The notes under the pieces are model-generated. The model did no database searches. It saw only the letters and a program-made list of their open reading frames with translations, and had not been told where the DNA came from. A stretch of 64,000 bases of DNA from positions 1-64,000 of the forward strand of contig JALONR010000010.1 of the NCBI GenBank assembly GCA_025454815.1, read 5' to 3'. Source of the DNA: Bacteroidales bacterium. Lineage in GTDB: Bacteria; Bacteroidota; Bacteroidia; Bacteroidales; VadinHA17. This document shows positions 1 to 64,000 of the stretch, in pieces; the stretch's first letter is position 1, and each line of letters opens with the position of its first letter. The position numbers and the translations under genes are program-made.

Positions 1-1449
1 CCGTTCCCTGGAATTGACCCCGCACTGGCACAGATGAATGAAGCGCTGCTGAGAAGAGGCGACAGCATCAGGAATGCGTACATAAACTCCTGGATGAATG
101 GGGAGAACAGTGATTCGATTGCGCACAAGGCAGCCCTTCCTGCCGATGAGGTTGCCAGGGTGCTTAAGACATCCATGGGCAACTACAGGGCTGTGATTGA
201 TTTCATAAACCAGTCCGGAGAAAAGGGAGGGCTCGCCCTTCGTCTTCTCGGGAATATCTCGGAGAAAGACCTGCGTGATACACCTGCAGAGATCCTTGCC
301 GATCATTTATGGAATGCCCCTGTTCCGGTACCTGGCAGCGACACATCACTATATGACCGTTATGTGCTCTCACCCAGGATCTCCACCGAGCTTCTTTCAC
401 CCTTCAGGAGTGAATTTAAAACCCTTCCGGCAGATCTAATTGATTCATTCAGGTCTGACGCTGCAAATGCAGTGGCATGGGTTGACTCCAGCATCATTGT
501 CACTGAAAGTGAAAATCACTATTCCGTACCCATGGTACCGGGAGGAGTTCTCAGACTCAGGATGGCTGACTCTCATTCAAGGAATATTTTCTTCGTAGCG
601 CTCTGCAGAAGTGCCGGTATCCCTTCCCGTCTGGCACCGGGAACCGGCAGGCCGCAATTCCATGCCAGCGGACAATGGCATGATGCCTGGTTTGCCGGAG
701 AGGCACGGCCGTCAGGCACCCCGGGTTTTGTAACCTTTGTTTCCGGCAGGAATGACCGTGAACCCGGGTACCACGTTCACTTCACCCTGGCTCGGCTTGA
801 ACATGGCAGATTCACCACCCTTGACTATGGTTACGGGGAAAAACTGAGCAGCCTTCCCCGGGGGATACCCCTTGATCCGGGGACCTATATGCTTACAACA
901 GGCAACAGGGATGAAAGCGGCAATGTCATGGCATCGGTATCATTCCTTGAGCTGAATCCGGGCGAAGAACTTCAGGTAAATGTGACACTCCGGACATTTC
1001 CGGAAGAGGGTATTACAGGTGGTAACATAAACCTTGAGGCAGGCATTACAGGTTCCGGTGGTGAATACCTGAGGCTTGGTTCGCTTGCGGGAAGAGGACT
1101 GGTCCTGGTGTGGATAGAACCGGGAAGGGAACCGACCCGTCATTTCCTGAATGATCTTCCACGGCTGAAGCAGGAATTTGATAAATGGGGAGGGCAGTTT
1201 GTTTTCCTTACAGACCCGGAGAGGACTCCCGGGGGATTCAACCCGGAATCGGTCACAGGCAGACCCGAAAAGACTCTGTTTGCGGTTGACGGGAAGCTGG
1301 AACTGATGACTGCCCTGCTCGGGAGCGGGTCGTCAGGGAAACCTCAGCCCGTGGTTCTCTGCTGTGACAACAACGGGAAGATTATCTTCTCATCGGAGGG
1401 ATACCGTATCGGTACTGCCCGCCAGTTACTGGAAAAAATAAAAGAATAA
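1..1449 (+). CDS. Transglutaminase-like protein with C-terminal thioredoxin-like domain (5' end outside window)
   Basis: The frame is open from base 1, so the true start is probably upstream; the first ATG in the window is at 34. Counting from that Met, residues about 175-220 resemble a transglutaminase-like core (papain fold): a GIPSR motif at 195-199 after an ALCR stretch, then a GQWHDAW segment around 213-219. The position that normally carries the nucleophilic Cys aligns with Ser180, so cysteine chemistry looks lost. Residues about 350-471 look like a thioredoxin fold (a VLVWIEPG strand, FVFLTD, then a final helix) without a CxxC pair. It is probably an exported or surface protein of unknown role, although no signal peptide is visible because the 5' end is missing. 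It is followed after 6 bases by the GH92 gene, so the two are likely co-transcribed. Confidence 0.7.
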   Translation, partial: PFPGIDPALAQMNEALLRRGDSIRNAYINSWMNGENSDSIAHKAALPADEVARVLKTSMGNYRAVIDFINQSGEKGGLALRLLGNISEKDLRDTPAEILADHLWNAPVPVPGSDTSLYDRYVLSPRISTELLSPFRSEFKTLPADLIDSFRSDAANAVAWVDSSIIVTESENHYSVPMVPGGVLRLRMADSHSRNIFFVALCRSAGIPSRLAPGTGRPQFHASGQWHDAWFAGEARPSGTPGFVTFVSGRNDREPGYHVHFTLARLEHGRFTTLDYGYGEKLSSLPRGIPLDPGTYMLTTGNRDESGNVMASVSFLELNPGEELQVNVTLRTFPEEGITGGNINLEAGITGSGGEYLRLGSLAGRGLVLVWIEPGREPTRHFLNDLPRLKQEFDKWGGQFVFLTDPERTPGGFNPESVTGRPEKTLFAVDGKLELMTALLGSGSSGKPQPVVLCCDNNGKIIFSSEGYRIGTARQLLEKIKE

Positions 1450-1455
1450 CCGAAT

Positions 1456-3648
1456 ATGAAATCAATCCTGTTTTATGCGGTTCTGGGGCTGATTGTCACT
1501 GCATCATGCACTTCCCCCGTGCATGATGACATTACCTCGCTGGTTGATCCGTTCATCGGCACCGCTGCACACGGTCATGTGTTTCCCGGAGCTACAACCC
1601 CCTTTGGCATGGTTCAGCTCAGTCCGGATAACGGCACCTCCGGATGGGACTGGTGTTCGGGATACAATTATTCAGACACTGTAATAGCCGGGTTCAGCCA
1701 CACCCATCTGAGCGGTACCGGCATCGGAGACCTGTGTGACATTATTTTCCTCCCCTCGATGCATGATTTCAGTCTGGTTTTGACTGACAGCAGCGCCTCC
1801 CTGGCAAAGATCAACAGGGTCGGATTCTCACATGAGGCAGAGCTGGCGCGGCCGGGTTACTATTCTGTGGCTCTTGGATCGGGTGTTGATGTTGAGCTGA
1901 CAGCCACGCCGCGTTGTGGCCTGCAGAGGTATACAGCCGTAATGGAAGGTACAATGCATGTGCTTGTTGACCTGGGTTTTGCCATCAACTGGGACAAGCC
2001 GGTAGACTGCAGCCTCTCCTGGGATGGATCTGTCCTCTCCGGAAGGCGGATTTCTGCAGGCTGGGCAGAGAAGCAATATCTGTTCTTCTCATCACGGTTC
2101 TCGGCAGCGCCCGCCTCAGTAACTATGATAAATGCCGGTACGGTCACCGGTCGCAGCGATGCTGAGGGAACGAACATAGCCTGCATTCTTGCATTCGAAG
2201 TAAAAAAAGGTGATGAGCTTATCATTAAAACCGGCATTTCAGCCGTGGATGAGGCGGGCGCGGCAGGAAACCTGGCTGCTGAGGTCCCGGGCTGGGATTT
2301 CAGCGCCGCCGTTGCTGAAGCTCAGCTGGATTGGCAGCAAAGGCTCAGTGTCATCAGGGCCGAATCCTCCGACACTTCACTGCTGAAAGTATTCTATACA
2401 GCCCTCTACCATACAATGATTGCCCCGAACCTTTATAATGATTCTGACGGAAGGTACAGGGGAACGGACAGGGAGATACACACTGCGGAGGGATTCACCA
2501 ATTACACTGTTTTTTCACTCTGGGACACTTACCGTGCTGCCCACCCGCTCTTTACCATCACGGTTCCCGGAATGGTCCCTGACTTCATCAATACCATGCT
2601 TGTAATAAAGGATCAGCAGGGCAAACTTCCAGTCTGGTCACTGGCAGGCAATGAAACCAACTGCATGATCGGTTATCATTCAGTTCCGGTTATAGCCGAT
2701 GCCATGCACAAGAAATTCCCAGGCTTTGATTATGAAAAAGCCCTTGACGCCGCACTCCATTCAGCTTCGCTCGACTTCAGGGGGCTGGATCACTACAGGA
2801 AATTCGGATACATACCTTCGGAACTTGAAAATGAGTCTGTGGCAAAAACGATGGAATATGCCATTGATGACTGGTGTATCGCACAGATGGCCTCAGACCT
2901 GGGCAGGACTGAAACTGCAGAAGAATTTCTCCGGCGTTCACAATATTACAGGAACCTGTTTGACACTTCCATTTTGTTCGTGAGGGGGCGTATGAGTGAC
3001 GGCACCTGGCGTCCGGATTTTGATCCGCTCTATTCGCATCATACACGTTCTGACTTTACGGAAGGCAACGGGTGGCAGTATACATGGCTGGCGCCGCATG
3101 ACGTTGATGGCCTTATTTCACTCTTCGGAAGCAGAGAGGTGTTTCTTCACCGTCTCGATTCGCTCTTCAGGGTACCTGAAGAGGTGAAGGGTGAAAACGC
3201 CTCGCCTGACATCAGCGGACTGATAGGACAGTATGCACACGGAAACGAACCTTCACACCACATCGCCTACCTTTTTACCATGGCCGGTGCTCCGGAAAAG
3301 ACCGAATCAGTTGTGAGGAGAATAATGTCAGAGATGTATACCCACCATACTGACGGCATATGCGGCAACGAAGACTGCGGCCAGATGTCAGCATGGTATG
3401 TATTTTCAGCCATGGGTTTCTATCCTGTCAATCCGGCTGACGGCAGATTTATACTTGGAAGTCCCGTTCATGACAGGATTACCGTTAATCTCCCTGAGGG
3501 AAAAACCTTCACGGTTGTGGCAGAAGGCAACTCACCGGGGAAGGTAAATGTGTCCGCATCCTTTTTAAACGGGCAGAAACTTGACCGCAACTATATCACT
3601 TACGAGGAGATAATGGCTGGCGGGGAGCTGAGGTTTGTTATGAAATGA
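1456..3648 (+). CDS. GH92 family alpha-mannosidase, lipoprotein
   Basis: This 730-residue protein is an exo-alpha-mannosidase of glycoside hydrolase family 92, a calcium-dependent inverting family that trims mannose from N-glycans or mannans. The N-terminus is a lipoprotein signal with lipobox VTASC (Cys18), so it should be anchored in the envelope or on the surface. Family landmarks run in order: DPFIGT near residue 32, FPGATTPFGM near 43, FSHTHLSGTG near 80, GNGWQYTW near 537, GNEPSHH near 596 and GNEDCGQMSAWYVF near 637. The last two carry the usual acid and base region. Length is normal for the family. No SusCD pair is adjacent; the only neighbour in the same transcript is the transglutaminase-like gene. 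The exact linkage specificity cannot be read from sequence. Confidence 0.93.
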   Translation: MKSILFYAVLGLIVTASCTSPVHDDITSLVDPFIGTAAHGHVFPGATTPFGMVQLSPDNGTSGWDWCSGYNYSDTVIAGFSHTHLSGTGIGDLCDIIFLPSMHDFSLVLTDSSASLAKINRVGFSHEAELARPGYYSVALGSGVDVELTATPRCGLQRYTAVMEGTMHVLVDLGFAINWDKPVDCSLSWDGSVLSGRRISAGWAEKQYLFFSSRFSAAPASVTMINAGTVTGRSDAEGTNIACILAFEVKKGDELIIKTGISAVDEAGAAGNLAAEVPGWDFSAAVAEAQLDWQQRLSVIRAESSDTSLLKVFYTALYHTMIAPNLYNDSDGRYRGTDREIHTAEGFTNYTVFSLWDTYRAAHPLFTITVPGMVPDFINTMLVIKDQQGKLPVWSLAGNETNCMIGYHSVPVIADAMHKKFPGFDYEKALDAALHSASLDFRGLDHYRKFGYIPSELENESVAKTMEYAIDDWCIAQMASDLGRTETAEEFLRRSQYYRNLFDTSILFVRGRMSDGTWRPDFDPLYSHHTRSDFTEGNGWQYTWLAPHDVDGLISLFGSREVFLHRLDSLFRVPEEVKGENASPDISGLIGQYAHGNEPSHHIAYLFTMAGAPEKTESVVRRIMSEMYTHHTDGICGNEDCGQMSAWYVFSAMGFYPVNPADGRFILGSPVHDRITVNLPEGKTFTVVAEGNSPGKVNVSASFLNGQKLDRNYITYEEIMAGGELRFVMK

Positions 3649-3704
3649 ACAGCTTTACGCCGTATTGTTGATAATTATCACGAGGGAGTGACGCTTCTGT
3701 TTAT

Positions 3705-3712
3705 TACCTTTG
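3705..3712 (+). promoter_or_regulatory. Putative Bacteroidota -7 element upstream of the B12 riboswitch
   Basis: TACCTTTG matches the TAnnTTTG -7 consensus of Bacteroidota primary sigma factors and lies seven bases before the riboswitch P1 stem. No TTG is found 19-21 bases upstream, so the -33 half is not supported. Confidence 0.45.
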
Positions 3713-3718
3713 TCATAT

Positions 3719-3902
3719 TCTGGTGCTGCCGGTAGGTCCCGGCAGTGAAAAGGGAACCCTGTCAGAATCAGGGACAGTACCCGCTGCTGTGAAGCCCGTT
3801 CCGCCCTGAAGCGGATCAATACAACCGGAATCCCTGCCACTGTCTGCCACCTGGCGGACGGGAAGGCCCGGTGAGTTGGGATGAGTCAGAAGACCTGCCA
3901 GA
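3719..3902 (+). promoter_or_regulatory. Cobalamin riboswitch (B12 element)
   Basis: The leader of the btuB operon shows the conserved blocks of a cobalamin riboswitch in order: AAAAGGGAA at 3748-3756, a GGGACAGTACCCGC segment leading into CTGCTGTGA up to 3792, GCCACTG at 3836, GGGAAGGC at 3860-3867, and a GAGTCAGAAGACCTGCC block at 3883-3899. TCTGG at 3719-3723 can pair with CCAGA at 3898-3902 to close the P1 stem. Only 36 bases separate it from the btuB ATG, which fits control of translation start, or of early transcription, by bound adenosyl- or methylcobalamin. The downstream genes encode B12 uptake, as expected. Confidence 0.95.
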
Positions 3903-3938
3903 TGTATCCTGTTATAGGAGCTTTCGGGAACAAAAGTG

Positions 3939-5933
3939 ATGGTTCAAAGGTCATCTGACTATATCATCCGTGCCTCTGTGCGTAGCATTCCGCTTTCAGC
4001 GGTTGCAATACTTCTATTTAATCTGGTTGCTATCCCCTCCGCGTCACAAGATCTTTTCGCCGAAGATACCGTGAACATCTCCGCCGTAACGGTCACTGCC
4101 CCGGCTTCACCCCGTCTTTCTCCCTACACCGTAGTCAGGGTCGAGCCTGCAATAATGGCCCGCCACATGGGGGGAGACCTCGCTGCAATGCTGCAGTCGG
4201 CCAGCATGTTATATGTCAAGCGTTACGGGAACCACGGCCTGGCATCTGTATCAGTGCGGGGGATGTCAGGAAGCCATACCCTTGTGACATGGAACGGTCT
4301 GCCGCTGAATTCACCCGGAAACGGGTACAGTGATTTTACAACAATCCCTGTCATGGCATTCTCATCAGCCAGGATAACGTCAGGCGGATCGGACCTGGAT
4401 GATGTTGCTGGATATATCGGAGGCAAGGTGGAACTTGTAAATGACCCTGAATATGCAGCGGGTAAAAAAGCTTCGGTGAGCCTCGGGGCCGGGAACTATA
4501 GCGATTATCTGTCCTCTGCCGCCTTCACCTATGGCGGTACGGACAGCTATCTCAGGCTGGGGGCCTGGGCCGGCAAGGCCCGGAACGATTTCCGTTTCAT
4601 TAACCAAAATGCCCCCGGCGGTGCCGTAGCTGACAGAAGGACCAATGCCTCTTTTGCATCAGGCGGCATAATCAGTGATATGGCATACCGGACCGGCATG
4701 ACGCAGGTAACGGCACATCTGTGGTACAATGACACTGACCGTGAGCTCCCGGGGCCGGTGACAACTGTTCAGCAGAACTTTAATGAGCGACAGACCGACA
4801 GGTCGTTCAGGGGTGTTGTGAGACTCTCAACCGGGAAGGAGAAGCTTACTTTCGGTTTCCTGGCTGGTGCCACCCATGACCAGAACAGGTATTTCCATAT
4901 GATGCCATCCAACAATGGAGACAACGCCTCAACCACTCTCACAGCCAGGGTCAGGCTCGCATACCGACTGACGGACAAAACCGGGCTTGTACTGAATGCC
5001 GGGGAGGCCTCTGAAACAGCCCGTGCCCTGAGTTATGAAGGCACAGAAAAAAGAAATATATTTTCGGTGTCACTCTCTGCAAGGTCAAACCCGGTGCCTG
5101 CCCTTAACCTGCTGCTGCAGGTGAGGCAGATGGCCGTTACAGGGATAAAGGTCACACCTGAATTCACTGCAGGTGCCCTCTGGATGATTTCTCCCGGCGG
5201 AGAGCATCTTCTGAGGGCAAGCATCAGCCGCAATGCCAAGCTTCCGGGATTCAATGACCTCTACTGGAGCCCCGGGGGAAACCCGGACCTTATTCCTGAG
5301 CGCTCCACCGGAGGAGAGACATCATGGTCATTCGTCAGGGCAAGCCGGGAAGGGACCAGAAATACACTTGACATAACTCTCCATGCCTCAAGGGTTGATG
5401 ACATGATACAATGGATACCCGGACAGTCAGGATTATGGCATGCGGTAAACCTGAGAAGTGTTAATGTCAAGGGTGTCGAAGCCCGGGGAGGAACAGAACG
5501 GGTCATCGGCGGCTGGAAAATGAGCGGTTACCTCAACTATGCCTTAACCCGCTCTGTCATTGCCGGCTCGGAGATAGCCAACGACCGGTCTCTGGGCAGC
5601 CAGCTGATCTATGCGCCGCTTCACCATGCAAATATCAACCTCGATGCTTCAGCCAGATGGTTCAAGGCAGGTTTTACTGCCGCATGGGAGAGCAGACGGT
5701 TTACCACATCTGACAACACTGAGTGGCTGCCTGCTGCATTTATGGCTGACGCCTATGCCGGAGTAACAGTCCCTGCCGGGCCTGTTGCCCTCAGGAGTGA
5801 ACTGAAAATAAACAACATACTCAATATCCCCGCTGAGAGCGTCAGAAATTACCCGATGCCTCTCAGAACGGTAAACCTTAAACTAACCCTGACCTGGTCA
5901 GAAAAAGAAAAAGAGCATGAAAACAATCCTTAA
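3939..5933 (+). CDS. btuB: TonB-dependent cobalamin receptor BtuB
   Basis: This outer-membrane TonB-dependent receptor of about 664 residues has a signal peptide (residues 1 to about 35), then a plug domain with the MLYVKRYG...SVSVRGM...HTLVTWNGLPLNS pattern typical of BtuB-type plugs, then a 22-strand barrel rich in alternating aromatic residues. GTG at 3936 directly precedes ATG at 3939; the ATG is the likelier start. It imports corrinoids across the outer membrane using TonB energy. It is the first gene after a cobalamin riboswitch and is followed by a BtuG-like lipoprotein and BtuFCD, so the substrate is well supported by context. Its 3' end overlaps the next gene by 17 bases. Confidence 0.93.
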   Translation: MVQRSSDYIIRASVRSIPLSAVAILLFNLVAIPSASQDLFAEDTVNISAVTVTAPASPRLSPYTVVRVEPAIMARHMGGDLAAMLQSASMLYVKRYGNHGLASVSVRGMSGSHTLVTWNGLPLNSPGNGYSDFTTIPVMAFSSARITSGGSDLDDVAGYIGGKVELVNDPEYAAGKKASVSLGAGNYSDYLSSAAFTYGGTDSYLRLGAWAGKARNDFRFINQNAPGGAVADRRTNASFASGGIISDMAYRTGMTQVTAHLWYNDTDRELPGPVTTVQQNFNERQTDRSFRGVVRLSTGKEKLTFGFLAGATHDQNRYFHMMPSNNGDNASTTLTARVRLAYRLTDKTGLVLNAGEASETARALSYEGTEKRNIFSVSLSARSNPVPALNLLLQVRQMAVTGIKVTPEFTAGALWMISPGGEHLLRASISRNAKLPGFNDLYWSPGGNPDLIPERSTGGETSWSFVRASREGTRNTLDITLHASRVDDMIQWIPGQSGLWHAVNLRSVNVKGVEARGGTERVIGGWKMSGYLNYALTRSVIAGSEIANDRSLGSQLIYAPLHHANINLDASARWFKAGFTAAWESRRFTTSDNTEWLPAAFMADAYAGVTVPAGPVALRSELKINNILNIPAESVRNYPMPLRTVNLKLTLTWSEKEKEHENNP

Positions 5934-6942
5934 GACTATCTCCATTTTATTCCTTGCCTTAATCTCATCCTGTGAACCGGTTGAAAACAACGGATTATAT
6001 CCTGCCGGTAAAGGATTTTTCATTCTCAACGAGGGCAACTACCTGGCAGGAAACGGTTCCCTCTCATTTTACAGTACAGAAACGAAACAGATATACAACG
6101 ATCTTTTCAGCCTGGCCAATGAAAGGGCTCTGGGTGACATTCCATCATTCATGGCAGTGGAAGGAGGGAAAGGATTCATCGTGGTAAACAATTCAGGTAC
6201 TGTGGAGGCCGTGGATATTCATTCCCTTGAGAGCCTGGGCACAGTTACCGGGCTTATTTCTCCCAGGCAGATTGTCACATCAGGTGGCAAGGGTTACATC
6301 AGCAGCCTCATGTCACCGCAGGTGACCATACTGGATCTTGAAAATATGCTGGTTTCAGGAAACATGGATATCTCCTCAGCTTCAGAGGCAATGGTGATTT
6401 ACGGAGGCAGGCTATTCTCAGCCCACTGGTCAGGAGGAAACTCAGTATCGGTAACCGACCTGGCAACCGGTGAGGCCATTACATCCATTACCGTCGGCCT
6501 GGAACCTGAGAGCATGGTTCTTGACAAGAACGGGAAACTATGGGTTCTATGCACCGGGGGATGGATGGGAGAGGAGATTCCAAGGATTGTAAGAATCAAC
6601 CCTGGTACTCTTGAAAAGGAGAAGGAGTTCCTTTTCAGGACAGTGGATGATAATCCTTCCTCTCTGACCAGCAATGTGGCCGGAGACACAATATACTATC
6701 TTGACGAAGGGGTGAGAAGGATGCCCGTTACGGCTGAATCACTCCCCTCCGTGCCTTTTATCCCTGCCGGCAACAGGCTGTTTTACAGGCTTATGGTCTG
6801 TCCGGGCGGAATAATTGCCGTCACTGACGCCATAGACTACCAGCAAAAGGGTGACCTGATGGTTTACAACAGCAGGGGAGAATTGCTTGATACCGAGCAG
6901 GCGGGTATTATACCGGGATTTATGCTCTATATGAAGGATTAA
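5917..6942 (+). CDS. BtuG-like surface beta-propeller lipoprotein (DUF5074/YncE-like)
   Basis: This 341-residue lipoprotein has lipobox LISSC with Cys19. The rest is a repeated YncE-like beta-propeller: blades of the form FIVVNNSGTVEAVDI, GKGYISS...VTILDLE, LWVLCTGG and DTIYYLDEGVRRM. In Bacteroides, BtuG is a surface beta-propeller lipoprotein that binds B12 very tightly and sits over BtuB, handing it ligand. This gene starts inside the end of btuB under a B12 riboswitch, which is the expected position, so I call it BtuG-like. Identity to characterised BtuG was not measured. The alternative is a generic propeller protein with another role in the same operon. Confidence 0.75.
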   Translation: MKTILKTISILFLALISSCEPVENNGLYPAGKGFFILNEGNYLAGNGSLSFYSTETKQIYNDLFSLANERALGDIPSFMAVEGGKGFIVVNNSGTVEAVDIHSLESLGTVTGLISPRQIVTSGGKGYISSLMSPQVTILDLENMLVSGNMDISSASEAMVIYGGRLFSAHWSGGNSVSVTDLATGEAITSITVGLEPESMVLDKNGKLWVLCTGGWMGEEIPRIVRINPGTLEKEKEFLFRTVDDNPSSLTSNVAGDTIYYLDEGVRRMPVTAESLPSVPFIPAGNRLFYRLMVCPGGIIAVTDAIDYQQKGDLMVYNSRGELLDTEQAGIIPGFMLYMKD

Positions 6943-6981
6943 CCACTTTTTGCTTATTTTTAATCCGGTAACCAGAAGGTA

Positions 6982-9156
6982 TTGAAGGGACGAATTCTCA
7001 TATCCGCTGTCTGCATGTTCTCATCTGTGATACTGTACAGCCAGCCTGAGTTTCCTGCTGCGGGTCCTCTTTTTCCCGTGGTGGAAGAATGGCACGATAT
7101 CACGGTGGATCAGCAGCAGGTTGAGGTTATGCGTTCAATTAAGCCGGCAAAGAATCAGCCGTACCAGTTTGCAATTCCCGTAGAGACATCGCTCACCCCT
7201 GAGAATTCCGGTTTTATTGTAAAAAGGGCGAACGAAACCGTATGGGTACTGGGTATTTCATCCAAGGATGCACTTTCATTAAACCTTATTTTGTCGCCCT
7301 TCGATCTGCCTGAGGGAGCCTTTATCTATGTCTATGATATTGACAGGAGTACAGTCAGGGGGGCATTTACCGGTGAGAGCGCTCCGGGTGCTCCCAGCAT
7401 GCCGGTTTTGCCTGTCCCTGGTGACAGGATGGTGCTTGAGTGTCATTTCCCTGGTAGCACCATTCCTGAAAACTCCATTGGTGTAGGGCAGGTGGCTCAT
7501 GATTTTGCCGGGTTCTTCAGCAATGACAAAATCAAGGACCTTTACTACGGCAGGTCAGATGCATGCGAGGTTGATCTCAACTGTTCAACCAATCCCAATT
7601 ACATGAAAGCTGCCCGTTCTGTTGTGCGCCTGCTGGTGGCGGGATCGGAACTATGTACAGGTGTTATGGTCAATAATACGGGAAGCGAGTACAGGGCTTA
7701 TGTCCTGACTGCAAATCATTGTATTGAGAACCAGAGTCATGCAACCAATACGATCTTTGTATTCAACTATAGTAGTCCGTGGTGTGACGGCCCTGATGTA
7801 AGCAACATGCATACACTTACCGGTTCTGCCCTGAAATCCACTAATCCCGATATAGACTTTTCACTGGTAGAGCTTAATCAATTTCCATCCATGGCTTACA
7901 GGCCGTATTTTTCAGGATGGGATGTTACCGCAACGACCCCTTCAAACACCTTCACCCTTCACCATCCTGAAGGAGATGTAATGAAGGTTTCAATTGATGA
8001 TAACAATCCTGTTACATCCTCTTTCCCCATTGAGGGTTACACCCCCAACGGGTTCTGGCGTATTCTGCGCTGGGATCTGGGCACCACTGAAGGCGGATCT
8101 TCCGGTGGCCCGCTTTTTGACCAGAATGGAAGACTGAGGGGTACCCTTACCGGAGGCGCTGCCACATGTGACGATCCTACAAACGATTATTACGCCAAGC
8201 TGACAAGGATGTTCAATATCACGACGCTTCCGGCCACCCACCTGAAGCCCTGGCTTGACCCTTCGGGCACCGGCGCAACAATTGTCAACGGCCGTGATCC
8301 CTACGGATACAATCTTTCAAGGTCTGATACCATTGGAGGTATCCCCGATTCCGATCCGGGAACAACTGACCTGTATACCTCACCAGGATGGGGTATATCA
8401 ACGGGTAACAACTCTGACGGACTTATACGCTATGCCGAATACATTCCTTTTTCAGGCACAGGTGAGATTGCATGGCTGAGACTTCAGGTGTCGGCATCAT
8501 CCTTTCTCTCTTCAGCTGATTCGGTCCGGTTCTTTATCTGGAGCGACGGCATCCAGCCCGGCTCTGTACTGGCCTCGAAAAGGCTCAGGCTGAACGAGAC
8601 AAAGTCCGATATGCTGCTGGAGGTCGACTTTGACAGGACGATAAAGGTAACGGGGCCGTTCTATGCCGGTTACACTGTCTTCTACAGGACTCCCCTCAAC
8701 CAGCCGCAGCCGCAGTTTGCAGTGGCCCATTCAGCACCCTGGCCCACTTCTGCACAGAACACTGCCTGGTTCAACAACGGTTCATCCTGGCAACCATTTA
8801 CACAGCACCCTTCATACCCGATGCCGGTATCCCTCGGAATCAGGGCAGTAATGGTTGAAAACTCTGTTCTGAACAACATTGAGTATCCTGAACAGGGCGC
8901 CGCCGCTTTGAGAGTATTTCCGAATCCGTTCACCTCAGATGTTTCATTCAGTATAACTGAGAGGGGATATACAGAAACCACCCTGACTGTTTATGACAAC
9001 ACCGGCAGGGTGGTGAGTTCCGGGGAATACAGGAATATCTTCCCGGGTGTGCTGACCGTGGAACTCCGTGGATTGATGCCGGGCATATATCATTACGGAC
9101 TCCGTGCAGACTCAGTCTATTACTCGGGAACCCTCGTAAAAATTGACACGAAGTGA
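6982..9156 (+). CDS. Secreted lysyl-endopeptidase-like serine protease with T9SS sorting domain
   Basis: The 724-residue product starts at TTG (6982), the only in-frame start that gives a clean signal peptide (cleavage near YSQPEF). After a pro-region to about residue 200 comes a trypsin-fold domain with catalytic His246 (LTANHC), Asp292 (PDIDFSL) and Ser374 (GGSSGGP), plus paired Cys residues, most like Achromobacter lysyl endopeptidase (family S1D). Residues about 455-630 form a beta-rich domain. The last 80 residues (FPNPF, VYDNTGRVV, LMPGIYHY) are a type A T9SS sorting domain, so the enzyme should be exported through the type IX pathway and released or anchored on the surface. It sits in the B12 operon, 39 bases after the BtuG-like gene, and its stop overlaps the BtuF start. 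Protease specificity is inferred. Confidence 0.85.
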   Translation: MKGRILISAVCMFSSVILYSQPEFPAAGPLFPVVEEWHDITVDQQQVEVMRSIKPAKNQPYQFAIPVETSLTPENSGFIVKRANETVWVLGISSKDALSLNLILSPFDLPEGAFIYVYDIDRSTVRGAFTGESAPGAPSMPVLPVPGDRMVLECHFPGSTIPENSIGVGQVAHDFAGFFSNDKIKDLYYGRSDACEVDLNCSTNPNYMKAARSVVRLLVAGSELCTGVMVNNTGSEYRAYVLTANHCIENQSHATNTIFVFNYSSPWCDGPDVSNMHTLTGSALKSTNPDIDFSLVELNQFPSMAYRPYFSGWDVTATTPSNTFTLHHPEGDVMKVSIDDNNPVTSSFPIEGYTPNGFWRILRWDLGTTEGGSSGGPLFDQNGRLRGTLTGGAATCDDPTNDYYAKLTRMFNITTLPATHLKPWLDPSGTGATIVNGRDPYGYNLSRSDTIGGIPDSDPGTTDLYTSPGWGISTGNNSDGLIRYAEYIPFSGTGEIAWLRLQVSASSFLSSADSVRFFIWSDGIQPGSVLASKRLRLNETKSDMLLEVDFDRTIKVTGPFYAGYTVFYRTPLNQPQPQFAVAHSAPWPTSAQNTAWFNNGSSWQPFTQHPSYPMPVSLGIRAVMVENSVLNNIEYPEQGAAALRVFPNPFTSDVSFSITERGYTETTLTVYDNTGRVVSSGEYRNIFPGVLTVELRGLMPGIYHYGLRADSVYYSGTLVKIDTK

Positions 9157-10289
9157 CAAGGATTGGTTCATTGTTGCTGGTTGCAGTATCTCTGCTCTCT
9201 TCCTGCCATAATGCCCGAAATGCCGGTGCAGTGAAGGGTAATGATCAGAGCCTGGCAACAGGTAGGCTAATGATCGATAAGGGTGAAGGTTTTACAAAGG
9301 TTACTGTCAGAAACCCCTGGCAGAACACCACAGGTACGGAACATGTATGGTACCTGTTGCCACATGACTCCCCAATCCCGGATGGCATTGCCGAGAGAAC
9401 GGTGATCCGTGTTCCTGTCAGAAAGATGATATGCATGTCAACGACCCACACGGCTATGATGAGAGCTCTCGGGGCCGACAGCCTGATAGCCGGAATATCG
9501 GGTTCATCCCTCGTTTACGACTCTGTCATCCTCCGGGGTATCAGCAGCGGCCGGATACGTGATGTGGGTTATGAGGGCAGCCTTAACAGGGAACTGATCA
9601 TAATGATTGCCCCTGACCTGCTGATGGCCTATGGGGTGGCCGACCCCTCTTCCGGGAGCACGGCAAGGCTCTCAGACCTGGGTGTGAAGGTATTCTACAA
9701 TGCAGATTACCTGGAGGAACATCCCCTGGCAAGGGTTTCATGGATAAGACTTTTCGGCCTGCTTACCGGGAGGGAGAGGATGGCTGACAGTATTGTGTCG
9801 GCCGTCTCCGCCTCCTATACTGAACTTGCTTCTAGGGTAAGGGAAAGTGCAGGGAAGAGGCCTGGCGTACTTCTGGGGGCCCCATGGGAGGACGTATGGT
9901 ATGTCTCTCCTGCCAATTCGTACATGGGAAAGCTGATTGAAGATGCCGGAGGCCATTATATCTACAGTGACATGACAGGCGCCAATTCAGTTCCTTTCTC
10001 CGTGGAGTCTGTCTTCCGCAGGGCTGCTGATGCCGGGATTTGGATCAACCCGGGTACCGCAGGCACCCTGGCACAGATCGCTGCCGCTGATCACCGGATG
10101 GCATCACTTCCGCTTTTCAGCGATGGTCAGGTCTGGAATAACAGGAAAAGGATGACGGAAGCAGGAGGAAATGATTACTGGGAAAGTGCCGTGGTCAGGC
10201 CTGACCTGCTTCTTAAGGACCTGGTGAGCATTATACACCCTGAGCTGCTGCCAGGTTATGATCAACAATATTATATCAGGTTGAAATGA
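9153..10289 (+). CDS. btuF: Cobalamin ABC transporter substrate-binding lipoprotein BtuF
   Basis: This is a 378-residue periplasmic binding protein of the FecB/BtuF (cluster A-II) type. It starts at GTG, which overlaps the TGA of the protease gene, and its lipobox LLSSC places Cys18 as the lipid anchor. The two-lobe pattern is visible: VIRVPVRKMICMSTTHTAMMRALGA, then APDLLMAYG, then a long linking helix and a C-terminal lobe with VSPANSYMGKLIEDAGG and the downstream SVESVFRRAADAGIWI. It captures corrinoid in the periplasm for BtuCD. Its position between a B12-regulated btuB and btuC supports cobalamin over siderophore as substrate. Confidence 0.88.
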   Translation: MTRIGSLLLVAVSLLSSCHNARNAGAVKGNDQSLATGRLMIDKGEGFTKVTVRNPWQNTTGTEHVWYLLPHDSPIPDGIAERTVIRVPVRKMICMSTTHTAMMRALGADSLIAGISGSSLVYDSVILRGISSGRIRDVGYEGSLNRELIIMIAPDLLMAYGVADPSSGSTARLSDLGVKVFYNADYLEEHPLARVSWIRLFGLLTGRERMADSIVSAVSASYTELASRVRESAGKRPGVLLGAPWEDVWYVSPANSYMGKLIEDAGGHYIYSDMTGANSVPFSVESVFRRAADAGIWINPGTAGTLAQIAAADHRMASLPLFSDGQVWNNRKRMTEAGGNDYWESAVVRPDLLLKDLVSIIHPELLPGYDQQYYIRLK

Positions 10290-11320
10290 AACTGACCGGA
10301 ACGAGGATTGCTGCAACCATGGCAGGTCTTGCATTGTTAGTCCTGCTGCTGTTTATGGCCGACCTTTTCCTGGGCAGCACCCGTATTGAGGTCTCATCTG
10401 TAATTCATTCATTGTTTGGCAGGGGAGAACCGGGTGATGAGATTATTGTGATGCAGTTCCGTCTGCCCAAGGCCCTGACGGCGATACTTGCAGGGATGGC
10501 CATGTCAGCCAGCGGCCTCCTCATGCAGACTCTCTTCCGTAATCCGCTTGCCGGTCCTGACGTGCTCGGCGTAAGCTCGGGTGCCGGCCTGGGTGTTGCT
10601 CTCACCCTCCTGACGCTGACTCCCCTCTTCAGCCTGCCTGCCGGCAGCATCTTTACCGGCTGGGGAGTGATCCTGGCTGCATGGGCCGGCGCCGGAGCGG
10701 TAATGATGCTGATAATGTCCGTATCAGCCCGTTTGAGGGATATAATGACCGTACTGATAGTGGGACTTCTTCTTGCCAGTGCCATATCGGCTGTGGTAAA
10801 CCTGCTGCAGTATTTCAGCAACGAGGCGATGTTACGGACCTATGTCATATGGACCATGGGCAACCTGGGGAATATATCATACCCCCAGATCAGGGCGCTG
10901 GCCGTGGCAACAGCAGCCGGATTTGCCATCGCAGTCATGATGGTTAAGCCGCTTAACGCCATGCTTATGGGTGAGACCTTTTCAAGAACGGTAGGAGTGA
11001 AGGTACGCAGGACCCGAATCATTCTGCTGGCATCGGCAAGCATACTTGCGGGGAGCGTGACCGCATTCTGCGGACCGATCGCCTTTATTGGCGTTGCCGT
11101 ACCTCATATTGCCAGGCTTCTGTTCGGCACAACAGACCACCGCCTGCTAATGCCGGGAACGGCACTGTGCGGGGCAGCAATACTGCTGATAAGTGATCTT
11201 ATTTCAGTGATGCCCGGCGGTGGTCATGTGATCCCCGTCAATACTGTCACCTCACTGATAGGCATCCCTGTGGTTCTATGGATTATACTTGGCAAGACCG
11301 GACTGGGGAGGAGGTTCTGA
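10286..11320 (+). CDS. btuC: Cobalamin ABC transporter permease BtuC (FecCD family)
   Basis: The 344-residue inner-membrane permease belongs to the FecCD family, with about ten hydrophobic segments and the landmarks RLPKALTAILAGMAMSASG, FRNPLAGPDVLGVSSGAG and FCGPIAFIGVAVPHIARLL. The last is the conserved loop that contacts the ATPase. It forms the channel for B12 entry with BtuD. The start ATG overlaps the btuF stop (ATGA) and its own stop overlaps the btuD start, so translation is probably coupled along the operon. Confidence 0.92.
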   Translation: MKLTGTRIAATMAGLALLVLLLFMADLFLGSTRIEVSSVIHSLFGRGEPGDEIIVMQFRLPKALTAILAGMAMSASGLLMQTLFRNPLAGPDVLGVSSGAGLGVALTLLTLTPLFSLPAGSIFTGWGVILAAWAGAGAVMMLIMSVSARLRDIMTVLIVGLLLASAISAVVNLLQYFSNEAMLRTYVIWTMGNLGNISYPQIRALAVATAAGFAIAVMMVKPLNAMLMGETFSRTVGVKVRRTRIILLASASILAGSVTAFCGPIAFIGVAVPHIARLLFGTTDHRLLMPGTALCGAAILLISDLISVMPGGGHVIPVNTVTSLIGIPVVLWIILGKTGLGRRF

Positions 11321-12330
11321 TGGGCATCGAAGGAATCCTGGCAGAAACAAGAGATCTGGCTGTGGGGTACCGCAGCGGAAAAAGGGTTACCACCGTGATG
11401 AAGGGGCTCTCACTTCGTGCACGTCATGGTGAGCTGGTGGCCCTGATCGGAAGAAACGGCACAGGCAAGAGCACCCTTCTCCGTACGCTTGCCGGCATTC
11501 AGCAGCCACTGGAAGGTGAAATACTTATTGAAGGCAGTACCTTGAGTGAGATAGGTACGTCACGCCTGCCAAGGATGGTCAGTTTTGTCTCCACAGAGCC
11601 CGTAGCCCTGAGAAACATTAAGGTACGCGAGGTTGTTGAACTGGGCCGCTTCCCGTATACAAACTGGATCGGCACACTGACCGGAGCCGATACGGAGGCC
11701 GTTGACGCGGCACTGGAAGCTACCGGTGTGGCGGACCTCGCAGGCCGGAGTATAGACAGCATCTCAGATGGTGAGAAACAGCGTACTCTTGTGGCTCGGT
11801 CGCTGGCCCAGGATACCGGCCTGCTTGTCATGGACGAACCAACGGCATTCCTTGATCTCCCTTCACGGTACGGAATCGTCAGTCTCCTCCGCCAGCTTAC
11901 CAGGGAGAGGGGTAAATGCGTGATATACTCGACACATGACCTCGATACGGCTATTAATGAGGCTGACAGGATATGGCTGATGACAGGGGACGGGGTCACC
12001 GAGGGTGCCCCGGAAGACCTGATGCTGACAGGCAGGCTTGCCCGTGCCTTTGAGAGTCCCCTGCTCTCATTCAGCGCAAGCGATGGTACTTTCAGCTTTG
12101 TCAGAAGCAGGGATACTTCAATCGCACTGGAAGGGAGAGGAAGGACGGCAAAAATGACAGCCCGCGCCCTTTCAAGGTGCGGCTATACCATTGATCCCCA
12201 GGCCCGCCTTGCCGTGAAGATTATTGAGGGTCACGACGGACCGGTATGGACTGTGAGCTCAGGCAGCAGTGAAAGGACCTTCAGATCTATCTATGACCTG
12301 GTAACAAACATCCCGGAACCAGGTCATTGA
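11320..12330 (+). CDS. btuD: Cobalamin ABC transporter ATP-binding protein BtuD
   Basis: This ABC ATPase (336 residues) powers the importer. It has Walker A GRNGTGKST, signature SISDGEKQR (a variant of LSGGQ), Walker B LLVMDEPTAFLD and the switch STHDLD. ATG at 11320 is chosen because it overlaps the btuC stop as TGATG; a longer in-frame start at 11278 would lie deep inside btuC. After the ATPase core there is a roughly 75-residue C-terminal extension of unknown role. Its 3' end overlaps the convergent thioredoxin-family gene by seven bases. Confidence 0.9.
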   Translation: MGIEGILAETRDLAVGYRSGKRVTTVMKGLSLRARHGELVALIGRNGTGKSTLLRTLAGIQQPLEGEILIEGSTLSEIGTSRLPRMVSFVSTEPVALRNIKVREVVELGRFPYTNWIGTLTGADTEAVDAALEATGVADLAGRSIDSISDGEKQRTLVARSLAQDTGLLVMDEPTAFLDLPSRYGIVSLLRQLTRERGKCVIYSTHDLDTAINEADRIWLMTGDGVTEGAPEDLMLTGRLARAFESPLLSFSASDGTFSFVRSRDTSIALEGRGRTAKMTARALSRCGYTIDPQARLAVKIIEGHDGPVWTVSSGSSERTFRSIYDLVTNIPEPGH

Positions 12331-13751
12331 GCCTGATATTTCCGGTAGGAATCAATGAATGAAGGGATATCCTCAACTGCCAGCCTCTTGGCAATAATTT
12401 TTTTATTGCGATCAAGAATATAAATCAGAGGGGTTGAGTCAACGTTGTAAAGGAAATCAAACCTGCTCATCCGCTGGGGATCCCAGCCGTTTACCCAGGA
12501 AAGTCCGTTGTCAACGATGTAATTCTCCCATTTCTCGCGGTCATGATGTGTGCAAACCGCAAACACCTCGATGCCAGACGACTTGTTTTTTTCGTAGTAA
12601 TCCTTCAGTTTCGGGGTAGTCACCTTGCAATGACCGCAGTCAGGTTCCCAGAAGTAGATAATAGTGAATTCGGCCTCTGAATCATATAGTGATACATGAT
12701 GGCCGGCAAATGAACCCATCAGCAGTTCGGGAGCCTTGTTTCCAATCAGGTTCGGCCGTAACCTCTCAATTCTCTTTCCCAGGTCAGAAATGTACTCTTC
12801 CGATGCCCACGGAGCTTTTCCCGCGAGGTATACCCTGTCAGCCAGGTGAACCACCACGCCATCGTGTCCCATTATCTCACTGGAGGCATATTTATTCATC
12901 AGCCAGACGGCCACATACTGGAACATATCATTGTTGACGGCACTCATTTCAAGCAGTTTGTCAGCTTCCCTGATTATCGAGTCAGGCATCTGTATCACCA
13001 CCTGTCTGAAGAACTGTTCGAGTTTCCCGCCGAGAACGGGGCTGCGGATAAGGCCTGGTTCGGTGAAGTCGGTGTTGTCAAAGAAATGATTCTTATAGTA
13101 AATATAAGACAGCAGCCGGGATAGTGAATCCGGATTGTGGGTGCCGGGAGGAACAGCAGTTTGAGGTGTCTCCACCGGAATCATTGACCGTGCGATTGCA
13201 CCGAGCAATGATCCCCTGTTAACCTCTGCTGTCTCTCTGAGGAATTGTTTCATTTTATTTTCCTGCTCCGTCAGTGCCTTTCTTGTCTCCACCGCTTCCT
13301 GCCCGCCGGGCTGCAGCCCGTTCAGCCTTCCGGCAAGTTTCATGGCATCATCCTGCAACAGCTTCCATTTCTTCTGGTAGGACACGAAACGGGAGTTTTC
13401 TTCTGAACCTGTAAATGAAAGGGTTCCTGCCGGGTCACTATTGCTGAACCGGATATCAAAATACTGGTCTTCGTCAACGAGGAATTCAAAGAATTTGTTT
13501 TCAGGGAGCACAATAAGATATACACCGGCCGGCAGCCGTTCGCTGCCGAAGAACCTTCCCTTTCCCCCCTGGTCAGTAACAAGGCTGTCACGTATATACT
13601 GCTGATTGCCTACATGGTAAGCCAGTCTGAGCCTGATTCCCGGGGCGTCTTTTACCGCTACCGAGATTGAATGGCCGGTCTGGGCCCCGGACACAGATGA
13701 AAATGCGAACAGGATAAAGGCGAATATTGACAGTGAATGTCTGATTTTCAT
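12324..13751 (-). CDS. TlpA-like thioredoxin-family protein with N-terminal DUF4369-like and DUF5106-like regions
   Basis: This exported protein (475 residues) has a signal peptide ending near SGAQ (residue 24). Residues about 28-115 look like the beta-sandwich DUF4369-type domain common in Bacteroidota, residues about 120-330 are helical (DUF5106-like), and residues about 335-475 form a thioredoxin/AhpC-TSA domain with the redox pair Cys372-Gly-His-Cys375 and the cis-proline region DSTPLIYIL. It probably acts as a periplasmic disulfide reductase or thiol oxidoreductase; the partner is unknown. It converges on btuD and does not appear to belong to the B12 operon. Confidence 0.85.
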   Translation of the reverse strand: MKIRHSLSIFAFILFAFSSVSGAQTGHSISVAVKDAPGIRLRLAYHVGNQQYIRDSLVTDQGGKGRFFGSERLPAGVYLIVLPENKFFEFLVDEDQYFDIRFSNSDPAGTLSFTGSEENSRFVSYQKKWKLLQDDAMKLAGRLNGLQPGGQEAVETRKALTEQENKMKQFLRETAEVNRGSLLGAIARSMIPVETPQTAVPPGTHNPDSLSRLLSYIYYKNHFFDNTDFTEPGLIRSPVLGGKLEQFFRQVVIQMPDSIIREADKLLEMSAVNNDMFQYVAVWLMNKYASSEIMGHDGVVVHLADRVYLAGKAPWASEEYISDLGKRIERLRPNLIGNKAPELLMGSFAGHHVSLYDSEAEFTIIYFWEPDCGHCKVTTPKLKDYYEKNKSSGIEVFAVCTHHDREKWENYIVDNGLSWVNGWDPQRMSRFDFLYNVDSTPLIYILDRNKKIIAKRLAVEDIPSFIDSYRKYQAQ

Positions 13752-13881
13752 CCGGTAAATGATTTTTGAATTATCACTTTACAATAATCCTGCCATTCAA
13801 TAACCCTGGCAGGCCACTGTATGAACGTCGATTCCGTCATTTTTCTTGTATCGGGCAAGGGTTGCATTTCACCGTGGATGG

Positions 13882-14583
13882 TCAGTGATCCATGTCGAGT
13901 CGCAGTATTTCGGCATATCCTGCTGAGGTTATCACAGCGCGCAGCACAAAGTTGAAACGGTTAAGGTCAGTGCACAGGAAGAAATCGGTGGGAGGGCTGA
14001 ATGCCAGGTTTGCCGGGTCGAAGAACCGTTTGCCGGCACCTGTCCTGAGGTTTTCGATCTGCCCGGTAATATCAGGTTCGCGTCCTTCCAGGAGTTCCTT
14101 TATGTAACTGGCGCACAGCATGTCCTCTTCAGCTGTTTCCGTGGCCCTGTATCCCATGGCGACGAGTGTTACCTTTTCCGGCTTAAGGAGCGAGATGTAT
14201 GAAGCCACTGCTCCTGCGTTAACCAGTCCGGCCCCGAGTATTTCCGTGGCTCCGGTAGCATTCATTATGCCTCTTGTTCCTGCCGTGGTGCAATGGATCA
14301 GTGTTTTTCCCGCGAGGTTGCCTGTCATCATCTCTGTAGGGCTGTTGCCATAATCGAATCCCACGGGTTTCTTTTCATCCTGTTCACCTGCAATAATTGC
14401 CGCGGCCTTCAGTTTATCCCTTAGTGCGAATGCCTCTTCCGGTGCGGAAACGTCAAGAAGGCGGTTAATACCGTTGTCAAAGGCATAGCATGCGGTGCTG
14501 AAGGCACGGAAGACGTCAATGATAACTGTCACTCCCTTAGCCTCCTGTGCCCCTTTGACAAACTCCTTTACTGTGATGTCCAT
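13882..14583 (-). CDS. comB: 2-phosphosulfolactate phosphatase (ComB family)
   Basis: The product (233 residues) matches the ComB family: VTVIIDVFRAFSTACYA near the N-terminus, then GFDYGNSPTEM, the HCTTAGTRGI loop and AEEDMLCASYI near the middle. ComB hydrolyses 2-phosphosulfolactate to sulfolactate, a coenzyme M precursor in archaea; in bacteria it is found without the rest of that pathway and its role is less certain. The start at 14583 is preferred because an upstream extension to 14736 would overlap the divergent YihY gene and adds residues unlike the family. No other sulfonate genes are nearby. Confidence 0.85.
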   Translation of the reverse strand: MDITVKEFVKGAQEAKGVTVIIDVFRAFSTACYAFDNGINRLLDVSAPEEAFALRDKLKAAAIIAGEQDEKKPVGFDYGNSPTEMMTGNLAGKTLIHCTTAGTRGIMNATGATEILGAGLVNAGAVASYISLLKPEKVTLVAMGYRATETAEEDMLCASYIKELLEGREPDITGQIENLRTGAGKRFFDPANLAFSPPTDFFLCTDLNRFNFVLRAVITSAGYAEILRLDMDH

Positions 14584-14668
14584 TGCATATGGTTCAAAAC
14601 GTGAAGATAATAATAGTGTTTGAAGATCATTTCTTAAATTTGCATTCCGGCAGAAAGCAGATAATCTG

Positions 14669-16003
14669 ATGAAACCTATGTCAGAGATAAGACATGCACT
14701 GGCACACAGGGCAGGAGAGAGCCGCAAGGTGCTCACGGAGCGGCTGCGCAGGTCGGTGCCGTTCTGGGTTCGCCAGAAGCGGATTCTTTACCTTCTGTAC
14801 AAGGGGATAAAGAGGGATAATATTTACATCAAGGCCTCAGCTCTGACCTTTTTTACAATTCTTTCGGTAATTCCCATGGTTGCGCTTGCCTTCGGCATTG
14901 CCAAGGGTTTCGGGCTTCATGATGAACTGAGAGCCCAGATCATCATGCAGTTCCACAACCAGGAGCAGGTGATGAACTGGATCCTTGATTTTGCAAACAA
15001 CACCCTTGAGCAGACCAGTGGCGGCTGGCTTGCCGGGATAGGTGTGGCTTTCCTGTTCTCTACCGTCGGTCAGTTGCTCAGGTATGTTGAAAATGCCTTC
15101 AACTCTATATGGAAGGTTGGGGAAACCAGGGTATGGTACCGTCAGGTAACTGATTACCTCGCAGTCATCATCCTTGTCCCTGCACTGTTCATAGCATCAA
15201 GCAGTGCCACGGTGCTGGCCACAACGCGCCTCAATGATATACTGAGCCAGTCAGACATGCTTGAGTCGCTCAAACCGGTGGTCTCATTCCTCGTACAGCT
15301 TATCCCGTTCATACTGCTGTTTACACTGTCCACCTCGGCCTTCCTCGCCATGCCGAACACCAGGGTAAAGTTCCGTTCAGCCCTGGTGGCGGGCCTTGCG
15401 GCAGGTATAGCGCTGCAACTGCTTCAGATACTGTATGTAGAGACCCAGATGGGTATAACAAGGCTTGGTGCTCTTTACGGGAGTTTTGCAGCTGTCCCGC
15501 TGCTGATGGTCTGGATCCAGATGAGCTGGGTGGTGCTGCTGATGGGAGCACAGTTGTCATATTACCTGCAGAACATCACGCGCTATGAGTTTGAATTTGA
15601 TGTGCAGACGGTTTCACCCCGTCAGAAGAAGAGACTCTCACTGCTTGTAATGCATTCACTGATCAACGATTTTGTCAGTGGAGCAAGGCCCAGGTCACCC
15701 GAAGAGATCTCGCAGGAACTCAGTTTGCCGGCCAGAACCGTTCATGACTGCCTTGACCTGCTCCGGGAAGCCTCAATGGTCACCGAAATCTGGAATGAAG
15801 AGCTGGAAAAGTATGTTTACCAGCCCGGGACTGACATTAATAAGATGACTCTTTCATTTGTTCTTGAGAAGCTCGAGTCATCGGGTTCAGTTCACAAGAT
15901 CGTCATCAACAATTCCGATTACAGGAAGATAGACACGGCTCTGACGAAGTTTGAGAACATGGTGGCTTCGTCTGAGGAAAATGTCCTTCTGAGAAATATT
16001 TAG
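14669..16003 (+). CDS. YihY/BrkB family inner-membrane protein with C-terminal winged-helix-like region
   Basis: This 444-residue protein of the YihY/BrkB (once mis-called RNase BN) family has six hydrophobic segments between residues about 55 and 310, with family landmarks IKASALTFFTILSVIPM, GWLAGIGVAFLF, NAFNSIW and RLGALYGSFAAVPLLMVWIQMSW. After the membrane part, residues about 330-444 look like a winged helix (an EEISQELSLPARTVHDCLDLL helix pair), as is usual for the Bacteroidota version. Its biochemical role is not established. ATG at 14669 or 14678 could be used. It diverges from the ComB-like gene and converges on the BioG-like gene with a 4-base gap. Confidence 0.88.
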   Translation: MKPMSEIRHALAHRAGESRKVLTERLRRSVPFWVRQKRILYLLYKGIKRDNIYIKASALTFFTILSVIPMVALAFGIAKGFGLHDELRAQIIMQFHNQEQVMNWILDFANNTLEQTSGGWLAGIGVAFLFSTVGQLLRYVENAFNSIWKVGETRVWYRQVTDYLAVIILVPALFIASSSATVLATTRLNDILSQSDMLESLKPVVSFLVQLIPFILLFTLSTSAFLAMPNTRVKFRSALVAGLAAGIALQLLQILYVETQMGITRLGALYGSFAAVPLLMVWIQMSWVVLLMGAQLSYYLQNITRYEFEFDVQTVSPRQKKRLSLLVMHSLINDFVSGARPRSPEEISQELSLPARTVHDCLDLLREASMVTEIWNEELEKYVYQPGTDINKMTLSFVLEKLESSGSVHKIVINNSDYRKIDTALTKFENMVASSEENVLLRNI

Positions 16004-16007
16004 CCAG

Positions 16008-16709
16008 TTATTTGTTGCGAAAGGGTGAAAGGCGGAACCGTCTGACGTACCTGATCAGTTCTTCGAGTGTGTTCCAGTTATCGAAGAGATAATGGGGAGC
16101 ATCAACGATGATCTGTCTTGTTTCGGGGTGTGCAGACCAGTATGCTGTCAGGTTTGAGGCTCTGAATATCCTGTCTTCGGAACCTATCAGGGAATAATCC
16201 CATACAAAACCGGTTTCCACCGGTTCCATCATACGGTTATACAGCCACCTCAGTTCGTCATGGAGCGATTTTTCAGTACGTGTTGGTATATAGGCCCGAT
16301 TCTTCTCAAAACGGCTTCTGGTGCCAAATAACCTCAGATAGAACTTGGCCATGCTGTAGTTTGAAATATTGTCCAGCGTGGCTTCAAATATCCTGAGGGG
16401 AATACCGTACTTGTCGTCAGCGGCCACCGGGGTGCCGTTAATTGCAATTGTGAGATCGGGATTAATCCCCATTTTCCTGCTGTAATATTCAGCTGCCCAT
16501 ACGCCGAGTGACCAGCCGATGACCGTAACCCTGCGGTAGGTCTTCATTTCAGGCAGAATGAGAGGTTCGTCGGCTGAATAGTTGTAAAACAGGATGAAAT
16601 CGTGATTGTCAGTACAAAGGTTCGAAAAGGTTTTGTCATCTATTCCCCATGTGCCGAAGAGTATTACGAGATCCCTGTTATTCTCAAATCTTCGGAGGAA
16701 TGTTTTCAT
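16008..16709 (-). CDS. bioG: BioG-like pimeloyl-ACP methyl ester esterase (DUF452 alpha/beta hydrolase)
   Basis: This 233-residue alpha/beta hydrolase is of the DUF452/BioG type. The nucleophile elbow GWSLG gives Ser67, with Asp179 (GSEDR) and His206 (DAPHYLF) completing a triad in the expected order. BioG releases pimeloyl-ACP from its methyl ester in biotin synthesis. No other biotin gene lies next to it, so the link to biotin rests on family likeness alone. A well-formed promoter sits about 210 bases upstream on the same strand, giving a long leader. Confidence 0.75.
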   Translation of the reverse strand: MKTFLRRFENNRDLVILFGTWGIDDKTFSNLCTDNHDFILFYNYSADEPLILPEMKTYRRVTVIGWSLGVWAAEYYSRKMGINPDLTIAINGTPVAADDKYGIPLRIFEATLDNISNYSMAKFYLRLFGTRSRFEKNRAYIPTRTEKSLHDELRWLYNRMMEPVETGFVWDYSLIGSEDRIFRASNLTAYWSAHPETRQIIVDAPHYLFDNWNTLEELIRYVRRFRLSPFRNK

Positions 16710-17065
16710 CAGCGGGGAGAAAAGAAAAAAGAGGAGAGGGTTACCGTGGTACTTTAAGGAACGGGCTTATGAGATAATCCCGGAATCTACTGTCTGATAA
16801 AAGGAAGTAACCTATGGTAGTCAGCCTATAGGTCCATGTGAAAGTCAATGTCTGCAATACAATCCTTTTGATTCCCACAAGTAACCCTTACTCTCCTCTT
16901 TTATTTCGTCATTTCTACAAATGTAATACATATATGGAAAAATTGCAAGCAATTTTAAAAATATTTGGAATCCTCTTTTTAACCGGTTGTTAATTAGATA
17001 GGGATTGTGTACTTTTAATGTGAATATTGGATCATACATTATCCTGACATTAAATCTTTTATCAA
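16710..17065. other. AT-rich intergenic region between bioG-like and araC-like genes
   Basis: These 356 bases separate the divergent BioG-like and AraC-like genes and should hold both promoters. I see one good leftward promoter (16918-16948) and no convincing protein or RNA gene. A 64-codon frame on the minus strand is AT-rich, covers the promoter and resembles nothing. Confidence 0.6.
16918..16948 (-). promoter_or_regulatory. Putative Bacteroidota promoter reading toward bioG-like gene
   Basis: On the minus strand, TTG (16948-16946) is followed after 20 bases by TACATTTG (16925-16918), a good match to the -33/-7 consensus TTG-N19/20-TAnnTTTG. Transcription would begin near 16910, leaving a leader of about 200 bases before the BioG-like ATG. 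Confidence 0.65.
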
Positions 17066-17914
17066 ATGATACCTGAAATTATCAGCATCAGGCATGACGA
17101 TGGTTCCGGATTCCGGGCCGAATGGATGGACAACGAAAGCAGTTTTCTGCATTTGCATCCTGAGTATGAAGTAGTTCTGAATATTTCGGGTAACGGCACC
17201 CGTGTCGCGGGTGATTCGGTGGAGCTTTTTGACCGCTATGACCTGGTGATGTACGGACCTGACCTGAAGCATTTCTGGAACTTTTACAGGCAGGATGAGC
17301 ATGATAACGGCCGTCATGCCATAATGCTCCATTTCCGGCGTGATTCACTTGGTGATGCACTTCTTTCACAGTTCGAAGTTGCTGACCTCAGGCGCCTGCT
17401 TGACGAAGCTGGCAGGGGTATAGCTTTTCCTCCCGAGACGGGAGAGGCTGCTGAAGAACCTATGAGGCGGCTGCTCTCAGAGACCGGCATGAAAAAGATG
17501 GTCAATCTCTTCCGGCTCCTGGAAATACTCTGTTCTGCCCCGAAATCCAAGACACTGTCGGGCGAAAGCCCGGATTCAACCCGTAACGTCACTGACAGCA
17601 GGCTGACAGCAGTCTGTTCCTTCGTGAGAGATAATTTTTACAGGGCCATACCTGTAAAGGAGATTGCCGAAGTGGCAAAAATGAGTCCTCACTCGTTCAG
17701 CCGCTTCTTTTCAAGGAGCACAGGCAGCGGATTCGTCGACTATGTCAACCAGGTGAGGACCAATAAGGCCTGCTACCTGCTCCGTGAAACAGATCACCAG
17801 ATTAACGAGATAGTCTTCGAATGCGGATTTGCCACCGTATCAAACTTCAACAAGCAGTTCCGCAAGCATGCCGGTATGTCAGCACGTGACTACAGGTCAC
17901 AGTACCGGAGCTGA
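17066..17914 (+). CDS. AraC family transcriptional regulator (cupin sensor domain)
   Basis: The 282-residue regulator has an N-terminal cupin-like half (HLHPEYEVVLNISGNGTRVAGD near residues 29-52) and a C-terminal AraC double helix-turn-helix (about 180-282), with KEIAEVAKMSPHSFSRFF and the signature NEIVFECGFATVSNFNKQFRKHAGMSARDYR. Such proteins often sense a sugar or metabolite and control adjacent genes. It lies 108 bases upstream of the two fused hydro-lyase genes on the same strand, which are candidate targets, but no operator could be identified. Confidence 0.88.
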   Translation: MIPEIISIRHDDGSGFRAEWMDNESSFLHLHPEYEVVLNISGNGTRVAGDSVELFDRYDLVMYGPDLKHFWNFYRQDEHDNGRHAIMLHFRRDSLGDALLSQFEVADLRRLLDEAGRGIAFPPETGEAAEEPMRRLLSETGMKKMVNLFRLLEILCSAPKSKTLSGESPDSTRNVTDSRLTAVCSFVRDNFYRAIPVKEIAEVAKMSPHSFSRFFSRSTGSGFVDYVNQVRTNKACYLLRETDHQINEIVFECGFATVSNFNKQFRKHAGMSARDYRSQYRS

Positions 17915-18022
17915 TTAACTGACAAATCTCATTCTCTTACCCTTTACTGATGACATTTTTCATGTCGGCGTTTGATCTCTATAGTTAAATTTGCCTCTGA
18001 ACCAATTAAAACCACCTTTGTA

Positions 18023-19840
18023 ATGGGAATGACCATAACCGAAAAAATCATTGCCGCCCACTCGAAGTACAGCACAGTCAGACCGGGTGACATTGCAGAT
18101 ATTGTCATTGATGCCCGTGCCGCAAGAGATTTCGGCGGGGCGAATGTGGTTAAGAACCTGAACGACTTCGGACTGAAGGTTGATGATCCGCAGAAAACCC
18201 TTTTCACCTTTGACTGCAATCCGACTGGTTCTGACCAGAAGTATGCTGTCAACCAGCATTTGTGCAGGCAGTATGCACGCAGCAACGGTATCAGGGTTTA
18301 TGACATCAATGCAGGTATCGGAACCCACCTGCTTATTGAAGAAGGATATGTATGGCCCGGTTCCACTGCAGTATCAACCGATTCGCATGCCAATATCCTT
18401 GGAGCAGTGGGGGCTTTTGGCCAGGGGATGGGTGACATGGATATTGCCGCAGCCTGGAACAGCGGTCGTGTCTGGTTTAAGGTTCCGGCTTCGGTAAGGC
18501 TGAACCTTACCGGCAGAATGCCTGAGGGAATTACTGCCAAGGATGTAATACTCAACCTGCTGCGCATTTATGGCGCCAATACCCTGCTTGGTTACAGTAT
18601 CGAGCTTTACGGTGAGTCGGTTGACCGTATGACTCTTGATGAGCGGATCACAATAGCCTCCATGGCAACTGAAATGGGTGCCATAATAATCCTGTTCCCG
18701 CCCACACAGGAAATAATCGATTATTGCCGGGCACGGGCGAGGTCACCTTTTGAACCGGTCTATGCTGATCCGGATGCCAGGTATGAGATTACAGCCGACA
18801 TAAACGTCAGTACATTCGTGCCTATGGTATCGCGCCCGGGTGAACCTCATGATACTGTTGGAGTGAAAGAGCTCCCGGTCACCAGGATTGACTCGGCTTT
18901 CATTGGAAGCTGTACCAACGGACGCATGGAAGACATGAGGGTGACGGCAGAGATTCTGAGAGGGAAGAAGGTTGCACCTGACGTTGTCCTGAAGATAGTG
19001 CCCGCAACTGATGCCGTGTGGAAACAGTGTCTGGATGAAGGGCTGATAGATGTTTTCAAACAGGCCGGTGCACTTGTTTCAAATGCAGGCTGTGCCGGAT
19101 GCGCTGCCGGCCAGGTGGGGCAGAACGGAAAGGGTGAAGTTACCATAAGTACAGGTAACAGGAACTTCCCTGGAAAACAGGGGCAGGGAAGTGTCTACCT
19201 CAGCTCCCCCGCAATTGTGGCCTCATCCGCACTGGCAGGATATATAACCACTCCTGATGCCATCCCGGAAACACCTCATGTGTTTAAATTCAGCCAGTCA
19301 GGGCCGGAAACGGCTCCCAGGCAGGCACAGGGCGGTATTGATGCAAGACCTTCAGTTATCAAAGGACGCGTATGGATTATTGAGCGTGACAATATTGATA
19401 CAGACATGATATTTCACAACCGGTATCTTGCCATCACTGACATTAAGGAGATGGGTCAGTACGCCTTTGACAATCTTGAAGGGTACAAAGACTTTGCCAG
19501 GAGGGCACAGGCAGGTGATGTTATCATTGCAGGGAAAAACTTCGGAAGCGGCAGCTCAAGGCAACAGGCAGTTGACTGCTTCATTTCACTCGGCGTCCAG
19601 GCAGTAATAGCCCGGTCTTTTGGCGCCATTTATGAGCGCAACGCCATCAACGCGGCTTTTCCTGTCCTGACTTACAGTTCCCTGGATAAGATTGACCTGA
19701 AGGATCAGGATATCATCACAGTCAACCTTCTCTCGGGAGAGGTAACCAATGAGCGGAACGGACTCACCACTTTAATTAACCCGTTTTATGATGCTCAGTA
19801 TGAAATATATATGAAAGGCGGTCTTTTAGGCAGAATTTAA
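18023..19840 (+). CDS. Fused LeuC-LeuD-type hydro-lyase, paralogue 1 (aconitase superfamily)
   Basis: The product (605 residues) joins a large-subunit-like aconitase domain (to about residue 415) to a swivel small-subunit domain (about 445-605, with DNIDTDMIF and GKNFGSGSSRQQA). [4Fe-4S] ligands are Cys297 (SCTNGR), Cys357 and Cys360 (GCAGC). The STDSHAN motif replaces the SDSHT seen in the next gene. Aconitase-superfamily enzymes move water across a C-C bond of a 2- or 3-hydroxy di- or tricarboxylate such as isopropylmalate, homocitrate, citramalate or dimethylmalate; the substrate here cannot be told. ATG at 18023 is chosen; an in-frame TTG at 17972 is less likely. The paralogue follows after 17 bases. 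Confidence 0.85.
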   Translation: MGMTITEKIIAAHSKYSTVRPGDIADIVIDARAARDFGGANVVKNLNDFGLKVDDPQKTLFTFDCNPTGSDQKYAVNQHLCRQYARSNGIRVYDINAGIGTHLLIEEGYVWPGSTAVSTDSHANILGAVGAFGQGMGDMDIAAAWNSGRVWFKVPASVRLNLTGRMPEGITAKDVILNLLRIYGANTLLGYSIELYGESVDRMTLDERITIASMATEMGAIIILFPPTQEIIDYCRARARSPFEPVYADPDARYEITADINVSTFVPMVSRPGEPHDTVGVKELPVTRIDSAFIGSCTNGRMEDMRVTAEILRGKKVAPDVVLKIVPATDAVWKQCLDEGLIDVFKQAGALVSNAGCAGCAAGQVGQNGKGEVTISTGNRNFPGKQGQGSVYLSSPAIVASSALAGYITTPDAIPETPHVFKFSQSGPETAPRQAQGGIDARPSVIKGRVWIIERDNIDTDMIFHNRYLAITDIKEMGQYAFDNLEGYKDFARRAQAGDVIIAGKNFGSGSSRQQAVDCFISLGVQAVIARSFGAIYERNAINAAFPVLTYSSLDKIDLKDQDIITVNLLSGEVTNERNGLTTLINPFYDAQYEIYMKGGLLGRI

Positions 19841-19857
19841 TAAAACATAACCGGATT

Positions 19858-21633
19858 ATGAAACCAAGGACATTTGTTGAAAAGGTACTGGGCGCACCTG
19901 AGGGGGCAGTTGTATTCAGGAAGCCTGACCTGATTCTGACGCATGACAATACCTCAAGTATTTTTCAGACCTTCCGCAAGATGGGAGGAGAAAGGGTTCT
20001 GGATCCTGAGCAGATGGTAATTGTGCTTGACCACAATGCTCCACCTGCAGATGCCAAGCTGGCCACTCAGTACCAGGATATCAGGGATATAGTATCTGCT
20101 CAGGGGATCAGGAAGTTTTACGATTCAGGGATGGGTATCTGTCACCAGATGATGTCTAATCATGCGAGACCCGGAATGATAATCGTAGGCTCTGACAGTC
20201 ACACCTGCACAGCGGGTGCGTTCAATGCTCTTGCCGCAGGAATAGACCGCACCGAGGCTGCCGGTATCTGGAAAAGAGGTGAGACATGGTTTCTTGTACC
20301 CCCCTCGATGCGTATTGACCTGACAGGAAAGCTGAAGCCCGGGGTAAGCGCAAAGGATCTTTCTCTATGGATAATCGGCATGCTGGGTTCAGACGGCGCA
20401 AATTACATGTCAATCGAGTTCCATGGCGAAGGGGTATCAACCCTCAGTGTAAGTGACAGGATGACAGTAGCCAACCTTGCCTCAGAGATGGGGGCAAAAA
20501 ATGCCGTTTTCCCGAGTGATGAAGTGCTTCAGAAGTATATTGGCACGGAGACGGGCGGCATCTGGGCAGACGAGGATGCCGAATACAACTGCCGGATAAC
20601 CATTGACCTGTCAAAGGTTTTCCCGCTGGTGGCTGCACCTCACCATGTGGACAACATAAAGTCAGTTGCATCGGTGGCGGGCACCATAGTTCATGAGGGA
20701 CTGATAGGCACCTGTACCAACGGCAGGATAGAAGACCTGAGGACGGCCGCCTCGGTACTGCGGGGAGCAAAGGTCAAGCCTGGATTTCAGCTGCATATCA
20801 TCCCTGCTTCACGGGAAATTTACCTTCAGGCTATACGGGAGGGTATAGTTACTGACCTCATTGAAGCCGGGGCCAACATACTCAGTCCGAGCTGCGGCCC
20901 CTGTCTCGGCACAGGCCAGGGGATTCCGGCCAGCGGTCATATTGTAATCTCAACTGCCAACCGCAACTTCCTGGGCAGAATGGGAAACAAGGAGGCATCA
21001 ATTTATCTTGCATCCCCTGCAACAGTTGCGGCCTCAGCAATCACCGGCGTCATCACCGACCCGAGAGTGGTCAGGGGCGAGGAGACTTTTCCGTTCAACC
21101 CGCCCCAGAGCAGGACCAATACCATTGCCGAAGGCGAGAACAGGAGGGAGGGTACCGTATGGAACTATGCCGATGTTGACAATCTGAACACTGACCAGAT
21201 GTTTGCCGGGAAGCATACTTACAGCGTGATGAGCTCAGATGCGGCAGCCATAATGCCTTTGCTGTTCGGCGACTTTGATCCGGCGTTCAGCAAAAATGCA
21301 CAGGCCGGGGACATAATCATTGCCGGTGATAATTTCGGATGCGGAAGCTCACGTGAGCATCCCTCCGTAGGCCTGGCACACCTTGGCATAAAGGCTGTTA
21401 TAATCAAGTCGGTCAACCGGATCTTTTACCGCTCTTCCATCAACCAGGGCCTCCCCCTGATAGTGCACCGGGAGGCGGTGGAGGCTTACAGGCACGGCGA
21501 TAAGGTTGAAGTCGATTTTGACAGGGGTTCCCTTTTGATTGGCGGAAAGAAGTTTTCATTCGAACCCCTGCCGGATGAACTCAAGGGGATAATAGAAAAG
21601 AAAGGTCTTGTCAACTGGATGAAGAACAATTGA
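19858..21633 (+). CDS. Fused LeuC-LeuD-type hydro-lyase, paralogue 2 (aconitase superfamily)
   Basis: This second fused hydro-lyase (591 residues) has the same layout as its upstream neighbour: a large domain with GSDSHTCTAGAFNALAAGID, iron-sulfur ligands Cys286 (TCTNGR), Cys346 and Cys349 (SCGPC), then a swivel domain with DVDNLNTDQMF and GDNFGCGSSREHPS. The SREHP loop is the classic LeuD/aconitase motif, more canonical than the SRQQA of paralogue 1. The two are clearly diverged, so they probably use different substrates or sequential steps. No leuA or leuB gene is adjacent, so annotation as leucine biosynthesis would be unsafe. Confidence 0.87.
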   Translation: MKPRTFVEKVLGAPEGAVVFRKPDLILTHDNTSSIFQTFRKMGGERVLDPEQMVIVLDHNAPPADAKLATQYQDIRDIVSAQGIRKFYDSGMGICHQMMSNHARPGMIIVGSDSHTCTAGAFNALAAGIDRTEAAGIWKRGETWFLVPPSMRIDLTGKLKPGVSAKDLSLWIIGMLGSDGANYMSIEFHGEGVSTLSVSDRMTVANLASEMGAKNAVFPSDEVLQKYIGTETGGIWADEDAEYNCRITIDLSKVFPLVAAPHHVDNIKSVASVAGTIVHEGLIGTCTNGRIEDLRTAASVLRGAKVKPGFQLHIIPASREIYLQAIREGIVTDLIEAGANILSPSCGPCLGTGQGIPASGHIVISTANRNFLGRMGNKEASIYLASPATVAASAITGVITDPRVVRGEETFPFNPPQSRTNTIAEGENRREGTVWNYADVDNLNTDQMFAGKHTYSVMSSDAAAIMPLLFGDFDPAFSKNAQAGDIIIAGDNFGCGSSREHPSVGLAHLGIKAVIIKSVNRIFYRSSINQGLPLIVHREAVEAYRHGDKVEVDFDRGSLLIGGKKFSFEPLPDELKGIIEKKGLVNWMKNN

Positions 21634-21760
21634 AAAAAGCCCGGCGGGATAGTGCTGGCCCGGAAGAACACGAAGGTCAGGCAGCAAAATATCCAATTAT
21701 GTTAAGGAACGTGGGTTAAAGTTGTTAATCAGCCTGCTCTCCATGGCATCCATTAATCTG

Positions 21761-21790
21761 TTGTCAAACGGAAAAATCTGTTTATATTTG
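21761..21790 (+). promoter_or_regulatory. Consensus Bacteroidota promoter for tRNA-Arg
   Basis: TTG at 21761-21763, exactly 19 bases, then TATATTTG at 21783-21790, matching the -33/-7 consensus of the Bacteroidota housekeeping sigma factor. The tRNA begins 25 bases downstream, leaving a short leader. Confidence 0.8.
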
Positions 21791-21814
21791 CGGCGGTTTT
21801 TTAAACCGCGGTAC

Positions 21815-21888
21815 GGTTCCGTAGCTCAGTTGGATAGAGCAACAGCCTTCTAAGCTGTGGGTCGAGCGTTCGAGTCGCTCCGGAATCA
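21815..21888 (+). tRNA. tRNA-Arg (anticodon TCT)
   Basis: A complete cloverleaf can be folded: acceptor GGTTCCG with CGGAATC (one G-T pair), D arm GCTC...GAGC, anticodon arm ACAGC-CTTCTAA-GCTGT with anticodon TCT, and T arm GAGCG-TTCGAGT-CGCTC, discriminator A at 21888. CCA is not encoded. It reads AGA (and AGG by wobble) codons. Confidence 0.95.
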
Positions 21889-21933
21889 CGAAAACCGGGT
21901 CCAAACAGTCCCGGCCTGACAGTGACAGGTGGC

Positions 21934-23379
21934 ATGAACACCATCAATTTAAAATCCGTATTAAAGATTGTCGGGCTTATCCTTCTGATCTCAGCCTCCT
22001 CGTTTCTGCTTTGTATACCTGTGGCCCTGATATATTCAGAGCCTGTCCGCCCTTTTTTGCTTGCATTCGCAGCCGCTGGAATACCCGGGTCGCTGATTTA
22101 CCTTCTGGTTCCAAGTCAGCTGCATCAGAAAGTAACAACAAGGGAGGGGTACCTTAGCGTAACCATGGGCTGGATAGTACTTGTCCTTTCAGGTACACTT
22201 CCGTATTATTTCAGTCACGAGATAAAGGATTATGTCAACATGGTCTTCGAGAGCGTATCCGGGTATACAACAACCGGAGCCTCTATCCTGACTGATGTGG
22301 AGATGTTGTCAAAGTCACTCCTTTTCTGGCGCAGTCTGACCCACTGGATCGGCGGCATCGGGATTATTCTGCTTGTAATTATTGTTCTCCCCTCCCTTAA
22401 GGTAGGCGGTTATAGTCTCTTCTCCCTCGAATCATCACTGAAGGAGAAGATCCTGCCCCGGACCAAATCAGTGGCTTCTGCAGTACTGGTTATTTACCTG
22501 ATACTTACTGTTGTGCTTGTACTTCTTCTGGTAGCAGGTGGCATGACGCTCTTCGACAGCATATGCCATTCCTTCGGGACCGTTGCCACCGGAGGTTTTT
22601 CTACCAAAAACACAAGTATATCGGGCTACTCTGATTATATCCAGTATGTTATAGGGATATTCATGTTTCTTGCCGCGGCAAGCTATGTTGTCTTTTATTT
22701 CATTCTCAAAAGGAAGTTTTCGAGAATAAATGCGAATGAGGAGCTGTGGTTCTATATCTTCTTCACCACAGCTGCCGTAGTATCTGTAACCGTTATTCTT
22801 TACACCGGTTCAGAGAGGAATTTTGAAGTTGCTTTCAGGCATGCATTCTTCCAGGTAACTTCAACCATTTCAACAACAGGATATGCTACGACTGACTACA
22901 CAGTGTGGCCCCAGGCAGCACTGGTCGTGATATTCCTCCTGATCTTTGTCGGTGGATCAACCGGATCCACCACCGGCGGGATAAAGATGGCCCGTCATCT
23001 GATCACCCTGAAGAATCTCCGTAATGTAATTGTGCGGCTTCAGCATCCCAGTGCTGTAATGCCTGTTAAGCTCAACGGCCAGGTGGTGCCTGACAGCATC
23101 AACAGCCTGATGACTGTGTTCATTCAGCTTTATATCATCATATTTCTGGCAGGAATGTTTTTAATCCTGCTCACAGGTGTTCCTGCGATTGAAGCTGCAG
23201 GAGCCTCAGTTGCAGCACTTTCCTGCGTCGGACCAGGTCTTGGCGCGTCAGGCAATATGAGCAATTACGCACATTTTAATGATGTGGCAAAGATGACCAT
23301 GGTGTTGCTTATGATAATCGGACGCCTCGAGATCTTTACCTTTATTGCACTGTTTACAAGAGCTTACTGGAAGAAGTAA
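21934..23379 (+). CDS. trkH: TrkH family potassium uptake membrane protein
   Basis: This is a potassium channel-like transporter subunit (481 residues) of the TrkH/KtrB superfamily. The four pore-loop repeats are visible as SVSGYTTTGAS, GTVATGGFS, TISTTGYAT and SCVGPGLGASG. GGSTGSTTGGIKMAR is the typical intramembrane loop region. It moves K+ across the inner membrane, normally gated by the nucleotide-binding TrkA, which is not in this window. ATG at 21934 is preferred over GTG at 21922. It follows tRNA-Arg by 45 bases. Confidence 0.93.
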   Translation: MNTINLKSVLKIVGLILLISASSFLLCIPVALIYSEPVRPFLLAFAAAGIPGSLIYLLVPSQLHQKVTTREGYLSVTMGWIVLVLSGTLPYYFSHEIKDYVNMVFESVSGYTTTGASILTDVEMLSKSLLFWRSLTHWIGGIGIILLVIIVLPSLKVGGYSLFSLESSLKEKILPRTKSVASAVLVIYLILTVVLVLLLVAGGMTLFDSICHSFGTVATGGFSTKNTSISGYSDYIQYVIGIFMFLAAASYVVFYFILKRKFSRINANEELWFYIFFTTAAVVSVTVILYTGSERNFEVAFRHAFFQVTSTISTTGYATTDYTVWPQAALVVIFLLIFVGGSTGSTTGGIKMARHLITLKNLRNVIVRLQHPSAVMPVKLNGQVVPDSINSLMTVFIQLYIIIFLAGMFLILLTGVPAIEAAGASVAALSCVGPGLGASGNMSNYAHFNDVAKMTMVLLMIIGRLEIFTFIALFTRAYWKK

Positions 23380-23445
23380 ACCTGCAATTCAGGTAAAAAA
23401 AGTTGATTTTTTTAAACCTTGTAAAGGGAATATCAAAAACTCTCT

Positions 23446-23453
23446 TACCTTTG
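23446..23453 (+). promoter_or_regulatory. Putative -7 element of the cold-shock gene
   Basis: TACCTTTG matches TAnnTTTG and lies 21 bases before the ATG. The nearest upstream TTG (23419) is 24 bases away, longer than ideal, so only the -7 half is supported. Confidence 0.5.
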
Positions 23454-23474
23454 CAGCCAATTAAATATCATCAA

Positions 23475-23666
23475 ATGAATAAAGGAATTGTTAAATTTTT
23501 CAATGTGTCCAAAGGATTTGGATTCATTAAAGACGCCAACTCATCAAAAGAGTATTTTGTTCACTCCACAGGCCTTATCGACAAGATTAAGGAGAATGAC
23601 CAGGTAACATTTGACCTGCAGGAAGGAAAAAAAGGATTAAATGCCGTTAATGTAAGACTTGCATAG
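23475..23666 (+). CDS. Cold-shock-domain protein (CspA family)
   Basis: The product is a 63-residue single cold-shock domain that binds single-stranded RNA or DNA as a five-strand barrel. MNKGIVKFFN, the RNP1 motif KGFGFIK and the RNP2 region EYFVHST are all present, and it ends with the usual NVRLA strand. ATG at 23475 starts the conserved domain; a longer in-frame reading to 23403 would run through the promoter. A strong hairpin terminator follows, so the gene is probably monocistronic. Confidence 0.93.
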   Translation: MNKGIVKFFNVSKGFGFIKDANSSKEYFVHSTGLIDKIKENDQVTFDLQEGKKGLNAVNVRLA

Positions 23667-23698
23667 TTGACAATATAATGTACATTTAATGACCTTGG

Positions 23699-23729
23699 TC
23701 CCGACATTTTATGTCGGGATTTTTTTTTA
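23699..23729 (+). terminator. Rho-independent terminator after the cold-shock gene
   Basis: TCCCGACA (23699-23706), loop TTTTA, TGTCGGGA (23712-23719): a perfect 8-bp stem followed at once by a run of nine T. It lies 33 bases past the stop codon. Confidence 0.93.
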
Positions 23730-23879
23730 TAAAAAACCGGTACCGCTCAGGGCCGGCAGCATGGCGGGCTCTGGCCGGGATGTTTTATGTCACGGCCCCT
23801 GGGTCGCTGGTGACAGGGATTGTGAACCATGCAGAGAGATTGTTGTTTTAAGGATATAATCACTTAAATAATTTAAATA

Positions 23880-24317
23880 ATGTCCCAGGTAAGCGTTTAT
23901 CTCAATTTTGAGAGGGAGACCGAAGCTGCATTCAATTTCTACAGGCAGGTTTTCGGGGGAGAGTTCCAGGGAGGAATCATGCGGTTCAGGGATGTTCCGC
24001 CATCAGAGAATATGCCGCCGCTGCCGGAAGAGGATCTTGACCTGGTAATGCATGTCAGCCTGCCCATACTCGACGGTTTCGCACTGATGGGCAGCGATGC
24101 CCCGAAATCCATGGGTTTCAGGATTACTGCAGGAAACAATGTATACATCAACCTGATGCCTGCCACCAGGGCCGAAACCCGGCGAATATTCTCGGCACTT
24201 GCCGAGGGCGGGACAGTAGAACAGCAACTACAGGAGATGTTCTGGGGCGACTATTATGGTTCACTCCGCGACAGGTTCGGATTGCAGTGGATGTTCAACT
24301 GCGCGGCAAAAGAATAG
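23880..24317 (+). CDS. VOC family protein, PhnB-like
   Basis: This 145-residue protein of the glyoxalase/VOC superfamily most resembles PhnB-type proteins: VSVYLNFERETEAAFNFYRQVFGGEF, MHVSLPILDGFALMGSD and the end FWGDYYGSLRDRFGLQWMFN. Such proteins fold as paired beta-alpha-beta-beta-beta modules; enzyme activity is unknown for most. A second VOC protein follows 47 bases later, probably in the same transcript. Confidence 0.85.
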   Translation: MSQVSVYLNFERETEAAFNFYRQVFGGEFQGGIMRFRDVPPSENMPPLPEEDLDLVMHVSLPILDGFALMGSDAPKSMGFRITAGNNVYINLMPATRAETRRIFSALAEGGTVEQQLQEMFWGDYYGSLRDRFGLQWMFNCAAKE

Positions 24318-24364
24318 TCCTCTGCCGATAATTACTAACTTAACGGCTTGTAAACAAACTGATA

Positions 24365-24880
24365 ATGAGAAGCACACTGCTTACAACCGGGGCGGTCATT
24401 GCGGCATTTCTGCTCGGGTTTACGGTAGCTCCGCAAAAAGCGGACAGGAATCAAAAGAATGAGGCCATGAAAAGGGTAACCGGAATAGGAGGAGTTTTCT
24501 TCAAATGCAAGGATCCCTCAAAATTAAAGCAATGGTATTCCACCCATCTGGGCATGGAGACTGACGAGTATGGAACGAGCTTCGAATGGAGACAGGGTGA
24601 TGATCCTTCGAAGTACGGTTTTACTCAATGGAGCCCTTTTGCAGAGACGACAAAGTATTTTGGATCCCAGGAGCAGGATTTCATGATAAATTACCGTGTT
24701 GAAAACCTCGCCGCGCTTGTTGGTGAACTTAAAAAGTCAGGTGTTGAGGTGGTTGACTCCATCGAAACCTATGATTACGGTAAGTTTGTTCATATTATTG
24801 ATATAGAGGGAAATAAGGTTGAACTGTGGGAGCCTGTCGATGTCGAGTATGACAAGATAGTAAAAGCACGGACAAAATAG
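24365..24880 (+). CDS. VOC family protein with N-terminal membrane anchor or signal peptide
   Basis: The product (171 residues) has an N-terminal hydrophobic stretch (about residues 5-22, ending VAPQK), then a glyoxalase-like domain starting at VTGIGGVFFKCKDPSKLKQWYSTHLGM and ending IIDIEGNKVELWEP. This is the layout of VOC proteins active on small organic ligands. If exported, it would be an unusual periplasmic VOC protein; an internal start at Met36 would give a cytoplasmic form without the hydrophobic segment. The substrate is unknown. Confidence 0.8.
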   Translation: MRSTLLTTGAVIAAFLLGFTVAPQKADRNQKNEAMKRVTGIGGVFFKCKDPSKLKQWYSTHLGMETDEYGTSFEWRQGDDPSKYGFTQWSPFAETTKYFGSQEQDFMINYRVENLAALVGELKKSGVEVVDSIETYDYGKFVHIIDIEGNKVELWEPVDVEYDKIVKARTK

Positions 24881-24900
24881 GCAAAGATGATTCCGCAGTT

Positions 24901-25242
24901 TCAGAGCTCAGCTTTGTCAACGTCGAATTCAATTACATAACCATAACCTTTCCATATGGTGTTCAGTGAGATGTTTTTCATCTCCGGCGGCACCATGTCA
25001 ACCGGCGGAACAACTTTTTCCGCAGAACCGGTGAAAATATGGAATAGTCTTCCGGCCTTTTCTGTCTCGTCAGCAATAACAATGTGGCATCCCGGCTTTG
25101 CGACCCTTATCATTTCACGGATTGCCTTCCCCTTGTCTTCGAAAAGATTGATGGCCCCGAGATGGAATACGACATCAAAGGCATTGCTGCTGTAAGGGAG
25201 TGATTGTGCATCTGCCCTTGCGAGCTCTGCCCTTGTCTGTAG
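24901..25242 (-). pseudogene. Remnant of a class I SAM-dependent methyltransferase
   Basis: On the minus strand from about 25242 the frame reads ARADAQSLPYSSNAFDVVF, then a HLGAINLFEDK stretch and MIRVAKPGCHIVIADETEK, which are motifs II to post-III of a UbiE-like methyltransferase. The preceding glycine-rich SAM-binding motif I and about 100 N-terminal residues are absent, and the frame meets a stop codon immediately upstream. The longest frame with a Met start covers only 24901-25113. I read this as a 5'-truncated, decaying gene. Confidence 0.75.
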
Positions 25243-25361
25243 TCCTTAATTCTTCAAAGCTGGCTGCCAGGTATAATTATTCCTTCATGCATTCCTCAAC
25301 GGAATCGTTTATGCTTACAAAGGGGGAAAACTGCATTCCGGCAGATTCCAGGTTCTGATAT
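25243..25361 (-). other. Possible coding remnant between methyltransferase fragment and kinase gene
   Basis: In another minus-strand frame this stretch, starting within the last codons of the kinase gene, reads as a short plausible C-terminus containing KEAEYQNLESAGMQFSPF and ending VEECMKE before a stop at about 25304. I do not recognise it and no start is visible. It may be debris from the same deletion that truncated the methyltransferase. Confidence 0.25.
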
Positions 25362-26000
25362 TCAGCCTCTTTCGTTGGCAGGCCCGAATCGCAACCCGGC
25401 CACATGTGATATCAGCCTCACGGTTTCCTCAATACCAAGCAGGGAGGAGTTAATACAGAGGTGGTATGACTCGGCGGCTCCCCAGGTTTTTCCTGAGAAG
25501 TAGTTGTAGTAAGAAGACCTGCCCTTGTCAGTACGTTCAATCAGATCCCTGGCCTTACCTTCAGAAATCCTGTGGCTTTCTGCTATCCGCCTTATTCGGT
25601 CACCTGTGTCAGCGCTTATGAATACGTTCAGGCAGTTTTTTTCCTCCTTCATGACATAATCCGCACACCTTCCCACGAAGATGCAGGGGCCATCGGCGGC
25701 AAGCCTTCTCATTACATCGCTCTGTATCCTGAAGAGAGACTCGTTGCTAAGGTAGTAGTTCGAAAAGAAATCGTCAGTAATTGATGGCCGGAGGCCCAAT
25801 ATCCCGGGGAAGAGGCTGAAGTGCTTCTGTTCGTCAACCCTCTCAAAGAATTCCTCCTTGAGTCCGCTTTCCCTTGATGCTATCCGGATAAGCTCTTTGT
25901 CATAGAAGGGAATGCCAAGCTTCGCAGACAGTTTCTGTCCGATTTCCCGCCCGCCGCTGCCGAGCTGTCTTCCTATTGTTATCACGTACCGCTGTACCAT
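25362..26000 (-). CDS. Cytidylate-kinase-like family protein
   Basis: The 212-residue product is a P-loop nucleoside-phosphate-kinase-like protein of the cytidylate-kinase-2 type: VITIGRQLGSGGREIGQKLSAKLGIPFYDKELI at the N-terminus, CIFVGRCADYVM in the middle, and SGKTWGAAESYHLCINSSLLGIEE near the end. Members of this group are common in Bacteroidota and their substrate is not firmly known. The start at 26000 is chosen because the conserved domain begins there; an in-frame extension to 26216 runs through a -7 element and a tandem repeat array and encodes only Gly/Pro-rich repeats. Confidence 0.82.
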   Translation of the reverse strand: MVQRYVITIGRQLGSGGREIGQKLSAKLGIPFYDKELIRIASRESGLKEEFFERVDEQKHFSLFPGILGLRPSITDDFFSNYYLSNESLFRIQSDVMRRLAADGPCIFVGRCADYVMKEEKNCLNVFISADTGDRIRRIAESHRISEGKARDLIERTDKGRSSYYNYFSGKTWGAAESYHLCINSSLLGIEETVRLISHVAGLRFGPANERG

Positions 26001-26024
26001 CTGGCCGGTGGATTTTGATATACT

Positions 26025-26032
26025 CAAATTTA
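26025..26032 (-). promoter_or_regulatory. Putative -7 element of the cytidylate-kinase-like gene
   Basis: On the minus strand TAAATTTG fits TAnnTTTG and lies 24 bases before the ATG at 26000. It supports the short start and puts the repeat array upstream of, not inside, the gene. Confidence 0.5.
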
Positions 26033-26056
26033 CGGTTTTTTTTATTACAGCCACGG

Positions 26057-26260
26057 AACCCGGGTGACAGTCCCCTGGGAACCCGGCAGACAGCCCAAGG
26101 GGAACCTGGCTGCTCGCCCCCGGGGAACCCGGGAACCCGGCAGACAGCCAAGGGGAACCCGGCTGACAACCACCTGGGAACTCCGGGGAATCCGGCTGAC
26201 AGCCCCAGGGGAACACCGGGGAATCCTGCTGATCGTTCCCGGGGAGACCCGGTGGGCCCC
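26057..26260. repeat. GC-rich tandem array of 23-base units
   Basis: Seven near-complete units of 22-23 bases begin AACCCGG or AATCCGG, contain a GACAGCC-like core and end in GGGG or TGGG. They start at 26057, 26080, 26103, 26134, 26156, 26189 and 26222, with a partial unit at 26245. Short pieces of 8-10 bases (such as AACCCGGG) are inserted at 26126, 26179 and 26212. Unit six holds GGCTG-A-CAGCC, an inverted repeat. The array fills the space between the divergent kinase-like and glpK genes, between their promoter regions. GC content is far above the flanking AT-rich bases. Confidence 0.85.
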
Positions 26261-26333
26261 GTAATGGTCATGGCAATCCAAAAATTACTACTTTAGTTGT
26301 CATAATTCAGGGCCGGACAGGAACGAAAAAGCG

Positions 26334-27845
26334 ATGAAACAGGGTTTTATTCTCTCATTTGATCAGGGAACTACCAGTTCAAGGGCTATTCTCTTCAGCA
26401 GGAGCGGTGAGCCGGTGGCTTCGGCACGAAAAGAGTTCACCCAGATATTCCCCCGGCCGGGGTGGGTTGAGCATGATCCGGAGGAGATATGGGCAACCCA
26501 GGCCGGCGTGGCGGCAGAGGTGCTTACAAGGGCCGGGGCTGAAGCGTCAGAGATAGCAGCCATTGGAATAACCAACCAGCGGGAGACAACGGTGGTATGG
26601 AACAGGAAAACAGGAAAGCCTGTATACAACGCCATAGTATGGCAGGACAGGCGGACGGCAGGATACTGCGACAGTCTTATGGCCCGTGGCCTCTCCGATA
26701 CGATATCAGGAAAGACAGGGCTGATCATTGATGCATATTTCTCAGCCACAAAGTTAAGGTGGATACTTGAAAACGTCAGTGGTGCCAGGGAGATGGCTGT
26801 CCGGGGTGAGCTGGCCTTTGGAACCGTTGACTCATGGCTTCTTTGGAACCTGACAGGCGGAAGGCTGCACATGACCGATGTCTCCAATGCATCACGCACG
26901 ATGCTGTTCAATATTCATACCCTGGAGTGGGACAGGGAATTGCTGGAACTCTTCGGCATCCCGGAGTCGGTCCTTCCGGAGGTTCGCTCTTCCAGTGAGG
27001 TTTACGGTCTGACTTCAGGGCTCTTTGCCTCTCAGATTCCGGTATCAGGCATTGCGGGCGACCAGCAGGCGGCACTCTTCGGACAGATGTGCACTGAGGA
27101 GGGAATGGTCAAGAATACTTACGGTACCGGTTGTTTCATGATGATGAATACCGGCACCAGGCCCATGCAGTCTGCAAACAGGCTGCTGACTACTGTGGCA
27201 TGGCAGATCGGTGGAGAAACTGTATATGCCATTGAAGGAAGTATCTTTATCGGCGGAGCAGTGGTGCAGTGGCTGCGCGATGGACTGGGCATAATACGTC
27301 AGTCGGCTGAAGTGGAGGAGCTTGCCTCCATGGTCAGCTCTCATGAAGGTATCTATTTCGTTCCCGCATTTGCCGGACTGGGAGCGCCATACTGGAACCA
27401 GCACGCCAGGGGAACCATCACCGGCCTCACAAGGGGAGCAACAGCAGCTCATATAGCCAGGGCTGCCATTGACAGCATTGCTTACCAGGTACTTGATGTT
27501 CTACTTGCGATGGAAAAGGATTCATGCCTGGAGATAAAAGAGTTAAGAGTTGATGGAGGAGCCACAGTCAATGACAGGCTCATGCAGTTTCAGGCAGACC
27601 TGCTTCAGGCTGATGTAGTCCGTTCGCGGATAACTGAAACCACAGCCCTGGGGGCAGCTTGCCTGGCCGGTCTGGCAACAGGATTCTGGGGCAGCGTTGA
27701 CGAACTGAAGAGACAATGGCAGGCTGAAAGTCGGTTTACCCCGGCGATGCAGCCTGGAGAAAGAGACACGCTGGTCCGGGGATGGCATCGGGCCGTCAGG
27801 ACTGCCGTTGCCTGGGCCGGCGACCCGGAAATTGAGCAAGTCTGA
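26334..27845 (+). CDS. glpK: Glycerol kinase
   Basis: The 503-residue product phosphorylates glycerol to sn-glycerol 3-phosphate with ATP. FGGY-kinase landmarks are in place: [13 protein letters not shown] (phosphate loop), [75 protein letters not shown] and the C-terminal [21 protein letters not shown]. Length is standard. No glycerol facilitator or dehydrogenase is adjacent. It lies 73 bases downstream of the repeat array; TACTTTAG at 26289-26296 could be a weak -7 element. Confidence 0.96.
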
Positions 27846-27874
27846 GTACAGGCATAAAACCAATATCAAGAAAT

Positions 27875-29029
27875 ATGAAAAAACTGATTTTCCTGGCTGT
27901 AATACTGACATTTTTTCTTCCCGGAGTCAATAGTGCCCAGCCCGCTGACAGCGCCGATGTTTACGTGGTTACCTGTGCCCCGGGGAATGCCAGCTACTCT
28001 ATATACGGTCATACCGCACTGAGGATCACCTTCCGCGGAACTCCCTTTGACATGGTTTACAACTGGGGCATCTTTGACTTCTCCACGCCCAATTTTGTTT
28101 ACCGCTTTGCAAAGGGGAAGCTTGACTATATGCTTGGAGCCTACAGCTACGAAAGATTCCTGGAAGAATATATATCCGAGGGGCGGTCGGTCTGGTCGCA
28201 GAAACTCAATCTTTCGGCTGCCGAGAAGGAGAGACTGTTTGAGCTTGTCAATGAGAATCTTAAGCCTGAGAACGTAAAATACAGGTATGACTTTTTCTTT
28301 GACAACTGCGCCACCAGGGTCAGGGACATCATCGCTGCTTCTGCAACTGACACCGTTATTTTTCCTGAAAGAGTCAAAAAGAAAAGTTTCAGGCAACTCA
28401 TTGACCCGTATCAGAAAGTCCTGCCATGGCTTGATTTCGGTGCGGACATGCTGCTGGGTCTGCAGGCAGACAGGAAGGCATCGGTTGAAGATGAGATGTT
28501 CCTACCCATTTTCCTCAGGGATAATTTTGCCGGTGCCATGATCATTCATAACGGGATGCAGCAGCCTGTGGCCGGGCCGGTGGAGACGGTTGTTGATCTC
28601 CCGGCGCCACCTGCAGCCGGCAGGCCGTGGATCCCGCAGGCAGTGCTCTGGCTCGTACTGTTGTTCGTGTTGCTTGCAACCTTTGTCTTTAAGAATCCCG
28701 CAATCGGGAAGGTTCTTGATTCCCTTCTATTCCTCATATACTCGTTAATCGCCCTCATACTGGTCTTTACAAACATATTTTCCGAGCATGACGCACTCCA
28801 TTTCAACCTGTTGTTCCTGGGTATAAACATACTCATACCTGTACTTTCAGTTATGCTTGTCGCAGGAAAGAAAGCTGTGAAAATGTGCAGGTTAACCCTT
28901 TTTATCTCGGTCCTGTGGCTGCCTGTGTCACTTATTGCGGGGCAGGGCATAAACCCGGCGCTGATCCCGCTGGTGCTCATTATCATGGTAAGAATATTCA
29001 GCCACTGCAGGTTCGGAAAGAGTCTTTAA
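27875..29029 (+). CDS. Lnb-type (DUF4105) lipoprotein N-acyltransferase candidate
   Basis: This 384-residue membrane protein has a signal peptide (to about residue 20), a periplasmic DUF4105 domain (about 28-230) and five hydrophobic segments (about 250-380). The periplasmic domain carries SIYGHTALRI (His46) and FFDNCATRVRD (Cys145), conserved in the family and plausible catalytic residues. DUF4105 proteins of Bacteroides were recently linked to N-acylation of lipoproteins and named Lnb, replacing Lnt; the call rests on that family knowledge. It stands alone between glpK and the moxR-bat operon. Confidence 0.7.
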   Translation: MKKLIFLAVILTFFLPGVNSAQPADSADVYVVTCAPGNASYSIYGHTALRITFRGTPFDMVYNWGIFDFSTPNFVYRFAKGKLDYMLGAYSYERFLEEYISEGRSVWSQKLNLSAAEKERLFELVNENLKPENVKYRYDFFFDNCATRVRDIIAASATDTVIFPERVKKKSFRQLIDPYQKVLPWLDFGADMLLGLQADRKASVEDEMFLPIFLRDNFAGAMIIHNGMQQPVAGPVETVVDLPAPPAAGRPWIPQAVLWLVLLFVLLATFVFKNPAIGKVLDSLLFLIYSLIALILVFTNIFSEHDALHFNLLFLGINILIPVLSVMLVAGKKAVKMCRLTLFISVLWLPVSLIAGQGINPALIPLVLIIMVRIFSHCRFGKSL

Positions 29030-29117
29030 CACTTCTTTAACAACATTTAACAAGTATTTTTAATATCAGAGATGATATTTGCGGAGCATTTATAAACTGT
29101 ATTTCAATCATCATCAT

Positions 29118-30113
29118 ATGGAACATACAACCGACATCAGGCTCCTTAATGAAAAGATCGAAAAGGAGAGTGCATTTGTTGATCTTATCAGGCAGGAGAT
29201 AAACAAGGTGATAATCGGGCAGCGGCACCTGACCGACTCGCTGCTGATAGGGCTGTTGTCAAACGGGCACATTCTGCTTGAGGGAGTGCCGGGTCTGGCA
29301 AAGACTCTTGCCATTAAAACCCTGGCCTCGGTCATAGACACGAAGTTCAGCCGGATCCAGTTTACCCCTGACCTGCTCCCTGCCGACCTGATCGGAACCA
29401 TGATCTACAGCCAGAAGAGAGAAGAATTCATTGTCCGCAGGGGACCGGTTTTTGCCAACTTTATCCTTGCTGATGAAATAAACCGTTCCCCGGCCAAGGT
29501 GCAGAGTGCCCTTCTGGAGGCGATGCAGGAGAGGCAGGTGACGATAGGTGAAAGCACCTACAAACTTGACGAGCCTTTCATGGTTCTGGCAACGCAGAAC
29601 CCGATAGAGCAGGAGGGCACCTACCCGCTTCCCGAGGCCCAGGTTGACAGGTTCATGTTAAAGGTGGTGATAACATATCCGGAGAGGGAGGAAGAGAGAC
29701 TGATAATCAGGGAAAACCTGGCACGTGAATTCCCTGTGGCGAAGACAATTCTTAAGCCTGAGGATATTCTGCGGGCTAGGGAGGTGGTCAAGGAGGTTTA
29801 CCTGGATGAAAAGATTGAGAACTATATCCTTGACATTGTCTTTGCGACACGCCAGCCGGACAGGTTTGGCCTTTCGAAGTTCACCCCGCTGATTGCGTAC
29901 GGTGCGTCACCAAGGGCAGGTATCAGCCTGGCTATGGCTGCAAAGGCTTATGCTTTCATCAGGCGCAGGGGTTTTGTGGTGCCGGAGGATGTACGTTCTC
30001 TCTGCGCAGATGTGCTGCGTCACCGCATCGGTCTAACCTATGAGGCTGAAGCGGAGAATATTACACAGGACAATATCATCGCTGAGATACTCAATACCGT
30101 GGAGGTGCCATAG
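29118..30113 (+). CDS. MoxR-family AAA+ ATPase
   Basis: The product (331 residues) is a MoxR-type AAA+ ATPase: Walker A GVPGLAKT, Walker B LADEINRSPAK, sensor region VLATQNPIEQEGTYPLPEAQVDRF, and the C-terminal lid with GASPRAGISLAMAAKAYAF. It is thought to act as a chaperone-like remodeller for VWA-domain proteins encoded beside it. ATG at 29118 begins the family-like sequence; an upstream in-frame TTG is unlikely. It heads the bat operon, with the next gene starting 5 bases after its stop. Confidence 0.92.
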   Translation: MEHTTDIRLLNEKIEKESAFVDLIRQEINKVIIGQRHLTDSLLIGLLSNGHILLEGVPGLAKTLAIKTLASVIDTKFSRIQFTPDLLPADLIGTMIYSQKREEFIVRRGPVFANFILADEINRSPAKVQSALLEAMQERQVTIGESTYKLDEPFMVLATQNPIEQEGTYPLPEAQVDRFMLKVVITYPEREEERLIIRENLAREFPVAKTILKPEDILRAREVVKEVYLDEKIENYILDIVFATRQPDRFGLSKFTPLIAYGASPRAGISLAMAAKAYAFIRRRGFVVPEDVRSLCADVLRHRIGLTYEAEAENITQDNIIAEILNTVEVP

Positions 30114-30118
30114 TTGCA

Positions 30119-30532
30119 ATGAAGCGATTACAGCTGACACTGATACTCATGGTCCTTCTCCTGCCTGCAGGGGCTCAGGAGTTCATCGGCCTTAACGAAA
30201 AGAACATCCGTGAGACAATAGCCAGGGAGATTCCGAGGCTGACACCTGACAACACGGTGCGTAACGAAACTTTCAGGTATATCAAATACCATTCAGGAGA
30301 TGACAATGAGACATGGCTGATATTCCTTGATTCCGGGGGCAGGTGCAAAGGGGTCAGAATAACATGCGGCAGCGCCGTTTACGAAGCCAGGCTGAAGGAA
30401 CTGAATGAGAAATACCATGCCTCAGGCCTTAACAGCTGGACTTACAGGTCAGGAGGTGAGCAGATAAGTGTCAGGCTTAAGAAGGAGGAATGGTTTTTTA
30501 CAATTACGCATGAGCGTGCAGGGAACAGGTAG
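30119..30532 (+). CDS. Exported protein of unknown function in the bat operon
   Basis: The product is 137 residues with a clear signal peptide (MKRLQLTLILMVLLLPAGAQ). The mature part is mixed alpha/beta, with NETWLIFLDSGGRCKGVRI and EWFFTITHE strands. I do not recognise a named family. It is squeezed between moxR and DUF58 with 5-base gaps on both sides, so it is surely co-expressed with them and is likely periplasmic. Confidence 0.75.
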   Translation: MKRLQLTLILMVLLLPAGAQEFIGLNEKNIRETIAREIPRLTPDNTVRNETFRYIKYHSGDDNETWLIFLDSGGRCKGVRITCGSAVYEARLKELNEKYHASGLNSWTYRSGGEQISVRLKKEEWFFTITHERAGNR

Positions 30533-30537
30533 GAGAA

Positions 30538-31401
30538 GTGGAAACAACAGAGCTGCTTAAGAAGGTAAGAAAGATAGAGATAAGGTCACGCGGACTGACC
30601 CGCCAGATCTTTGCCGGGGAATATCACAGTGCATTCCGGGGCAGGGGTATGGCCTTCAGCGAGGTGCGTGAATACCAGTTCGGCGATGACATCCGGAACA
30701 TCGACTGGAACGTCACGGCACGGTTCGGCCATCCATACGTAAAGATATTCGAGGAAGAGAGGGAGCTGACAGTGATGCTGCTTGTTGATGTCAGCCGTTC
30801 GGGTGAATTCGGTACAGTGGCTTCCACAAAGAGGGAGATGATGACCGAAATCGCGGCGGTTCTTGCATATTCCGTTATCGCAAACAATGACAAGGTCGGG
30901 CTCATGCTCTTCTCTGACCGTGTGGAAAAGTATATACCCCCAAAAAAGGGGAGAGGTCACATGCTCCGGATCATACGGGAGCTACTCAGTTATGAACCTT
31001 CGGGATCAGGCACTTCGCTGTCTGAACCGCTCAGGTACCTGACAAATGTACTGAGGAAGAAGTGCACTGCATTTATCCTTTCAGATTTCATGGCTCCCCC
31101 GTTCACTGAAGCACTGCGCGTTGCATCAGGAAAGCACGACGTGGTCGCACTGCGAATCAGTGACAGGCGGGAGAAGGAGCTTCCTGATGTGGGATTCATG
31201 AAGGTGGCCGACCCTGAATCAGGCAGGGATGTATGGATTGACACCTCCTCGGCTGCCATCAGGAGAGAGTATGCCGGGCAATGGAGGAGGCATGATGAAT
31301 CCGTTGCATCGGCTTTTGTAAGCTGCGGGGTTGACGTGGCATCAATAAGCACGGGCGGGGACTATATCAAACCTCTTATCTCACTGTTCAAACACAGGTA
31401 G
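30538..31401 (+). CDS. DUF58 domain protein of the bat operon
   Basis: This 287-residue DUF58 protein starts at GTG (30538) after AGGAGA. The signature YQFGDDIRNIDWNVTARFGHPYVKIFEEERE and a VWA-like fold with LLVDVSRSGEFG are clear. DUF58 proteins nearly always accompany MoxR and VWA proteins and are presumed to share a complex with them. No membrane segment is present, so it is probably cytoplasmic. Confidence 0.9.
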   Translation: METTELLKKVRKIEIRSRGLTRQIFAGEYHSAFRGRGMAFSEVREYQFGDDIRNIDWNVTARFGHPYVKIFEEERELTVMLLVDVSRSGEFGTVASTKREMMTEIAAVLAYSVIANNDKVGLMLFSDRVEKYIPPKKGRGHMLRIIRELLSYEPSGSGTSLSEPLRYLTNVLRKKCTAFILSDFMAPPFTEALRVASGKHDVVALRISDRREKELPDVGFMKVADPESGRDVWIDTSSAAIRREYAGQWRRHDESVASAFVSCGVDVASISTGGDYIKPLISLFKHR

Positions 31402-31405
31402 GATC

Positions 31406-32380
31406 ATGAAAAGAGCTTTAATATCAGTTTTGGCCTATGCTTTTATTGCGCTGGCACTCCAGGCTCAGGATATTAAGGTTTCCTCTGCCCCTGATACATC
31501 AGTAATACTGATTGGTGACCAGACCCGGTTAACAGTGACGGCAATGGTGCCGGCCGGATTATCTGCAGAACTGAGCCTGGCTGGAGACACCCTGGCAGGT
31601 AAGATCATTATTCTCCGCAGGGACCAGCGTGACACGACCCCCGGGACTGACGGATCAGTGACCATCACTGACAGGTACCTTATCACGGCCTTTGACTCTG
31701 GTTCATATACCATACCCCCCTTTTATGCTGAGGTGGTAAAGGGAGACAGTCTGATCAGGTTTTATTCGGACTATTCCTTCCTTGATGTGGTGCGTCCCGA
31801 TATTGAACCATCTGATACAACAGACGTTATTTTCGATATCATCCCGCCCCGGGATGCCCCGGTAACCTTTGCCGAGATGCTTCCATGGCTGGTGATTGTG
31901 ATTATATCTGCATTGATTGTTTACCTGCTTGCACGTTACCTGCCGCGTAACCCGCTCAGGAGATTCGTTAAGCCGTTACCGCCGCCTGTTCCGGCTCACA
32001 TAACTGCCATGAGAGAGCTGCAGGCACTTAAGGAAGAGCAACTGTGGCAGAAGGGAGAGATCAAGGAGTACTACTCCAGGCTTTCCGATATACTCAGAAG
32101 ATATATTGACACCCGTTTCGGCATAAGTTCTCCCGAACTTACAACCGATGAGACTGTCCGTCTTCTTCACAGGGCGGCTGTCACAACCACGGGGCAGATG
32201 GCGCTGGTAAAAGAGGTGCTGTCGTTGTCTGATATGGTCAAATTCGCAAAATATATCCCTGAAGGGGGAGTCAACGAGAGTATGTTTGACAATGCCGTCA
32301 GGTTTGTTGAGGAGACCAGGGAGCCTGATGCTGTGCCTGACCCGGGTAAAACCGCTGAGAAAGGAGGCAGCCATGCATAA
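31406..32380 (+). CDS. Exported single-pass membrane protein of the bat operon, function unknown
   Basis: This 324-residue protein has a signal peptide (to about residue 20), a beta-rich periplasmic part (about 21-150) resembling one BatD-like domain (VILIGDQTRLTV, TAFDSGSYTIPPF), one membrane helix (LPWLVIVIISALIVYLLARYL, near 155-175) and a helical cytoplasmic tail (KEYYSRLSDILRRYIDTRFGI). The tail pattern is shared with the end of BatD, suggesting a common fold. Its 3' end overlaps batA by 8 bases. Confidence 0.78.
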   Translation: MKRALISVLAYAFIALALQAQDIKVSSAPDTSVILIGDQTRLTVTAMVPAGLSAELSLAGDTLAGKIIILRRDQRDTTPGTDGSVTITDRYLITAFDSGSYTIPPFYAEVVKGDSLIRFYSDYSFLDVVRPDIEPSDTTDVIFDIIPPRDAPVTFAEMLPWLVIVIISALIVYLLARYLPRNPLRRFVKPLPPPVPAHITAMRELQALKEEQLWQKGEIKEYYSRLSDILRRYIDTRFGISSPELTTDETVRLLHRAAVTTTGQMALVKEVLSLSDMVKFAKYIPEGGVNESMFDNAVRFVEETREPDAVPDPGKTAEKGGSHA

Positions 32381-33365
32381 CATAGTTTTTGAGAACGGGT
32401 GGTTCCTCTGGTTCCTTCTGGTTATACCACTGCTGGCAGTCCATTATATCTTCCGGCAGGCAAAGGCCAACGCGCCTGTCAGTCTTTCCACGGCAGGTTT
32501 CCTGACCTCTGCCCGAAAAACTTTCCGTCATTACCTCAGGCATATTCTGCTTGTTTTGAGACTGGCGGCTATTGCGCTTGTAATAGTTGTCATTTCAAGA
32601 CCTCAGAATGTTGACAGGTGGCAAAGCTCAACCACCGAGGGAATTGACATTATCCTGGCGCTTGATGTCTCTGGTTCAATGCTGGCACGTGACTTCACCC
32701 CGGACAGGCTTGAGGCATCCAAGAACGTTGCAACGGAATTCATCAGCGGCAGGCCTTATGACCGGATGGGACTTACGGTTTTCAGCGGTGAAAGCTTCAC
32801 CCAGTGCCCGCTGACAACTGACCATGCTGTTCTAATAAACCTTCTCAGGGAGGTGAAGAGCGGTATAATTGAGGATGGTACAGCCATCGGGGTGGGGCTG
32901 GCAACAGCCATAAACAGGATAAAGGATTCTGATGCGATAAGCAAGGTAATTATTCTCCTTACAGATGGTGTCAATAACCAGGGATCAATTGACCCGATGA
33001 CTGCCGCGGAGATAGCCAAAACTTTCGGAATCAGGGTCTACACCATCGGGGTGGGAAGTATGGGATATGCTGATTACCCGGTACAGACACCCTTCGGAAT
33101 GAGATACCAGAAGATGCAGGTCGAGATTGATGAGGCACTGCTGCAGAGAATAGCTGAACTCACAGGCGGCCGGTATTTCCGTGCAGTCGACAATGACAGT
33201 CTCCTTCAGGTTTACAGTGAAATAGACAAGCTGGAGAAGTCCAAGATCGAGACAAGGGAGCACAGCAGGCGTGAGGAGGTTTTCCTGCCCTGGGCAGTGG
33301 CGGCAGCTCTTCTTCTCGGACTCGAACTGCTGCTGAGGTATCTGCTGATGAAAAACATGTCATAG
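32373..33365 (+). CDS. batA: BatA, VWA-domain membrane protein
   Basis: This protein of about 330 residues has two hydrophobic N-terminal helices (WFLWFLLVIPLLAVHYIF; ILLVLRLAAIALVIVVI), a von Willebrand factor A domain with MIDAS motif LDVSGSM and a later TIGVGS strand, and a C-terminal helix. ATG at 32373 follows AAGGAGG and overlaps the previous stop. Bat proteins support aerotolerance or stress survival in Bacteroides and Leptospira, but their molecular target is unknown. Confidence 0.92.
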   Translation: MHNIVFENGWFLWFLLVIPLLAVHYIFRQAKANAPVSLSTAGFLTSARKTFRHYLRHILLVLRLAAIALVIVVISRPQNVDRWQSSTTEGIDIILALDVSGSMLARDFTPDRLEASKNVATEFISGRPYDRMGLTVFSGESFTQCPLTTDHAVLINLLREVKSGIIEDGTAIGVGLATAINRIKDSDAISKVIILLTDGVNNQGSIDPMTAAEIAKTFGIRVYTIGVGSMGYADYPVQTPFGMRYQKMQVEIDEALLQRIAELTGGRYFRAVDNDSLLQVYSEIDKLEKSKIETREHSRREEVFLPWAVAAALLLGLELLLRYLLMKNMS

Positions 33366-33372
33366 CGCGGTT

Positions 33373-34428
33373 ATGGAAACATTCAGATTTGCTCAGCCTG
33401 ACATGCTTTACCTGCTCCTCCTGGTGCCGGTGCTGATTGTGATTTGGATATTCGGCAACAGGCGAAGGAGGCTGGCCAGGGAACGATTTGGAGATGATAC
33501 GCTCCTGAGGAGACTATCACCTGACTACAGCCCGGGACGGATGGCGGTGAAGTTTGTAATCAGGATGCTGGCATTCATAATGGCAGTATTGGTAACAGCA
33601 AGACCGCAGTTCGGTTCAAGGCTCGAGGAAGTCAAACGGGAGGGGGTGGAGGTAATCATTGCCCTGGATGTCAGCAACTCGATGCTTGCGGCCGATATTG
33701 CCCCTACCAGGCTCGAGAGAGCCAAACAGGCAATCGCACAGCTTGTTGACCAGCTGAGGGAAGACCGGATAGGGCTGATCCTCTTTGCCGGTGACGCATA
33801 TACGCAGATACCCGTAACCAATGATTATCTCTCAGCCAAGATGTTCCTTTCATCCGCCGGTCCTGATGCAGTCTCAAAACAGGGTACAGCAATAGGTGCA
33901 GCCATAGACCTGGGAATAAGTTCTTTTACCCCGGAAAGTGATAAGAGCAGGGCGCTGATTATCATCACTGACGGTGAGAACCATGAGGATGATGCAGTAG
34001 AAAAGGCCCGTGAGGCAGCTGAAAAGGGAATTGTGGTTCACACCATTGGGATCGGCTCACCCGATGGCTCTCCTATACCATTAACAGCCGGAGGGAGAAC
34101 AGATTACCTTAAGGACAGCCAGGGAAATACGGTCATCTCGAAGCTCGATGAGAAGGGTTTGCAGGAGATAGCCTCAGTCACCGGCGGCAGGTACGTAAGG
34201 GCCAGCAACACCAGCATCGGACTGAGTGAGATCTATAATGACATAGGCAGAATGAAGAAAAGTGAGATAAATGCGATGATGTATACCGAATATAACGAAC
34301 AGTTCCTCATTCCTGCCGCCCTGATGTTCATCCTGCTGATAACCGATCTGCTCATCGCCGACAGGAAGAACAATCTTCTTAAACGCCTTCGCATCATAGG
34401 AAAAGATAACAGAAAGGAGAGGGGATGA
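33373..34428 (+). CDS. batB: BatB, VWA-domain membrane protein
   Basis: A paralogue of BatA (351 residues): N-terminal helices (LLLLVPVLIVIWIFG; FVIRMLAFIMAVLVTA), a VWA domain with MIDAS LDVSNSM, IITDGENHEDD and HTIGIGSPDGSPIP, and a C-terminal helix (FLIPAALMFILLITDLLIA). The PDGSPIP insertion is typical of BatB and absent from BatA. Its stop overlaps the batC start (ATGA). Confidence 0.92.
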   Translation: METFRFAQPDMLYLLLLVPVLIVIWIFGNRRRRLARERFGDDTLLRRLSPDYSPGRMAVKFVIRMLAFIMAVLVTARPQFGSRLEEVKREGVEVIIALDVSNSMLAADIAPTRLERAKQAIAQLVDQLREDRIGLILFAGDAYTQIPVTNDYLSAKMFLSSAGPDAVSKQGTAIGAAIDLGISSFTPESDKSRALIIITDGENHEDDAVEKAREAAEKGIVVHTIGIGSPDGSPIPLTAGGRTDYLKDSQGNTVISKLDEKGLQEIASVTGGRYVRASNTSIGLSEIYNDIGRMKKSEINAMMYTEYNEQFLIPAALMFILLITDLLIADRKNNLLKRLRIIGKDNRKERG

Positions 34429-35156
34429 CAGGGATGACAACAATATACAGGACACTGGTTGCCGGGATCCTTATGATGACTGTTTCCGGTTCACTCTCCG
34501 GACAACAGGAGCGTGAATTCATCAGGAAAGGAAACAGACTATACAAAAAGGGTGAGTATGCCGGAAGCGAAGGAATGTACCGTCGCGTACAGGATAACAC
34601 AGAATCGGCCCAGGATGCTGTTTTTAACCTGGGTGATGCCCTTTACAGGCAGCAAAGGTACAGTGAGGCCGCAACGGAGTTCAACCGCTCGGTATTGGCA
34701 AGCGAGGGTGACTCGCTCATGCAGGCTGAGGGATTTTACAACCTGGGCAACTCACTGCTGAAGGAGGAGAAATTCAGGGAGAGCATTAATGCCTACATCA
34801 ACTCCCTCCGGCTGAATCCTGACAATATGGAGGCGAAATATAACCTTGCATACGCCCAGGACCAGCTTAAAAAGCAGGAGGAGCAACAGCAGCAACAGAA
34901 CCAGGACAAGGATCAGCAACAGGATCAGAAAAAAGAAGACGATCAGAAGCAGAATGACCAGGAAAGGAAAGATGACCCTCAGCAGCAGGAGGACCAGAAT
35001 AAAGATCAGCAGCAGCAACAGCAGCAGGCGTCAATAAGCAGGGAGGATGCCAGGCGCCTTCTTGATGCCCTTGCTGCCAATGAGAAGAAGGCTCAGGAGA
35101 AGGTTCAGCGTGATAAGGCAGCAAAGGCAAAGGTAAGGGTTATTAAAAATTGGTAA
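34425..35156 (+). CDS. batC: BatC, TPR protein with Gln/Asp/Lys-rich tail
   Basis: The 243-residue product has a signal-like N-terminus, three tetratricopeptide repeats (about residues 30-140: KGNRLYKKGEYAGSEGMYR, NLGDALYRQQRYSEAATEF, NLGNSLLKEEKFRESINAY) and then about 70 residues of Gln, Lys, Asp and Glu in low complexity, as is usual for BatC. TPRs probably dock BatB or BatD. The low-complexity codons create long mirrored open frames that are not genes. Confidence 0.88.
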   Translation: MTGMTTIYRTLVAGILMMTVSGSLSGQQEREFIRKGNRLYKKGEYAGSEGMYRRVQDNTESAQDAVFNLGDALYRQQRYSEAATEFNRSVLASEGDSLMQAEGFYNLGNSLLKEEKFRESINAYINSLRLNPDNMEAKYNLAYAQDQLKKQEEQQQQQNQDKDQQQDQKKEDDQKQNDQERKDDPQQQEDQNKDQQQQQQQASISREDARRLLDALAANEKKAQEKVQRDKAAKAKVRVIKNW

Positions 35157-35167
35157 TTTTGGCGTCG

Positions 35168-36982
35168 ATGAAAAGAATAATGACGGTATTGGTTTTCCTG
35201 TCGGCCTGTGTTGCCGCAGCGGCACAGGAGATTTCACTCACCGTCGATGCACCTGAAACCGTGGCAGCGGGAGAACGGTTCAGAATAGTCTATACCATCA
35301 ATTCCACTGACGGCCAGTTCACCCCTCCGAAGTTTGACCCTTCGTTCACCGTTCAGGGTCCCCAGCAATCTACCAGCCGCAGTGCACAATGGATCAACGG
35401 TGACTTCCAGAGCGTCTCAACCACCACTCTCATATATTACGTGGTGGCCGGCACCCCGGGAACGTTTGCCATTCCTTCAGCACGCTTTGAATCAAAGAAG
35501 ACCACGGTAAGCTCCCCGGAGAAGCAGATAACCGTCACGGCCGGAGGGACATCGCAGGCAGCAACAGGGCAGACTCAGGGTCAGGGCAGGACTTCAGGTG
35601 ATGCACCCGCTTCAGGATCAGATGTCTCCATGAAACTGCTCCTCGGCAGCCGGGAGGTCTGGGCCGGACAGCCTGTTTCTGCAACGCTGAAACTCTATAC
35701 ACGCGTCAACCTGTCAGGATTACAGGAGCTTAAATATCCTGATTTCAAAGGATTCCTGCGGGAGGATATTGAGACACCGCCCCTTCGCAGCCTTGAAACA
35801 GAGGTGATTGAAGGGGTGCAGTACGGTACCGGCGTCATACAGCGGTTCGTTCTGTATCCGCAGATTTCCGGAGAAATAAGTATTGACCCTGTCGAAATGA
35901 CTGTCCTCTTACAGGAACGTACAGGAGCCAGGGATCCCTTCTTTGATGACCCCTTCTTTGATAACTTCTTTTCTTCAGTTTCAACGGTTCCCAGAAGGAT
36001 AGCCACTCAACCGGCAACAATCAGGGTTAGGCCGTTGCCTGAGGCCAGGCCTGCCGATTTCCATGGCGCAGTGGGATCATTTTCCCTTGAGTCGTCCATC
36101 TCTTCAGGTGAAGCGAAGCTGAATGATGCCGTCACCATGACCGTGACCCTTAAGGGAACGGGAAACCTTAATCTTGCAGGAGAGCCAGGGATAAACTTTC
36201 CGCAGGGATTGGAAAAATATGACCCGAAGGTTACCGTAAGGGGTGGAGGAACTGCCTCGGGGACAAAGTCTTTCGAGTATCTGCTTATTCCGAGGAATAC
36301 CGGGACTTTTGTGATACCCCCGGTATCATATTCGGTCTTTGATCCGGAGCAGGGAAAATATGTGACGCTCAGAGCCGGCGGATTTACTGTCAGTGTAACC
36401 GGCACACCCGGCCAGCAGGAGAGTCCTGCTCCTGTCTATATTCCAGGAGAGGATGTCAGGTACCTCGGTCAGGATATCCGTTTTATCAGGAATGGCAACG
36501 GCAGGCTTAAAACGGTTTCATCACCGCTGATTGCCTCCCTCCATTACTGGCTCTGGTTTGCCCTTGCGCTTTTCCTGGCAGCTGCGGTATTGCTTCTCAG
36601 GCGTGAGCAGATCAGGCGAAATGCAGACATAGCGGGCCTGCGCCGAAGAAAGGCTGCAAAGAACGCACGCAGCCGGCTTGCCAAAGCCAACACAATGCTC
36701 AGGTCAGGTAAGAACGAGCAGGTGAATGCCGAGGTGGCAAGGGCTTTATGGGGCTACCTGGGAGACAAACTGCGCATCCCCAGGTCAGAGATTACCCGGG
36801 AAAAGTGTACCGGCCTGCTGAGGGAGAGGAGAATTAACGAGGACCTTATCACAGAACTTGAAAGGATCCTTACCGCTACCGAATACTCACAATATGCACC
36901 GGTTTCAGAAGGTGAGAGCCCTGCCGCCCTCTGTAAGCGCGCCGCCACACTTATAGGAAGGCTTGACGACTTACTGGATTAA
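35168..36982 (+). CDS. batD: BatD, oxygen-tolerance family membrane protein
   Basis: This 604-residue BatD protein has a signal peptide (cleavage near AAAAQE), several beta-sandwich domains with paired motifs (DGQFTPPKFDPSF, YLLIPRNTGTFVIPPVSYSVFDPEQGKY), one membrane helix (HYWLWFALALFLAAAVLLL, near 460) and a helical cytoplasmic tail. ATG at 35168 gives a proper signal sequence; TTG at 35150 would overlap batC. It is likely the scaffold of the Bat assembly. Confidence 0.92.
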   Translation: MKRIMTVLVFLSACVAAAAQEISLTVDAPETVAAGERFRIVYTINSTDGQFTPPKFDPSFTVQGPQQSTSRSAQWINGDFQSVSTTTLIYYVVAGTPGTFAIPSARFESKKTTVSSPEKQITVTAGGTSQAATGQTQGQGRTSGDAPASGSDVSMKLLLGSREVWAGQPVSATLKLYTRVNLSGLQELKYPDFKGFLREDIETPPLRSLETEVIEGVQYGTGVIQRFVLYPQISGEISIDPVEMTVLLQERTGARDPFFDDPFFDNFFSSVSTVPRRIATQPATIRVRPLPEARPADFHGAVGSFSLESSISSGEAKLNDAVTMTVTLKGTGNLNLAGEPGINFPQGLEKYDPKVTVRGGGTASGTKSFEYLLIPRNTGTFVIPPVSYSVFDPEQGKYVTLRAGGFTVSVTGTPGQQESPAPVYIPGEDVRYLGQDIRFIRNGNGRLKTVSSPLIASLHYWLWFALALFLAAAVLLLRREQIRRNADIAGLRRRKAAKNARSRLAKANTMLRSGKNEQVNAEVARALWGYLGDKLRIPRSEITREKCTGLLRERRINEDLITELERILTATEYSQYAPVSEGESPAALCKRAATLIGRLDDLLD

Positions 36983-36987
36983 AGAAA

Positions 36988-37755
36988 ATGGAGAAGATGC
37001 AAAGGATACTGATAATAACTATCCTGTTCATGGCAGGCCTCACGGGCCTGGCCGGGCAAACGCCGGAAGAAAGATATTCTCAGGCCGGCGAACTGTACTC
37101 TTCAGGTGATTACTCCGGTGCGGCAGCCATTTACAGGAAACTATGGGACGAGGGATTCAGAAGTGAAGACCTGCTTTATAATACGGGCAATGCCTTCTTC
37201 AAGGCAGGCGACAATGCATCGGCCATTCTCTTCTATGAGCGGGCAAAACTGTTAGCTCCTGCCGATGAGGACATTGACTACAACCTCCAGATAGCCAGGA
37301 GCCGCATAACAGACAGGTTCGAGACCGTTCCGCAGCTCTTTTTCGTCCGGTGGTTTGATTTCGTTTCTCTTCTGGCATCCACAAACTTCTGGGCAGTATC
37401 TGCCCTTTTAATGTTCATCGCATCACTCGCGCTGGGACTGGTATTCCTGACGAAATCCCGGGCCCGCGGCCGTCTTCTTTCCTTCTGGCTTTCAATTGCC
37501 TTTCTGACCATCTCACTGGTGATGATATCACTGGCCGTGCGCGGTAATTCACTGGTCAACAATAACCGGAAAGCAGTGATCACATGCAGCATAGTAACCG
37601 GCCGCAGCGCCCCCGGAGAGACAGGCAATGAACTCTTTGTACTTCACTCGGGAACCACTGTCACCATTGAACAGGAACTTGGCGCGTACATGGAGGTCAG
37701 GCTTCCTGACGGAAACAAGGGATGGGTCAGCTCCCCGTGCATGGAAAAGATTTGA
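36988..37755 (+). CDS. batE: BatE, TPR and SH3-like membrane protein
   Basis: The 255-residue product has a signal peptide, two TPR units (YSQAGELYSSGDYSGAAAIY; NTGNAFFKAGDNASAILFY), two membrane helices (WAVSALLMFIASLALGLVFL; FWLSIAFLTISLVMISLAV) and a C-terminal SH3-like segment (VLHSGTTVTI, MEVRLPDGNKGWV). This is the usual BatE layout and closes the bat operon, starting 5 bases after batD. Confidence 0.88.
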   Translation: MEKMQRILIITILFMAGLTGLAGQTPEERYSQAGELYSSGDYSGAAAIYRKLWDEGFRSEDLLYNTGNAFFKAGDNASAILFYERAKLLAPADEDIDYNLQIARSRITDRFETVPQLFFVRWFDFVSLLASTNFWAVSALLMFIASLALGLVFLTKSRARGRLLSFWLSIAFLTISLVMISLAVRGNSLVNNNRKAVITCSIVTGRSAPGETGNELFVLHSGTTVTIEQELGAYMEVRLPDGNKGWVSSPCMEKI

Positions 37756-37831
37756 TGCCACGAAAAAAAATCAACTGATTCCATTCAGACGTTTTTCTTA
37801 TCTTTCGTCCCGGAATAATTAAACTCCGGCC

Positions 37832-38257
37832 ATGAAAAACATCCTGTCCATTCTTGTTATTGCATCAATCCTGGTAATTACGGCTACAGCCTGCAAAAAG
37901 AGAGGCATGTCTGAGGAGGGTCCAACCGATGTGCGTATCCTCAATGAGACCGGCCAGACAATTGAAGATGTCACGGTCACTGTCACCGATGATACCTCAT
38001 ATGATGACCGCATTTACAACTTCGGCACAGTTGCTGACGGTGCTTATACTGATTATCATCGTTTTGACATCGCTTTTCCGAAAGCTGACATAACAGTGAA
38101 GATCGGGGGCGTGACATGGTCAACCCCGCCGGCGAACTTCAGTTATCTGACCTATATTGGTCAGGACCGCATCACCTACACCCTGACAATAGCCGACCAG
38201 CCGAACCGTGTACTGGGCCTTGAAGTAACCATTGAAGAGCCTATAGACGATCTCTAG
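37832..38257 (+). CDS. Small lipoprotein of unknown function
   Basis: A 141-residue lipoprotein with lipobox ITATAC (Cys21) and a single beta-sandwich-like domain (DVRILNETGQTIEDVTVTV, YTDYHRF, KIGGVTWSTPPAN). I recognise no named family. It is 76 bases past batE and 6 bases before the molybdopterin oxidoreductase gene, so it could be transcribed with either. Confidence 0.75.
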   Translation: MKNILSILVIASILVITATACKKRGMSEEGPTDVRILNETGQTIEDVTVTVTDDTSYDDRIYNFGTVADGAYTDYHRFDIAFPKADITVKIGGVTWSTPPANFSYLTYIGQDRITYTLTIADQPNRVLGLEVTIEEPIDDL

Positions 38258-38263
38258 CAGCCG

Positions 38264-40291
38264 ATGAAAGAATTCTTAACAGTCTGTCCGAGAAACTGTT
38301 ACAGCACATGTACCTTCAGGGTTTTCACCGAGGATGGGAAGGTAAAACGAATCCTGCCCTATGGGGACAACCTGGCCACGCCTGAGGGGCCGTGCATCAA
38401 GGGGCTTTCTTATCTTGAGAGGGAGTATTCTCCGGAACGGATCCTGTATCCGCTGCAACGGCAGCCTGATGGTTCATTCGAACGTATTGGCACTGACGAG
38501 GCACTGGCCCTGGTTGCGGCCAGGCTTTCAGATGCAAGGGGGAAGCACGGGCCCCATTCAGTTCTGTTTTATAAGGGCAGCGGCTGTTCAGGGTTGAGCA
38601 ATGATATTGCATCAGCGTTCTGGAGACAGTTTGGCGGCGCCACCACAACTTACGGCAACCTTTGCTGGCCGGCGGGACTGGAGGCCGTCAGGCTGACCCT
38701 CGGGGAGGTGAAGCATAACCTTCCATGGGACCTGGCCAATGCCTCGATGATCATTCTCTGGGGCAAGAACTCCGCCGAGACCAACGTCCAGGAGATGATC
38801 CACATTGAAAAGGCAAGGGACAACGGGGCAAGAGTTGTTGTCATAGACCCGCGGCGCACCATCACTGCAGACAAGGCGGACATACTCATCAGGCCGCGGC
38901 CCGGCACCGACGCCGCCCTGGCACTGGCTATGGCGCGCGTGATCATTGACCGCGGAATGACTGACAATGAGTTCATACGGGAACACGTCACGGGCTTTGA
39001 AAAGTTTAAAGCGTCGCTTCAGATGACTCCTGACAAGGCGCAGGAAATCACAGGTATACCTGCTGATGAGATTATTGAGCTTGCGATGGCGGCGGCCGGT
39101 GCCGGGCGTCTGACGATAATTGCCGGTTACGGTCTGCAGCGATATACCAACGGCGGGCAGACCATCCGGTCAATACTATCCATCCCGGTGATAACCGGTA
39201 TGCTTGGTAAACCGGGGTGCGGGTTCAATTTTGCCAACCTCCAGAGCTATATTTTCGACGATATAAAGGAGCCTCTGAGCTATTATCCTGATAAGGAGAA
39301 GGATAAGCCTTTCCGGCGGGCCATCTCCATGGCAACCTTCGGGCCTGATTTCTTTGCCCTTGAGGAGCCTGCCATTGAGGTTGCGTGGGTTGAGAGGGGT
39401 AATCCGTTGATCCAGCTTCCCGGCAGCGGAGAGGTAAGAAAGGCATTTGAATCAATACCTTTCAAGGTTGTGGTCGAGCAGTTTATGACTGACACTGCCG
39501 CAATGGCTGACATCATATTTCCGGCAAAGGGGATCTTTGAGCAGGCTGATGTGGTTGGTTCCTACTGGAACCCCTATGCACAGTATAAACCGAAGGTAAC
39601 AGACCTGCCGGGCGAGGTTATACCAGAGAGTGAGATTTACTGGCGCCTGGCGCAGCTGATCGGGATACCTGCCGGAAACGAAACAGGCATACCGGCCCCG
39701 GATGAATATGACAACTGGCTCATGGAGCGTATAAGTCACACACCCGGCTTCGTGCGTGAGGAGTTGTTCAGGAATCCCGTCATTCCGGAGCAGAATGAGC
39801 ATCCGGCCTATTCAAACATGAAATTTGACACCCCTTCAGGGAAGATAGAGCTGTGGTCTGAGGTGGCTGCAAGGCAGTGGGGTGTAAATCCCCTGCCGGC
39901 ATATGAGCCTCCGGACGAGTTCGGCGAGGCGCATCTTCCGTTCAGGCTGATGACACCGAATATTGCATCCCGTATCCATTCCCAGTTTGGCAACCTGGAG
40001 GCCATTAAAAATGTTGTGGAAGAGCCGGTGTGGGAGATTTCGGTTGCCGATGCAAGGAGACGGGGTCTGAAGAGCGGAGACACAATAAGGATCTTCAACT
40101 CACGCGGAGAGGTAACCGGCAGGATCAGGGTCACCGCACGGGTAATGAGCGGCAGCCTTGTTTTTCCAAACGGCATTTGGCTTGGTGAAGGAGGCGGGGT
40201 GAACAGGCTGATTGCCCCGTCGGAAACCGACATGGGTCATGGTGCTGCATTTCACAACACCAGGGCGGATATAGAAAAGGTGGAGCTATGA
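38264..40291 (+). CDS. Molybdopterin oxidoreductase, DMSO reductase family (no Tat signal)
   Basis: This 675-residue catalytic subunit binds a bis-MGD molybdenum or tungsten cofactor. Cys8, Cys12, Cys16 and Cys44 (CPRNCYSTC ... GPCIKG) form an N-terminal [4Fe-4S] site. Cys134 in YGNLCWPAG is the candidate metal ligand, as in polysulfide or thiosulfate reductases. MGD-binding stretches include WGKNSAETN and VVVIDPRRT, and the C-terminal domain holds LMTPNIASRIHSQFGN. No twin-arginine signal precedes the first Cys, so it should be cytoplasmic, unlike most DMSO-reductase relatives. The next gene encodes its FeS/anchor partner. The substrate is unknown. Confidence 0.88.
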   Translation: MKEFLTVCPRNCYSTCTFRVFTEDGKVKRILPYGDNLATPEGPCIKGLSYLEREYSPERILYPLQRQPDGSFERIGTDEALALVAARLSDARGKHGPHSVLFYKGSGCSGLSNDIASAFWRQFGGATTTYGNLCWPAGLEAVRLTLGEVKHNLPWDLANASMIILWGKNSAETNVQEMIHIEKARDNGARVVVIDPRRTITADKADILIRPRPGTDAALALAMARVIIDRGMTDNEFIREHVTGFEKFKASLQMTPDKAQEITGIPADEIIELAMAAAGAGRLTIIAGYGLQRYTNGGQTIRSILSIPVITGMLGKPGCGFNFANLQSYIFDDIKEPLSYYPDKEKDKPFRRAISMATFGPDFFALEEPAIEVAWVERGNPLIQLPGSGEVRKAFESIPFKVVVEQFMTDTAAMADIIFPAKGIFEQADVVGSYWNPYAQYKPKVTDLPGEVIPESEIYWRLAQLIGIPAGNETGIPAPDEYDNWLMERISHTPGFVREELFRNPVIPEQNEHPAYSNMKFDTPSGKIELWSEVAARQWGVNPLPAYEPPDEFGEAHLPFRLMTPNIASRIHSQFGNLEAIKNVVEEPVWEISVADARRRGLKSGDTIRIFNSRGEVTGRIRVTARVMSGSLVFPNGIWLGEGGGVNRLIAPSETDMGHGAAFHNTRADIEKVEL

Positions 40292-41622
40292 GAAAGGGAT
40301 TCACATTTGATGCCGCACTCTGTGTCAGCTGCAAGGCCTGCAGCGCAGCCTGCGTCCTCGAGAACGGGCTTCTGCCCGGCACGCGCACCCTCTTCGCCTG
40401 GAATGATCATGCCCTGCCATTGGTGAATGTGATAAATCTTTCACTGGCCTGCAACCATTGTTCCGATCCCGCCTGCGCCTCAGGATGCCCGGCAGTTGCC
40501 TACACCATAAACGAAGACGGAGTTGTAATCCACCACCCTGACAGGTGCATGGGGTGCGGTTACTGTACCTGGAGATGTCCGTATGACGCCCCGAAGATCA
40601 ATGCCGCCCTCGGATATATCGAAAAATGCCATTTCTGTGCCGGCAGGACTGCTGAAGGGATTGAACCGGCCTGTGTGACTGCCTGTCCGACAGGTGCCCT
40701 TAAAATGACCGAAACACATGAATTTGACGATTCGCTCCCGGCCTGGATACCTGATACAGGAATGAAGCCATCGGTGACCCTGAGAAACACAGGGAATCTG
40801 AATAAGCCACGGATAATACCTGCTGACAATGAGTCAGTTGGAGAAATGAGTGAGGTCAGGTCATTGTCCGGTGCACCGGAGAATGATGCCGCCAGCCTGA
40901 AGAAGGAGTGGAGTCTTGTGGCATTCTCCCTGCTGGTTATCACTGCTTCAGTCATGATCGGAATAAATGTACTTACGGGTTCTGTTGCCCGGGGGATGAT
41001 GCCATTCCTGCTTATGGCTGCTGCCATGATTGTTTCGGTAATCCACCTCGGCAGACCGGAAAGGGGATGGAGGGCTGTACTCAACATCATTTCATCTCCC
41101 CTGAGCCGTGAAGTTACAATTGTAATCCTGCTGACAGGTGTGACCCTTCTTAACTGGCTGAAACCCGGGCTTATACCTCCGCTCGTTTCTGCCATTATGG
41201 CTGTCATGGCATTGATATCTATTGACCTGGTCTATTTTGCCGCAGACCGCTCAATGAATCTGCGTCTCCACAGCGGCCAGGCATTTTTTACCGCTCTTTA
41301 TGCTGCCTCGTGGTTCGTTGAACCCCGACTGATCTTCACAGTCTTTTCGATGCTTGCTGCCGTCTCGGTTGTACTGAGATATGAATCAGCGGAAAGGATG
41401 GGCTTGGCAAGGGCTGTTTACTACTTCAGGGCAATGGCACTGCCACTGGTGTTCATACTAATTTATCCGGGCAATCCGGTAACTGACATTTCAGCCATGG
41501 TCCTTTTCGTTGCCGGGCTTGTTGCCGACAGGCTCCTGTTCTATATCGACTTCAATCCTCCTCATATCCGGAAGACGATCAGGGAACATTTTGAGAAAGA
41601 ATATGATTCAGTCAAGGATTAG
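40288..41622 (+). CDS. Fused DmsB-like FeS subunit and DmsC-like membrane anchor
   Basis: The 444-residue product fuses two usually separate subunits. Residues 1 to about 150 carry four [4Fe-4S] clusters: CVSCKACSAAC (Cys12, 15, 18, 22), CNHCSDPACASGC, CMGCGYCTWRC and CHFC...CVTAC. Residues about 205-440 hold some eight membrane helices of DmsC type, including ISVIHLGRPERGWRAV. It would link the quinone pool to the catalytic subunit encoded just upstream (ATGA overlap). With no export signal on either protein, the FeS domain should face the cytoplasm. Confidence 0.88.
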   Translation: MRKGFTFDAALCVSCKACSAACVLENGLLPGTRTLFAWNDHALPLVNVINLSLACNHCSDPACASGCPAVAYTINEDGVVIHHPDRCMGCGYCTWRCPYDAPKINAALGYIEKCHFCAGRTAEGIEPACVTACPTGALKMTETHEFDDSLPAWIPDTGMKPSVTLRNTGNLNKPRIIPADNESVGEMSEVRSLSGAPENDAASLKKEWSLVAFSLLVITASVMIGINVLTGSVARGMMPFLLMAAAMIVSVIHLGRPERGWRAVLNIISSPLSREVTIVILLTGVTLLNWLKPGLIPPLVSAIMAVMALISIDLVYFAADRSMNLRLHSGQAFFTALYAASWFVEPRLIFTVFSMLAAVSVVLRYESAERMGLARAVYYFRAMALPLVFILIYPGNPVTDISAMVLFVAGLVADRLLFYIDFNPPHIRKTIREHFEKEYDSVKD

Positions 41623-41695
41623 CAATCACCTGCATGGGTCACCCCGTTTCGGATTAATGAGATAGAAGTGCCTGTTAAAATTTAATATCAGTAAA

Positions 41696-42865
41696 ATGAA
41701 AAATAAGGAGATAAACAGTGTCAGAACGCCGGTATACCGTGATTCCGGCTTTGAGCTCCCTACAGCTGCAACCACCTCCGGGGCTTTTGCTTCAGAAATA
41801 AACCACGAGCGGGAGCCTGATCTTTATATCTATTCCCGGTATCGCAATCCCACAGTTGTTGCAGCAGAAGAGGCTCTGATGGAGGCAGAGGGATGTAAAT
41901 GGGCGCTCCTCTCGCAGTCGGGTATGGCAGCGATTGACATAGCCCTTTCAATTTTCCAGGAGGCAGGGAGGCAGAGCAACTGGCTTTTTTTCTCGGAGAT
42001 ATACGGCGGCACTCTTTCCTATATCGGGAGCGTCCTGCAGAAGCGCCGTGGCATGGAGGTAAGCTATTTCCGCCCGACAGACGGGAGGTATGACTACCGT
42101 CAGCTTGAGAGCGCCCTGTCAGACATCAGGCCTGACATATTATACTTTGAGACCATTTCCAACCCGTTGCTTATTGTTGCCGAAGGGAGAAGGGTTATTG
42201 GGCTCGGGAAGAAATACGGTGCAAGGGTCATTGTTGACAACACCTTCGCCACACCAATGCTCTGGAAACCGCTTGATGACGGGGCAGACCTGGTGATACA
42301 CAGCGCAACAAAGTATCTTTCCGGTCACGGCAATCTTACTGCAGGTGTTATCTGCGGCAACGACAGGGTGCTGATGCAAAGTGCGGTAGAGTACCGCAAA
42401 TTTGTGGGTCACATGCTGTCGCCTGATGATGCCTACCGGCTGCAGACGCAGATGGCATCATTCACTTTGCGGTTCAGGCAGCAGTGTGACAATGCCGCCG
42501 CCGTGGCAGCAATTCTGAAATCTTCAGACCGGGTCTCCGGCGTTCTCTATCCCGGGCTGGAGACCCATGATACCCATGCTGCGGCAAAGGACCTTACCGG
42601 CGGGAGGGGGTATGGCGCCATGATCACCTTTGATCTTGCCGGAGTTTCGCCGGAGGCAAAGAGAAAGAGCCGCGACAGGTTTATTGCATCCGTATATCCT
42701 GAGATACGTCTTATACCTACGCTCGGAGACAACCATACCATACTGATGCCGGTGGAGTCTGTGTGGGGTGCAAAATACCCGGAGCCGGGAATGATAAGGA
42801 TGTCAGTAGGTTTTGAGGAAACCGGCAGGCTGGCAGATGTAATCAGAAGAGGGCTGGAAAGCTGA
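41696..42865 (+). CDS. Trans-sulfuration-family PLP enzyme (cystathionine gamma-synthase / methionine gamma-lyase type)
   Basis: This PLP enzyme of the Cys/Met metabolism family has 389 residues. It has YSRYRNPTV, SQSGMAAI, FETISNPLL, VDNTFATP (Asp181) and Lys206 in HSATKYLSGHGN, the cofactor lysine. The family includes MetB, MetC, methionine gamma-lyase and O-acetylhomoserine sulfhydrylase, which cannot be separated by eye. No SAM riboswitch or other met gene is beside it. It appears to be transcribed alone. Confidence 0.87.
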   Translation: MKNKEINSVRTPVYRDSGFELPTAATTSGAFASEINHEREPDLYIYSRYRNPTVVAAEEALMEAEGCKWALLSQSGMAAIDIALSIFQEAGRQSNWLFFSEIYGGTLSYIGSVLQKRRGMEVSYFRPTDGRYDYRQLESALSDIRPDILYFETISNPLLIVAEGRRVIGLGKKYGARVIVDNTFATPMLWKPLDDGADLVIHSATKYLSGHGNLTAGVICGNDRVLMQSAVEYRKFVGHMLSPDDAYRLQTQMASFTLRFRQQCDNAAAVAAILKSSDRVSGVLYPGLETHDTHAAAKDLTGGRGYGAMITFDLAGVSPEAKRKSRDRFIASVYPEIRLIPTLGDNHTILMPVESVWGAKYPEPGMIRMSVGFEETGRLADVIRRGLES

Positions 42866-42873
42866 TCCCCGGT

Positions 42874-43536
42874 TTACCAGTTTACCGGCTCCAGTCCCCT
42901 GGCAGCCAGCCATTCATTGCATTTGCTGAAGTGTGAGCATCCGAAGAAACCCCTTGAGGCAGAGAGAGGGGAGGGGTGTACCGTTTTGAGGACCAGATGC
43001 CTGGCTTCGTCTATTGAAGCACCCTTGTTTTGTGCATATGCACCCCACAGCATGAACACCAGGTTCTCACGGTGATGGTTGAGGGCGCTGATGGCTGCAT
43101 CGGTGAACCGTTCCCACCCTTTGTTCTGGTGTGAGAGTGCCTGGTGTGCCCTTACAGTAAGTATTGCATTGAGCAGAAGCACACCCTGGCGGGCCCACCG
43201 CTCGAGGTTTCCTGAGCGGGGCACAGGTACCCCAAGGTCGCGGTTCAGCTCCTTAAAGATATTTACCAGGCTGGGAGGGAATTCGGTTCCGTCAGTGACG
43301 GAGAAGCATAGGCCATGAGCCTGTCCGTAATTGTGATACGGGTCCTGCCCGATGATGACAACCCTGACTTTTTCAAAAGGGCACAGGTCAAATGCGTTGA
43401 AGATTTGGTTGCCGGGAGGAAAGACCTGCCTTGTGCGGTACTCCTCCCTGACAAATGTGGCCAGGGCACTGAAATAATCCTTTTCGAATTCTCCGTGCAG
43501 CTTCTCCTTCCAGCCTGTCTCTATTTTTACATCCAT
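42874..43536 (-). CDS. ung: Uracil-DNA glycosylase
   Basis: The 220-residue product removes uracil from DNA. Family 1 motifs are intact: GQDPYHNYGQAHG (catalytic Asp65), LLLNAILTVRAHQALSH, LVFMLWGAYAQNKG and HPSPLSASRGFFGCSHFSK. Length is standard. Its stop lies 8 bases from that of the convergent trans-sulfuration gene. Confidence 0.97.
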   Translation of the reverse strand: MDVKIETGWKEKLHGEFEKDYFSALATFVREEYRTRQVFPPGNQIFNAFDLCPFEKVRVVIIGQDPYHNYGQAHGLCFSVTDGTEFPPSLVNIFKELNRDLGVPVPRSGNLERWARQGVLLLNAILTVRAHQALSHQNKGWERFTDAAISALNHHRENLVFMLWGAYAQNKGASIDEARHLVLKTVHPSPLSASRGFFGCSHFSKCNEWLAARGLEPVNW

Positions 43537-43635
43537 GCTGACGTTTAAATATGCTGTTAAATATATTGATTTTCGACGGAAGTGAATTTGTTTCCCGGAA
43601 CGGTCAGAAATTTAGTTAAATTAGGACCTCAAATT

Positions 43636-44661
43636 ATGAAAGTGATGATTGACCTGCGCAGTGACACCGTGACGAAACCATCAGCCGGGATGCTTGATTT
43701 CATGATGAATACACCGGTTGGAGACATGGTCTTCGGCGAGGACCCGGCGGTGAATGAACTTGAAGCAATGGCCGCAGACCTGTTCGGTATGGAGGCGGCC
43801 CTTTATTGTCCTTCCGGAACCATGACCAACCAGATTGCCATAAATGTGCATACCAGGCCCGGTGACGAGGTGATCTGCAGTCATATGGCCCATATCTATC
43901 TCTTCGAGGGAGGTGGTGTGGCTTTCAATTCGGGTGCATCGGTGGCCCTTATACAATCTGACAACGGCACCTTCACCGCTGAGGATGTAAGGCAGCATAT
44001 CAATAATCCTGATGACCCGCACAAGGCCTATTCAAGGCTTGTTGAGGTGGAGAACACAGTCAACCGTGGCGCGGGCACCTGCTGGGATTTCAGCGAGATG
44101 GTACGGATCAGGGAGTTGTGTGACCAGAGGCACCTGGGGTATCATCTTGATGGTGCTCGGCTCTTCAACGCTATGGTTGCCGACGGCCGGAAACCCCGGG
44201 AATACGGGGCTCTCTTTGACTCGATTTCCATCTGCCTTTCCAAGGGGCTTGGTGCTCCGGTGGGATCACTGCTGATTGGGAACCGCGATTTCATAAGACA
44301 GGGCGCCCGTGTGAGAAAGCTCTTCGGAGGTGCAATGAGACAGGCAGGTTATATCGCCGCTGCCGGAATCTACGCACTGAAAAACAATGTGGCAAGGCTG
44401 GCAGATGATCATCGCAATGCCTCGGCGCTAGCCGAAGCCCTGAAGCAGTGCAGACTGACGGAGATGGTTAATTATGGAGGCACTAACATCGTCATCTTTA
44501 CACTCAAACCCGGTATGAAGGCTTCTGAGTTTCTCGAAAAGATAAAGGGCAGGGGCATCCTTGCCCTCAGGACAGGCGAGAGAAGCATCAGAATGGTCAC
44601 CCACCTCGATCTGAGTGAAGTTCAGATCAGGGAAGCCTGCGATATCCTTGCTACCCTTTAA
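43636..44661 (+). CDS. ltaE: Low-specificity threonine aldolase
   Basis: This PLP enzyme (341 residues) cleaves L-threonine or allo-threonine to glycine and acetaldehyde. It has IDLRSDTVTKPSAGML, GDMVFGEDPAVNELE, CPSGTMTNQIAI, HLDGARLFNA and Lys203 in LSKGLGAPVGS. ATG at 43636 (or 43645) matches the family start; an in-frame GTG at 43582 is too far upstream. Its last 11 bases overlap the 3' end of the convergent DUF486 gene. Confidence 0.93.
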   Translation: MKVMIDLRSDTVTKPSAGMLDFMMNTPVGDMVFGEDPAVNELEAMAADLFGMEAALYCPSGTMTNQIAINVHTRPGDEVICSHMAHIYLFEGGGVAFNSGASVALIQSDNGTFTAEDVRQHINNPDDPHKAYSRLVEVENTVNRGAGTCWDFSEMVRIRELCDQRHLGYHLDGARLFNAMVADGRKPREYGALFDSISICLSKGLGAPVGSLLIGNRDFIRQGARVRKLFGGAMRQAGYIAAAGIYALKNNVARLADDHRNASALAEALKQCRLTEMVNYGGTNIVIFTLKPGMKASEFLEKIKGRGILALRTGERSIRMVTHLDLSEVQIREACDILATL

Positions 44662-45019
44662 AGGTGAAATAAATAGCGCCCAGGATGCAGATGAATGCAA
44701 AAAGGTGATTGAGCCTGAATGACTCGGTACGGAAAAACAACAGCGTAAAGACCACAAAAACCGAAATGGAGATCACCTCCTGGATGATCTTCAGCTCCAC
44801 CAGTGAAAACGGACCTCCCGTGCCACGATAACCGATCCTGTTGGCCGGCACCTGGAAGAAATACTCAAACAGTGCTATACCCCAGCTGGCCAGCACAATG
44901 CCAAAAAGCCCCAGCAGTGCATTCTTCGAAACGTTCTGGTATCTGAGATGACCGTACCATGCTATGGTCATGAAGGAGTTGGATACGATCAGCAGCAGTA
45001 TTGACCAGAGTCCTTTCAT
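44651..45019 (-). CDS. DUF486 family small membrane protein
   Basis: This 122-residue protein has four hydrophobic segments (LWSILLLIVSNSFMTIAWYG; LLGLFGIVLASWGIALFEYFF; QEVISISVFVVFTLLFF; FAFICILGAIYFTF), with QVPANRIGY and LKIIQEVI as DUF486 landmarks. DUF486 resembles a half-size DMT transporter, but transport has not been shown to my knowledge. The gene overlaps the acetyltransferase stop (ATGA) and is last in the kamA operon, so it could move the operon's product or substrate. Confidence 0.85.
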   Translation of the reverse strand: MKGLWSILLLIVSNSFMTIAWYGHLRYQNVSKNALLGLFGIVLASWGIALFEYFFQVPANRIGYRGTGGPFSLVELKIIQEVISISVFVVFTLLFFRTESFRLNHLFAFICILGAIYFTFKG

Positions 45020-45495
45020 AACTCTTTCCGGTAGACAAGTTTTGGGTCGCCTGGGCCATAGAACTCGCGCAGTGTGGCTTCAAGCTCATAGCCGTTGCGG
45101 ATGTAGAAGTGCCTGGTGGGTTCGTACAGCGGTCTGCCGGATGTCTCTATCCAGAGTATCCTTGCACCGAGTGATCTGACTCTCTCTTCCACCTCTTTAA
45201 GGATGACGGATCCATAGTGCTTCTTCCTGTGCTCCTCCTGGATGGCAATCCAGTACAGGTCCCATGAATGGACCGATGACGGATTGGGTCCAAAGTTCGC
45301 AAAACCGATCACTTTGCCTTCCTCCAGCAAACGAACCCAGTAGTATCCGCTCTTTTCCTGGCCCTGGGCCAGTGTCTCGTCAGCCAGCGACAATGCAACT
45401 TCTATCTCAAAGTCGTAAAAATAACCGGAGGATGTCAGAATCTTCTCAAGTTCAGGTCTGTCGGTCTGTGATATTTCAAATGAGATCTCGGGCAT
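45016..45495 (-). CDS. GNAT family N-acetyltransferase in kamA operon
   Basis: The 159-residue product has one GNAT domain with acetyl-CoA-binding motif A as LYWIAIQEEHRKKHYGSVILKEVEERV and motif B near HFYIRNGYELEATLREFYGPGD. It is shorter than AblB, the acetyltransferase that caps beta-lysine in methanogens. It sits 7 bases after the second ATP-grasp gene and overlaps the DUF486 gene, so the five proteins are probably made together. The acceptor substrate is unknown. Confidence 0.85.
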   Translation of the reverse strand: MPEISFEISQTDRPELEKILTSSGYFYDFEIEVALSLADETLAQGQEKSGYYWVRLLEEGKVIGFANFGPNPSSVHSWDLYWIAIQEEHRKKHYGSVILKEVEERVRSLGARILWIETSGRPLYEPTRHFYIRNGYELEATLREFYGPGDPKLVYRKEL

Positions 45496-45502
45496 GGTAT
45501 TT

Positions 45503-46471
45503 CTATCTGTTCAGGTCGTTGACAATATCCCTTATGATATCCTGGTGGGTATATCCGGCATGTACTGCTGCCGAGATGAATCCGCTGTCAGGTGAGATGC
45601 AAGGGTTTGCATTTACCTCCAGCACATAGACGTTTTCATCGGAATCAACTCTCATGTCAACGCGGGCATAGCCCTTCAGTCCGAAGACATTCCAGCAACC
45701 GATGACTGCATCCTTCAGGTTTTTCAGGAGTTTCTCACTCAGTCCATCCGGAAAGTAACGCCTGCTGTTCTCATACTGGAAAGTCTCTTCCATCCATTTG
45801 GCCTTGTAGCTTACGATGCGGGGAATGTCATCCGGGTAATTATGGAAGATCATTTCTGCCGGGGGAAGCATTTCCGGGCCGTCAGGACCGGCCTTGACAC
45901 TGACATTGAATTCCCTTCCATCAATGAATTCCTCAATGAACCAGTGGTGGTCATTTTTATCCTTCAGGATCTCAGGGATGGTACCCGAAAAAGTAAACAC
46001 TGACTCTTCCGTTATCCCCAGGGAGCCGTCTTCCCAGACAGGCTTGAGGATATATTTCTTTCCCCGGGTAAGCTGACGTGCCCCGGAGACTTTGTAGCCG
46101 CCGGCAACCGGTATGCCGTTGGCTTTCATTATATTTCGTGCCAGGACCTTGCTCCCGGTTACGAAGGTTGCCTCAACCGGGCAGCCGGTATAGGGAATGT
46201 GATGCATATTCAGAAGGCCAGGTATGAAATAGAGTATTTCAGCCTTTTTACCGACTGACTCGACAAGGTTGAATACAAATTCATATTTCTCTTCAGCGAT
46301 CTCTTCAATTTCCCTGAAGAAATTGTCGGTAATTCCGCGGCACTCCACTTCATAACCGAGGCTCTGCAGTGTCTCATCTATGAAATTGACCTGATCAAGT
46401 ACATCCAGCTCGTCAGGCAGGGCGTCAGGAGCAGGTTCATTGTAGATTATCAGGCAACTCCGGTTCATCAT
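45503..46471 (-). CDS. ATP-grasp ligase (D-Ala-D-Ala-ligase-like) B of the kamA operon
   Basis: This 322-residue ATP-grasp protein has the N-terminal DDL-like region (FVFNLVESVGKKAEILYFIPGLL, HIPYTGC), ATP-binding strands (KKYILKPVWEDGSLGI, HWFIEEFIDGREFNV) and the metal site VYVLEVNANPCISPDSGF. Family members join a carboxylate to an amine through an acyl phosphate. It differs clearly from peptidoglycan Ddl and from its neighbour. Its start overlaps the stop of ligase A (ATGA). Confidence 0.86.
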   Translation of the reverse strand: MMNRSCLIIYNEPAPDALPDELDVLDQVNFIDETLQSLGYEVECRGITDNFFREIEEIAEEKYEFVFNLVESVGKKAEILYFIPGLLNMHHIPYTGCPVEATFVTGSKVLARNIMKANGIPVAGGYKVSGARQLTRGKKYILKPVWEDGSLGITEESVFTFSGTIPEILKDKNDHHWFIEEFIDGREFNVSVKAGPDGPEMLPPAEMIFHNYPDDIPRIVSYKAKWMEETFQYENSRRYFPDGLSEKLLKNLKDAVIGCWNVFGLKGYARVDMRVDSDENVYVLEVNANPCISPDSGFISAAVHAGYTHQDIIRDIVNDLNR

Positions 46472-47442
46472 GCAAGTCCGTAACGTTTTTTAGCCGAATC
46501 CATAATCATTTCCATCAGTTTACCGAATTCCAGTCCGTTCATTCGCGAAAGCATCGGAAGGTCTGAATGTACGGGATTAAGACCTGCCAGCGGGTTAGCC
46601 TCAATGAAGCACATCCTTCCGTGACGGTCAGCCCTCATGTCAACGCGGCCTGCGTCCACCGCACCCAGGGCACGCCATGCGCCCAGGGCCACAGCATCAC
46701 ACTCTGCCCTCAGCTCCTCATCGTAGACCCTGTATTCAACATAGTTCTCGTAATTCTCCTTTACTTCAACAGAGTAGGGGAGATTATCCCTGCAGATCAC
46801 CTCCATTCCGCCTGTCACCTTTGCCCCGATGCCGTGACCGGTCACACCAACGGTAAATTCCCTTCCGGGAAGGTACTCTTCAATGAGCACCGGCTGTTTA
46901 TAGGTATCCAGCAGCTCAGTGACCAGCCTGACAAGCGATTCACGTTCCCTCACGACGCTCCTGGTGGTTATTCCCTTACCTGTTCCCTCGGCAACAGGTT
47001 TTACGAAAAGAGGGAATTCCAGAGATGAAAGATCTTCAAGGTCTCCGGCTGACGAAGCAATGATTCCGGGACACACAGGTACTCCTGCTGCTGCTACCAC
47101 AAGTCGCGTGAGGTATTTGTTGAGTGAAACACCCATTACCACCGGTCCGCTGAAAACATATGGAATGCGGTACTGGTCAAGCAATGCCGGAACCACCGAC
47201 TCGCGACCGTCACCGTAAAGTCCTTCAGCGATATTGAAAACCATGTCCCACCGTTCTCCGGCTGCAAGTTTCTCAACCAGCTCAAAGATATTGCCTATTC
47301 GGACCGTTTCATACCCGAGACGGGTGAGTTCGGTCTCGAGGGCAACCACGGTCTCCTCCTTGTCAAATTCAGCCGTTTCGTCCATGGTATAACCCCGCTC
47401 GAGGTACCACGAACGGAGGTCATACGTAAGTCCTATTCTCAT
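46468..47442 (-). CDS. ATP-grasp ligase (D-Ala-D-Ala-ligase-like) A of the kamA operon
   Basis: This 324-residue ATP-grasp protein is the first of two in the operon. Landmarks: MVFNIAEGLYGDGRESVVPALLD, RIPYVFSGPVVMG, the ATP loop PLFVKPVAEGTGKGI, VLIEEYLPGREFTV and the metal site GRMCFIEANPLAGLNP. The core resembles Ddl, but VDMRAD and the NPLAGLNPVHSDLPM tail match the separate Ddl-like group found with KamA proteins. It starts 7 bases after kamA. It probably forms an amide or peptide bond with the KamA product or a derivative. Confidence 0.86.
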   Translation of the reverse strand: MRIGLTYDLRSWYLERGYTMDETAEFDKEETVVALETELTRLGYETVRIGNIFELVEKLAAGERWDMVFNIAEGLYGDGRESVVPALLDQYRIPYVFSGPVVMGVSLNKYLTRLVVAAAGVPVCPGIIASSAGDLEDLSSLEFPLFVKPVAEGTGKGITTRSVVRERESLVRLVTELLDTYKQPVLIEEYLPGREFTVGVTGHGIGAKVTGGMEVICRDNLPYSVEVKENYENYVEYRVYDEELRAECDAVALGAWRALGAVDAGRVDMRADRHGRMCFIEANPLAGLNPVHSDLPMLSRMNGLEFGKLMEMIMDSAKKRYGLA

Positions 47443-47449
47443 CAGGTAC

Positions 47450-48694
47450 CTACTTTTTGTTGGGGTAAGTATAACGGTTCTGCCTGTAGTTTCTTAGGAC
47501 CCACTTTTCGGGGCCGCTTTCCACCACGTAATGCGGCAGGATGGGTATCTTGCCTCCTCCGCCCGGGGCGTCAACGACGAACTGGGGTACAGCATAACCG
47601 CTGGTATGACCCCGCAGGTTCTCGATTATATCAATTCCCGTCTCTATTGTTGTCCTGAAGTGGCTTGAGCCGGGTATCAGGTCACACTGATAGATATAAT
47701 AGGGTCTGACCCTGACGGTAAGAAGCTTTTGCATGAGGCTCTTCATGGTGGCCGGATCATCATTTACACCTTTCAGGAGGACTGTCTGGCTCCCCAGCGG
47801 CATCCCTGCGTCAGCGAGCATCTCGCATGCACGGCGTGTCTCGGGGGTCAGTTCATCGGGGTGTGTGAAGTGAATACTCAGGAAGAGCGGATGGTATTTC
47901 CTGAGCATGGCCACCAGCTGCGGGGTGATCCTCTGCGGAAGAACCACAGGAACCTTCGTGCCTATCCTCAGTATCTCAATATGCCTGATGGCCCTCAGGT
48001 TGGAGAGAAGATACTCCAGCTTGCTGTCATTCATTGTGAGGGGATCGCCTCCGCTTATAATGACATCACGAATCTCCGTATGCTCACGGAGATAGTTAAA
48101 AGCGAGTTCCCATTCACCCTTTGTGAGATGACCCAGCTTACCAACTGAATGTGAGCGGGTGCAGTACCTGCAATATGAAGAACAGAACTGCGTCACCGTG
48201 AACAGAGCCCTGTCAGGGTAACGGTGCACTATTCCAGGCACGGGACTGCTGCCCATCTCGTTGAGAGGGTCAGCCTTCTCTGCTTCGGTAATTATCAGCT
48301 CATCACTGGTGGGGATCATGGTCCGGCGAAGCGGTGACCATGGATCTGAGTCATGGATGAGTGAAAGATAGTATGGAGTTATCCTCAGCGGCAGTCTGCC
48401 CTTCAGCCCGTTGAGAGTATGAACCTCGTCATCGGTCAGTGTCATGACACGTGACAGGCTTTCAGCGGAAGTGAAGGAGTTGCGCAGTTGCCAGCGCCAG
48501 TCATTCCAGGAATCATCATTTGCAAGGGGGAAGTAGCGGCGTATGAATTCCGAACTCCGGTTGCTAACTAAACGATCGTGGGATCCGACCTGCGGGAAGA
48601 TCATGGTACCCGCGCCAGGTTCTTCGTCAGAAGAACAACCCATGAGGCGGCTCTCAACACGAGCAGCCGTTGCCTCTTTCCTGTTAGCGTTCAT
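47450..48694 (-). CDS. kamA: KamA family radical SAM lysine 2,3-aminomutase
   Basis: This 414-residue radical SAM, PLP-dependent aminomutase has cluster Cys171, Cys175 and Cys178 (CSSYCRYC). Asp338 (YQCDL) and Asp375 (FVVDAP) align with Asp293 and Asp330 of clostridial lysine 2,3-aminomutase, which hold the substrate epsilon-amino group; the spacing of 37 residues is the same. Lys382 (GGGGK, seven residues after Asp375) matches the PLP lysine. This favours L-lysine to L-beta-lysine over the glutamate 2,3-aminomutases of the same family. It heads the minus-strand operon with two ATP-grasp ligases, a GNAT and DUF486. Confidence 0.9.
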   Translation of the reverse strand: MNANRKEATAARVESRLMGCSSDEEPGAGTMIFPQVGSHDRLVSNRSSEFIRRYFPLANDDSWNDWRWQLRNSFTSAESLSRVMTLTDDEVHTLNGLKGRLPLRITPYYLSLIHDSDPWSPLRRTMIPTSDELIITEAEKADPLNEMGSSPVPGIVHRYPDRALFTVTQFCSSYCRYCTRSHSVGKLGHLTKGEWELAFNYLREHTEIRDVIISGGDPLTMNDSKLEYLLSNLRAIRHIEILRIGTKVPVVLPQRITPQLVAMLRKYHPLFLSIHFTHPDELTPETRRACEMLADAGMPLGSQTVLLKGVNDDPATMKSLMQKLLTVRVRPYYIYQCDLIPGSSHFRTTIETGIDIIENLRGHTSGYAVPQFVVDAPGGGGKIPILPHYVVESGPEKWVLRNYRQNRYTYPNKK

Positions 48695-48947
48695 ACTTCG
48701 GTAAAATGAATTACCTTTTTTTCTGGTTGTTAATTATTCGTTTTGGTTATTAAAAAGTTTCATAAAATTTCCGCTAAGTTATTAAATGGTTAACCTGCGA
48801 TATTTCCTCAGGGCAAAAGATATCAACATGCGAAATGTGCCTGATAATATCTGGTTTTCAATCTCATAACCTGTCTGAGCCTGAGTTATTCACAACTAAT
48901 TTCAGGGTTATGAAAATGATGCCCTTTATTTGAGGCGCAAACATAAA
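48695..48947. other. Intergenic leader region upstream of the kamA operon
   Basis: These 253 AT-rich bases lie between the GH130 stop and the kamA start, both on the minus strand. A TATGTTTG match to the -7 consensus occurs on the minus strand at 48945-48938, just after the GH130 stop, but no -33 TTG is correctly placed. If used, the leader would be about 230 bases. I see no conserved riboswitch. Confidence 0.4.
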
Positions 48948-50147
48948 TCAAATTCTGATATATGGATATTTTTCAGCCATTATTTTCAAATTATTTTCAA
49001 TCATCCGGTCACGCCTGGCAGCACACAATTGGGTACGGCCTGCATCTTCGGGTGTATTCATAACATAATCAATCAGTTTACTCATTGTCGTTGTCGCCAC
49101 GTGCATCCTTGTATCCGAGCTTGCATAATAGACAAAGACTGTGCCATCATCATCAGCGATCCATCCGTTACTGAAGACCACATTTGAAACATCTCCGACT
49201 CTCTCATCGCCAAGTGGTTCAATGAAGTGGCCGGATGGTCTTCTGGTCACTTTCCAGGGCTCTTCGAGGGAGGTCATGAAGAGGTACAGGGTATAACGCA
49301 GTCCGGCTGCCGTTCTTCTTACGCCATGGGCAAGGTGTATCCAGCCATGTTCCGTTTTCAGCGGGGCGGGTCCCTGGCCGTTCTTAACCTCTTTAACCGT
49401 GTGGTACTGCCGGGGGTCCACAATTTTTTCCTCCCCCAGTACCGCATGGTCCATGGTGTCGCAGAATCCGGCGGAGATTCCGCTGTCGCCTGTTTCAATG
49501 AATCCCGACTGCGGCCGGGTGTATATCATATACTTCCCGTTGACGAATTCAGGGTGAAGGACACAGTTTCTCTGCTGGGCTGCCGATGATTTAAGGTCAT
49601 CGAGTCTTTCCCAGTTGTCGAGATCCTTCGTTCTGGCAATGCCGCAGCTTGCCAGGGCTGCCGACGAGTCATCGGGTTTGCTCTTATCCTTTCGCTCTGC
49701 GCAGAAGAGGCCGTATATCCATCCGTCTTCATGCCTCGTAAGCCGGATGTCATATACATTCATCTCCGGGTCATCAGTGACCGGCATTACTATCGGATGG
49801 TTCCGAAAGCGCCACTGATCTATTCCGTTTGGACTCTCTGCAATGGCAAAGAATGATTTCACGTCATAACCTTCTGTACGCAGGGCCAGGCAATACTTTC
49901 CGTTATGCTTTATGGCTCCGGCATTGAAGGTTGTGTTTATGCCGAGGCGTGTCATCAGGTGGGGGTTTGCGCGGTAATCAAGATCATATCTCCAGAAAAC
50001 CGGCGTATGGTCACGTGTGACAATGGGATAGAGATACCTGTCGAAGATACCGTTACCGCCTTCTTTTTTCCTGTTTGGCCTGGTGATGAGCTTTTCATGT
50101 TCATCAAACAGCCTTTTCACTTCGTTGTCAAATTCCTTTTCTGTCAT
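48948..50147 (-). CDS. GH130 family beta-mannoside phosphorylase or hydrolase
   Basis: The 399-residue product matches glycoside hydrolase family 130: a five-blade beta-propeller with FNAGAIKHNGKYCLALRTEGYD, VYDIRLTRHEDGWIYG (Asp general acid region), YTRPQSGF and HLAHGVRRTAAGLRYTLYLF. The sequence most resembles the subgroup that phosphorolyses 4-O-beta-mannosyl-glucose. There is no signal peptide, so it is cytoplasmic. Start 50147 is chosen because the upstream extension lacks family sequence. TATATTTG at 50177-50170 (minus strand) is a probable -7 element. With GH92 elsewhere in the window it points to mannoside use. Confidence 0.9.
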   Translation of the reverse strand: MTEKEFDNEVKRLFDEHEKLITRPNRKKEGGNGIFDRYLYPIVTRDHTPVFWRYDLDYRANPHLMTRLGINTTFNAGAIKHNGKYCLALRTEGYDVKSFFAIAESPNGIDQWRFRNHPIVMPVTDDPEMNVYDIRLTRHEDGWIYGLFCAERKDKSKPDDSSAALASCGIARTKDLDNWERLDDLKSSAAQQRNCVLHPEFVNGKYMIYTRPQSGFIETGDSGISAGFCDTMDHAVLGEEKIVDPRQYHTVKEVKNGQGPAPLKTEHGWIHLAHGVRRTAAGLRYTLYLFMTSLEEPWKVTRRPSGHFIEPLGDERVGDVSNVVFSNGWIADDDGTVFVYYASSDTRMHVATTTMSKLIDYVMNTPEDAGRTQLCAARRDRMIENNLKIMAEKYPYIRI

Positions 50148-50169
50148 GATCCCGTTATCTGGTCGGGGA

Positions 50170-50177
50170 CAAATATA
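50170..50177 (-). promoter_or_regulatory. Putative -7 element of the GH130 gene
   Basis: On the minus strand TATATTTG fits TAnnTTTG and lies 22 bases before the ATG at 50147. No TTG is found at the -33 distance, so only this half is claimed. Confidence 0.5.
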
Positions 50178-50272
50178 ACGGATAACGCAAATGATAGTGC
50201 ATGATTGCGTTAACTGCCTCCTGTTATGTAAACTTTTATAAATTGCAGTCAGAAAACCCAAAACCTTTCTTT

Positions 50273-51418
50273 ATGAAAAAATCAGTTCTGGTTCTTATGG
50301 CAAGCCTTGTGCTCATGGCCTCTTCCTGCGGCAGCAGGACTTCCCCGGATAACTATATGGTGGTTGCCTATGTGGCAGGATTCAGGAGTTTTGATTTCTC
50401 AAAAATTGATGTTTCCCGGCTGACACATATAAACTATGCCTTTGCCAATATGATTGACGGTGAAGTCAGGTTTGGCAGCGAGGCAATAGATGAAACCGAG
50501 ATGAATGCCGGGGATATCCGTGCCCTGACTGCACTCAGGAATGTCAATCCGGAACTCAAAATCCTCGTTTCTGTAGGGGGATGGGGATGGTCAGGCAATT
50601 TCTCCGATGCAGCCCTGACCGATTCCTCCCGTAACCGGTTTGGTGCCAGCGCTGCCCGTTTCATCAGGGATTACTCCCTTGACGGCATTGATATCGACTG
50701 GGAATACCCGAATCATCCGGGTGCGGGAAACACATACAGGCCTGAGGATGTCCGTAATTTCACCCTGCTGCTTGAGTGTGTCAGGAAACATATTGACTCA
50801 CTTGCCCTCTCAGAAGGAAAAAAGGGCAGGTACCTGCTGACCATTGCCACAGGTGCCAGCGAGCATTACGCAGCCAATACGGAGCTCGGGCCGCTTTCAC
50901 AGTACCTTGATTTTATCAATATCATGACTTATGACTTCCATCACGGGGCGAGTACCCAGACGGGGCATCACGCAAACCTCTGGCTCTCCTCCTGGGATGC
51001 GCCTGACGGTGATGCAACCGACAGGGCAGTTGAACTGCATCTTAAAGCTGGCGTGCCACCAGGAAAGCTGAATATCGGCATTCCTTTCTACGGAAGGGTC
51101 TGGAGAGGAGTGGAACCTGTCAACAACGGGCTCTTCAGGGAGGCAGCAACCACCGGTGCCGGAATGCCTTTCGCGGAAGTCCTGAAAGCGCTTGATGATC
51201 CTGCTTTCACGAGGTATTATGACTCATCTGCGGCCTCCCCGTTCCTTTGGAATGCGGAAGATTCGGTCTTCATCTCCTATGAAGATGAAGGATCCATTGC
51301 CGCCAGGATGGAATACGTAAGGACAAAGGGTCTGGGAGGGGTGATGTTCTGGGAATATACCGAGGATGTTGACGGCAGGCTGCTAAATGCAATAACTGAA
51401 GGCCTTAAGGTTAAATGA
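50273..51418 (+). CDS. GH18 chitinase-like lipoprotein
   Basis: This 381-residue lipoprotein (lipobox LMASSC, Cys19) is a family 18 glycoside hydrolase. The catalytic motif DxxDxDxE is complete (Asp137, Asp140, Asp142, Glu144 in LDGIDIDWEYP), with SVGGWGWS near 100 and INIMTYDFHHG further on. A substrate-assisted endo-chitinase or endo-N-acetylglucosaminidase activity on chitin-like or N-glycan substrates is expected, at the cell surface. It has no carbohydrate-binding module. It abuts the convergent EamA gene. Confidence 0.92.
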   Translation: MKKSVLVLMASLVLMASSCGSRTSPDNYMVVAYVAGFRSFDFSKIDVSRLTHINYAFANMIDGEVRFGSEAIDETEMNAGDIRALTALRNVNPELKILVSVGGWGWSGNFSDAALTDSSRNRFGASAARFIRDYSLDGIDIDWEYPNHPGAGNTYRPEDVRNFTLLLECVRKHIDSLALSEGKKGRYLLTIATGASEHYAANTELGPLSQYLDFINIMTYDFHHGASTQTGHHANLWLSSWDAPDGDATDRAVELHLKAGVPPGKLNIGIPFYGRVWRGVEPVNNGLFREAATTGAGMPFAEVLKALDDPAFTRYYDSSAASPFLWNAEDSVFISYEDEGSIAARMEYVRTKGLGGVMFWEYTEDVDGRLLNAITEGLKVK

Positions 51419-52321
51419 TCAGATAAAAAAGAATGCCACGCCGGCCACACTTATTATGGCTCCGGCAATCTCAACGACGGTTATCTTTTCCTTATACAGC
51501 CATGCAGATGGTGCCAGAATAAGCACAGGCACTATTGCCATGATGGTAGATGCTATTCCGGCCTGGGTGTGTTTGACTGAAAGGAGTGAGAAGGAGATTC
51601 CAAGGAAGGGGCCAAAGAACGCACCCAGAACGAGTGCCTTCATCGCGGGCGGGTTTTTCAGTGCCGCCGCCACATTTCCCCATCGGCGCAATAAGGTTAT
51701 TATGATCACAAACCCGGCGATTCCTGCAATGATTCTTATCTGTGTCGATGCAAATGCATCATAACCATCCATACCGTATTTGCTGAGAACGATCCCGAGA
51801 CCCTGTCCCAGTGCGCCAAGGAAAGCAAACAACAGCCCCGCAGGTGAGATCTTTATGGACAGACGCTCACCCTTCACCGGCCTGTTGAATATTGCCAGGG
51901 TGATGCCGAAGATTACAATAACCATTCCCGCCATCTGCATCAGGTTGAGTGATTCGCCCAGTATGAAATAGCCGAATATGGCTGCAAGAGGTGGTGCAAG
52001 GGTCATTATCAGCATGGCAAAACGGGACCCGATCAGCGGGTATGCGCGGAAAAGGAAGTAATCACCGAGCACAAGTCCCACCAGGCCTGACAACCCAAGC
52101 CACAACCAGTTATGGGTGCTGGCATCAACAGGAATGAAGTGGCTCCGGGATATAAGGGTGTAAAAGCCGATAAAGAAGAATGCCAGGCTAAGGCGCAGGA
52201 TATTGACTGTGAGAGAACCTACTTTACGGCTGGCAGACTCAAATGCCAGAGCGGTAATGGTCCAGAAGATCGCCACGGCCAGGGCGGCAAACTCACCTGT
52301 GTGAGCATTAATGTAATTCAT
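51419..52321 (-). CDS. EamA/DMT family transporter
   Basis: The 300-residue inner-membrane protein has ten hydrophobic helices in two EamA halves (LAVAIFWTITALAFESAS ... ILGESLNLMQMAGMVIVIFGI, then AFLGALGQGLGIVLSKYG ... KEKITVVEIAGAIISVAGVAFFF). DMT transporters export or import small metabolites; the substrate is unknown. Start 52321 (MNYINAH) is preferred over an upstream Met at 52345, but either is possible. Confidence 0.88.
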   Translation of the reverse strand: MNYINAHTGEFAALAVAIFWTITALAFESASRKVGSLTVNILRLSLAFFFIGFYTLISRSHFIPVDASTHNWLWLGLSGLVGLVLGDYFLFRAYPLIGSRFAMLIMTLAPPLAAIFGYFILGESLNLMQMAGMVIVIFGITLAIFNRPVKGERLSIKISPAGLLFAFLGALGQGLGIVLSKYGMDGYDAFASTQIRIIAGIAGFVIIITLLRRWGNVAAALKNPPAMKALVLGAFFGPFLGISFSLLSVKHTQAGIASTIMAIVPVLILAPSAWLYKEKITVVEIAGAIISVAGVAFFFI

Positions 52322-52463
52322 TCCCGGAAATATAACAGCGCACAAAAATAGATATTCGTCCGGACCCTGTTCTCAATTTCCGGGGCAATTATGAAAATTT
52401 TTCTTCAGAGGAGGTCTGTCCGGCAATATTGTCTAATTTTGGGAAAACCTAAACTGACGGATT

Positions 52464-52775
52464 ATGGACGCAAAGGCAAAAGCCATCGTATCACACATTT
52501 TCTTAATAGGCTTGATAATAGCACTGGTTGCCAATTCCAGTAAGAAGGAGGAGCTTGCAAGTTACTACCTAAGGCAGAACCTGGGCCTGATCATCGTGTG
52601 GCTGGGGCTGATGATCCTGAGGGTTCTCCCTATTGTCGGACCTGTAATATGGGCTGTCGGGGGAATAATTCTGTTCATTGGATGGCTGATGAGTCTCATC
52701 TGGTCAATCCAGGGAGAAATGAGGCCAGTACCCTGGCTTGGAGACAAGTTTCAGGCATGGTTCAGGGGATTCTGA
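52464..52775 (+). CDS. Small membrane protein (DUF4870/Tic20-like)
   Basis: The product has 103 residues with three to four hydrophobic segments (IVSHIFLIGLIIALVA; LIIVWLGLMILRVLPIVGPVIWAVGGIILFIGWLMSLIW is one long hydrophobic block). The SYYLRQNLGLIIVW pattern resembles DUF4870 or Tic20-like proteins. Function is unknown. It ends 4 bases before the sulfatase ATG, so they are probably cotranscribed. Confidence 0.75.
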   Translation: MDAKAKAIVSHIFLIGLIIALVANSSKKEELASYYLRQNLGLIIVWLGLMILRVLPIVGPVIWAVGGIILFIGWLMSLIWSIQGEMRPVPWLGDKFQAWFRGF

Positions 52776-52779
52776 AACC

Positions 52780-54303
52780 ATGTTAAAGAGACTCTTTTAT
52801 TCTGCTGTCACCGTTTTATTAATGTTGCCCGGGTGTTCTGCGGAGCTTCAGGAGCAACCCAATATAATTCTGATACTGGCCGATGACCTGGGATACGGTG
52901 ACACGGGGCCATACGGGCAGACCAGGATTGAGACTCCCAATATTGACAGGCTTGCCGCCGGCGGGCTTCGGTTCACAAGGCACTATGCCGGTTCACCTGT
53001 GTGCGCCCCCTCAAGGTGTGTGTTGCTTACCGGCATGCATACCGGCCACTCCCAGGTGAGAGGCAATGATGAGTGGGCTGACAGGGGCGATGTGTGGAAT
53101 TACAGGGCTATGATAGCCGACTCCACGCTCGAGGGGCAGAAACCGCTGGCAGACTCAACTGTCACAATTGCCTCACTTATGAAGCAAAGAGGGTATGTGA
53201 CGGGAATTATCGGCAAATGGGGACTGGGAGCACCACATACCGGGGGTATTCCGATCAGACAGGGATTTGATTTCTTTTACGGTTATAACTGCCAGAGAAT
53301 GGCACACACTTATTACCCTACCCATCTCTGGCGAAACGGGAGACGTGAGTGGCTGCGGAATGATACCCTGGCTCCGCATACAGGATTTGACCCCGGTGCC
53401 GATCCTTATGACCCTGCCTCATATGACAGATTTTCCCTGACAGATTATTCTCCTGACCTGATGTTCAGGGAGGTAATCTCATTCATAGATTCATCGGCAG
53501 GGAAACCATTTTTTCTATTCTGGGCAACACCGATACCTCACCTTGCCTTGCAGGCCCCCAAAGAATGGATAGACAGGTACCATGAAATTTTCGGGGATGA
53601 GGAGCCATACACCGGAAATGAAGGTTATTTCCCGGCAAGATATCCTCATGCAACCTATGCTGCAATGATATCTTACCTTGATTACCAGACAGGAATACTG
53701 GTTGACCACCTGAAGGAAAAGGGGCTGTATGACAACACGATAATCATCTTCACCAGTGACAACGGGCCGGCTTGGAACGGAGGAACAGACCCGGAGTGGT
53801 TCGGCAGCGCTGAACCATTCCGCGGAGCACAGGGATACGGAAAGGGATCACTTCATGAGGGAGGAATAAGGGTGCCGCTTATTGTCTCATGGCCCGGGGT
53901 AACGGAACCTGGTGTCACTGACCATGTTTCCTCATTCCAGGACTTCCTGCCCACCCTGTGTGACATCATCGGTACAGGGATACCGGAAAAAACTGACGGC
54001 ATCAGTTTCATGCCTGTACTCATGGGGAAAGGAAAGCAGGCCCAACATCAATACCTCTACTGGGAATTCCCGGAATATGGCGGGCAACAGGCTGTGATTG
54101 CCGGCAAATATAAAGCCCTCAGGAAGGGAATGCATGGGGGAAACGAGGCTTTCGAACTCTATGACCTTGAAAATGATCCCCTTGAAACCTCTGACATCTC
54201 TTCAGACCACCCCGATATCATGAAAAAAGTTCAGGAGATAATCCTGAAGGAACACCGGCCCTCAGATAATCAAAGGTGGAGATTCAAACTCCTTGACAAC
54301 TGA
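52780..54303 (+). CDS. Family S1 sulfatase, lipoprotein
   Basis: This 507-residue lipoprotein (lipobox LMLPGC, Cys19) belongs to the type I (formylglycine) sulfatases. The maturation motif C-x-P-S-R is present as Cys75 in VCAPSRCVLLTG, the position converted to formylglycine by an anaerobic or aerobic maturase. Metal residues are in ILADDLGYGD and FTSDNGPAWNG. It should desulfate a glycan at the cell surface or in the periplasm; the specificity subfamily is not resolved. ATG at 52780 gives the lipobox; the earlier in-frame ATG at 52738 lies in the preceding gene. Confidence 0.92.
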   Translation: MLKRLFYSAVTVLLMLPGCSAELQEQPNIILILADDLGYGDTGPYGQTRIETPNIDRLAAGGLRFTRHYAGSPVCAPSRCVLLTGMHTGHSQVRGNDEWADRGDVWNYRAMIADSTLEGQKPLADSTVTIASLMKQRGYVTGIIGKWGLGAPHTGGIPIRQGFDFFYGYNCQRMAHTYYPTHLWRNGRREWLRNDTLAPHTGFDPGADPYDPASYDRFSLTDYSPDLMFREVISFIDSSAGKPFFLFWATPIPHLALQAPKEWIDRYHEIFGDEEPYTGNEGYFPARYPHATYAAMISYLDYQTGILVDHLKEKGLYDNTIIIFTSDNGPAWNGGTDPEWFGSAEPFRGAQGYGKGSLHEGGIRVPLIVSWPGVTEPGVTDHVSSFQDFLPTLCDIIGTGIPEKTDGISFMPVLMGKGKQAQHQYLYWEFPEYGGQQAVIAGKYKALRKGMHGGNEAFELYDLENDPLETSDISSDHPDIMKKVQEIILKEHRPSDNQRWRFKLLDN

Positions 54304-54455
54304 TGGCTCCGTTTTTTAATCACGATTATTTAAGCTTTTTTTGCGACCGGATGTGAAATATAGGGAACAGGGAAATCGTTTTAATCTTTCCGTCCTCCGG
54401 GCTTTATGATGATTTTTTTACAGAGACGGGAAACGGGGCCTTTGAAGAATGACAG

Positions 54456-55241
54456 ATGGATCAATCCACAGGTATAGCACAGATATTAAATGAATTTGAA
54501 TCCGTAGGACTTGAGGGGCTGGGGAACCTCAGGTATATGAACCGTGTTGATACCAAATACCTTTTTTCTGTCAGCAAGCTTCCCCGACTGCTTATGAATG
54601 TAAAGGCTGAGTACAAGGCACTGGAGATAGAAAATCTCAGGAGGTTCAGTTACAAGACAGTTTATTTTGACACACCTGACCTTTATTTCTATAACCAGCA
54701 TATTACAGGCAAGCTGAACAGGTCAAAGGTCAGGATCAGGACCTATGAGTCAAACGGGCTTACATTCCTGGAGGTGAAGCAAAAATCGAACAAGGGACGT
54801 ACCAGCAAGTCACGCCTTGAGAAGGAGCCCGGTGACATGAATCACATTGAACAATCCCGGCTTTTCCTGAACGAGCTTATCTTTTCCAGAGCCGAAGGGC
54901 TCAAGGCGGTTATTAATACCGGATTCACCAGGATCACCCTTGTCAGCTTCGAGAAATCGGAGAGGATAACCATTGACTACAACATAGTATGGAACAATCT
55001 CAGGGGAGAAACAGTAAGTATGCCATTCCTGGCGATTGCGGAGATAAAGAGCGACAAGTCCACTTCCCAGTCGCCATTTTTCAGCCAGCTGAAGCGTCTG
55101 GGTGTCCGACGAACCGGATTCAGCAAGTATGCGATGGGAATGGCGATGGTGAACGGTGCTCCAAAACAGAATAATTTGAAACCTAAATTGTTACTCATTA
55201 AAAAGATCAGGGATGAATTTAACGGGAATGGCACTGCCTGA
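54456..55241 (+). CDS. VTC domain protein (polyphosphate polymerase-like)
   Basis: This 261-residue protein matches the VTC domain, a TTM-like tunnel fold that polymerises ATP gamma-phosphate into polyphosphate in yeast Vtc4: RYMNRVDTKYLFSV, YFDTPDLYFYNQHI, SKVRIRTYESNGLTFLEVKQKSN, and the later IAEIKSDKSTSQSPF and GFSKYAMG. Whether the bacterial form makes polyphosphate is not known. It overlaps the DUF4956 gene by 29 bases and forms a trio with it and a DUF2490 protein. Confidence 0.88.
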   Translation: MDQSTGIAQILNEFESVGLEGLGNLRYMNRVDTKYLFSVSKLPRLLMNVKAEYKALEIENLRRFSYKTVYFDTPDLYFYNQHITGKLNRSKVRIRTYESNGLTFLEVKQKSNKGRTSKSRLEKEPGDMNHIEQSRLFLNELIFSRAEGLKAVINTGFTRITLVSFEKSERITIDYNIVWNNLRGETVSMPFLAIAEIKSDKSTSQSPFFSQLKRLGVRRTGFSKYAMGMAMVNGAPKQNNLKPKLLLIKKIRDEFNGNGTA

Positions 55242-55914
55242 AGGCGGAGCGATACTGGCGGAGCAGGGAATGTTCGGCCTGACGGGAATGCCGGAATTGA
55301 TTGTCCGGTTTGGCATAAACCTGGCTGTCATGCTCATACTGGTAAGGTGGCTCTACTACACCACCACAAGGAGAAAGGATTACCTCTTCACCTATCTGCT
55401 TATCTCCAGCGTGGTATTCCTGCTCTGCTACATGCTTGAGAGCGTCACACTGCAGATCGGCTTTGCGCTGGGACTTTTTGCCATCTTCGGCATCATCCGC
55501 TACAGAACCAATCCAATGCCTATTAAGGAAATGACCTATCTCTTCCTGGTGATAGGCATCTCGGTGATTAATGCACTTACCACCGGTTCGGGATGGATGG
55601 AAATAGTGTTCGCCAATGCGGTCATTGTACTTATCGCATTCGGACTTGAGAAGGTATGGCTCCTGAGGCACCTCTCTTCAAAGGCAATTATTTATGAGAA
55701 AATCAACCTGATTGTTCCGGAGAAGTACAGCGAACTGATAGCTGACCTTCAGGAAAGGACCGGTATAACTGATATCAGGAAGGTGGAGATCGGTGCCATC
55801 AATTTCCTTAAGGATACCTGCAGGATGATAATCTACTATGAAGAAAGGGGGCGCTCTGTTAATCTTGCAGATCAGTACGGATATATCAAACCCGATGACA
55901 ATGATGATGAATAG
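55213..55914 (+). CDS. DUF4956 membrane protein
   Basis: The 233-residue protein has four hydrophobic segments (about residues 30-135; FGINLAVMLILVRWLYY, YLFTYLLISSVVFLLCYML, ALGLFAIFGIIRYRTNPMPIKEMTYLFLVIGISVINALT, IVFANAVIVLIAFGL) and a cytoplasmic alpha/beta tail (LIADLQERTGITDIRKVEIG). RYRTNPMPIKEMTYLF is the DUF4956 hallmark. DUF4956 genes regularly accompany VTC genes, so this is presumed to be its membrane partner. Confidence 0.88.
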   Translation: MNLTGMALPEGGAILAEQGMFGLTGMPELIVRFGINLAVMLILVRWLYYTTTRRKDYLFTYLLISSVVFLLCYMLESVTLQIGFALGLFAIFGIIRYRTNPMPIKEMTYLFLVIGISVINALTTGSGWMEIVFANAVIVLIAFGLEKVWLLRHLSSKAIIYEKINLIVPEKYSELIADLQERTGITDIRKVEIGAINFLKDTCRMIIYYEERGRSVNLADQYGYIKPDDNDDE

Positions 55915-56578
55915 GAAACTGCTTTTTCCCTTTTTTGCTCTTCTTCTCTGCACGGGAGTTGCAGCCCAGGATACCGATTACGGGATATGGTATGAGGCCA
56001 AAGCCGAAAAAAACATATGGAAGGGGCTGAGGTTCGACCTTGAAGCAAGTATACGGACCAATGAAAAGGCCAGGAGTATCGAGAAGTTTTACCTGGAGCC
56101 GGGGCTTAGATATAAGTTCAATGACTGGTTCAACGCAGGTATATATTACAGGTTCATCGACCAGAAGGAGAAGGATGACAGGTATCACCCCAGGCACAGG
56201 TGGTTCTTCCAGATGAAGGGCACTGCTCCGTCATTTGCCCGGTTCACCTTTGCTGTAAGATACAGGATCCAGCAGCAGTTCAAGACCTATATGGAAGACC
56301 CGGAAGATGAAGAGCCGCAGTGGTATCAGAGGATAAGGTTTGAACTCGATTATGACATCAGGGGTGTTCCTTTGAAACCCTACATAAATGCAGAGATGCA
56401 TTCCCAGCTATTCAGTCCGAATGATTTTGTTGCCGACAAATGGAGGTCAATGGTTGGGGTGGAATATACCCTGAACAAAAAGCACACCTTCGGAATCGAG
56501 TACATTTACAATGAAAGCCGGGTCACCAAACCTCCCTATGAAAACATACTGGGTTTAACCTATTCTGTTAAGCTTTGA
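55907..56578 (+). CDS. DUF2490 outer-membrane beta-barrel-like protein
   Basis: A 223-residue exported protein: signal peptide (cleavage near VAAQDT), then alternating beta strands (GIWYEAKAEKNIWKGLRFDLEASIR, LEPGLRYKFNDWFNAGIYYRF, HTFGIEYIYNES) ending in a strand YSVKL with terminal aromatic pattern. The DUF2490 match is clear and an outer-membrane barrel is likely. Start 55907 is chosen among several adjacent ATGs; it overlaps DUF4956 by 8 bases. Together the three genes place a polymerase-like, an inner-membrane and an outer-membrane protein in one operon. Confidence 0.85.
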   Translation: MNRKLLFPFFALLLCTGVAAQDTDYGIWYEAKAEKNIWKGLRFDLEASIRTNEKARSIEKFYLEPGLRYKFNDWFNAGIYYRFIDQKEKDDRYHPRHRWFFQMKGTAPSFARFTFAVRYRIQQQFKTYMEDPEDEEPQWYQRIRFELDYDIRGVPLKPYINAEMHSQLFSPNDFVADKWRSMVGVEYTLNKKHTFGIEYIYNESRVTKPPYENILGLTYSVKL

Positions 56579-56686
56579 ATGCTGTTGAAACTGCCGCGAC
56601 AGCCAGGACTGCCCGGCCTGTAAAACCAGCCTCTCGTATACGGTTGTCATGACTCATACCCGACAATTTTCCGTAAACTAAATTCC

Positions 56687-56694
56687 TATATTTG
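56687..56694 (+). promoter_or_regulatory. Putative -7 element of the SDR gene
   Basis: TATATTTG matches TAnnTTTG exactly and is followed by CGG, as at the tRNA-Arg promoter. The -33 region is TTTT rather than TTG. The ATG is 51 bases downstream. Confidence 0.55.
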
Positions 56695-56744
56695 CGGAAC
56701 TTTTCCAGCCGCAGGCTGTTGTTTTTCTGTTTAATATTTCTGAA

Positions 56745-57659
56745 ATGAACAAATGGACTTCTGAACGTATAGGAGAGCTAAAGAATAAAAAGATAGTAAT
56801 CACGGGTTCCTCTCACGGGATTGGTTTTGAGACTGCCAGGATTCTGTCGTCGAAAGGGGCTGATATTATCCTTGCGGTAAGGAATCTTCACAAAGGGGAG
56901 AAAGCCGCAGCAGGGATCACTTCCGGTAACGGTTCACTGCCGGTGAAGGTGATGCACCTTGACCTGGCCGACCTTTATTCTGTCAGGCAGTTTGCCGTTG
57001 ATTACTCTTCAAACCATGACAGGCTTGATGTGCTGATAAACAATGCAGGGGTGATGATACCTCCCTACAGCAAAACCAGACAAGGTTTTGAGCTGCAGTT
57101 CGGGACCAATCACCTGGGTCATTTTGCCCTTACCGGGCTGTTGCTTCCCGTGCTTGCGGCAACGCCTCTGTCGCGCGTCGTCACTGTAAGCAGTATTGCT
57201 GCCCGTAATGCCAGTATTGATTTTGAAAATCTGGATGGTTCGAAGGGATACAACCCAATGAAGTTTTACCGTCAGAGCAAGCTCGCAAATCTTCTTTTTG
57301 GGGTTGAACTGCAGAACAGGCTCGAACGTGCGGGATCGTCAACCAAAAGCGTTGCCTGCCACCCCGGCATCACCGCCACCAACCTGCTTTCAAGAGGGTC
57401 CGGGAAAGAGACATGGAAAATAATGAAGGCACTCATGCGGCTTGTTGCACAGCCGGCAGAAAAGGGTGCTCTTCCTACCCTTTTTGCCGCCACTCATCCT
57501 GATCTGAGAGGAGGAGAATACATCGGTCCTGACGGCCCCGGCAACCACAAAGGCTACCCGGTTCTTAACAACGATGTTGCCCGTCTTTATAAACCTGATC
57601 TTGCAGCGAGGCTGTGGGAGGTTTCCGAATCACTCACAGGAGTTAAATACAGCATCTGA
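56745..57659 (+). CDS. SDR family oxidoreductase (retinol dehydrogenase-like)
   Basis: A 304-residue short-chain dehydrogenase: NAD(P)-binding TGSSHGIG (residues 20-27), LAVRN after the second strand (an NADP-type Arg), NNAGVM, Ser149/150 and the pair Tyr175-Lys179 (YRQSK). It is closest in style to the WWOX/retinol dehydrogenase-like group (NHLGHF and the LFAATHPDLRGGEYIGPDG tail). The substrate is unknown. Confidence 0.9.
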   Translation: MNKWTSERIGELKNKKIVITGSSHGIGFETARILSSKGADIILAVRNLHKGEKAAAGITSGNGSLPVKVMHLDLADLYSVRQFAVDYSSNHDRLDVLINNAGVMIPPYSKTRQGFELQFGTNHLGHFALTGLLLPVLAATPLSRVVTVSSIAARNASIDFENLDGSKGYNPMKFYRQSKLANLLFGVELQNRLERAGSSTKSVACHPGITATNLLSRGSGKETWKIMKALMRLVAQPAEKGALPTLFAATHPDLRGGEYIGPDGPGNHKGYPVLNNDVARLYKPDLAARLWEVSESLTGVKYSI

Positions 57660-57762
57660 GGCCTATTGCCTGGCAATGCTGTGCATGTTTTGTTGAACAA
57701 ACCACCCATTTTATTGTTTTTTTGATGAAAAACTATTGTCAAACTATATATAGAATAGTATT

Positions 57763-58296
57763 ATGAAAGCAACTAAATGGGTTATAGATCCGGCACACAG
57801 CGAGATACAGTTCAAGGTGAAGCACATGATGATCACCACGGTAACCGGCAGTTTCAAGGAGTTCAAGTCTGAAGTTGAGACTGAAGGAGATGATTTTAAG
57901 ACTGCAAAGGTCAGTTTTGAGGCATCAACCGGATCAGTATTCACAAATTCCGAGCAGCGTGATGCGCATCTCAGGAGTGCTGATTTCTTTGATGCTGATA
58001 ATTTCCCCGAGATGAAGTTTGTATCGTCAGGACTGGAGCATGTTGAAGATGAGAACTGGCAGTTAACGGGCAACCTGACCATCAGGGGCACTGCCAGGCC
58101 CGTAAAGCTGGATGTTGAGTTCGGCGGAGTCGGAAAGGATCCGTGGGGCAACACCAAGGCCGGGTTCAGTATAAGCGGGAAGATCAATCGCAAGGACTGG
58201 GGACTTAACTGGAATGCAGCCCTTGAGGCCGGAGGTGTTCTTGTAAGTGATGATGTCCGCATATACGCAGAGGTTCAGTATGCAAAGCAGGGCTGA
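57763..58296 (+). CDS. YceI family protein
   Basis: The 177-residue lipocalin-like YceI protein has WVIDPAHSEIQFKVKHMMITTVTGSF, DAHLRSADFFDADNFPEMKF and GFSISGKINRKDWGLNWNAALEAGGVLVSDDVRI, all family hallmarks. No signal peptide is visible, so it is cytoplasmic. YceI proteins bind polyisoprenoid-like lipids in known structures; the role here is unknown. Confidence 0.93.
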   Translation: MKATKWVIDPAHSEIQFKVKHMMITTVTGSFKEFKSEVETEGDDFKTAKVSFEASTGSVFTNSEQRDAHLRSADFFDADNFPEMKFVSSGLEHVEDENWQLTGNLTIRGTARPVKLDVEFGGVGKDPWGNTKAGFSISGKINRKDWGLNWNAALEAGGVLVSDDVRIYAEVQYAKQG

Positions 58297-58519
58297 GCCT
58301 TTGACCTCCGTTTTTTATACCGGGGCACAGATTTATGTTCTTTAAATAATCAATATTAAATTGTAAATCATCGAATAAACACTTAAAATATCAGAATCCA
58401 TTTAACATTTTACAGATAAAACAGAAGTTCGCTGACAGCTTATTATTTTTTGAATCCGGCATATAAAATTTGATTTTTAAAAACTAGATTTATATCCTGG
58501 TTTTAAGCTCTGGAAATAT
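58297..58519. other. AT-rich intergenic region upstream of the Kelch-SARP gene
   Basis: These 223 bases are much richer in A and T than the DNA to the left and hold no gene I can support. They should carry the promoter of the Kelch-SARP gene, but no exact TAnnTTTG site was found. Confidence 0.5.
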
Positions 58520-58651
58520 ATGCGGGCAGACCTACAGGGGGAACTATTAAGAAAATGTAATATCAATAATTGCATATTACGTTTTATTCTTTTACTTACC
58601 TTCTTTGTCGGGGATGCCAATGCTATAGCACAGATTTACGGGTTTTCATAG
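58520..58651 (+). pseudogene. 5' fragment (signal peptide) of the Kelch-SARP regulator, out of frame
   Basis: ATG at 58520 opens 43 codons with a good signal peptide (CILRFILLLTFFVGDANAIA then QIYGFS) before TAG at 58649. Proteins of this type normally run from the signal peptide straight into a LamG-like domain. That domain appears in another frame from about 58644 (FHREFEISFDYN...), so the two parts belong together but are split by a frame change. Confidence 0.7.
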
Positions 58652-58712
58652 GGAATTTGAAATATCATTTGACTACAATGTCTACCTCTCAAATCCAAAC
58701 GAATACTCCGGC

Positions 58713-61046
58713 TTGTTCGGGTATATTCTTCGGATCATTTCAATTGACAATAAGAATGTTGACCTTGTAACGTCTTCACTTCCTACCAGATCACTGCATC
58801 TTATTATCGGAGGAACAGATTCACTTATTAATCTTGGGCCGATTGACAGCGCCTTGAATGCCTGGGTTAATTTACGGATCAAGTTTTTGATGAACGAGGA
58901 CAAGCTGGTATTCTATGTCCCTGATTCTTTTTTTGTTGTGGAAAACATCGGGTTCAAGAAAAATGACTCCTTCAAGATTTTCTTTGGAGCAAATAATTAC
59001 GGAAATTTCAAGACTTCGGATGTACCTTCAATGAATATCAGGGATATAAGGATATATGAGGAAGGTGTACTGAAGTACAACTGGCCACTTGACGAGGAAG
59101 AGGGTACTTCTGCTGCAGGAAGACTAAACAATGCGGATGCCTTGGTAAAGAATCCGGTATGGATTAAAAACCAGCATAGCAGATGGAAGAATAATTATCA
59201 TAGTGAAGTTCGTGGTCATGTACTGGTGGCTTCCGACAAGGATAACGGAAGAGTGTTTTTCGTGGGTGACCAGCAGTTATTGGTTTATTCCGCACAGGGA
59301 AACACAATACATTCTGTCGATTACATCGATAAAACAATTTCAATAAACAATAATTTCTATTCTGAATACAACAGCCTGGATAATAAAATTTACGTCTTTG
59401 TTGTAGACAGTAAGGTATTTTACAGCCTTGATGTAATAACCGGGAAATGGAGTTCAATAGATGCAAAATCAGACTCGGGGACCTTCTACAGACATTACAA
59501 CAGTCATTTTGTTCCGGTGGAGAACTCAATATACATTTTCGGCGGTTATGGTCAATATACCTACCATAATGAAATCCGGAAACTAGATTTAAACAAAAAT
59601 GAATGGGAAGACCTGACTTTTGACAATGAGGTATTCTTTCCCCGGTACCTGGCAGGTCTGGGTTCACTGAATGATACAATATACATATTGGGTGGTTATG
59701 GAAGTCTGACGGGAAGTCAGCTGGTAAACCCACACAGTTATTTCGATTTACTCGGTTATTCAATTAAGAACGGGACGTTATTCAAAAAGTTTGAAATTAC
59801 CCGGATCTACGATGATATGTGTGTGGGCAGCACTATGTTTATCAACAACAGGAATCGTGATTATTATGCATTGATATTTGAAAAAACCAAGTTTGAAAGT
59901 GCCTTGCACCTGATAAAGGGGAACATTGACAATCCCCAGGTGGAGTTTGCTGGAGATATGATCCCTTACAGGTTTCATGATATAAGATCGAATGCGAGCC
60001 TGTATTATTTCCCGGGGCAAAACAGACTGTTTACCTGTACTTCTTTCCTGACTGATTCTTCTACCACGCTGCTGAACTTATTTTCGATAGCGTATCCGCC
60101 TGCTGAATTCAGCCTGATTCCAACTGAGGAAAAAAGCAGAACGGGCATACAATTGATCCTGATTCCGATCGTGTTGGTGGTTTTGTTGTCTGTTATCCTC
60201 TTACTGTACGTAATTCGAAAAAGAAGGTCTGAAGGAGATTCAAAGGATGAAATCATACCTGAGATACCAGCAACAATTTATGAAGATAAAAAAACAGTTG
60301 CTAAAAAACCAGGAACGAAACAGAATTATCAGTTGGTTCTCTTTGGAGGTTTTCAGGTCTTTAACATGAATAATGAGGATATAACCAATAAATTTTCACC
60401 CTTGTTGAAAGAACTGTTTCTGCTAATTTTCTTATACACTTACAAGAACAATAAAGGAATTACCTCTGAGCAGATATCGGAATACCTGTGGTTTGGAAAA
60501 TCCTCGTCAAGTGCAAGTAATAACAGGGCTGTAAACATTGCCAAACTTAAGTCGATACTGAGTGAAATCTGGGCAGTTGAATTGACAAAAAAGACGGGGT
60601 ACTGGAAAATTATCCTGGACAACTCCGTGGTTAAGAGTGATTATCTCGACTTTCTTGAAATCAGCAGTTCAAAGACAAATCTGACCAGACAGAATATATG
60701 CAGATTATGTGAAATAACCTGTCAGGGAGGCTTCCTGATCAACACCAATTATGAGTGGCTTGATGACTTCAAGTCAGATATTTCGGACAGGATCGTTGAC
60801 ACAATGGTTGCATTTGCTGAAAAATCAAAACTTGAAACTGATGCTGAGTTCATTATTCAGCTGGCTGATTGCATTTTCAATTTCGACAAGATCAATGAAG
60901 AGGCAATGGTTTATAAGTGCAAGGCAGAGTATTTTCTTGGCAATCACAGCCTTGCAAAAATGACTTATGAGAAGTTTGTAAAGGAGTATAAAAAGCTTTA
61001 CGATGAGGAATATAAGATTCCGTTTACTGAATTGATCAAATCATAG
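58713..61046 (+). CDS. Kelch-domain membrane-bound SARP-like transcriptional regulator (5' frame disrupted)
   Basis: The large intact part (777 residues from TTG at 58713; coding likeness extends back to about 58644) contains, in order, a LamG/concanavalin-like domain (to about 145), a six-bladed Kelch-type propeller (about 160-470; motifs IYIFGGYG and IYILGGYG), one membrane helix (IQLILIPIVLVVLLSVILLLYVI, near 478-500), and a cytoplasmic SARP-like winged helix (QLVLFGGFQVFN ... KELFLLIFLYTYKNNKGITSEQISEYLWFG) with a BTAD-like helical tail. It would sense an extracytoplasmic glycan or wall signal and act on DNA. No ATG starts the frame; see the 5' fragment. Confidence 0.8.
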   Translation: MFGYILRIISIDNKNVDLVTSSLPTRSLHLIIGGTDSLINLGPIDSALNAWVNLRIKFLMNEDKLVFYVPDSFFVVENIGFKKNDSFKIFFGANNYGNFKTSDVPSMNIRDIRIYEEGVLKYNWPLDEEEGTSAAGRLNNADALVKNPVWIKNQHSRWKNNYHSEVRGHVLVASDKDNGRVFFVGDQQLLVYSAQGNTIHSVDYIDKTISINNNFYSEYNSLDNKIYVFVVDSKVFYSLDVITGKWSSIDAKSDSGTFYRHYNSHFVPVENSIYIFGGYGQYTYHNEIRKLDLNKNEWEDLTFDNEVFFPRYLAGLGSLNDTIYILGGYGSLTGSQLVNPHSYFDLLGYSIKNGTLFKKFEITRIYDDMCVGSTMFINNRNRDYYALIFEKTKFESALHLIKGNIDNPQVEFAGDMIPYRFHDIRSNASLYYFPGQNRLFTCTSFLTDSSTTLLNLFSIAYPPAEFSLIPTEEKSRTGIQLILIPIVLVVLLSVILLLYVIRKRRSEGDSKDEIIPEIPATIYEDKKTVAKKPGTKQNYQLVLFGGFQVFNMNNEDITNKFSPLLKELFLLIFLYTYKNNKGITSEQISEYLWFGKSSSSASNNRAVNIAKLKSILSEIWAVELTKKTGYWKIILDNSVVKSDYLDFLEISSSKTNLTRQNICRLCEITCQGGFLINTNYEWLDDFKSDISDRIVDTMVAFAEKSKLETDAEFIIQLADCIFNFDKINEEAMVYKCKAEYFLGNHSLAKMTYEKFVKEYKKLYDEEYKIPFTELIKS

Positions 61047-61081
61047 GTTTTTATTGGCTGCCCAGTTCCTGAAATCAGTTA

Positions 61082-63634
61082 TTAAACAGGATTATAGAAA
61101 AGGATTTTCTGCCTTAAAACATCCCTGCCCCTGTAAATCATTATAATGTATATACCGGGTTTAAGGTTAACCGGAACTTCCGATCTGTCAAGCAAAAAGT
61201 CAGCAACGAGTCTTCCGGAGTAATCAAAAATTCTAATGAACGAGTTGATAACGTTATCTTCAAAAACGAGTGCCTCTTTATTTTGATATACATACTGATA
61301 TGATTCACCGGCACTGACTTTTGTGACAGAGACCGGGATTATCTCCCCTGATGAAATAAATATATCATCGAAAAATGCGTTGAACGGACCGGCAGGAGAG
61401 GGGTTGTCAAAGGTGATAATGATACCTGTAATCTCATCACCCTCCAGCTCGCCTGTGCCGATCCTGCAAATAAATTGTTCCCATCCTTTTCCCGGCGTTC
61501 CGATTCCCGAAGATGGATCCATGCTGCCTCCAAGATGACTTTTGTACCCCGGAAGTTTGCTCAGTCTCTTTCCTGACTTAAACACCAGGTCGGCTGAAAC
61601 AAATCTGCCAGGTTCATCAGTAGTCTTTTTCCAGAATGAAAATTGCAGACCTGTTACAACAGGTATACTGATTTCGGCAATTCTGTAACTGTAATTGGCA
61701 ATTGATGAAGAGGTTGGAATTCCTGAGGTTTTTACAAGATATGTTCCGCTGTGTGCATTCGTTTCATCATTGATGATTTCAAAAGATGGAAACGACACAT
61801 TTGTGCTTTCAAGGATTTCAGGATTATGGAAGCAAGGATCGAGATTAAATATCCCGCTTTTAACCGGACCTCCCTCTTTTGTAATATATTCGGTATATCT
61901 CTTTTCAAAGCTGTTTCGGTAATAATCCGGACCACGTGAATGTGGTACAGACAAAACCGGGGTTGGTTCCTCGGGGCTTTTTACCATGAATGTGGCGGCT
62001 CCTGCAACTCTCAGGTAGAAATCTGATGATACCCATATACCATCGGCGCTTAGCGTGACAAAATACTGGTCGGTTGGTATCATACTCCAGTCGGTTGCAG
62101 CCTTCATAATTGCAGTACCTTCATCATATTCATCGAACATGGCAAGGTACATCTGATTAATGCCACTCATTCTAATGTTGAAGGCCTGCCGCCACAGGAA
62201 CTCCCCTCCAAGCCGGGGAATTGAATTCGGGACTCCCGTATTCCATGTAGACCAGGAAAATCCCGGAAACACAACCGGAAGGTAACCGAGGTCATTGGCA
62301 TCACAGAATGCTTTATCAGGCACGATATAGTCCACTCTGTGTTTGTCGCATTCCGGAATGCTCCTGTAGCGCCCTGGTGTCCATGGGCTGACCATATCAT
62401 AGCTCTTGTAGGCTTCGATAAACCCCGGTTTTGAGTCGCCTGATCCTGTACGCCAGTTTGTAGGAACCCCTCCGATTACGTAACAGCCCCGGCTCCGGAG
62501 AAACTCTATAAGTTCGATAGTCTTTGCTGCATTTCCCACTCTTGAAGTAAATCCCGGCCCCCATACCTGCACAACAGGTTTGTTATTTACTGTGGCATAG
62601 GCAGGTGATGATGTCAATGCATAAGCTTGCTCTATGTTGAAAACCCAGTCAAATTTAATACTCTCAACCCAGGCATTCTCGTCTTTGCCTGACGATATAT
62701 CATAACAAATGTAAAAGATCCTTTCAGTTGCCTCTGCCGCTTTTTTGACCTTTAGTGGTTTTGAGAACGGCGAATCGGTAATCGGATATGGATTATCTCC
62801 TATAAATCGCTGCAGGGCGATACCATCAATACCATAATCTCTCATCCATTCAAAGTGTTCGTCAATTACATCAGATGAACTGAACAGGAATGAAGGATCT
62901 CCGCTTCCAAGATTGTCAAAAGCAGTGATTCTCAAGATATCCGGATTGTAATCCCTGACATCAGGATAAATATCGAAGGAAGAATTTCCAGCCTTGGGAG
63001 GCGTATTGGATGACCAGTGAACCCATCCTGTATTTGACTCACTGGCAGTAAACCAGGCCTGGTATCCGGCCACTGATTTTCCGGTAAATTCCGAGTAACT
63101 GCTGCCTGACGTAACCGGAACCGGTTCCCCGGATGGATCAAGTTCTCCCTTTGATATGGTTATTTTATGGAGATATGCCTCGCCTGAAATCCTGAAATCT
63201 GACTGATTGTTTTGCAGATTGTTAAATGCAGCATCTGTCACTGCAACTGTTGCGCTTATCCAGGTGTGAGTGTCCGTTTTTGTTAATGAAACAGATTTGT
63301 ATTTACCTGATAAGGAATTATACTGAAGTGAAAAGTTGCCAAGACCGGCATCAAAGTATGCTATTTGAAAAATCAGTCTGGCATCTGAAGTCAGAATCAA
63401 CCCGTCATCGACCCTGAAGTAGCCATATTTGCCGGTGGGGATAAGACGGCAGGCCTTCCCGCCCCTGATTGTCTGTTCACTATAGGCTTCGGCTGAAGGG
63501 GTGGAAATTACAAGGAATTGCATTCCCGCCTCTTCCCGGGGATCTGAAAAGATTATCCTGGCATCCTGGCTGTGTGCCAGTGACCCCGAAACCAGGAGTA
63601 AAAAAACTGAAACTAAAGATAGCAGGTGATACAT
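61082..63634 (-). CDS. GH71/GH99-like secreted glycoside hydrolase with T9SS sorting domain
   Basis: This 850-residue exported protein has a signal peptide (cleavage near AHSQDA), an N-terminal beta-domain (about 24-185), then a TIM-barrel resembling GH71/GH99 proteins: SVAGYQAWF, GWVHWSS, YGIDGIALQRFIG, YDMVSPWTPGR and FDEYDEGTA near residue 500, the candidate acid/base pair as in GH99 endo-alpha-mannanases. A jelly-roll domain (about 620-760) and a C-terminal type A T9SS domain (FIRIFDYSGRLV, LKPGIYIIMIYRG) follow. It probably attacks an alpha-linked mannan or glucan; the substrate is not certain. Confidence 0.82.
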   Translation of the reverse strand: MYHLLSLVSVFLLLVSGSLAHSQDARIIFSDPREEAGMQFLVISTPSAEAYSEQTIRGGKACRLIPTGKYGYFRVDDGLILTSDARLIFQIAYFDAGLGNFSLQYNSLSGKYKSVSLTKTDTHTWISATVAVTDAAFNNLQNNQSDFRISGEAYLHKITISKGELDPSGEPVPVTSGSSYSEFTGKSVAGYQAWFTASESNTGWVHWSSNTPPKAGNSSFDIYPDVRDYNPDILRITAFDNLGSGDPSFLFSSSDVIDEHFEWMRDYGIDGIALQRFIGDNPYPITDSPFSKPLKVKKAAEATERIFYICYDISSGKDENAWVESIKFDWVFNIEQAYALTSSPAYATVNNKPVVQVWGPGFTSRVGNAAKTIELIEFLRSRGCYVIGGVPTNWRTGSGDSKPGFIEAYKSYDMVSPWTPGRYRSIPECDKHRVDYIVPDKAFCDANDLGYLPVVFPGFSWSTWNTGVPNSIPRLGGEFLWRQAFNIRMSGINQMYLAMFDEYDEGTAIMKAATDWSMIPTDQYFVTLSADGIWVSSDFYLRVAGAATFMVKSPEEPTPVLSVPHSRGPDYYRNSFEKRYTEYITKEGGPVKSGIFNLDPCFHNPEILESTNVSFPSFEIINDETNAHSGTYLVKTSGIPTSSSIANYSYRIAEISIPVVTGLQFSFWKKTTDEPGRFVSADLVFKSGKRLSKLPGYKSHLGGSMDPSSGIGTPGKGWEQFICRIGTGELEGDEITGIIITFDNPSPAGPFNAFFDDIFISSGEIIPVSVTKVSAGESYQYVYQNKEALVFEDNVINSFIRIFDYSGRLVADFLLDRSEVPVNLKPGIYIIMIYRGRDVLRQKILFYNPV

Positions 63635-63883
63635 AAAATGACTTTGTTGCCAATTAACACCCGGCCAATTAATTCTTGATTAATAATCACTTAATTGCTA
63701 TTCCCTCGATAAATTAATAATGATTAATTGACCGGATAAGTTGTTGGTATACATTGATATGCCGGAAATCAGCCACTATTAATTAAGGATGTTTACTTTT
63801 TATTAATTGAAAATTAATGGCAGTTCGCTTCTTTTATTATTGTAACGTCATACCAGAGTTGGAATCTTAAAACCTATCCTTCG
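63635..63883. promoter_or_regulatory. Divergent control region with TTAATT repeats and an inverted repeat
   Basis: Between the divergent GH71/99-like and sulfatase genes, the words ATTAATT or CAATTAA recur at least seven times between 63649 and 63817. CCGGCCAATTAAT (63661-63673) is the near-perfect inverted copy (12 of 13) of ATTAATTGACCGG (63723-63735), and CAATTAA (63666-63672) is the exact inverse of TTAATTG (63691-63697). This looks like an operator cluster for a DNA-binding regulator. Confidence 0.55.
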
Positions 63884-64000
63884 ATGAATGTCAAAGATCT
63901 GTTATTTAATAAACATGTAGCATTAACCGGCGGATTCGTTTTCGCTTCCTCGTTTATCACAGCAGGTCAGGTAGACGAAAGGCCCAATATCCTTGTTATT
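63884..64000 (+). CDS. Sulfatase, N-terminal part (continues past window)
   Basis: ATG at 63884 opens 39 codons to the window edge: a hydrophobic signal region (VALTGGFVFASSFITAG) then ERPNILVI, which matches the first strand of type I sulfatases before the ADD metal motif. The rest lies outside. It is divergent from the GH71/99-like gene and is probably part of the same glycan-use locus. Confidence 0.72.
   Translation, partial: MNVKDLLFNKHVALTGGFVFASSFITAGQVDERPNILVI

Follow-up and report, generated by a model that had tools for sequence, protein, structure and literature searches.

A recurrent cassette of KamA, two ATP-grasp ligases and an acetyltransferase that may make an acetylated beta-lysine conjugate

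Analysis of a 64,000-nucleotide stretch of a Bacteroidales genome (hereafter the window) reveals a compact locus in which a lysine 2,3-aminomutase-type protein (KamA), two different ATP-grasp ligases (AGr1 and AGr2) and a GNAT acetyltransferase form a recurrent unit, present in Bacteroidota, Ignavibacteriota, Planctomycetota, Thermodesulfobacteriota, Pseudomonadota and other phyla. On balance we favour the reading that the locus is dedicated to the biosynthesis of a small conjugate of beta-lysine that is amide-linked and acetylated, the substrates, product and role being predicted from its genes. An earlier note, made from the letters of the window alone, had proposed a beta-lysine amide pathway at this place. 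The active site of the aminomutase, the nature of the two ligases, which by the curated models are no ordinary Ddl, and the separation of the unit from AblA/AblB support that proposal, whereas the DUF486 membrane protein of its five-gene operon is not constant and its label of true lysine 2,3-aminomutase does not extend to the AblA family.

Architecture and recurrence of the cassette

All five ORFs of the locus (Table 1) are located on the minus strand in the order KamA, AGr1, AGr2, GNAT and DUF486. Gaps of 7 bases separate KamA from AGr1 and AGr2 from GNAT, while AGr1 and AGr2 as well as GNAT and DUF486 overlap by 4 bases, which agrees with the same-strand cluster with 7-base gaps or overlaps described earlier. 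The GNAT protein is a relative of PDB 2r7h (109 bits). A scan for promoters and terminators gave counts that do not stand out from chance (8 versus a mean of 7.7, and 7 versus 7.1). An anti-phage defence reading was rejected, as none of the five cassette proteins has a match in PADLOC-DB.

Table 1. Genes of the cassette in the window
Gene product	Position	Strand	Family match
KamA-type radical SAM/PLP lysine 2,3-aminomutase, 414 aa	47450..48694	-	Pfam Radical_SAM + LAM_C
AGr1, Ddl-fold ATP-grasp ligase, 324 aa	46468..47442	-	PF07478 (Dala_Dala_lig_C)
AGr2, second Ddl-fold ATP-grasp ligase, 322 aa	45503..46471	-	PF07478 (Dala_Dala_lig_C)
GNAT N-acetyltransferase, 159 aa	45016..45495	-	PF00583 (Acetyltransf_1)
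DUF486/DMT_6 small membrane protein, 122 aa	44651..45019	-	PF04342, 138 bits

Loci were fetched with AGr2, and the best 80 of a larger number form the set that is counted here. At 45 of these best 80 loci KamA, AGr1, AGr2 and GNAT all occur and share one strand, and near AGr2 the genes for AGr1, GNAT and KamA are found in 61, 62 and 55 of them, respectively. One locus (L053) has a five-gene order identical to that of the window, and this identity, together with the 45 loci holding all four genes, shows that the arrangement is more than chance. The five-gene order of the earlier note is found in this further locus, but the unit that recurs is KamA-AGr1-AGr2-GNAT, without DUF486. Among the loci seen, DUF486 adjoins the cassette only in the window, in L053 (70% identity) and in L070 (46%); it was accordingly rejected as a core member, and is an occasional accessory that possibly acts as an exporter. 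The cassette of another locus (L052) has no adjoining GNAT. In L074, a gene for an EamA transporter follows AGr2-GNAT. Some Ignavibacteria-type cassettes are preceded by a gene of 725–745 aa, which proved to be RecG in both members that were scanned and is uninformative. A scan of a subset of the 54 same-strand close neighbour ORFs of the best 80 loci gave no recurrent family beyond the polyamine set described below and its surrounding genes.

In 395 genomes of the phylum, AGr1 is present in 101, KamA in 122 and both in 99, a count of co-occurrence that is not corrected for kinship. AGr1 lies within 6 kb of KamA in 78 of the 101 cases; the other 23 AGr1 genes, and 46 of 124 KamA genes, have no partner gene in that range. 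Separate, unlinked genes in most relatives, which by the earlier note would speak against it, are thus not what was found. Six genomes (G395, G397, G400, G408, G410, G411) carry KamA with AGr1 and have AGr2 elsewhere. In five (G396, G398, G399, G401, G402) KamA is on its own and AGr1 lies with AGr2, which indicates that the pairing of KamA and AGr1 is not constant. G403 and G413 also look split, but were left out of the count, since each half sits at the end of a contig.

Active site of KamA and nature of the two ligases

KamA of the window matches PDB 2a5h with 434 bits, and its residues D338, D375 and K382 align with D293, D330 and K337 of that structure, the two lysine-binding residues and the PLP lysine; the CxxxCxxC stretch is the cluster motif. 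All 49 cassette-labelled KamAs in our alignment have C125/C129/C132, R134, D293, D330 and K337, as do all 15 rows retrieved as candidate splits, among which are the genes of two cassette rows, L085 and L096. The window protein carries all residues of the lysine 2,3-aminomutase catalytic type (CxxxCxxC, R134, D293, D330 and K337), so both lysine-holding Asp residues and the PLP Lys noted earlier are confirmed, and it very probably makes beta-lysine. However, KamA can be called a true lysine 2,3-aminomutase by its active site but not as a member of the AblA equivalog family (TIGR03820), where the window protein scores 473.2 bits against a cut-off of 525.4. Five other cassette KamAs score 455–495, in contrast to 769 and 781 for two AblA controls adjoining AblB. 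Past position 365 (clostridial numbering) the window KamA has 4 residues as against 63–67 in AblA, the C-terminal part of which is absent. In our tree the cassette KamAs fall in clades separate from AblA, and they do not form one clade. No match to AblB (TIGR03827) was found in the window's own genome (G000, 92.5% complete), nor is AblB among the NCBIfam matches of the cassette GNAT. The cassette KamAs therefore stand apart from the N-acetyl-beta-lysine osmolyte while having a lysine 2,3-aminomutase active site, and to label them as AblA, or their ligase neighbours as Ddl, would be misleading.

The AlphaFold2 models of AGr1 and AGr2 have pLDDT values of 94.8 and 95.6. The AGr1 model shows the Ddl fold over its whole length (Z 31.9, 2.6 Å over 292 residues), the best Foldseek matches of the AGr2 model are Ddl, and ATP-binding (ATP-grasp) residues are kept in both. 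Nevertheless, both proteins are under all Ddl cut-offs of NCBIfam among the matches listed (25 out of 40 and 25 out of 30 matching models), the best of the Ddl models listed, NF002378, giving 133.9 bits for AGr1 and 114.1 for AGr2 against a cut-off of 243. Tyr at position 216 of E. coli DdlB is found in 0 of 87 AGr1-type and 0 of 90 AGr2-type proteins, and all 90 of the latter have Trp there. Position 150 is Thr in the window's AGr1 and Gly in its AGr2; Ser is present here in 42 of 87 AGr1-type proteins, and Ala or Gly in 90 of 90 AGr2-type proteins. Ser281 is kept in 77 of 87 AGr1-type but only in 17 of 90 AGr2-type proteins. An acceptor without a carboxylate, suggested by this loss, was dropped for the window, whose AGr2 keeps the Ser. 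The column of Glu15 lies in the poorly aligned N-terminus, where AGr1 has a nearly invariant Glu one residue off. A separate Ddl is encoded on another contig of the genome (350 bits against an equivalog cut-off of 310). The curated models and the absence of Tyr216 thus set the pair of ATP-grasp ligases seen in the earlier note apart from ordinary Ddl and, as far as computation can tell, go against a D-Ala-D-Ala activity, which that note had named as counter-evidence; very probably the two enzymes form other amide bonds.

Polyamine-related genes, proposed pathway and its alternatives

A fusion of GNAT and acetylpolyamine amidohydrolase domains is present in 14 of the best 80 loci, and six of these (L079, L080, L086, L095, L097, L130) have the cassette GNAT fused in frame as well. 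The best PDB matches of the HDAC domain in L033 are the acetylpolyamine amidohydrolases 9gkz and 6phr (222 and 211 bits), and judged by these closest solved relatives the domain appears to be of that type. The window's own genome has an unlinked fusion that is 59% identical to the HDAC part of L033 over 333 residues. A full-length fusion is present elsewhere in 8 of 36 other window-type genomes, compared with 0 of 28 AGr1-negative genomes of the phylum. Outside the own locus, 25 of the 36 window-type genomes gave no match to the fusion, and neither did any of the 14 genomes with the other cassette type; L131, which is of this other type, has a fusion in its locus. The tie between fusion and cassette is an addition to what the earlier note had observed, as are the arginine decarboxylase loci and the optional presence of DUF486.

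In the pathway that we propose, KamA would convert L-lysine to beta-lysine, AGr1 would use beta-lysine, either as donor or as acceptor, for a first amide bond, and AGr2 would form a second one to another partner, which might be a diamine or polyamine. The small GNAT would acetylate an amine, the unlinked fusion of the window's genome might add or remove acetyl groups on the same compound, and DUF486, where present, may export the product. The product probably holds beta-lysine, and a role as solute or osmolyte is conceivable but doubtful.

A polyamine-like partner is suggested by some of the loci, though it is unlikely for the product. In 8 of the best 80 loci the gene for the arginine decarboxylase PvlArgDC lies immediately upstream of AGr1 or AGr2, and in some of these agmatinase and a deoxyhypusine-synthase-family gene are also found around the ligases. 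Together with the acetylpolyamine amidohydrolase-type domain within, or fused to, cassette parts and one PF01862 match in the window's genome, these genes are consistent with a compound in which a polyamine is joined to beta-lysine (or lysine) and the charge is set by acetylation and deacetylation. However, none of the polyamine-linked AGr2s (7 of 8 placed in the tree) belongs to the clade of 40 rows that includes the window's AGr2; the latter also keeps the Ser281 that most of this family have lost; the PvlArgDC-like protein of the window's genome is under both NCBIfam cut-offs; and no polyamine gene adjoins the window's cassette. We consider such a conjugate an unlikely identity. That conjugates of the beta-lysyl-polyamine type, charge-switched by the paired acetyltransferase and acetylpolyamine-type deacetylase, constitute an undescribed class of cationic metabolites in several phyla is a speculative and rather improbable extension.

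Three other readings were put to the test and either rejected or given less weight. Sharing of one operon by KamA and GNAT would also be expected of an AblA/AblB-type route to the N-acetyl-beta-lysine osmolyte, and an AblA-symporter-AblB operon in the phylum (L199) indicates that relatives use this solute. This reading is nevertheless improbable for the cassette, whose GNAT has no AblB match, whose genome (92.5% complete) gave none, whose KamAs are in clades apart from AblA, and whose ligase is found with KamA in 99 of the 101 genomes having AGr1. Attachment of beta-lysine to a protein by the ligases, as EpmA does on EF-P, has a precedent, as in E. coli the KamA-family protein EpmB supplies the beta-lysine for EF-P, and some ATP-grasp enzymes modify proteins. 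It is very improbable here: the best EpmA match (TIGR00462) in the genome reaches 233.3 bits against a cut-off of 286.9 and lies in a 521-aa ORF that reads as a probable lysyl-tRNA synthetase, no target gene is evident among the five, and the ligases have a whole-length Ddl fold. The same fold and the Pfam family, as well as Ser at positions 150 and 281 in the AGr1-type proteins counted above, would fit ordinary D-Ala-D-X cell-wall ligases adjoining KamA by accident, but the scores below the Ddl cut-offs listed, the missing Tyr216, the true Ddl elsewhere in the genome and the genetic tie to KamA render this extremely improbable.

For the favoured beta-lysine conjugate, recurrence in several phyla predicts a widespread metabolite; no description of it or of the cassette was recognised in searches of an open-access library. 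The ATP-grasp amidoligase survey of Iyer et al. 2009 is said to cover such neighbourhoods, and may mention the cassette. The cassette offers a short, directly expressible route to discovery of the compound.

Comparison with known systems

The N-acetylglutaminylglutamine amide (NAGGN) pathway, in which an acetyltransferase and a ligase yield a capped small peptide solute, resembles the cassette in these two activities as generally described, but is not known to involve an aminomutase. Ddl resembles AGr1 and AGr2 in whole-length fold and ATP-grasp residues, while the cassette ligases never have Tyr216, are under the Ddl cut-offs and are tied to KamA in a genome with its own Ddl. Acetylpolyamine amidohydrolases are the best PDB matches of the HDAC domain of the fusion, which differs in carrying a GNAT domain at its N-terminus and, at six loci, the small GNAT of the cassette as well. 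The AblA/AblB pathway to N-epsilon-acetyl-beta-lysine shares with the cassette a lysine 2,3-aminomutase followed by an acetyltransferase and the same lysine-binding residues. However, the cassette KamA is under the AblA cut-off, is shorter past position 365 (4 and not 63–67 residues) and belongs to another clade, and it is accompanied by an acetyltransferase other than AblB, by two extra ATP-grasp ligases and often by a GNAT-deacetylase fusion.

Gene set and spread of the cassette

Coordinates and Pfam matches bear out the five-gene minus-strand set claimed in the earlier note, and the five reading frames are densely packed. The end of the DUF486 gene is overlapped by 11 bases by a convergent GntG-family aldolase gene (43582-44661, + strand). 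At 41696-43536 are genes assigned by eye, one to a PLP enzyme of Cys/Met metabolism and one to a uracil-DNA glycosylase. Both families adjoin the cassette (KamA-AGr1-AGr2-GNAT) in locus L053 and their clusters are also found in L052 and L054, a recurrence which shows partial conservation of the wider neighbourhood.

Genes of the cassette and the adjoining DUF486 gene in the window
Gene	Coordinates	Strand	Pfam match
KamA	48694-47450	-	Radical_SAM + LAM_C
AGr1	47442-46468	-	Dala_Dala_lig_C
AGr2	46471-45503	-	Dala_Dala_lig_C
GNAT	45495-45016	-	Acetyltransf_1
DUF486 gene	45019-44651	-	DMT_6

Analysis of 395 genomes of the window's phylum reveals AGr1 in 101 (E <= 1e-30), the KamA profile in 122 (E <= 1e-100) and both together in 99 (Fisher odds ratio 583, a statistic which ignores kinship among genomes). 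Linkage in relatives, which the earlier note had proposed to check, holds: KamA lies within 6 kb of 78 of the 101 AGr1 genes but not of the other 23, and 46 of the 124 KamA hits lack an AGr1 neighbour in that range, in a hand-compiled count that takes one AGr1 place per genome and possibly misses some links.

AGr2-profile loci from named genomes were compared as the best 80 of more, with flanks of up to 7 kb that are often shortened by contig ends. AGr1 is present in 61 of these best 80 of more, GNAT in 62, KamA in 55, an HDAC domain in 14, agmatinase in five (about 5 kb off in L072) and a DHS-family gene in three; in 45, all four core genes share a strand. The proposed five-gene order is complete in L053, the nearest relative in this set (78/72/63/66/70% identity), but it is not general, as DUF486 is found in two of the best 80 of more. 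GNAT is absent from the cassette site in L052. Carriers are mostly MAGs and are labelled as Bacteroidota, Ignavibacteriota, Planctomycetota, Thermodesulfobacteriota, Nitrospirota, Myxococcota, Pseudomonadota, Acidobacteriota and Chloroflexota.

Split arrangements are also present. Nitrospinota genomes G395, G397 and G400 hold KamA-AGr1 at one locus and PvlArgDC (arginine decarboxylase)-AGr2-GNAT at another. KamA-AGr1 is separate from AGr2, which GNAT adjoins, in G408 (Clostridia) and in G410 and G411 (a weak GNAT match, 31%, in the latter); these two are Planctomycetota, L115 by its record and L112 by its genus, which we take to belong there. KamA stands alone in G396, G398, G399, G401 and G402, where AGr1 is with AGr2 next to PvlArgDC. 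These arrangements indicate that no gene pairing in the cassette is absolute.

KamA and its relation to AblA

The sole PDB sequence match of the window KamA at E <= 0.001 is the clostridial lysine 2,3-aminomutase 2a5h (434 bits). Our alignment of 86 KamA rows contains 49 labelled as cassette and 15 retrieved as possible splits; two of the latter duplicate the cassette rows L085 and L096. The cysteines of the cluster, together with R134, D293, D330 and K337, residues whose functional roles are described in the literature, are present in 49/49 cassette and 15/15 possible-split rows; because these residues are kept, lysine is the likely substrate of the window KamA. Position 330 is Glu in E. coli EpmB, of the EF-P beta-lysylation pathway.

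The description of this protein as a true lysine 2,3-aminomutase thus stands at the level of active-site residues but not by the curated model for AblA, the aminomutase of the N-acetyl-beta-lysine osmolyte pathway, under which the window KamA scores 473 bits against a cut-off of 525.4. Five other cassette KamAs score 455-495 bits, and two AblAs adjoining AblB reach 769 and 781 bits. These two AblAs extend 63 and 67 residues past clostridial position 365, whereas the window KamA extends 4; two Ignavibacteria-type cassette KamAs extend 37 and 45. In the KamA tree, the window protein groups with further KamAs from cassettes and split genomes in a clade of 45 rows (97/94), while six AblA-type rows, two with confirmed adjoining AblB, form their own clade (100/100). 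Ignavibacteria-type cassette KamAs constitute a 15-row clade (100/99) within an 18-row one (100/100), and L081, L083, L125 and L131 are among the few cassette KamAs outside all three clades. Cassette KamAs are therefore not a single clade. In the window's genome (G000), AblB has no match and EpmA none above cut-off. An AblA, sodium/solute symporter and AblB operon in the window's phylum (L199:3987-7578) provides a clean osmolyte-pathway control.

Other KamA relatives were also observed. A second KamA-like protein of G000 (contig C20, L146:2174-3706, + strand; 510 aa) carries H293/N330 in place of D293/D330 and probably acts on a substrate other than lysine. Relatives from part of the phylum (L039, L040, L041, L045, L208) have Q293 in 5/5. 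An AGr1-like ATP-grasp protein is near KamA in the first four, with a long N-terminal region lacking a Pfam match in L039 and L040, and L039 and L045 encode an additional protein of 448-497 aa without Pfam match. It is possible that the Q293 loci represent a sister pathway using another amino acid.

The two ligases and a possible polyamine link

Confident AlphaFold2 models of AGr1 and AGr2 (pLDDT 94.8 and 95.6) align end to end with D-Ala-D-Ala ligase (Ddl) in Foldseek (E 1e-24 and 1e-22), and AGr1 superposes with Z 31.9 and 2.6 A over 292 residues at 27% identity. Lys97, Lys144, Glu187, Arg255 and Asp257 (E. coli DdlB numbering) are invariant in 87 AGr1-type and 90 AGr2-type proteins, sets which include some AGr1-like members from other contexts; Lys215 is retained in 81/87 and 90/90. 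Tyr216 occurs in 0/87 and 0/90, being Trp in all 90 AGr2 and Glu (33), Trp (28) or others in AGr1. At position 150, where DdlB has Ser, 44 AGr1 carry Thr and 42 Ser, and 90/90 AGr2 carry Ala or Gly; Ser281 is retained in 77/87 AGr1 and 17/90 AGr2, including the window's; no weight is placed on the Glu15 column, where the alignment is uncertain. Curated Ddl models score AGr1 and AGr2 at 133.9 and 114.1 bits against 243, and G000 has a separate 346-aa protein passing the Ddl equivalog cut-off (350 vs 310). The scores and the absence of Tyr216 uphold the claim of two different ATP-grasp ligases that are not ordinary Ddl, and their substrates should differ from Ddl's and from one another's.

Lone AGr2-like genes were also seen. 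One in G000 (contig C78, L145:4237-5232, + strand; 331 aa, under Ddl cut-offs) is flanked by sugar-isomerase-like and peptidase-like genes (assigned by eye). Those of L117, L119, L124 and L128 lack the cassette and adjoin a divergent gene, which in L117, the only one scanned, has a weak C39-peptidase match.

PvlArgDC is directly upstream of AGr1 or AGr2 in 8 of the best 80 of more AGr2 loci. L107 has the order deoxyhypusine-synthase family (passing TIGR00321), agmatinase (passing TIGR01230), PvlArgDC (passing both its models), AGr1, AGr2, with 4-base overlaps. Seven of the eight PvlArgDC-linked AGr2s are in our AGr2 tree, where they occupy three positions outside the window's 40-row clade (98/95), close to AGr2s from Ignavibacteria and to L102 and L131, which are KamA-linked. 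This group also takes in DdlB and three rows of AGr1 and is therefore not necessarily a clade. With caution, the PvlArgDC loci show chemistry to which the ligase family can be linked, not the substrate of the window's AGr2. The PvlArgDC-like protein of G000 (PF01862 match, 91 bits) is under the NCBIfam cut-offs.

The GNAT-HDAC fusion and the proposed pathway

An N-terminal GNAT and an HDAC-type domain (Pfam Hist_deacetyl) share one reading frame in 14 of the best 80 of more AGr2 loci. In six of the best 80 of more (L079, L080, L086, L095, L097, L130) the small cassette GNAT is in the same frame as the fusion, which physically ties acetyltransferase and deacetylase-type activities. The closest PDB relatives of the HDAC domain are the acetylpolyamine amidohydrolases 9gkz and 6phr. 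G000 encodes a 584-aa fusion on a contig other than the window's (59% identity in the deacetylase part and 46% in the GNAT part to the L033 fusion).

This fusion was searched in 79 genomes: 36 window-type ones without a complete in-locus fusion (27 classed by AGr2 tree, nine by gene order), 14 other-type ones, G362, and 28 genomes of the phylum that lack AGr1. It is full-length in 8/36 window-type genomes (L055, L064, L071, L076, L077, L085, L091, L115) and found in 0/14 other-type genomes, 0/1 for G362 and 0/28 AGr1-negative controls. Partial matches in L088 and L078 are consistent with contig breaks, the fusion start being visible at the contig end of both cassette loci; that in L099 is HDAC-only (39%). 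L131 has an in-locus fusion though its AGr2 falls outside the window's AGr2 clade. Because of this distribution, the fusion is linked to the cassette yet not universal.

In the most likely order, with every substrate predicted, KamA would form beta-lysine, AGr1 and then AGr2 would act as successive ligases, GNAT would cap their product, the fusion protein would edit acetyl groups and DMT-type export might optionally follow. Searches of open-access papers gave no description that we recognised as this cassette, although one may exist elsewhere, for example in a 2009 survey on ATP-grasp amidoligases. The enzyme families are already known, and it is their combination and its product that look new to description.
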